IMG/VR virus record: IMGVR_UViG_3300020194_001592
Location: 1 to 21,129 of that record
Direction: 5' to 3' (one strand)
Origin: a virus
Length of the DNA: 21,129 nucleotides
The translations under genes were made by a program, and so were the position numbers. The notes beneath the pieces are model-generated. The model had not been told where the DNA came from and made no database searches. It worked only from the letters and a program-made list of their open reading frames with translations. Position 1 is the first letter of the stretch; the number at the start of each line of letters is the position of its first letter. This document shows positions 1 through 21,129 of this stretch, piece after piece.

Positions 1-86
1 ATGATGTTGAGCAATTTTTATTAGAGTATTGGTGTCAGTATGAGTACCTCGATCCTAAACATCATAGAACAGTTGAGGAGGCTTAA
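1..86 (+). CDS. Partial CDS, C-terminal end of an unknown small phage protein
   Basis: An open frame enters from the left edge (first complete codon at base 3) and ends with TAA at 84-86. The 27 visible residues begin DVEQFLLEYW and end with HRTVEEA. The stop lies 2 bases before the next ATG, and the GAGGAG that serves that gene sits inside this one, so the two are co-translated. No family can be assigned from so short a tail. The upstream part lies outside the window. Confidence 0.6.
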   Translation, partial: DVEQFLLEYWCQYEYLDPKHHRTVEEA

Positions 87-88
87 TC

Positions 89-358
89 ATGGAACCGAAA
101 CTAACTAAACATGTTAAGGCTTGGCTTAATGCTCTTGACTTACCATGGGTAGTCGATTACTTCGGTGGAGGCTTTTATGGAGTCTCCATCCAATTGAATG
201 ATGATAGATACATTGTATTGACTGACCAAGAGGGTGATACAGTTCCTCAGTCAGTTTTAGCACCTTGTATGGCTTCTATCACCAACACTAAAAATGAACT
301 TTGGGTTTCTTTCTATTGCAATAGACTCAAAGACTTTCATATTCATCAATGTTTTTAA
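89..358 (+). CDS. Hypothetical phage protein, 89 aa
   Basis: The ATG is 8 bases behind a good GAGGAG ribosome-binding site at 75-80. The product is soluble and mixed in composition, with an aromatic/Gly patch (WVVDYFGGGFYGV, about residues 20-32) followed by a strand-rich stretch. I see no signal peptide, membrane segment or catalytic motif. It belongs to the rightward chain of small genes covering 1-1728, the kind of small early or host-takeover genes found in phage accessory regions. I do not recognise the family and assign no function. Confidence 0.75.
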   Translation: MEPKLTKHVKAWLNALDLPWVVDYFGGGFYGVSIQLNDDRYIVLTDQEGDTVPQSVLAPCMASITNTKNELWVSFYCNRLKDFHIHQCF

Positions 359-368
359 GGAGATAAAC

Positions 369-638
369 ATGTCACAAAAATATAATGGTTATTCTAATTA
401 TGCTACTTGGAAAGCGAACCTCGAATTCTTTTCGGAGATTGATCTAGATCTCATGCAAGAGATATCCGACAAGTGCTCTTTCTCTTCTGAGTTTGCAGAA
501 GAACTCAAAGAACTATTTAGATCATATTGTAATTATGAAGATGATCACAAAAGCATTGTTCAAGGTGCAATTAATTACTTCATCGATGATGTTAACTTCG
601 AGGAGTTAGCTTCAATGTATTCTGAGGAGATCAAATAA
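369..638 (+). CDS. Small phage protein with SNYATW motif (DUF7249-like)
   Basis: An 89-residue protein. The frame is open from 294, but the start at 369 is preferred because it follows AAGGAGATAAAC immediately and because the N-terminus then reads MSQKYNGYSNYATW. That NG(W/Y)(S/T)NYxTW motif opens a widespread family of short phage proteins of unknown function (DUF7249, from memory). The rest is helical and acidic, with EFAEELKELF around residues 45-54. Its stop overlaps the next start as TAATG, so the two are translationally coupled. The family call rests on the N-terminal motif only, and no activity is known to me. Confidence 0.8.
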   Translation: MSQKYNGYSNYATWKANLEFFSEIDLDLMQEISDKCSFSSEFAEELKELFRSYCNYEDDHKSIVQGAINYFIDDVNFEELASMYSEEIK

Positions 639-829
639 TGCATAAAAAACTACCACTTAATATGTATTACCCAAAAGGGTTTAACCATGCTTTAACAGTT
701 GAGGAGCTTTATATGTCATATGTTAATGACTTCATAACAGTGGATGCATGGAAGCAATACCATTATTTAACCGACACAATGGTTAAATTTATTTTAACTC
801 AATACACACCTATGGAAGGGAATGACTAA
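638..829 (+). CDS. Hypothetical phage protein, 63 aa
   Basis: The ATG shares its first base with the stop of the preceding gene (TAATG at 636-640), and its own stop overlaps the next start the same way at 827-831. This places it firmly in a coupled operon. GAGGAGAT just inside the end of the upstream gene can act as its ribosome-binding site. The product is rich in Tyr and Met, with a probable amphipathic helix (TVEELYMSYVNDF, about residues 20-32). No family recognised; function unknown. Confidence 0.7.
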   Translation: MHKKLPLNMYYPKGFNHALTVEELYMSYVNDFITVDAWKQYHYLTDTMVKFILTQYTPMEGND

Positions 830-1116
830 TGGCAAATTTACACAAACTTGGAACACATAAAACGATGGTTTACCCATCAAATGACTTTATTAATGTTAAA
901 TACCACAACACCGATGTGGTGTCTTTTAATGATAATGAATTCATACTACGAACTGGGGGGTGGTTTACTAAAACCACTAAAGATCGAATGAATCAAGCTT
1001 CTAACCAATATGGCTTAGGATATCGAGTCTTTCAAAAAAACTTCGCTTGGTATGTTGATTATCAAAATCAAGTTATACCATTCACATGCGATAAAATTTT
1101 CACAAGGAGAAAATAA
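829..1116 (+). CDS. Conserved phage hypothetical protein, 95 aa
   Basis: Coupled to its neighbours at both ends by TAATG overlaps. The central part has the order YHNTDVV, then ILRTGGW, TTKDRMNQ and finally YGLGYRVFQKNFAWYV (about residues 25-76). This resembles a small beta-rich family that I have seen repeatedly in marine phage and cyanophage genomes, where the YHNT and GGW..TTK..MNQ elements are the conserved ones. I know of no assigned function. Gene reality is high because of length, coupling and recognisable conserved blocks; the family recollection is from memory. Confidence 0.8.
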   Translation: MANLHKLGTHKTMVYPSNDFINVKYHNTDVVSFNDNEFILRTGGWFTKTTKDRMNQASNQYGLGYRVFQKNFAWYVDYQNQVIPFTCDKIFTRRK

Positions 1117-1241
1117 TGATCATAGACATCAGAACTCAAGAATGTGTTTTTGTAACTATTGGCAATTGGGAAGTTTGCCTTGATAATTCAACAGGGGAGC
1201 AAGTTATCTCAACCCATATCAATAATGAGGAGAAAGAATAA
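1116..1241 (+). CDS. Small CDS, 41 aa, unknown
   Basis: An ORF below common length cut-offs. ATG 1116-1118 shares a base with the TAA of the upstream gene, follows AAGGAGA (1104-1110) at ideal spacing, and its TAA at 1239-1241 overlaps the ATG of the next gene. It therefore exactly fills the gap between two coupled genes. The product begins MIIDIRTQECVF, has a predicted beta character with NWEVCLDN near the middle, and ends with an acidic tail. No family recognised. The perfect TAATG junctions on both sides are the main evidence that it is real. Confidence 0.75.
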   Translation: MIIDIRTQECVFVTIGNWEVCLDNSTGEQVISTHINNEEKE

Positions 1242-1489
1242 TGGATTTTATTAGCTTAAGAATGTATTCAGTAGAGCAATCAAGCGATCAAAAAGGCAAA
1301 GTCATTAGAACACTGGTAGCACAAGTCGAGCTACCTAATTCCTATATGAGCCTTAAAGAAGTCGATGATCTTCAGGAACACTTTCAAGCGATCTTGTCAC
1401 CTATTGTCGGTGAGTTAAGTTATGCCATTGAAACATATACAGATAATTCCTTTATCGCTTGTAATTCTGAGGACATTATCGATGCTTAA
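1241..1489 (+). CDS. Hypothetical phage protein, 82 aa
   Basis: Starts on the TAATG junction with the 41-residue gene, with GAGGAGAAAG upstream as ribosome-binding site. The first half looks beta-stranded (MDFISLRMYSVEQ), and a helix with LKEVDDLQEHF follows at about residues 38-48. The end is acidic. The stop TAA (1487-1489) lies within the start region of a possible 21-residue hydrophobic peptide. I do not recognise a family. It is soluble, with no signal or membrane segment. Confidence 0.7.
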   Translation: MDFISLRMYSVEQSSDQKGKVIRTLVAQVELPNSYMSLKEVDDLQEHFQAILSPIVGELSYAIETYTDNSFIACNSEDIIDA

Positions 1490-1547
1490 ATTAATTTGGT
1501 ATATTTTATTTATTATTTATTTTTTATTTTTCCATGGAAGGGTTTAA
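1482..1547 (+). CDS. Possible 21-aa hydrophobic membrane peptide
   Basis: ATG at 1482 overlaps the last codons of the upstream gene (ATGCTTAA), and the frame runs to TAA at 1545-1547, one base before the next start. It encodes a peptide that is almost entirely hydrophobic (LIWYILFIIYFLFF), enough for one transmembrane helix. Coupling and tight packing argue for translation. Its tiny size and the T-rich base composition, which gives hydrophobic codons by chance, argue against. Confidence 0.35.
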   Translation: MLKLIWYILFIIYFLFFHGRV

Positions 1548-1548
1548 C

Positions 1549-1728
1549 ATGCGAATTAATGGTAAACACATTAGCACTGACAAGTTTTTAAAATATCAAC
1601 CACAACCGATTTTTTACAAGCCAACATTTTGGCAGCACTTGAAAAAAAATTTCGGTTTATATGTTCTTAGCTTTATTATCTTTTCAATCTTATTTACTAT
1701 TTCAATCTTAGCTTTTCAGCTATTCTAA
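1549..1728 (+). CDS. Small membrane protein, 59 aa
   Basis: The frame is open from 1534, but ATG 1549 is preferred because GGAAGGG lies 6 bases upstream. A polar N-terminal part of about 33 residues is followed by one strong transmembrane helix (YVLSFIIFSILFTISILAF, about residues 38-56) ending almost at the C-terminus. It is the last gene of the rightward operon; the stop abuts the bidirectional terminator. An inner-membrane location is inferred. The function is unknown: it could be any small phage membrane effector. Confidence 0.6.
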   Translation: MRINGKHISTDKFLKYQPQPIFYKPTFWQHLKKNFGLYVLSFIIFSILFTISILAFQLF

Positions 1729-1760
1729 AAAAAAGCCCCTCAGTGATGGGGGGCTCTTTC
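1727..1760. terminator. Bidirectional intrinsic terminator between converging operons
   Basis: The stem AGCCCC (1734-1739) pairs with GGGGCT (1750-1755) around a short loop. An A8 run precedes it, so leftward transcripts read a GC stem followed by eight U residues, which is a classical rho-independent terminator for the replication operon. Rightward transcripts get a weaker U-rich tail (CTTTCTCT). It lies between the stop of the rightward operon (1728) and that of the leftward one (1843). Confidence 0.85.
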
Positions 1761-1842
1761 TCTAATCAATACAAGGAATTGAGGGTATGGAATCCCCTCC
1801 CCCTGATTATACCATTACTCGAAGGTCAGCAAATTCACTTTT
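1761..1842. other. Short noncoding spacer between converging genes
   Basis: No ORF with a credible start and ribosome-binding site on either strand. It contains a small inverted repeat (GAGGG ... CCCTC around 1780-1800) that could form a weak hairpin on the leftward transcript ahead of the main terminator. Nothing else seen. Confidence 0.4.
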
Positions 1843-2169
1843 TTAGTCTCCAATCCTTCTAGATGCTATGGTCAATACATTGTCTATTGCCATCTCCAAA
1901 TTCTTTTCATAATACATTGGTTTCCTAGATTTTAAGAACCTTGCAAACAATGCCTTCTTTTGATCTTGTGGAAGGCTTTCAATAATCGCATCAATGGTGA
2001 TCACTTGCTTTAAATCCATCGCATCGAGCATGTCCTCAAAAGCTCCTTCGGTGCTTTCTCCTCCACTTTGCAAGAATGGGGATTTCTTAGGATATCCTAA
2101 CCCATGGTCATCAGATCGCATCCACCTTGACCAACACTCTAATAGATCCATCAATCGCTCTACATTCAT
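1843..2169 (-). CDS. Q/ArpU-like phage antitermination protein (probable)
   Basis: A 108-residue protein. The N-terminus has W-R-W-R followed by GLGYPKKSPF (about residues 13-33), then a helical C-terminal half with IDAIIESLPQDQKKALFARFL (about 60-80), a layout like a sigma-70 region 4 or helix-turn-helix. This pattern, W.RW.R...GLGYP..SPF then LP...K..L, recalls the Q-like/ArpU-like late regulators of lambdoid and related phages. Position agrees: it is the last gene of an initiator-helicase-NinB-YbcO operon, exactly where Q sits in lambda. Its start overlaps the preceding stop (ATGA). If correct, it would switch on the late leftward operon. Family and function are inferred from motif and order, not from an alignment. 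Confidence 0.5.
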   Translation of the reverse strand: MNVERLMDLLECWSRWMRSDDHGLGYPKKSPFLQSGGESTEGAFEDMLDAMDLKQVITIDAIIESLPQDQKKALFARFLKSRKPMYYEKNLEMAIDNVLTIASRRIGD

Positions 2170-2483
2170 GAGACATCAACCTCCTTTAGTTTCCATCGGT
2201 TTTTTTCTTTGTACCATCCATGAACTAATAGCACCCAGTTGGCATCCCTAAGATCATTTAATGATTCTGACTCTTCAATTTTGCGAATACGAGCACTCAT
2301 GTTAGCTTTTGTGGTTGTCTGAATTGCAACAGTCACACCCTCAAAAACTCCTAACACATCCCAAGCTCCGAAGAGATCTTTCCTCTGCTTAATAAAAAAG
2401 TTAAATGACTCTACCACTTGGAGGGTTTTAAATCCCCTTTTTCTCATCTCTTTTAGTGTGAGTTGAGTCGGACTTGTTGCCAT
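2166..2483 (-). CDS. Predicted PD-(D/E)XK-like nuclease-fold phage protein, 105 aa
   Basis: The frame opens at 2507, but the ATG at 2483 has a better ribosome-binding site (AAAGGAAAAAT) and gives an N-terminus MATSPTQLTLKEMRKRG. The core reads QRKDLFGAWDVLGV, a short strand, then VAIQTTTKANMSARIRKI. The spacing of acidic D-L-F-G..D, a strand, then Q-T-T and a helix with R..KI is like small phage proteins thought to share the restriction-endonuclease fold. This position in lambdoid nin regions often holds a resolvase or nuclease (RusA, Rap). The active-site K of a canonical (D/E)xK is not obvious (IQT replaces it), so catalytic activity is uncertain. It overlaps its downstream neighbour by ATGA. 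Confidence 0.55.
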   Translation of the reverse strand: MATSPTQLTLKEMRKRGFKTLQVVESFNFFIKQRKDLFGAWDVLGVFEGVTVAIQTTTKANMSARIRKIEESESLNDLRDANWVLLVHGWYKEKNRWKLKEVDVS

Positions 2484-2583
2484 ATTTTTCCTTTTGCTTT
2501 TTTGCAAATGTTGTATTTTCCCAAAATGGGTTCGCTTCTACTTTGGTTGTGTCTTCTTTCCTTCTTCCTGAGCCTTTTGACAT
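2428..2583 (-). CDS. Small basic phage protein, 51 aa (overlaps the next gene)
   Basis: ATG at 2583 opens a frame beginning MSKGSGRRKEDTTKVEANPF, followed by WENTTF, ending with TAA at 2428-2430. The opening (M-S-K-G-S-x-x-R, then a W-x-x-x-F element) resembles short Gly/Arg-rich proteins common in lambdoid nin regions. The C-terminal part overlaps the nuclease-like gene by 56 bases in another frame, and the ribosome-binding site is weak (AAAGGTAAAAA). I think it is real because of the opening and because it otherwise leaves an unexplained gap, but the function is unknown. Confidence 0.5.
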   Translation of the reverse strand: MSKGSGRRKEDTTKVEANPFWENTTFAKKQKEKYGNKSDSTHTKRDEKKGI

Positions 2584-2626
2584 TTTTTACCTTTTTTTAC
2601 AGTTATGATGAATTTATAATTCTCAT

Positions 2627-2678
2627 AAAAAACGTGCGAGGTCTAGCGAATTTGTAAATGTTTTAAAAAACGTGCGAG
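2627..2678. repeat. Pair of exact 14-bp direct repeats AAAAAACGTGCGAG
   Basis: Copies at 2627-2640 and 2665-2678, start-to-start distance 38 bp, in the noncoding gap just downstream of the methyltransferase stop. On the transcribed (-) strand each reads CTCGCACGTTTTTT. There is no matching inverted arm, so they are not ordinary hairpin terminators. They could be protein-binding sites or a recombination remnant. Confidence 0.8.
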
Positions 2679-2681
2679 ACT

Positions 2682-3896
2682 TCATACATTTTGCATAGAA
2701 ATACGATTGCCTATCCACCTCATTACTGGAACTGCCATACTATTTCCAAGCGATTTATATCTTGGCCCATCAGGACAATTTTCTTTTATGTTGGTATATC
2801 CATCCGGGAAGCCTTGTAATCTTTCACATTCTGTTGGTGTTAATCTTCGTACTGCCATTGAGTTAGCTACACCATGAATATCAATTTGATTTAAAGTAAA
2901 ACATTTTTCTTCATTTATACCATTACCATTCCCGGACTGGGATGTAGTTCCACCACCTTGCAATGCATATGTTTTCATTACACTGGGACCTGTGGAAGTT
3001 CCACCACCTGTTGTTGTCACTGTTGTTGTTTTATCTCCTGTGATGCTAAGGTTGTACAGGTCCAATGCAACATATTGACTATCAGCAGTTGTGTCATTGC
3101 CAACTCGACTTATCCCTGCAGCACTTGATGTAAGAGTCGGAGCCTTGTTAGCAGAGTAAGCAATCTTTTCGACTATGGCTTTATGTGCTAAACCATCAGA
3201 ATTAATCCCCTTGTAATCTCTTGCACATAATGGATCAATAACATTTTGGTGAAGCATGGGTGTTACTCTTGATGCATTTGGGCCACTTCTTGTAGGGCCT
3301 TCAGTAATGTCGGAGGTAATACTTTCCCCCTTTTTTGTGCTCTTCTCAGAATCCCGTAACAAGCTTTCGGACTCAAATAATACTTTTGCAGTAGGTTTCC
3401 AGTCTCCAAAATGTCCGACAACAAACACTCTTCTTCGTCTTTGTGGGACTCCGAAGTTTTGAGCATCAAGCACCCTGTAGCTGAACCCATACCCGAGTTC
3501 TGCCACCGCCCCGAGGAAGGAACCAAAATCCCGTCCACCACCTGAACTGAGGACGCCCGGGACGTTTTCCCAAACGAACCACTTGGGTCTAAATTTATTA
3601 AGAATTGCACAAAAGGTAAGTGCCAAGTTTCCCCTTGGGTCTTCAAGTCCTTTTCTAAGACCAGCAACTGAGAATGACTGGCATGGTGTTCCTCCGACAA
3701 CAAGGTCAACTGTTCCATTTAAATTCCAATCTTTAAAGTTAGACATGTCTCCTAGATTTGGGACATGGGGATAATGATGAGACAAGACTTCACTTGGAAA
3801 CTTTTCGATCTCTGCAAAACCGAGAGGGTTCCAACCTAAATCATGCCAAGCAACTGTGGCAGCTTCGATACCACTGCAAACTGATAAGTAATTTAT
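2682..3896 (-). CDS. C5-cytosine DNA methyltransferase (Dcm family), start codon ATA
   Basis: Transfers a methyl group from SAM to C5 of cytosine in a specific DNA site. Taken from ATA at 3896 it has 404 residues. SAM-binding motif I is SVCSGIEAAT (residues 5-14), followed by GFAEIEKFP. Motif IV is PCQS with catalytic Cys72, motif VI ENV is at 110-112, and motif VIII QRRRR is at 152-156. A long Gly/Thr/Ser-rich target-recognition region follows. Near the C-terminus come RRLTPTECERLQGFP and LGNSMAVPV. Automatic callers would choose TTG at 3785, which deletes motif I. The homologous start (expected M-N-Y-L-S-V-C-S-G) falls on ATA, overlapping the upstream TAA as ATAA. Either AUA or the in-frame AUU at 3908 initiates, or the gene has lost its start. 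It probably protects phage DNA from host restriction. Confidence 0.9.
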   Translation of the reverse strand: MNYLSVCSGIEAATVAWHDLGWNPLGFAEIEKFPSEVLSHHYPHVPNLGDMSNFKDWNLNGTVDLVVGGTPCQSFSVAGLRKGLEDPRGNLALTFCAILNKFRPKWFVWENVPGVLSSGGGRDFGSFLGAVAELGYGFSYRVLDAQNFGVPQRRRRVFVVGHFGDWKPTAKVLFESESLLRDSEKSTKKGESITSDITEGPTRSGPNASRVTPMLHQNVIDPLCARDYKGINSDGLAHKAIVEKIAYSANKAPTLTSSAAGISRVGNDTTADSQYVALDLYNLSITGDKTTTVTTTGGGTSTGPSVMKTYALQGGGTTSQSGNGNGINEEKCFTLNQIDIHGVANSMAVRRLTPTECERLQGFPDGYTNIKENCPDGPRYKSLGNSMAVPVMRWIGNRISMQNV

Positions 3897-4174
3897 TTTA
3901 GAGTTAATATCTCATTCTCAATTAAATATTGCATAGTTCGGACATAGGCTTCATTCCATAATTCTCGTCTTTCTTCTTTCGACAATTTAGGGCCGTTATC
4001 CAATTCAGTATGACAATTAAAACACAAAGATGCTACCAGTGCATCACTATTTTTTAACCCCATACCTTTTCCTTGATTACGATGAGCAGCACAAACTGTT
4101 CCATCCATTGCTCCACACCACATACAAGGTAAATCTCTTAACTTAATTAGTAATTTTTTATTTCTATAAACCAT
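3893..4174 (-). CDS. YbcO/DUF1364-like HNH-type nuclease
   Basis: The frame opens at 4216, but ATG 4174 overlaps the end of ninB and gives an N-terminus MVYRNKKLLIKLRDLPC that matches the family start. The 93-residue product has CMWC (17-20), AAHRNQGKGMG (30-39) with His31, and CFNCH (51-55) followed by LDNG. This C-x2-C ... H.N....GKGMG ... C-x2-CH...LDG pattern is that of DUF1364, to which E. coli prophage YbcO belongs; that fold is an HNH-like zinc-bound nuclease. It follows ninB, as nin-region nucleases do in lambdoid phages. A role in recombination-intermediate processing is inferred. The stop TAA is part of the ATAA junction with the methyltransferase. Confidence 0.8.
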   Translation of the reverse strand: MVYRNKKLLIKLRDLPCMWCGAMDGTVCAAHRNQGKGMGLKNSDALVASLCFNCHTELDNGPKLSKEERRELWNEAYVRTMQYLIENEILTLK

Positions 4175-4529
4175 CTTTAAATTGCATCCCAAAAGTTGTT
4201 GCTGCCCACATTTCAATTTGCTTTTGATATTCAGTCATATCATCAATAGACAAAGATGTTGTAGATGGTACTTTAAAAATCTTTTCTCCATTAATTTCTT
4301 TTTCTTCTCCTAGGAATTTAAATGCTAATAACTCATGCATTTCTAATGGCTCGTATCCTAGTGACTCACCTATGACTGTATACAACTTCCACAATCTTTT
4401 ATTTTGATCGGTACTTCTTTTAATCTTTCTCTCCCTGATCTCTATAGTGTATAGCTTTTCTTGATTTAACTTTTGCAATACGAGTAGCAGGTCCTGATGA
4501 TTGTTTTTTGTAAGCGTAAAATTTACCAT
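4164..4529 (-). CDS. ninB: NinB-like recombination protein
   Basis: A 121-residue protein. The frame opens at 4595, but ATG 4529 follows GGAG and gives the family N-terminus (VNFTLTKNNHQDLL). The hallmark is TIEIRERKIKRSTDQNKRLW at residues 28-47, equivalent to lambda NinB (Orf), where an I.ER.RS.DQN.KLW element is conserved. Lambda NinB/Orf binds single-stranded DNA and SSB and acts in RecF-type recombination, supplying RecFOR-like function. Length is close to the family norm. The gene overlaps the upstream 72-residue ORF by 110 bases and the downstream nuclease by 11. Confidence 0.85.
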   Translation of the reverse strand: MVNFTLTKNNHQDLLLVLQKLNQEKLYTIEIRERKIKRSTDQNKRLWKLYTVIGESLGYEPLEMHELLAFKFLGEEKEINGEKIFKVPSTTSLSIDDMTEYQKQIEMWAATTFGMQFKDGL

Positions 4530-4638
4530 TGATTTTTCTCCACATCGATATTGTACCATCAGGATAACATATGCGAAGGTGAGTAATATCACCAAAGTGT
4601 TTTTCTATATCCTGAACAAATTCTTTTACTCCCTTCAT
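4420..4638 (-). CDS. Small hypothetical protein, 72 aa, overlapping ninB
   Basis: ATG 4638 overlaps the helicase stop as ATGA, so translation coupling is likely, and the first 36 residues (MKGVKEFVQDIEKHFG, then LRICYPDGTISMWRKINGKF) lie in sequence used by no other gene. They look like a folded alpha/beta unit. The second half, basic and low in structure, is read in another frame over the first 110 bases of ninB. Either this is a genuine long overlap or only the N-terminal part matters. No family recognised. Confidence 0.6.
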   Translation of the reverse strand: MKGVKEFVQDIEKHFGDITHLRICYPDGTISMWRKINGKFYAYKKQSSGPATRIAKVKSRKAIHYRDQGEKD

Positions 4639-5543
4639 GGCTTCTCCCGGTATCTTAATTGTAATTCATTAAACCAAAGATTAAGTTGTGGCTCGGCTGG
4701 AAAGTTTCTTTGCTTCTGTACAATCATGTACGCATCCGGGACAAGCTTCATCTCATCTTTAGTTTTTCCTTTTTCTTTGATCTGAAATTCTTTGGGCCTG
4801 TTTCTGTAAATACAAATCACATTGTCAGATAAGTTTCTAATGTGACTAGATCCCATAATCTTTTCAGGATCAGGTTTCATCATCTCATCGACCTTACGAG
4901 TGTGTGCCACTAAAAAAATATGAACCTTCAGATCTCTAGATAAAACTGCTAATTGATCTACAAACTTTTTCTGACTTTCAAAATCATCCTCACTCACATC
5001 ACTGACCTTCATAAGTGAATCGACAACAAAAATATCTATCCCCTCGATTTCCTTAGCCCAAATAATACAAGAGAAGATGTCTTCAGATTCAGTCACTCCA
5101 CTTTGATCATAGATGTATAACTTGTTTTTCTTTGCCTCACAAAACTCTTTTACATATTGCTCAGTAGGTTTAGAGTTGCCTGACTGTATAATCATTCGAG
5201 ATAAAGTAATAGCAGGTCTCATCTCAAAACTTGCAATCAAACACTTAGTCATTTTAGTTAGGTAGAGAACAACTTGGTTTAACCACATCGATTTACCATG
5301 ACCTGATATACCTTGAACAATTGTTAACTCACCAGTACGAATTCTAAACTGATCATCAAGCCTACTAAATGGCATTGCATATCCTGAGTCTTGCTCGTGA
5401 AATAAATACTCGACAACTTCATCCACATAACTATCTGAACCCTTGACTTTAAAATCAGTTAATCGTTCACCTGTATACTCATCAATCTCACTTTTAGTGA
5501 CAGTGAGCTGATCTACAATCTCACCAGCTGTCCAGTCTTTCAT
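4635..5543 (-). CDS. DnaB/gp4-type replicative helicase (RecA fold)
   Basis: A 302-residue ATPase that would unwind phage DNA at the fork. Walker A is GISGHGKS (78-85), preceded by RIRTGELTIVQG. Walker B is IFVVDSL (171-177), motif H3 is VAHTRK (212-217), and the arginine-finger-like QKQRN is at 276-280. The context IRNLSDNVICIYRN is typical of DnaB/Twinkle/T7 gp4-type helicase domains. It has no primase or zinc-binding domain and is shorter than DnaB, so priming must come from elsewhere. Start and stop overlap both neighbours by ATGA. Position after the initiator gene matches lambda gene P, but here a helicase replaces the loader. Confidence 0.9.
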   Translation of the reverse strand: MKDWTAGEIVDQLTVTKSEIDEYTGERLTDFKVKGSDSYVDEVVEYLFHEQDSGYAMPFSRLDDQFRIRTGELTIVQGISGHGKSMWLNQVVLYLTKMTKCLIASFEMRPAITLSRMIIQSGNSKPTEQYVKEFCEAKKNKLYIYDQSGVTESEDIFSCIIWAKEIEGIDIFVVDSLMKVSDVSEDDFESQKKFVDQLAVLSRDLKVHIFLVAHTRKVDEMMKPDPEKIMGSSHIRNLSDNVICIYRNRPKEFQIKEKGKTKDEMKLVPDAYMIVQKQRNFPAEPQLNLWFNELQLRYREKP

Positions 5544-6406
5544 GAATGACTCCTATCTTCTTGCAACAATGGATTAATAGAATCAACTTTAGAATCTCCA
5601 GTACCAGCTTCCCATCTTCTTTGGTTTAGGTATGTGGATGGTTTAGGTACAAATCCATCTATCCACTCTTGATCATCTTTCATAGCTATAACATGATCTA
5701 CAATCAGTCTTGTTATTTTATACAACTCTTTTGATTTCCATTTTGCTAAACATGATGCTCGATCTACTTTTCTTTTACTAGAGGGCCATGTTTCCCAAAA
5801 CTCATCAAATGTCTGTTCTATAGTTTCTTTTATATTATTATTGGGTATTGGGTCTTGGGTAATGGGTAGTATTACGTTTGTATTACTATCGTATGCATCA
5901 TCTTTCTGCTTATTCCATCTCTTCATAACATTTTGTCGAGCCTTCTCAGATCTCTCGTAAACCCTTGATAACTCTGCCTCTGCTCGTTTATTGACATACC
6001 CTTTTTTAGTCTCAATAAAGAAAACTGAGAGTAATCTTTCAACAACTTCATTTGTAGATTTAACTTTCATTGATAATTCTGAAATATTTTTTGGTAATGG
6101 TTTTTCTGTATCGTAATACAACCATAATAATCCAAGATAAACACTTCTATCTTCATGTGTTAAATAATGTGTGCTTTTGATAAAGTCACCTATGTGATGG
6201 CTATAAAATTGCATATCGTCCCTTTCATTTTCGTATATGTAATGTTGTAATTTAAGTATTCTTGTTGATGGTAGCCTGTTATCTGCCTTCCATTTGTATA
6301 AAGCTTGTCGAGATACAGGTCCTAAAGTCCTTGCCATAAGCCTCATATCACCATTGAATACATCTAAAGCTTCTTTAAATGTTATGTTCATTCTAATTTG
6401 CTTCAT
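5540..6406 (-). CDS. Replication initiator: Cro/YdaS-like HTH + DUF1376 + C-terminal domain
   Basis: Frames extend to 6493, but ATG 6406 is chosen: it follows AAGAGGAATAAAA and overlaps the stop of the small upstream gene. It has 288 residues. Residues 7-60 form a YdaS/Cro-like helix-turn-helix (MARTLGPVSRQALYKWK, then RILKLQHYI). Residues 65-155 resemble DUF1376 (QFYSHHIGDFI, then HEDRSVYLGLLWLYYDTEKPLP), found in phage replication initiators. A polar linker (165-195) contains tandem DNA repeats at 5841-5868. Residues 197-268 have FDEFWETWPSSKRK ... FVPKPSTYLNQRRWE, a common C-terminal unit of such initiators. It likely binds the origin and recruits the helicase encoded next (ATGA overlap). 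The HTH may give autoregulation. Domain calls are from motif memory. Confidence 0.8.
   Translation of the reverse strand: MKQIRMNITFKEALDVFNGDMRLMARTLGPVSRQALYKWKADNRLPSTRILKLQHYIYENERDDMQFYSHHIGDFIKSTHYLTHEDRSVYLGLLWLYYDTEKPLPKNISELSMKVKSTNEVVERLLSVFFIETKKGYVNKRAEAELSRVYERSEKARQNVMKRWNKQKDDAYDSNTNVILPITQDPIPNNNIKETIEQTFDEFWETWPSSKRKVDRASCLAKWKSKELYKITRLIVDHVIAMKDDQEWIDGFVPKPSTYLNQRRWEAGTGDSKVDSINPLLQEDRSHS
5841..5868. repeat. Four tandem 7-bp repeats (TTGGGTA type), possible origin iterons
   Basis: TTGGGTA, TTGGGTC, TTGGGTA and ATGGGTA follow one another with exact 7-bp period. They lie inside the linker-coding part of the initiator gene and are flanked by AT-only sequence (TATATTATTA) on one side. 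Lambda has its iterons inside gene O in the same way. Function as an origin is inference. Confidence 0.6.
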
Positions 6407-6533
6407 TTTTATTCCTCTTATATTCCTCGACAGCCTCATCAGCTTCCCTCTGTTGTCTTTCTTCTTCCTCGATCCTTCTCCAACCATCGTCAATATAACG
6501 ATCTATGTCTTGGAACCAACTATCTCTATCCAT
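6393..6533 (-). CDS. Small acidic/coiled protein, 46 aa, first gene of replication operon
   Basis: ATG 6533 lies behind AAAAGGAGAAGAAA, one of the best ribosome-binding sites in the window. The frame begins MDRDSWFQDIDRYIDDGWRR and continues with a run of Glu, Arg and Gln (EEEERQQRE), which looks like one long charged helix. The stop TAG overlaps the initiator start (ATGAAGCAAATTAG), so the two are coupled. A longer upstream reading of the initiator frame over this region would give an Arg/Lys-rich extension and is rejected in favour of this gene. No family recognised. Confidence 0.75.
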   Translation of the reverse strand: MDRDSWFQDIDRYIDDGWRRIEEEERQQREADEAVEEYKRNKNEAN

Positions 6534-6578
6534 TTTCTTCTCCTTTTAGTTAATGAATAGTGATAATTTAATCCGTGA

Positions 6579-6612
6579 AATATTAATTGTCAACTATTGC
6601 TTGTCAAATATT
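6579..6612. promoter_or_regulatory. Divergent control region with two TTGTCAA boxes
   Basis: TTGTCAA occurs at 6587-6593 and again at 6601-6607 (14 bp apart), inside an imperfect inverted repeat flanked by AATATT (6579-6584 and 6607-6612). Read leftward each box is TTGACAA, containing a perfect -35 hexamer; TAATAT 16 bp further (6585-6580) could be its -10. Rightward, TTGTCA (6601-6606) with TTATAT (6625-6630) is a weaker candidate. It lies between the divergent initiator and recombination operons and may also be the operator for the HTH of the initiator. Prediction by eye only. Confidence 0.45.
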
Positions 6613-6654
6613 TTCATGATAAAGTTATATGGTCATTTACGAAAGGAGACAATG

Positions 6655-7182
6655 ATGTCTGATAACAACTACGATTTTGAAGCATTAAATAAAATTAATG
6701 TCGATAAACATGTTCAACAAAAAGGTCGATTCAATTATGTGTCTTGGGCAGATATTTGGACTTTGTTTTTAAAGCAAGATAAAGATGCTGTGTTCTGTTA
6801 CAACGTTCCACAAGAATATAATGAAACAGTTATGGTATCTGTTACTGTACAAGCTTTTGGTAAAACTTTAACCGAGCAACTCCCGGTATTATTAAATAAT
6901 AGGGCCATAAAAAAACCTGATGCAATGGCAATTAATACTGCACAAAAAAGATGTTTAGCAAAATGTGTTAGTTTATTTGGATTAGGTTTGTATGTATATC
7001 GAGGTGAGGACCTGTTCTCACTATCTATTGAGGATCAGATTACTGAGGCTTATGAGGATGGTGGTATGGAGGGACTAAAAAAAGTATTTAACCAAATGAC
7101 TGCAAATGAAAGAAAAGAAGCACTTCCATTTATAAATAAGATAAAGAAAGATGAGGAAAAAGATGGAACAGAGAACGGATGA
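6655..7182 (+). CDS. Sak3-like (DUF1071) single-strand annealing protein
   Basis: Frames open at 6553, but the start is set at ATG 6655, five bases after AAAGGAGA (6652 is an alternative in the same frame). The product has 175 residues. The core FNYVSWADIWTLF (26-38), VTVQAFGKTLTEQLPVL (64-79), then NNRAIKKPDAMAINTAQKRCL and GLGLYVYRGEDL (109-120) matches the DUF1071/Sak3 group of phage recombinases. These anneal complementary single strands in phage recombination. The C-terminal 50 residues are variable. The next gene is a YqaJ exonuclease, the usual partner, forming a Red-like pair. Family assignment is confident; activity is inferred from the family. Confidence 0.88.
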   Translation: MSDNNYDFEALNKINVDKHVQQKGRFNYVSWADIWTLFLKQDKDAVFCYNVPQEYNETVMVSVTVQAFGKTLTEQLPVLLNNRAIKKPDAMAINTAQKRCLAKCVSLFGLGLYVYRGEDLFSLSIEDQITEAYEDGGMEGLKKVFNQMTANERKEALPFINKIKKDEEKDGTENG

Positions 7183-7792
7183 GTGGTTTCAAGCTAGGCT
7201 TGGTAAGGTAACTGCAAGTATGCTGGGTGCAGTGACTTCTAAGATTAAAACTGGAGAGTCAGCTACTCGTAAGTCATATAAGATACAATTAATAACTGAA
7301 AGACTTACTGGTAAAAAAGCTGACACATATATTAATGCCGCTATGCAACATGGAATAGATACTGAGGATGAAGCAAAAATGTCATACATCTTGGCTCATG
7401 GTGAAGTCGAGGAGGCAGGTTTTGTTGATCACCCTACTATTCCAATGACAGGAGCTAGTCCTGATGGATATGTAGGTGAGGATGGATTGATCGAGATCAA
7501 ATGCCCTCAACCAAATACTCATACTGAAACTTTACTAACAGGTAAATTTAAAAGAAACTACCTATATCAGATGCAGTGGCAAATGGCTTGTACAAATCGC
7601 AAATGGTGTGATTTTGTAAGCTACAATGGATCATTTCCTGAACACTTACAAATGTACGTGCAAAGAGTGGAAAGAGATGATAAACTTATAAAAGAACTAG
7701 AGGATGAAGTCACTGAGTTCTTAAATGAGGTAGGTGAGTTGATGGAAACTATGAATGATTCAACTCAAGATAAAATTAAAGATAAGGAGTAA
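7163..7792 (+). CDS. YqaJ-family 5'-3' exonuclease
   Basis: ATG 7163 is preferred over 7151 because GAGG lies 6 bases upstream and the family begins with QR(T/S)xEWxxARxGKVTAS, seen here as EQRTDEWFQARLGKVTAS (2-19). Further motifs are HGIDTEDEA (63-71), TGASPDGYV (96-104) with Asp101, GLIEIKCP (108-115) with Glu111 and Lys113, and YQMQWQM (135-141). Together these are the restriction-endonuclease-fold active site of lambda-exonuclease/YqaJ nucleases. It has 209 residues, normal for the family. It resects double-stranded ends to give the single strands used by the Sak3-like partner, whose gene overlaps it by 20 bases. Confidence 0.93.
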   Translation: MEQRTDEWFQARLGKVTASMLGAVTSKIKTGESATRKSYKIQLITERLTGKKADTYINAAMQHGIDTEDEAKMSYILAHGEVEEAGFVDHPTIPMTGASPDGYVGEDGLIEIKCPQPNTHTETLLTGKFKRNYLYQMQWQMACTNRKWCDFVSYNGSFPEHLQMYVQRVERDDKLIKELEDEVTEFLNEVGELMETMNDSTQDKIKDKE

Positions 7793-7794
7793 TC

Positions 7795-8049
7795 ATGGAA
7801 AAAATTTCCTGTGCAATTTACAAAAATACTAACAAGGGTGACAATCCAAAGTCACCTGATTACACTGGCCCAGCTTCAATTGGTGAGGATAGGAATTGGA
7901 GGGTGGCTGGTTGGATCGAAAAAGATAGTAAAGGTGACACTTACATCTCCTGTACTATATCTCCTAAGCTTGAAAACAGTGGTCAGGGTGGTGTAAAAAC
8001 TCAGCCTCAGGCTGAAAGTGTTGATATGCTAGAAGATGATCCTTTCTAG
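7795..8049 (+). CDS. Small SSB-like protein with acidic DDPF tail
   Basis: An 84-residue protein starting 3 bases after the exonuclease stop, behind AAGGAG. The body is beta-rich (ISCAIYKNT, NWRVAGWIEKDSKGDTYISCTISPK) and is followed by a disordered Gly/Gln stretch and the tail MLEDDPF. That tail copies the protein-interaction tip of bacterial SSB (acidic residues, then I/P-F). With an annealing protein and exonuclease upstream, a single-strand-binding or SSB-mimic role is a fair inference. The body does not show a clear OB-fold signature and also resembles small DUF736-like proteins, so the fold remains open. Confidence 0.7.
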   Translation: MEKISCAIYKNTNKGDNPKSPDYTGPASIGEDRNWRVAGWIEKDSKGDTYISCTISPKLENSGQGGVKTQPQAESVDMLEDDPF

Positions 8050-8072
8050 TCTTTTAGTAGATCAAATGAAGA

Positions 8073-8098
8073 GAGGGCAGTGATGCCCTCTTTTTTTT
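8073..8098 (+). terminator. Strong rho-independent terminator, shared with convergent pqqA
   Basis: The perfect 7-bp stem GAGGGCA (8073-8079) / TGCCCTC (8084-8090) with loop GTGA is followed by T8 (8091-8098). It ends the rightward recombination operon. Read leftward, the same hairpin follows the pqqA stop (8097) and is trailed by a moderately T-rich tail (TCTTCATTT), so it may terminate both. Confidence 0.93.
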
Positions 8099-8168
8099 AC
8101 TTGTTACAAACGTACATTGTTACTTCAAAACCGAAACGCATTTCAGTTGCTGATGGTGTTGTCCACAT
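8097..8168 (-). CDS. pqqA: PqqA, PQQ precursor peptide encoded by the phage
   Basis: A 23-residue ORF. It starts MWTTPSATEM, then RFGFEVTMY (residues 11-19), and ends VCNK. Bacterial PqqA peptides of this length typically begin MWTKP and carry R-(I/F)-GFEVTMY. The conserved Glu15 and Tyr19, three residues apart (E-V-T-M-Y), are the residues that PqqE/PqqD cross-link to form pyrroloquinoline quinone, the cofactor of methanol and glucose dehydrogenases. Translation is supported by AAGGGAGAAGCAT directly before the ATG. It lies on the opposite strand to flanking genes, with its own -10, leader and shared terminator, like a moron. No pqqB-E is in view, so host enzymes must process it. Cys21 is unusual next to the typical F-A-(S/N)-R ending. 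A decoy role is possible but less likely, since both reactive residues are intact. Confidence 0.9.
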   Translation of the reverse strand: MWTTPSATEMRFGFEVTMYVCNK

Positions 8169-8196
8169 ATGCTTCTCCCTTCGTTAAAATTTGTTG

Positions 8197-8223
8197 GACG
8201 GACATTAAAGATCATTACCCGTC
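8197..8223 (-). promoter_or_regulatory. Leader hairpin upstream of pqqA
   Basis: On the leftward transcript GACGGGUA (8223-8216) can pair with UGUCCGUC (8204-8197), 8 pairs including two G-U, around an 11-base loop. It lies between the -10 box and the ribosome-binding site of pqqA. It could be an RNA regulatory hairpin, or as DNA (GACGG ... CCGTC) an operator for the rightward promoter. No riboswitch class recognised. Confidence 0.45.
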
Positions 8224-8235
8224 TAACATACCTAC

Positions 8236-8243
8236 ATTATAGT
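8236..8243. promoter_or_regulatory. Back-to-back -10 boxes for pqqA and the rightward operon
   Basis: Leftward, 8241-8236 reads TATAAT, a perfect -10, about 70 bases ahead of the pqqA ATG; no good -35 precedes it. Rightward, 8238-8243 reads TATAGT, with a poor -35-like TTACCC 17 bases upstream. The boxes overlap, so polymerase could use only one direction at a time. The rest of 8169-8296 shows no ORF. Confidence 0.45.
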
Positions 8244-8296
8244 CGACACTGGAATAAGTTTCGTGTTACCATCATTACAAACACCTAAGGATTTTT

Positions 8297-8671
8297 ATGA
8301 TTACGAGTGGATTTGGTAGTGATGCCTTAAGACAGGAGCTTTCAAAGACTCCTGATGGCAGACTACTCGTTTCAGTTTTCGTTCAAGCTGTTCATGATTT
8401 ATCTAAAAAACCAAACAATGAAGAAAGAAAAAACTATAATAGAAGAAAAGCATATGTTTGGATCATGAATGATTCATATATGTTAGAGTTATGTTGTTGG
8501 CTGGTAAATGTTGATATTGATGTTTTAAGAAAAAATATCGATAGTTTAGATTTTGTAAAATCTATGCAAAAAGATATACATAGGTATTACATTGGTAGGA
8601 AGAAGTTTGATACATTGGATGATAGTAGTGATATTCTAGATGACTTTGAGGAGGATTATGATGATGATTGA
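8297..8671 (+). CDS. Hypothetical phage protein, 124 aa, acidic tail
   Basis: First gene of a rightward operon, with AAGGA five bases before the ATG. The product is largely helical: ALRQELSKTPDGRLLVSVFVQAVHDL, then an Arg/Lys-rich segment (EERKNYNRRKAYVWI), a Cys pair (ELCCW) and a helix LRKNIDSLDF. The last 20 residues are mainly Asp and Glu. It resembles short phage proteins I cannot name that are encoded ahead of small zinc-ribbon genes. No catalytic motif seen. The end overlaps the next start by about 11 bases. Confidence 0.75.
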   Translation: MITSGFGSDALRQELSKTPDGRLLVSVFVQAVHDLSKKPNNEERKNYNRRKAYVWIMNDSYMLELCCWLVNVDIDVLRKNIDSLDFVKSMQKDIHRYYIGRKKFDTLDDSSDILDDFEEDYDDD

Positions 8672-8966
8672 CCCAGTAAAAAAACCAAAGTGGTATGTAA
8701 GATTTGGATTGGAGTGTTATCAAGTAATTGAATATATGTTGCACAAGCTAAAAGGTATTGAGTGTGTACATATGGCTAATCATATTAAATATGCAGCTCG
8801 ATTTCTTGAGAAACATGAAGATCCAAAATTGCAAGAACAGGATTTGGATAAAGCCAATGAGACTTGGCAATCATTTTATAAGGAAGCAAAGAAAAGGTTT
8901 GAGCCTAAGTCGCCAATGGTTACGCCATCAGAGTGGGTAGAAGATCCATTACATGACGAAGATTAA
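8661..8966 (+). CDS. Hypothetical helical phage protein, about 101 aa
   Basis: Three ATG codons in a row (8658, 8661, 8664) follow GAGGAGG at 8648-8654. 8661 gives the best 6-base spacing, so the N-terminus is MMIDPVKKPKWYVRFGLE. It is helical throughout, with CYQVIEYMLHKLKGIECVHMANHIKYAARFLEKH in its centre and a conserved-looking acidic end (PSEWVEDPLHDED). It overlaps both neighbours (11 and 14 bases), so it is co-translated. I do not recognise the family. Confidence 0.7.
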   Translation: MMIDPVKKPKWYVRFGLECYQVIEYMLHKLKGIECVHMANHIKYAARFLEKHEDPKLQEQDLDKANETWQSFYKEAKKRFEPKSPMVTPSEWVEDPLHDED

Positions 8967-9111
8967 AGTCAGCAACCAAGTTTGCCATAAGTGTAAAGAC
9001 ACAGCAAAGATTTACCATGAAGACCAATGGTGGTGTAGTGTTTACACAGAAATTGGAATAGCAAACAACAAAGGGTATTGTAAGAATGATAACAAAAAAA
9101 ATAGCGATTGA
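8953..9111 (+). CDS. Small zinc-ribbon-like protein, 52 aa
   Basis: ATG 8953 overlaps the previous gene by 14 bases; the frame ends with TGA at 9109-9111. The sequence contains CHKCKDTAKIYHEDQWWC (residues 11-28) and GYC (41-43): Cys11-x2-Cys14, Cys28 and Cys43, which fits a single treble-clef or ribbon-type zinc site. The rest is Lys/Asn-rich. Function unknown; such phage peptides may bind nucleic acid or host polymerase. Short length, but the motif and operon position support a real gene. Confidence 0.7.
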   Translation: MTKIKVSNQVCHKCKDTAKIYHEDQWWCSVYTEIGIANNKGYCKNDNKKNSD

Positions 9112-9250
9112 TGGCATATGGCTAAATTTAAACTTCTTTCTAGAAGCTGATGGTATTAGAGTAGAAGTTGAACAACAGGTATCCGGGAAGATGCACAAAG
9201 TTTTTCCTGATAATAAACTGAAAGATGATAAATTACGTATTGAAACTTGA
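9086..9250 (+). CDS. Small hypothetical protein, 54 aa
   Basis: ATG 9086 lies inside the end of the zinc-ribbon gene and the stop (9248-9250) inside the start of the oxygenase gene, with 26-base overlaps on both sides. The peptide begins MITKKIAIDGIWLNLNFFLE, followed by ADGIRVEVEQQVSGK, and looks like a compact beta-alpha unit. The ribosome-binding site is weak, so translation probably depends on coupling. It fills the only gap in a continuous chain, which favours reality. Confidence 0.6.
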   Translation: MITKKIAIDGIWLNLNFFLEADGIRVEVEQQVSGKMHKVFPDNKLKDDKLRIET

Positions 9251-9842
9251 TTTTGATGTTGATGAAACAATTTTTAATGTTTTAAAATTAAACAGGTATT
9301 GGATCAAAAGATTCGATATACCATTCTATACTTTAGGCCGCAATGCTTATCTTGATGGAAAGACTCAAGCCTACTATGATGAGTCACGATCATTAAATAA
9401 AAAACTAATTACAAACTTTGGTGCATTATATCGAGAAGTTCAAGATACGATGGAGCTTATTGTTGGTGAGCCTGTTGGTCTTGGTCATGATTTTGCACTA
9501 CCATCTTTTCATATCTTTCAATCAGATCCATTTTTTTTAGATTGTCCTCAAAATTGGCATACAGATCATCCTAGGAATACCCTAGGAATTGAGCAAGAAG
9601 ATGATCAGAAAGAATGGAGCTTTACAGTTCCTATCGTACTTCCTGAGAGTGGGGGAGGCTTAGACTACAAAAAAAACAATAGACTAAAGTATCTTGATTA
9701 TGAAGTAAAAGATATTATTATTCATAAAGGTGACTTTCCACATGCAATTTCTAACTTAAAGGAGTTTAAAGAAAATGAATATAGAATTACGTTACAAGGA
9801 CATCTTATGAGACGAAATGGACGTCTCGTGATGTATTGGTAG
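9225..9842 (+). CDS. 2OG-Fe(II) oxygenase-like protein
   Basis: A 205-residue protein. The likely iron ligands form HxD at WHTDHP (His112, Asp114) and a distal His173 in GDFPHAISN. Arg187 in YRITLQGH fits the 2-oxoglutarate carboxylate-binding position. Strands WSFTVPIVLP and VKDIIIHKGD lie between, giving the double-stranded beta-helix order of 2OG-dependent dioxygenases. FHIFQSDP before the HxD motif fits strand I. Phage members hydroxylate nucleobases, proteins or small molecules; the substrate here cannot be read from sequence. It lies in a rightward accessory operon next to pqqA. The start overlaps the preceding gene by 26 bases, and its ribosome-binding site is weak. Confidence 0.75.
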   Translation: MINYVLKLDFDVDETIFNVLKLNRYWIKRFDIPFYTLGRNAYLDGKTQAYYDESRSLNKKLITNFGALYREVQDTMELIVGEPVGLGHDFALPSFHIFQSDPFFLDCPQNWHTDHPRNTLGIEQEDDQKEWSFTVPIVLPESGGGLDYKKNNRLKYLDYEVKDIIIHKGDFPHAISNLKEFKENEYRITLQGHLMRRNGRLVMYW

Positions 9843-10040
9843 ATGTTTGAATTTGTTTTAGTCTTGTATATGCATTATGAGACTGGGAAGGAACCGGGAG
9901 AGTATGTTGGGCACTTTTTAAGTTGTGCTCATGCTAATGTATATGCACAAGAACACTTTCCAAAAGCAGACTATACAGTGTGTTTGCATGAAGATTATAT
10001 TACGCTACCTAGCGACTTAATTAAAATAGTAAAACAGTAA
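9843..10040 (+). CDS. Small hypothetical protein, 65 aa
   Basis: Starts directly after the oxygenase stop (TAG ATG), without a clear ribosome-binding site of its own, so it is probably translated by reinitiation. The product opens with a hydrophobic strand (MFEFVLVLYMHY), then EPGEYVGHFLSCAHANVYAQEHFP, which looks like a strand-helix unit with a conserved-looking F-x-SCAHA segment. It recalls short phage proteins of the form strand, loop, 'C..A...A', strand, but I cannot name the family. Last gene of its operon; it converges with the leftward genes after 20 bases. Confidence 0.65.
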   Translation: MFEFVLVLYMHYETGKEPGEYVGHFLSCAHANVYAQEHFPKADYTVCLHEDYITLPSDLIKIVKQ

Positions 10041-10059
10041 ACTGCATATAAAGTTATTG

Positions 10060-10284
10060 CTATAACGATCGTTCTTTCCATATCCACTCCAACCAGTATT
10101 TGAGAGTTTCTATTCGACTCTCGTCTTTTAATTTGTCTAACCATTCTCTACGTTTCCATAATGGTTTCTTGGATAGATTTAAAGCTTCGCAATAAAGAAT
10201 GTAATCTTTAGAGTAGTTGTCTGTTTCTACTCCATTGGGTAATGTGATGGACCTGGGGGTACGAGACTTACTTTTACGAATCAT
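10060..10284 (-). CDS. Small phage protein, 74 aa (DUF7696-like)
   Basis: ATG 10284 overlaps the upstream stop region by 11 bases and gives MIRKSKSRTPRSITLPNG; a longer frame to 10317 is less likely. The second half reads YILYCEALNLSKKPLWKRREWLDKL, then IETLKYWLEWIWKER. This 'Y...CEA..L...P...RR.WL......R...LK..L...W' layout is like a small phage family, DUF7696 from memory, of unknown function. It is the last gene of the leftward exonuclease operon. Assignment is tentative. Confidence 0.6.
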   Translation of the reverse strand: MIRKSKSRTPRSITLPNGVETDNYSKDYILYCEALNLSKKPLWKRREWLDKLKDESRIETLKYWLEWIWKERSL

Positions 10285-10435
10285 ATGTTGGAACTTCGGC
10301 AAAGATACTATCAACAACTAACTCAATAGATGATCCATCATCAAGTGTTAAAATCATTGCATTGGCATCATAAAGCACCTCGACTCCGATGACCATTTTG
10401 TCGGTCATATGTTCTGCTATTTCTTCTATATTCAT
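10274..10435 (-). CDS. Small hypothetical protein, 53 aa
   Basis: ATG 10435 is chosen because AAGG lies 7 bases upstream; the longer frame from 10519 would run far into the exonuclease gene. The peptide begins MNIEEIAEHMTDKM and continues with two strand-like segments, VIGVEVLYD and MILTLDDGSSIELVV, resembling a small beta-hairpin protein. It lies 8 bases after the exonuclease stop and overlaps the next gene. Function unknown. Confidence 0.65.
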   Translation of the reverse strand: MNIEEIAEHMTDKMVIGVEVLYDANAMILTLDDGSSIELVVDSIFAEVPTYDS

Positions 10436-10443
10436 TATTAACC

Positions 10444-11181
10444 TTAAACGCTTACTAGGGATGATTTGCCTCTCAGAAGAGACTTGTTCCCTCGACTCCA
10501 TGTATTGCAATCTCGACATACGTACCTCTGATATTGATGGGTTGAGTTACAGGAAACACCTCTTTTGTGTAGTTTGCTTCCACCACAATTAGGACAAACA
10601 GTACCTTCATGGTACCCATTTTGATTTGGATGATTTTTAATCCAAGCTAACATTTTGTGATATACCTTTTCAAGAAGTACGACATCATGTATGTTATATT
10701 TTTTCATCATCTCCCATGCATCTTTGTCTTTATTCATACATTTAATCCAAAGTTCATGACCGATGTGTTTTACTTTCTCACCTAACTGAAGAGCTTGAGC
10801 AACATAGTCAAGTTTGTTAGATGGGAATCTAAATTTATTACGAGATGTTCTTAATAAATCTATTTCTTTGTATGGTGCGGGAGGTCGTAGACCTAAGAGT
10901 AGAAACTCTTTGTTTAAGGTGGGAATGTCAAACTTTGTGCCATTGTAATGAATGACTGCATCAGCTTCATCTAATAACTTATGAACCTTACGAATCATTC
11001 TGCGATGAGTAGTTTCCATAATTGAAGAGAAATGAACTTCTTCCTCACCTAACCATTTGGCGGCCCAACACATGACATAGGAGGATTCCATGAGTTGGTT
11101 CAAGCTAACATTTTGATTCCACAACCCCCACACATGAGCAGTATTTGGAGATGTTTCTATATCTATAAGTAGGATCTTCAC
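10444..11181 (-). CDS. RNase H-fold 3'-5' exonuclease with C-terminal zinc ribbon
   Basis: A 245-residue protein. The DEDD-type motifs are ILLIDIET (3-10; Asp7, Glu9), HYNGTKFDIPTLN (78-90; Asp85) and YNIHDVVLLEKVY (162-174; Asp166 with His165). This is the pattern of DnaQ-like/RNase_H_2 exonucleases. Residues 196-225 carry CPNCG and CRDC, a four-Cys zinc ribbon like those of DNA- or RNA-binding proteins. The phage polymerase, if any, is not in view, so this could be a proofreading or DNA-degrading subunit, or a recombination nuclease. The ribosome-binding site is weak (GTGAAG). A 15-bp palindrome overlaps its start region. Confidence 0.82.
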   Translation of the reverse strand: MKILLIDIETSPNTAHVWGLWNQNVSLNQLMESSYVMCWAAKWLGEEEVHFSSIMETTHRRMIRKVHKLLDEADAVIHYNGTKFDIPTLNKEFLLLGLRPPAPYKEIDLLRTSRNKFRFPSNKLDYVAQALQLGEKVKHIGHELWIKCMNKDKDAWEMMKKYNIHDVVLLEKVYHKMLAWIKNHPNQNGYHEGTVCPNCGGSKLHKRGVSCNSTHQYQRYVCRDCNTWSRGNKSLLRGKSSLVSV

Positions 11182-11194
11182 TATAATTTATAGT
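11180..11194. promoter_or_regulatory. 15-bp palindrome and possible -10 before exonuclease gene
   Basis: ACTATAATTTATAGT is a perfect palindrome around a central T. Leftward it contains TATAAA, and TTGCTG 18 bases upstream could be a -35. It ends at the first base of the exonuclease ATG, so any promoter here would give an almost leaderless message. An operator is the other reading. The rest of 11195-11218 shows nothing. Confidence 0.35.
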
Positions 11195-11218
11195 ACCATG
11201 ACTTGCTTACCAGCAAAA

Positions 11219-11647
11219 CTACTTATATTCTCTAGTGCCTTCTTTATCAATGATCAATGCTTGTTGTCTAGGATTGTCTTCAGTAAATGCAATATGAACC
11301 CAACGATCAAATTCTAATATGATTTGATCATAATCTAAGCCTGCAGCAATGAGAGTGTCGCAGATATCACGGGGACTCCCAAAGCTAGGGCAGATAAAGT
11401 CACACGCCAAACCTTGTGTGTGCTTAGAAGTTCTGTTGCTTCCCAAATGATCATTGAGAGCATGACAACGGAAACCACTACTAACAAGAATAGGATGATT
11501 AAGTATAGATCGTACATGTTCTAGTTGACTCGCTAAAAAAGTTAAGTTAACAATAATTTCATCATTAGGTGTATTGTCAAAACCTAATCTAGTAGCCGTA
11601 TCGCTGTGAGTAAGCTCTTCTAAGCTAAAGTGTGGGGATAGCCTCAT
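11219..11647 (-). CDS. Endolysin, peptidase M15 family
   Basis: A 142-residue D-Ala-type peptidase that would cut peptidoglycan cross-links at lysis. It begins MRLSPHFSLEELTHSDTA, the typical opening of Peptidase_M15_3 enzymes. The core is ILVSSGFRCHALNDHLGS (53-70), SKHTQGLACDF (74-84; zinc ligands His76 and Asp83) and WVHIAF (116-121; His118). There is no signal peptide, so a holin is needed for release; the 3TM holin gene directly upstream overlaps it by ATGA. Length is usual for phage M15 enzymes. Last gene of the late operon in this window. Confidence 0.92.
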   Translation of the reverse strand: MRLSPHFSLEELTHSDTATRLGFDNTPNDEIIVNLTFLASQLEHVRSILNHPILVSSGFRCHALNDHLGSNRTSKHTQGLACDFICPSFGSPRDICDTLIAAGLDYDQIILEFDRWVHIAFTEDNPRQQALIIDKEGTREYK

Positions 11648-12039
11648 TTAGTTAACCCCTTGCTCTTCTCAAAGCTTCTCAAGCCTCCTAGACCTAACAT
11701 ACCCATAAGCACAGTCATGAGTGATCCCATATCAAAATCAGGTACAGGTAAGGTGACACTAAACCATGCAGCAAAGAACAGTATGCATGGAAGAATAACA
11801 AAATGGTATAACAATGCAACTGCACATATCCAACCACAGAAAGGTCTCCAACCACTCACAAAGATACTACGATGTGATGCTTCTGCTTTATTGACTTCTA
11901 CTTGGGCCATATTAGATTCATGTGCTTGTTTTTCTGCCATAGTGGCTATCTCATGAGCTAATTTATTCTTTTGATCTTTATCCTCAACAAACTTATCGAG
12001 TAGACCTGCTACAGGTCCAATTAATGCTGTCCAAACCAT
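11644..12039 (-). CDS. 3TM-family phage holin
   Basis: A 131-residue membrane protein. It has an amphipathic N-terminus (MVWTALIGPVAGLLDKFVED), a helical linker with many Ala, Glu and Lys, then FVSGWRPFCGWICAVALLYHFVILPCILFFAAWF (about 60-93), which carries the conserved WRPF.GW motif and two membrane passes. A third segment (LMTVLMGMLGLGGL, about 106-119) follows. This is the layout of the holin_3TM family (PF11351). It would permeabilise the inner membrane to release the endolysin encoded immediately downstream. The ribosome-binding site AGGAGA is well placed. Confidence 0.9.
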   Translation of the reverse strand: MVWTALIGPVAGLLDKFVEDKDQKNKLAHEIATMAEKQAHESNMAQVEVNKAEASHRSIFVSGWRPFCGWICAVALLYHFVILPCILFFAAWFSVTLPVPDFDMGSLMTVLMGMLGLGGLRSFEKSKGLTK

Positions 12040-12047
12040 ACTATCTC

Positions 12048-12386
12048 CTATATTTCATTTTCATCAAAACCAAACTCATCAGACAACTTCTTTCTTAATT
12101 CTTCAAAGTTTTTATCATGTCTTATATAAGACTTACCATAATAGTGATTAGCCATATGAATCATCTCGTGAAGCATAGACTTGATTAGTGAACTTAAAAA
12201 ACGATGCCGTTCCGGGCAGATACCAATAGTATCCGGGTCAGGTGTATAAGTAGCCATAACCTTTTCTGATACATCGAGTAATTCAAAATCTATTTCCTCG
12301 CATGGAGGGTAACCAACATCACGTAAAATAGGCATATTACGAAGCATTTCATACACAGACCTAACTGTCTGAATATCTATTTTCAT
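12048..12386 (-). CDS. SprT-like zinc metallopeptidase
   Basis: A 112-residue protein with SMLHEMIHMANHYYGKSYIRHDKNF at about 70-94. HEMIH (His73, Glu74, His77) is the zinc-binding HExxH motif, and His90 in RHDKNF is the likely third ligand, as in SprT/WSS1-type peptidases (HExxH ... H..F). The upstream part has a strand-loop with CPERHR. SprT-like proteins occur in many marine phages; their substrates are not known, and DNA-protein crosslink cleavage is the role of cellular relatives. It sits among lysis genes, so a virion-maturation or lysis role is possible. It overlaps its neighbour by ATGA. Confidence 0.85.
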   Translation of the reverse strand: MKIDIQTVRSVYEMLRNMPILRDVGYPPCEEIDFELLDVSEKVMATYTPDPDTIGICPERHRFLSSLIKSMLHEMIHMANHYYGKSYIRHDKNFEELRKKLSDEFGFDENEI

Positions 12387-12814
12387 CTTCTGTCCAAAGG
12401 GTTTGTAGTAGCTCGTTTTATTACCTCTAGCTTATCCTCTACAGATTTAATCATTGTTCTTACTTCTGACTTAGTTGCATCTGTAGTTGCCTCTAATTCT
12501 CTTTGTGTACTTTTTGCAATAGAGTTGGCTTCTCGTGCAAGAGCAATAGCATCACTTGCTTTCTCTTGTAATCTGATATTAGAATCCATACTTTCTAATT
12601 GTCTTTCTTTGATAGACTTAACATGGTGCTCTAATTGTGCAATAGAATCTTCAATGACTTTAAACTTACTTGTTGCAGCAATTGTTTTATTCATTTTCTC
12701 AATAAAGACTACTGCCCCGTAACCGCTCCCAAGTATAATCGGAAATAGAAAAATAATAATTCTCGATATCGTCTTGTCGGATAAGTTCAAGTTGAAACTT
12801 TCTGGTATCTTCAC
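12383..12814 (-). CDS. Membrane-anchored coiled-coil protein (i-spanin-like topology)
   Basis: One membrane helix (IIIFLFPIILGSGYGAVVFI) near the N-terminus is followed by about 100 residues of heptad-like helix (IEDSIAQLEHHVKSIKERQLE, then ALAREANSIAKSTQRELE). This topology is that of Rz-type inner-membrane spanins, and the gene lies in the lysis cluster, but no Rz1 lipoprotein gene is visible, so the role is uncertain. The start is debatable: GTG 12814 has AGGAG 10 bases upstream. ATG 12847 is longer with a poorer site, while ATG 12694 avoids overlap with the preceding gene but loses the membrane helix. The chosen start overlaps that gene by 116 bases. Confidence 0.65.
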   Translation of the reverse strand: MKIPESFNLNLSDKTISRIIIFLFPIILGSGYGAVVFIEKMNKTIAATSKFKVIEDSIAQLEHHVKSIKERQLESMDSNIRLQEKASDAIALAREANSIAKSTQRELEATTDATKSEVRTMIKSVEDKLEVIKRATTNPLDRR

Positions 12815-13703
12815 TGATTGGAAACTCCTGTAAAATTGAAAATGCATCTTCCAATGGTGGTTGATAGAACTCCATTGGTTTATTTAAAATATTCATTGAA
12901 AGGGTTAATCCAAAACCATGAACAAGTTCTTTCGTAGAGTCGATAGATGTGTCTTCCCTATCCTCTCCACTTTTCTCACTCCCATCATCGTCTTGTTGTT
13001 GCTCGGTGTCGGAATTACTACTTACTTCTTGAGTTTTATCTTGACTCTCCTCAATCGATTCTTGCAGTTTCTCCATAGCGACTGATTCATTCGTCTGCTC
13101 CACAGTAATCGGTGGTGCAATTGCAGAACCTATTGGGGTGGGACTGACAGGGTTTGAGGGGCTCGTTACTGATATGGGGCTTATCGGATCGCTGACGCTT
13201 TGAGTACATGTATTGCTTTCTTCTAGCCATTCTGAATATATAGGAGTTCCGTAAGGATCCGGGCATTGTGTTATTCTTTGCTCCATAATTGAGCCTTCAT
13301 AGCCACTAGGACATGCCATAACTTTTGACTCAATGTTTTCAAGACAAGTGTGAGGTAGAGGAGTGCAATTAGAACTACTTTCAGTCCACTGCGACCAAGA
13401 GAGCGTGGCACAAGAATAACTTCTGCTGTAATTGACACCTCCTGTATGATTGGGTTGACAAGCTTCTGTTTTAAATTCAGTAGCTTCTGCACACACCAAG
13501 TTTTGATATTGATCACATACTGGATCATCAGGTCTATACCAGTCGCAATAATGTTGAGACAGTGATTCTTCAACTGATATGCCTTCGCAATACATCGTGT
13601 CTTCCAAGTACCAACCATCTTCGCCATTTTCAAACCAACACGACCAAGCATATACATTACTCCATAGGATAAGTGATAGTAGGAGGAGTCCAGTTTTTAC
13701 CAT
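12699..13703 (-). CDS. Exported Cys-rich protein with TSP1-like repeats
   Basis: ATG 13703 follows AGAGG and starts a clear signal peptide (MVKTGLLLLSLILWSNVYA, cleavage near residue 19). The mature N-terminal part (20-180) is rich in Cys and Trp. It contains LSWSQWTESSSNC and YSEWLEESNTC, which resemble thrombospondin type-1 W..W...C elements, with CPSGYEGS and CPDPYG between. A Ser/Pro linker and an acidic Gln/Asp/Glu stretch (about 205-245) follow, then a globular-looking end (FYQPPLEDAFSILQEF ... SDYTWERLRG). The product of 334 residues is probably disulfide-bonded in the periplasm or on the virion. Function unknown; an adhesion or envelope role is a guess. It overlaps both neighbours. 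Confidence 0.75.
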   Translation of the reverse strand: MVKTGLLLLSLILWSNVYAWSCWFENGEDGWYLEDTMYCEGISVEESLSQHYCDWYRPDDPVCDQYQNLVCAEATEFKTEACQPNHTGGVNYSRSYSCATLSWSQWTESSSNCTPLPHTCLENIESKVMACPSGYEGSIMEQRITQCPDPYGTPIYSEWLEESNTCTQSVSDPISPISVTSPSNPVSPTPIGSAIAPPITVEQTNESVAMEKLQESIEESQDKTQEVSSNSDTEQQQDDDGSEKSGEDREDTSIDSTKELVHGFGLTLSMNILNKPMEFYQPPLEDAFSILQEFPISEDTRKFQLELIRQDDIENYYFSISDYTWERLRGSSLY

Positions 13704-14130
13704 ATAACCTCTCAAATACTTCAGGTTTTAATTCATACCATGCTCGTGTCGCAGCATCGGACAAGGCTCCATTTATAGGACAAGTTGACCCGGATTGTAG
13801 CATAGCTTCAAAGACTCTTTCATCCTGACACAGGACTGACACTGCAGCTACTTTTAAACCAAGGTCATTAAGCACCTTTGCGAGTTTGATACGCTCACAA
13901 TTCTCATCAATGATGGTAACACCACCTGAAAGTGCAATAACGCCTGTATTGGCTCCTCCTGACACTCCTACACGACAAAGATCTGAACCAAAAGCAGAAA
14001 TACTTGGAGCCATAGCAGATGGAACAGGCATACCACTATACTTAATAGTAGTGTCTGCACTAAAAGCTAACTGAGCCCATAGAAAGCATAATACACATAT
14101 GCAAACTATAATTAGGGTGTCCCTTTTCAT
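13657..14130 (-). CDS. Exported conserved phage protein, 157 aa
   Basis: The N-terminal signal peptide (MKRDTLIIVCICVLCFLWAQLAFSA, cleavage near residue 24) is followed by VPSAMAPSISAFGSDLCRVGVSGG (about 36-59), a Cys near 79 and KVAAVSVLCQDERVFEAMLQSGSTCP (about 93-118). The PSA.APS...DLC.VGVSG and AAVSVLCQD.RVFEAM blocks match a family I have seen repeatedly in marine podovirus genomes next to lysis or virion genes. Four Cys in the mature part suggest disulfides. No function is known to me. It overlaps the membrane-protein gene upstream by ATGA and the Cys-rich gene downstream by 47 bases. Confidence 0.8.
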   Translation of the reverse strand: MKRDTLIIVCICVLCFLWAQLAFSADTTIKYSGMPVPSAMAPSISAFGSDLCRVGVSGGANTGVIALSGGVTIIDENCERIKLAKVLNDLGLKVAAVSVLCQDERVFEAMLQSGSTCPINGALSDAATRAWYELKPEVFERLYGKNWTPPTITYPME

Positions 14131-14318
14131 ACAGGCAATTTTAATGCAATCTGTACAAGTAAGAAAATAATCGCACCAGCTACACCAAGAGCAATTCTTT
14201 CAAGCCGAACAATTCTGTTAATCATGTTGTTATATCTTTCAACACAAATTGCTTCATGCTTAGATAACCCATGTTTGTTTTCCCAAATCATACCTTCTAC
14301 CTTATCGGGCTCTATCAT
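14127..14318 (-). CDS. Small membrane protein, XhlA-like, 63 aa
   Basis: ATG 14318 follows AAAAGGAAATAG; the in-frame ATG at 14339 lacks a ribosome-binding site. A soluble helical N-terminal part (HGLSKHEAICVERYNNMINRIVRLERI) leads into one C-terminal membrane helix (ALGVAGAIIFLLVQIAL). A 'N..I.RLERI ... GAII...' helix followed by a terminal anchor is the layout of XhlA-type holin-associated proteins. It starts the lysis/exported cluster and overlaps the next gene by ATGA. A role as holin helper or second holin is inferred. Confidence 0.65.
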   Translation of the reverse strand: MIEPDKVEGMIWENKHGLSKHEAICVERYNNMINRIVRLERIALGVAGAIIFLLVQIALKLPV

Positions 14319-14378
14319 TTCTATTTCCTTTTGGTGCATTATACAAATTGATTGGGGGAAGTGTTAATTCGTCCCATA

Positions 14379-16025
14379 TCATATCCCTAAGAGTCCAGCC
14401 ATGCCACCTAAACTGCCTGTGGTAGATCTACCTGCAATAAGAGCTGGGTTAATAAGATTAGCTCCGACTTGTTCAGCAAGGTTTAAAGGGCCACCTTTTC
14501 TAATCATGTCTTCTAATGAAGCTAATTGTCTTTGCTCTAATAGTCCTGCCCCACGACCTGCTCCTGATTGTAATATTCTTGGAATAATAGGTAGGGCCGC
14601 AGCATATGCTTGTACATTTTCAGGTAAACTTTGATAGACTGGGTAAGTCATGCCTGAAGCCATTGTAGTTGAAGCTAACCCTAACTCACCTTCTAATCCT
14701 CTTAAGAATGATGAAACCTCTCCACCTTTTAATGCTTTATCAATTGCTTCTCTTTCTAATGGTGAAAACATTTTATTGTAATCACTACGCTTTCTTAATG
14801 TTTCCAACTTATCTAACATGATCTGATTTACTTCTTTTCTTGAACGACCACTTCTAATTAATGCAGTTTGATTTATGTCTTCAAGTAACTCTGCTCGTGA
14901 TCCTCTTCTCCATAAATCTTTTGCTTTATTGAGAGCCTCTTTAGCTTGGGCCGCTTTGTTTGTTGGACCTGAAAATCCTGATAAAGCATTTGAATCAGCT
15001 TTGTCTACAAAGTCATCTATACCATCTCTTAACTTTCTAAGTGCATTAGCTTCTTCATCTGATGATTTCATAATTGATCTATTAATATTAGTTCGTAATG
15101 TTTGTAGATCATCTAATGTTACATTTTTTTCTGTTAATACTTTAAATTCATTTAAGTAACGTAATGTTTTAGGAGTTCCTGTCACCACTTCAGCAGAGCC
15201 AATATTTGGATTTAATTTGTACATACCTTTATCAGTCTTTTCTACTAAAGAGCCAATAAGTGGTTTGACTTTACTTTCTACATCATTATATAAACTAATA
15301 AATGCAGGTTTTTTAAATGTAACTCCTTGGTCAGTTGCAAATTTATATAGTTGCGATGATTTATTTTTTAAAACATTTGATCCTGAAAATAAGTTAGCTC
15401 GACCTGCTGTTGCTGCAAAAGGTAGTCCAGCCGCTAAACCAGCAAACATTGCTTTCGTTGGATCACCTGTATCTTCTAATACATATTGACTTGTACCTGC
15501 ACCTGTTCCTGAAGCATATGCTTGTGACTTTGGAGCAACACTTAACAAATCAAATATTTTCTGTGGTACACCTGTGCTTGATTCTGCAAGTTGTTTAAAG
15601 GCACCTGCTGATGGTTTTATTCCTGCAAATCCCTCTGCACCTGCTTCTAACACTTTTTCTGTTGTTGTCTCAGGCTGAGGGAAACCCAATAAATCTTTTA
15701 CATAATCAGATGGATATTTTTGTATATCCATGCCTGAAGCATCTAATCCTAATGCTGTAAGATCTGCAAGACTTAATGCACCTGCACCTGCAAGAGTTAA
15801 ATATGGATTACCTGTTCTACTTCCAAGATATGCTCCAACAGCAGGAACACTAGCACCTCGACCAACCATTCCTAGTTTTCTAAAGAACTCATCTACAGGA
15901 GATCGTTCTGTATTAGCCATAGGAGGTGATTCTCCCGGTATACCATAAGAAGGTTCTATTCTTTCAAACTCAGGTACATCGCTAATCGTAGGTTCTTCTA
16001 TTCTTTCAAATTCACTTGCAGCCAT
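14379..16025 (-). CDS. Large virion/ejection-type protein, 548 aa
   Basis: Second longest leftward gene of the virion block together with its neighbours. The N-terminal part has a repeated motif, SEFERIEEP and PEFERIEPS (residues 4-26). A Gly/Ala-rich hydrophobic region (VGAYLGSRTG ... LAGAGALSLADLTALG, about 60-95) follows, then a long helical, Lys/Glu-rich centre and a second Ala/Gly-rich stretch near the end. Such alternation of membrane-seeking and helical segments is typical of podoviral internal (ejection) proteins that form the DNA-injection channel. No transglycosylase or peptidase motif was found. It starts at a TAATG junction with the upstream gene. Assignment rests on composition and context. 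Confidence 0.7.
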   Translation of the reverse strand: MAASEFERIEEPTISDVPEFERIEPSYGIPGESPPMANTERSPVDEFFRKLGMVGRGASVPAVGAYLGSRTGNPYLTLAGAGALSLADLTALGLDASGMDIQKYPSDYVKDLLGFPQPETTTEKVLEAGAEGFAGIKPSAGAFKQLAESSTGVPQKIFDLLSVAPKSQAYASGTGAGTSQYVLEDTGDPTKAMFAGLAAGLPFAATAGRANLFSGSNVLKNKSSQLYKFATDQGVTFKKPAFISLYNDVESKVKPLIGSLVEKTDKGMYKLNPNIGSAEVVTGTPKTLRYLNEFKVLTEKNVTLDDLQTLRTNINRSIMKSSDEEANALRKLRDGIDDFVDKADSNALSGFSGPTNKAAQAKEALNKAKDLWRRGSRAELLEDINQTALIRSGRSRKEVNQIMLDKLETLRKRSDYNKMFSPLEREAIDKALKGGEVSSFLRGLEGELGLASTTMASGMTYPVYQSLPENVQAYAAALPIIPRILQSGAGRGAGLLEQRQLASLEDMIRKGGPLNLAEQVGANLINPALIAGRSTTGSLGGMAGLLGI

Positions 16026-17311
16026 TATTGATTCCCCACTGGAGTCATTGGTTCATTGACTTGAGCTTTTGTTGATACAAGAGTGTAATCGGTATCTACA
16101 AAGTCGACAATATTTCCATTCTTGTCTTTTGCTTTTTGAGTCATATCTACATTGCCACTTTCGTCAACATATCTACCATACCCATCATTAAAGACTTGAA
16201 CAATTTTATCGCCTTGTCTAAATTTAGCTCCTTTAATTGGTACAACATTACCCATTTCTAATTTATCAAGTTTTGTTGAAGATGCTTTTTCATAATTTTT
16301 AAAACCACCTGATTCAATTTTTTTGTTATAGCGGTCAGCAAAATATGCTTGTCTACGTTTTGCCATAATGTTCATTTTGATTAATGCATCAGGGTTCATG
16401 CTTGGGTCACCAGTCATAACTTGTTGCAAGAATCTTCTTTCAGCTGGAGTATCAAGACCACGAGCACCAATACCTAACTCACCAATCATTGGGAATACTT
16501 GTTTACCTGTAATGGCATTTAAGAACTCAGTCGCTGATACTGATTGATCGAACTTACCATCTTTAAACATTGTGTTTCGTATAGAACCAAAAGTTGATTT
16601 AAGAGGTGAAAATGCACCTGTGTATGCTTTACCTGAAGCAATCAAATCAGCAGCAACATTTAATTCATTATTAAGGTTTTGTTGTTGAAATGCTTTATTG
16701 ATCATTTCTGAATCTTGTTCAAATAGACCTTTACCTGCCGCTTGAGCATAAGAGCCTTCAGTACCCATGTTAAATGTAGTAGCACGGAATTTTTCAATAT
16801 TTTTTACATAATCTGCATAAGTGCCCGGATAGCCTTGACCTACTGCATACTCGTATTCTTTAATTGATCCTGTAGGGCTAGTTCTAGCAATTAAGTTTTT
16901 AGAAAACTCTTCAGTATTACTTAATGCCATCAACTGTTCTTCTACGGGCAATTGATTAATGTACATCATTAGTGCATTTCTAGCAGTTTGATCATTACCA
17001 AAGTCAAACTTTTTCTTTTGGATGTCTAACCCTGTATTAGTAATATCTACACCTGACTTAATAATATCTTGTCTTGTTTTTGCAATATTTGCTAAATTAG
17101 AAGCAGCTTCTCTTTGCCCACCAATAAATTCAGTACCAGCCAATCCTAGTGTTAATGCAGGATTGTATCCTTCTTTAATACCTGTAAGTAACCCTCTTGC
17201 ACCTTTTTGCAAACCACCTGTGGTGATAAAATTGTCTGCCCCGTCAAAGCTAACTCCCGGAATGTTTTCTAAACCCTGTAATGGATTTAATGGATCAAAT
17301 GGATTTGACAT
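16025..17311 (-). CDS. Internal virion/ejection-like protein, 428 aa
   Basis: The start follows AAAGGAAAATATT. The protein opens MSNPFDPLNPLQGLENIPG, has a Gly/Ala patch (TGIKEGYNPALTLGLAGTEFIGG, about 43-65) and a helix with AASNLANIAKTRQDIIKSGVDI, then a long mixed region and a beta-rich end (GNVVPIKGAKFRQGDKIVQVFNDGYGRYVDESG). No enzyme motif visible. Between other ejection-like genes and next to tail genes it is most likely a structural or injected protein. I do not recognise the exact family. Confidence 0.65.
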   Translation of the reverse strand: MSNPFDPLNPLQGLENIPGVSFDGADNFITTGGLQKGARGLLTGIKEGYNPALTLGLAGTEFIGGQREAASNLANIAKTRQDIIKSGVDITNTGLDIQKKKFDFGNDQTARNALMMYINQLPVEEQLMALSNTEEFSKNLIARTSPTGSIKEYEYAVGQGYPGTYADYVKNIEKFRATTFNMGTEGSYAQAAGKGLFEQDSEMINKAFQQQNLNNELNVAADLIASGKAYTGAFSPLKSTFGSIRNTMFKDGKFDQSVSATEFLNAITGKQVFPMIGELGIGARGLDTPAERRFLQQVMTGDPSMNPDALIKMNIMAKRRQAYFADRYNKKIESGGFKNYEKASSTKLDKLEMGNVVPIKGAKFRQGDKIVQVFNDGYGRYVDESGNVDMTQKAKDKNGNIVDFVDTDYTLVSTKAQVNEPMTPVGNQ

Positions 17312-17322
17312 AATATTTTCCT

Positions 17323-18159
17323 TTAACCTAATCTTGATTTAATTGGTTGTGATCTATGAACTTGAAAGATTGGACCTTTCATTTCTTTAAAGTTACTTTG
17401 AGGTCTAGGTCCTAATGTAGCCGTTTGTATTTGTTGCTCAGGCTCTTTCATGCCTTCATATACACCTCCACCAACTGTCATTGCCATAAATGCAGATTCT
17501 AATGGTTTATCTTTTACGTAATCAATAATTTTATCTGAGGCTTGTTTATACAGAGGTACTTCTTCAAAACCACCTGCTTTAGCTAAGTCTTGCACTTCAG
17601 GAGTTATAACTTTAGACATGTCAGGTCCAGCATTAAATGGTCCTAGTTGAGGAATGTCAGTTCTTGCAGTTGTAGATCCTAAAGGATTAGTTGCACGACC
17701 TGTAGTTACATATGGTTCAAAACCCCCAGGTCCCGGAATTTGTGCAATTTGATCATAACTAAGACCTGATGTATCCATGTATGATGGCATAATATTGCCT
17801 GAATTATTTAAAGCAGAGTTAGTTACAGATGGGTTATTTAAAACAGGATTAGTTAAAGCAGATGTTTCCATCATACTTGTTGGACCAAGATAACCAGCAT
17901 TACTTCCCATAGGGATAACTGATCCCATACCTGCATCTACAATGCCCTGAGAATTTGTTAGTAAACTAGGTACATTAGCAGCATTTTGAACTGCTCCAAA
18001 TTGAGGAACATTAAAATTAGGGCCAATCGCTGAACTAAACTGACCTGCAATACTACCTATTGTTCCATCAATCATTGCATTTTGTGTAGCCTCTAAAGGA
18101 TCTTTACCTTGAGCGACATTAAAAATAAATGATGGAAGAAAATTTCCTATACCAAACAT
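17323..18159 (-). CDS. Virion-associated low-complexity protein, 278 aa
   Basis: Starts MFGIGNFLPSFIFNVAQGKDPLEATQNAMIDG, an N-terminus common in phage proteins encoded between tail and ejection genes. The middle is Asn/Ser/Pro/Gly-rich with an internal duplication of about 10 residues (TSALTNPVLN / NPSVTNSALN) that matches a 30-bp tandem repeat in the DNA. The C-terminal third has a helix (LYKQASDKIIDYVKDKPLESAFMAM) and a basic tail. No enzyme motif. Structural or injected role inferred from position. Confidence 0.65.
   Translation of the reverse strand: MFGIGNFLPSFIFNVAQGKDPLEATQNAMIDGTIGSIAGQFSSAIGPNFNVPQFGAVQNAANVPSLLTNSQGIVDAGMGSVIPMGSNAGYLGPTSMMETSALTNPVLNNPSVTNSALNNSGNIMPSYMDTSGLSYDQIAQIPGPGGFEPYVTTGRATNPLGSTTARTDIPQLGPFNAGPDMSKVITPEVQDLAKAGGFEEVPLYKQASDKIIDYVKDKPLESAFMAMTVGGGVYEGMKEPEQQIQTATLGPRPQSNFKEMKGPIFQVHRSQPIKSRLG
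17804..17863. repeat. Degenerate 30-bp tandem duplication inside a virion gene
   Basis: Two adjacent 30-bp units (17804-17833 and 17834-17863) both begin TTATTTAAA(G/A)CAG and share TTAGTTA; they stay in frame and give two related 10-residue stretches rich in Asn and Leu. Confidence 0.6.
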
Positions 18160-18971
18160 TATTTACCACCTCCTGAAGATTCTGTTTTAGATACTTGACC
18201 CATAGGGGCACCATATGCAGCAGATAAGTAAGATTGTAATTTAGTGTAAGGTTTGTTTTCTTCAAACTCAAATCTAGCAATATCTGCATCTAATGCTTGT
18301 CTTTGGTAGTCTTCTGCTGTTTGTCCTACATTTTGTAATTGTTGCATATCAAAATAATCTGCCGCAGCCATTTGTGGAGCAAGTTGAGTTGCTTGTTGTT
18401 GTCTATCTCTTTCAGCTCCATAGTTCTGATACATTAGTCGACCAGCTTCTTGAGCAAGAGAGTTAGCTAAGTTTTGACTATTTCTAGATGATTGGTCAAA
18501 CATTGCACTTGAGCCATAACGACCTGCTTGGGCCGCACCACTACGAGTGTTTTGCATTGCATCATTATATTTTTGCGTTGCAGCACTTGCAGCACCTGAC
18601 ATAGCTTGATTTAAGAATGGGTTGTTACCTAAATACTGACCTTGAATAGTGCCTTGTAATTGTTGTTGAGCTGCTGGGAGTAATGGAGAACCTTGTAAAG
18701 CTCGATTTTGTGCAGCCTGTAAAGCAGTTTGGGTTTGTGAAGATGGAGATACATATGTTTGATTAGGATAGTAGTTAGGAGAATCTGTTTGATAAAGTGC
18801 CTTTGCTTCTTCTAATCCATACTTGACAAATGGACGAACAGTTGGGTCTAACTGTTGTGTAGTTTCAGACGAACCACCTCCACCGCCTCCACCTTTGAAT
18901 AGTTGCCTACCCATTTTACCATTGTCAATTGACTGATTTCCATCTAATTCAGGGAAATAATCGTGTATCAT
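18159..18971 (-). CDS. Virion structural/ejection-like protein with poly-Gly, 270 aa
   Basis: The start overlaps the previous stop (ATGA) with GGAG 8 bases ahead. After about 25 residues comes FKGGGGGGGSSETTQQLDPTVRPFV, a Gly run followed by the SSETT..LDP.v..fv segment seen in many marine podovirus proteins beside ejection genes. The centre is Ala/Gln-rich and helical (ALQAAQNRALQGSPLLPAAQQQL, then AASAATQKYNDAMQNTRSGAAQAGRYGSSAM), suggesting a coiled or channel-forming part. The end is Gly/Ser-rich. No enzyme motif. Structural role inferred from composition and neighbours. Confidence 0.7.
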   Translation of the reverse strand: MIHDYFPELDGNQSIDNGKMGRQLFKGGGGGGGSSETTQQLDPTVRPFVKYGLEEAKALYQTDSPNYYPNQTYVSPSSQTQTALQAAQNRALQGSPLLPAAQQQLQGTIQGQYLGNNPFLNQAMSGAASAATQKYNDAMQNTRSGAAQAGRYGSSAMFDQSSRNSQNLANSLAQEAGRLMYQNYGAERDRQQQATQLAPQMAAADYFDMQQLQNVGQTAEDYQRQALDADIARFEFEENKPYTKLQSYLSAAYGAPMGQVSKTESSGGGK

Positions 18972-19375
18972 AATTTATACTCCATTAGTGTGTATTTAGG
19001 TTTCATCTTCCATTTAATTCGCCATAATCTGACGATTCCGGGTAACTTTGTAGATCCTTGGACTTTAGTACCACCATTATTTTTAACCCATGTGAGGAAT
19101 TGCTCCCAACATTTGTGAGTTGTTTTACCTCCAATGTAGGTAATATAGGCAATACGATCATTAGGATACATGACCCATTGAACTGTAAATGCACAATGAC
19201 ATTTGTTGTCATCATCCATAATTAGTAATAGGACAGAGTTTCCTTGTGATACAAACTGTCGTAATTGATCTAGTGAAAATTCACCATCACCGACTGCTAA
19301 AGCTCTTTTGAGATGAGGTTCAGCAAAATGCCAATACTGATGAACATGTGTAGTAGGAACTATAAATAGATTCAT
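18968..19375 (-). CDS. GNAT-like phage protein, 135 aa
   Basis: A short alpha/beta protein with FIVPTTHVHQYWHFAEPHLKRAL near the start and VLLLIMDDDNKCHCAFTVQWVMYPND in the middle. IAYITYIGGKTTHKCWEQFLTWVKNNGGTKVQGS follows, and the end is basic. This strand-strand-helix order and the 'h.i.yigGk....w...l..w.k..G...v....rpg..r...' layout match the acetyltransferase-like proteins that many T7-like and marine podoviruses encode among their virion genes. It lacks an obvious Q/RxxGxG/A acetyl-CoA loop, so activity is uncertain. It lies between the adhesin and ejection genes. Confidence 0.65.
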   Translation of the reverse strand: MNLFIVPTTHVHQYWHFAEPHLKRALAVGDGEFSLDQLRQFVSQGNSVLLLIMDDDNKCHCAFTVQWVMYPNDRIAYITYIGGKTTHKCWEQFLTWVKNNGGTKVQGSTKLPGIVRLWRIKWKMKPKYTLMEYKL

Positions 19376-19398
19376 AACCTGTGATAAACACTAATGGT

Positions 19399-20193
19399 TT
19401 AACCTATTATAACGTAGCCGTAAACTAAGCTCGATGTGTTATTCGCAAAGTGACTTACAGTTGCACTACCATTTGTTTGTGCTGATATATAAACATTGTC
19501 CATGCTAAATGGTGCTATATATGTAACACTTATCTGTGCAGATGGTATAGAAGGTCTTGTATAAGGTGTTGTTGATGCAGCATAATGTTCTAAAGAAACA
19601 TTAGTAGAAGATGTAGCCCCAGCTATCTCTAAATAGTCACCACCTGTTAAATCTAACACATGACTTGCTGTCCCAGTTAAATGAGATGGATCACCATTAG
19701 ACTTTCTGGCTGGTAAACCAAATCTTTTGCCTGAATCAGCAACATCACTGCCATTTACTCTAAACCATACATCAGCATATTCTGCATCGTTATTAGCATT
19801 TGCTAATTGCAGAGAAAATAATGCTTTATATATACCATCGTTTCTAACATATATTCTAGAGGTGTTAACCGAATCTAAATATATGCCATTTATATCATGT
19901 TCTGTAGTCCAATCTACAACTGCCGTATTACCAACACTAGGTGATAACTGATCGGTATTTTTAGTAAACTCACCATATGGAGCCGTAGCAGTTTCCGCAG
20001 CATCAGAATAGGGAACTAAAATAATCTTTGAGTCCCTACTAATTCTTTCGTCATACAGTGTAGTAGAGGTTGCCCATGATGTATCTAATGTAACAGTTCC
20101 TGTGCAGTTTAACTTACCATTTAATATTGTATTTGTAATTTCTGCAATTTCACGAGTTGTAGCAAACTCAGGTTGTAATCTTCTAAACTGCAT
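19399..20193 (-). CDS. Tail-associated protein with C1q/TNF-like jelly-roll domain
   Basis: A 264-residue protein. The N-terminal 60 residues (MQFRRLQPEFATTREIAEITNTILNG) look like a virion-attachment module. From about residue 92 the sequence is beta-rich with DGIYKALFSLQLANANNDAEYADVWFRVNGSDV, HVLDLTGGDYLEIAGA and SAQISVTYIAP. This order (G.Y.i.....y....v.v.l..ng, then l..gD.i.i) is characteristic of C1q/TNF jelly-roll domains, which phages use in receptor-binding or head-fibre proteins. Carbohydrate or receptor binding is inferred. It starts on a TAATG junction with the tail gene. Confidence 0.72.
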   Translation of the reverse strand: MQFRRLQPEFATTREIAEITNTILNGKLNCTGTVTLDTSWATSTTLYDERISRDSKIILVPYSDAAETATAPYGEFTKNTDQLSPSVGNTAVVDWTTEHDINGIYLDSVNTSRIYVRNDGIYKALFSLQLANANNDAEYADVWFRVNGSDVADSGKRFGLPARKSNGDPSHLTGTASHVLDLTGGDYLEIAGATSSTNVSLEHYAASTTPYTRPSIPSAQISVTYIAPFSMDNVYISAQTNGSATVSHFANNTSSLVYGYVIIG

Positions 20194-21129
20194 TATCTAC
20201 CACCAGCTGGTTTCAACTCAACATCTATAGATACTGCATTTTTCCAGTTACCTGTTGGCTTTACTTTGACTCGATGATATCTACCACGACTTCTAAGAGA
20301 AGCTCGACCTTCAGTAGAAGTGGTTGCTTTTACATCAAATATAATAGGGTCACTTAGTTCTTTACGAGAAGCTACTTCAATATCAGCAGAGCCTTCATCA
20401 ATTTGCGGCCTAACTAACATTAAGAACGAGTTATAGCCTTCTTCTAAGTCAGGAGTCACTAATTCAGAGTCATAATTAGAGCCTGTAAAAGTAACAATTT
20501 TTCTATCATTAAATCCTGAGAATAAGAACTTACCACCAATCCATAAACGATCATCTAAAGAGGCTGGTAGAGTATCTAAATTAGTATAGCCTAGGTTGGT
20601 CTCTAAACTTTCTAAAGTCTCACCTGTGGTCGTTACAGAGCTTCCAATGCCCGTTGTTTGTGTTGTTGCTCTTGACCATTTATCTAACTGCCAATTGTAA
20701 ATAAGAATAGATCTTCCACCACCCACATTGGCATAGTTCCATACTACTAACTTTCTAATAGGATCAACAGAGGCTGACATTGTGTCAATATCAGTTAGCA
20801 ATGCATCATCAAAGAAATAACGATCTACTTTTTCTGTACCTATTCCTACGACTGTATTACCATCGCATTTATAGAAACCATCATCAGATAAGAAGAATGT
20901 AGTATTACCATATTGGGTTGCAGAGTTACCTTCTAAACAACCTAAACCACGAGAGATTACATCGAATTGGAAGAACAATGGGCTACCAATGTAACTCATT
21001 CTTACGATAGATTTTTCTAATAATATAAGTCCAAATTCACCACCACTGATGGCTTGAATATTTCCCCCGTCAGGAATGAACTGATAATCTGATTGTGATG
21101 TGTCACCCGGAAGCCAATAAGCTTCATCG
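20193..21129 (-). CDS. Tail/DNA-stabilisation-type protein, C-terminal part (cut at window edge)
   Basis: The frame is open to the right edge: 311 residues are visible, and the Met at 20999 is internal because 43 in-frame residues precede it (DEAYWLPGD ... GGEFGLILLEKSIVR). The sequence is beta-rich with repeated blade-like units, FFLSDDGFYKCDGNTVVGIG, KLVVWNYANVGGGRSILIYNWQLDKW and DDRLWIGGKFLFSGFNDRKIVTF. This suits a beta-propeller tail protein such as P22 gp10 (packaged-DNA stabilisation). The end is a compact beta unit (ASLRSRGRYHRVKVKPTGNW). It joins the adhesin gene by TAATG. Family call is tentative; a tail structural role is fairly sure. Confidence 0.65.
   Translation of the reverse strand, partial: DEAYWLPGDTSQSDYQFIPDGGNIQAISGGEFGLILLEKSIVRMSYIGSPLFFQFDVISRGLGCLEGNSATQYGNTTFFLSDDGFYKCDGNTVVGIGTEKVDRYFFDDALLTDIDTMSASVDPIRKLVVWNYANVGGGRSILIYNWQLDKWSRATTQTTGIGSSVTTTGETLESLETNLGYTNLDTLPASLDDRLWIGGKFLFSGFNDRKIVTFTGSNYDSELVTPDLEEGYNSFLMLVRPQIDEGSADIEVASRKELSDPIIFDVKATTSTEGRASLRSRGRYHRVKVKPTGNWKNAVSIDVELKPAGGR

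Follow-up and report, generated by a model that had tools for sequence, protein, structure and literature searches.

A conserved 7-bp repeat within phage DUF1376 genes that is probably part of the replication start site

Described origins inside initiator genes

The origin of phage lambda lies within its initiator gene O, and the O protein binds iterons as dimers and also binds single-stranded DNA, as described in passages of PMC5043065 and PMC7466680. The latter study also made silent changes in the iterons of lambdoid phages. In SPP1, oriL is located inside gene 38, where direct repeats and an opening element occur within the initiator gene (passages of PMC6316719). Plasmid Rep proteins and RctB bind duplex iterons and one opened strand, according to passages of PMC10797057. 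The same passages describe iteron plasmids, V. cholerae ori2 and the DnaA-trio as having a short repeat in the opening region that the initiator binds in single-stranded form. Strand opening is still called an open question in part of the review PMC5043065.

The window analyzed here is the whole of a 21,129-base virus record, IMGVR_UViG_3300020194_001592, in which four tandem heptamers lie inside a DUF1376 initiator gene. From what those passages say of oriLambda, the two loci would share an origin in the middle of an initiator gene, iterons beside an opening region and a helicase-loading gene next to them. The lambda iteron unit is longer than the 11-bp unit found in DUF1376 genes, and the opening region of oriLambda is an A+T-rich, purine-biased tract, whereas DUF1376 genes carry a strict 7-bp CCANNAA array. 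No match between DUF1376 and lambda O was found in the searches made. SPP1 oriL, likened here by its description, resembles the DUF1376 case in its intragenic repeats, but belongs to the initiator of a Gram-positive phage. The motifs of ori2 (G/AATCA) and of the DnaA-trio (G/AAT trios) and their periods differ from CCANNAA. Unlike them, the DUF1376 repeat lies in coding sequence, and its binding as a single strand is presumed.

P1 oriL is annotated in its record as internal to repL, and so it also lies inside an initiator gene; no significant periodic array was found in repL. Tandem heptamers were expected at P1 oriR, but the record has none at an exact 7-bp pitch. The Rac prophage has an active origin, oriJ (in part of PMC3945230), and was considered as an experimental anchor. 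It was set aside, as we found no source that places oriJ. The Rac ydaU gene of E. coli K-12 (L019, 920-1777) has AACAGGTGTTC-like units in its linker and no heptamers. No description of the repeats presented here for DUF1376/YdaU genes was found in the titles and abstracts of open-licence literature, and one elsewhere is possible.

The initiator gene and heptamers of the window

The DUF1376 replication initiator is encoded on the minus strand at 5540-6214 and has 224 amino acids, counted from an internal ATG (MQFYSHH...). It matches PF07120 (DUF1376) in Pfam with E=3.7e-16 and 59.7 bits, compared to a curated cut-off of 30.1, and its PHROG match is primosomal protein. An AlphaFold2 model (73-row alignment, mean pLDDT 77) divides it into an N domain (residues 1-106), a disordered linker (107-131) and a helical C domain (132-198). 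Most structural neighbours of this N domain are winged-helix domains or proteins. Since Z is at most 6.8 and Foldseek gave no match at E <= 0.001, the assignment of a winged-helix-like fold to this modelled domain is suggestive only.

The end of the initiator gene is overlapped by a gene for a DnaB-type helicase-domain ATPase (4635-5543, minus strand), which matches PF03796 (DnaB_C) with E=1.5e-13 and PHROG primase/helicase. Genes for a Sak-type annealing protein and a YqaJ recombinase sit in the divergent operon of the window. In several relatives, helicase, loader or other replication genes adjoin the DUF1376 gene. Methylophilales phage Venkman has similar genes, including HTH, SAK-like and YqaJ genes and one annotated DNA primase. 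The initiator ORF of the window extends in frame upstream (6208-6493, minus strand) with a short HTH-like segment, compared to a separate HTH gene in Venkman. The ATG at 6214 is directly preceded by a strong Shine-Dalgarno-like AAAGGGA. The upstream segment and the DUF1376 part may be made as two proteins from one frame.

The heptamers read TATTGGG, TATTGGG, TCTTGGG and TAATGGG on the plus strand (5839-5866). In the family register CCANNA(A/C), they are CCATTAC, CCAAGAC, CCAATAC and CCAATAA on the minus strand, which is the coding strand (5838-5865). The first-pass annotation had described four units at an exact 7-bp period, and these were recovered by Tandem Repeats Finder (5839-5868, period 7, 4.3 copies). 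Their lag-7 self-match score is 14, which was reached neither in 200 shuffles of the gene's synonymous codons nor in 100 runs of a first-order Markov model of the full 21-kb window (maximum 13). The heptamers are thereby confirmed as real and not due to chance. They also lie where they had been placed. An all-A/T stretch, TATATTATTA (5831-5840), sits beside them on the 3' side of the coding strand and is a possible melting site in this phage, and the AlphaFold2 model together with the repeat coordinates places the repeats in the segment coding for linker residues 107-131. Elsewhere in the window, at about 1505-1531, a tandem A+T run (TTTATTTATTA) has a lag-7 score of 16, above that of the heptamers, and looks like plain A+T low-complexity sequence.

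Two loci (L001 and L002) are identical to the window at the heptamer region. The closest non-identical relatives, L003 and L004, have 92% protein identity over the 224-aa protein. It had been suggested that the heptamers be checked in relatives whose linker protein differs, and these two loci keep all four units with an altered linker (I to N, one Asn codon lost). The base that changed is at a variable heptamer position.

A repeat conserved as DNA in DUF1376 genes

To the window we added 410 loci, among them the best 80 each of 548, 585, 588 and 592 confirmed stretches. The DUF1376 profile matched an ORF in 408 cases, and 395 of these ORFs have their stop codon inside the locus. After greedy clustering at 60% identity, 156 representatives were left, which favour relatives of the queries because the best 80 of each list were taken. 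A lag was called significant at p <= 0.01 against 200 synonymous shuffles per gene, so that about 1.6 genes are expected per lag. Lag 7 was significant in 116 of the 156 genes, and the counts for lags 14, 11 and 22 were 89, 58 and 47. As a control, the loci supplied 412 further ORFs, of which only 1 was significant at lag 7 and 6 were at lag 11. The lag-7 test was failed by 40 representatives, several of which have 6-bp, 8-bp or broken CCANNAA units.

The heptamer array is present in 28 of 41 genome-contig representatives. Array-bearing MAG contigs are labelled Nitrospira, Bacteroidetes, Magnetococcales and Peregrinibacteria, although such labels may be wrong for phage contigs. On a tree of N domains, lag-7 significance changes 31 times, compared to a shuffled mean of 35.7 and minimum of 30, and shows no clear clustering. 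Judging from the sequences compared, the heptamers of the window are one case of a widespread element found in many bacterial viruses that are not otherwise related.

On the coding strand the consensus is CCANNAA, and it recurs in genes of GC 0.33-0.71. It was derived from 410 units in 93 of the 116 lag-7 genes, leaving out 23 genes with arrays under 21 nt or with fewer than 60% CC-anchored units. The array is strand-asymmetric, with A+C and almost no G on the coding strand. The coding strand has 401 cases of two ACCA motifs spaced exactly 7 bp apart, and the other strand has 1. An A+T profile of 120 aligned genes, taken from the 156 representatives, shows a modest rise limited to the array and some 10 bp beyond it. 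The A+T-rich tract that had been noted beside the array is a feature of the window and does not appear to be a general one of the family.

A DNA-only search of viral contigs for four CCANNAA units found at least 80 loci. Among the 80 listed, 78 are DUF1376 genes or their truncated ends, and 75 match DUF1376 by HMM. The 78 include L413, which has a DUF1376 gene on the strand of the array, and L468 and L477, contig-edge pieces with linker and C-terminal parts that we read as the same kind. The two listed loci outside DUF1376 genes are L455 and L465.

Genes that combine related C parts with other N domains indicate which part of the protein the repeat accompanies. In L530 (Vibrio phage 1.211.A), the C part is 91% identical to that of Thalassomonas phage BA3 (L016; query residues 164-253, 90 aligned). 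Its N domain is not DUF1376, and the gene has a 5/15-bp GAGTA/TAAGA array and no heptamers. L531 and L535, with other N domains, bear other repeats. The Venkman replication gene aligns at 26% with the window and resembles its initiator in the C part, and no 7-bp array was found in that gene. This domain swap, together with L531, L535 and Venkman, indicates that the heptamers follow the DUF1376 domain and not the C part. More broadly, L530, L531, L533, L534 and L535 are phage- or plasmid-borne initiators with other N domains and other linker repeats, which comprise GAGTA 5/15-mers, CCTGATT 7/21-mers, GGAAG/GGAAT 5-mers and 10-mers. In 11 plasmid records with a DUF1376-type gene as the sole initiator, none was smaller than 38 kb. 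In L532, a DUF1376 gene of a Vibrio phage carries an annotated CRISPR spacer feature (1861-1890) in the sequence that codes for its linker, located 5' of its heptamers.

The first-pass annotation had argued that codons do not account for the 7-bp period. This holds, and it is strengthened by conservation that is independent of codon position. Whichever of the three codon positions they occupy, bases 1, 2, 3, 6 and 7 of CCANNAA are 91-100% conserved and bases 4 and 5 vary. Since the array moves through the three codon positions, constraint on the protein cannot yield this pattern. Divergence between related genes was measured in 36 disjoint pairs with an array, from 81 pairs at 72-97.5% nucleotide identity. 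The CCA..AA positions differ at 8 of 785 sites (1.0%) and the NN positions at 48 of 312 (15.4%), where differences within the array may be undercounted up to twofold because the array was defined in one member of each pair. Elsewhere in these pairs, third codon positions are 20-23% different and second positions of the N domain 3.7%. By this comparative evidence, the heptamer repeat is preserved as DNA rather than as protein.

A candidate bipartite origin

In 42 of 42 DUF1376 genes with both arrays significant, the 11-bp array lies 5' of the 7-bp array. The gap is usually 0-40 bp but exceeds 200 bp in three genes. The 11-bp units are dyad-like and differ between lineages, with the types AACGGGCGTTC, TGCGAACGCAA, AACCCAGTGGG and ATACGAACGTA. 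Iteron class was assigned in 91 of the 156 genes by loose regular expressions, which left the window unclassed. On the N-domain tree the class changes 17 times, compared to a shuffled mean of 40.6 and a minimum of 34. In the window, the heptamers are preceded on their 5' side (coding strand) by three 11-bp iteron-like units, ATACGATAGTA, ATACAAACGTA and ATACTACCCAT (5862-5894, minus strand), and ATACTACCCAT overlaps the first heptamer. They are degenerate, and lag 11 alone is not significant (p=0.155). Set against ATACGAACGTA, the unit found in L090, a relative with 39% identity, they match at 25 of 33 positions, which 0 of 1000 synonymous shuffles reach. The heptamers had been taken for the initiator's iterons. 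This is probably wrong, since the 11-bp dyads vary by DUF1376 lineage and CCANNAA is constant. On these comparisons, the 11-bp dyad units 5' of the heptamers are more likely to be the iterons.

A second initiator family was found through genes with an L534-type N domain, whose PHROG match is replication initiation protein and which gave no Pfam match in the three tested. Among 64 representatives, lag 5 was significant in 40, lag 10 in 36 and lag 11 in 29. The pentamer consensus, taken from only the 33 GG-anchored lag-5 arrays (170 units), is GGAAR. In all 18 genes that have both arrays, the 11-bp one comes before the 5-bp one. In its sequences, this family repeats the plan of 11-bp units followed by a short repeat, with another code.

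Several other explanations of the heptamers were weighed. A mutational one, in which they are functionless slippage in a tolerant linker or a frame-switching phase-variation tract, draws on the fact that slippage commonly produces short tandem repeats in disordered linkers and that 7 bp would shift the frame. Yet all units are identical in just 4 of 103 arrays, which speaks against both slippage and phase variation. One consensus spans the whole GC range, mainly NN varies between relatives, 395 of 408 genes stay open as far as a stop inside the locus and unit numbers favour no frame class. The pure repeats, variable number and frame switching of a phase-variation tract were not found, and we consider this explanation very improbable. 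Selection on the linker peptide (such as PITNNQEP), with the DNA repeat as a by-product of a repetitive disordered peptide, is extremely improbable. The arrays do lie in a disordered linker and in coding sense, and many encode similar 7-residue cycles. However, synonymous shuffles abolish the period in 116 of 156 genes, codon position has no bearing on which bases of the heptamer are conserved and which vary, CCA..AA hardly ever changes and the residues encoded in the window are not repeated. The lowest probability goes to a G-quadruplex. On the plus strand of the window, four GGG runs with 4-nt loops fit G3N4G3N4G3N4G3 (5843-5866), but the family consensus has just two G per unit on that strand, so a quadruplex is not the conserved property.

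Rho-loading sites are C-rich and G-poor, and the sense strand of the array is A+C-rich and G-poor. The initiator is HTH-type, and the helicase gene is downstream of the array. The array could therefore act in mRNA or as an operator, for example in Rho loading or autoregulation of the helicase gene. This is improbable, as Rho requires neither an exact 7-bp period nor a fixed CCA..AA, the second family has G+A-rich GGAAR repeats at the same place, unlike a Rho site, and the adjacent 11-bp iterons are left unexplained. Alternatively, the heptamers themselves could be double-stranded binding sites (iterons) of the initiator, and the 11-bp units an operator or second class of site. The heptamers are tandem, conserved and absent when the DUF1376 domain is replaced, as this would have it. 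A 7-bp pitch, however, sets successive sites on different faces of the helix, and CCANNAA stays constant over lineages while the 11-bp dyads change with them, as cognate sites would. We regard this arrangement as possible but unlikely.

Our preferred reading, to which we give a probability of about 0.72, is that the heptamers are one half of a bipartite origin in the linker of the DUF1376 initiator, made of iterons for the initiator and an opening or loading array. The heptamer repeat is thus probably part of the replication start site of these viruses, and a lambda plan with a new repeat code is the best reading of the analogy. Direct support comes from sequence comparison, in the conservation as DNA, the consensus, the order of the arrays, the specificity for initiator genes and the association with the N domain. 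From these we infer the origin status, the binding of either repeat by the initiator and the part that the heptamers would play in strand capture. Weighing against the reading are the 40 representatives that fail at lag 7, the weak 11-bp units of the window, the modest and narrow A+T rise, the lack of such arrays in P1 repL and the lack of heptamers in K-12 ydaU. The intragenic origin that the first-pass annotation had likened to lambda O gains strong comparative support from the DNA-level conservation, the initiator-gene specificity and the fixed order with the 11-bp iterons. The GC skew to which it had looked does flip at about 6.5 kb, but the flip coincides with a flip in gene orientation, and therefore GC skew is not diagnostic of an origin in the window.

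By analogy with lambda O, SPP1 gene 38 and P1 repL, the iterons would bind the winged-helix-like domain and the heptamers would open. The DUF1376 domain would bind the upstream 11-bp dyad iterons as double-stranded DNA. The CCANNAA array, strand-asymmetric and A+T-enriched, would be the opening or loading element beside them. Once the duplex melts, one strand would be held by a protein contact repeated every 7 nt, most likely made by the initiator itself, and the adjoining DnaB-type helicase would be loaded at the heptamers.

The parallel with the L534-type family is the basis for a more general reading, which we hold tentatively and at somewhat below even odds. Winged-helix phage initiators may generally write their own origin into the segment that encodes a disordered linker, as lineage-specific 11-bp dyads followed by a strand-asymmetric repeat for single-strand loading that marks the family. 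If so, the family marks would be CCANNAA every 7 nt for DUF1376 and GGAAR every 5 nt for the second family, and the second repeat would be likened to the DnaA-trio as a single-strand loading code. The linkers would then stay disordered because they must carry origin DNA.

If the bipartite reading is true, the origins of many uncultured and temperate phages could be read straight from sequence, and DUF1376, which is listed as 'unknown function', would gain a role. Linker repeats in phage replication proteins, which might be dismissed as low-complexity peptide, would be cis-acting DNA. A constant heptamer beside changing iterons would also provide a direct way to test how the recognition of duplex DNA and the capture of a strand are kept apart by an initiator.
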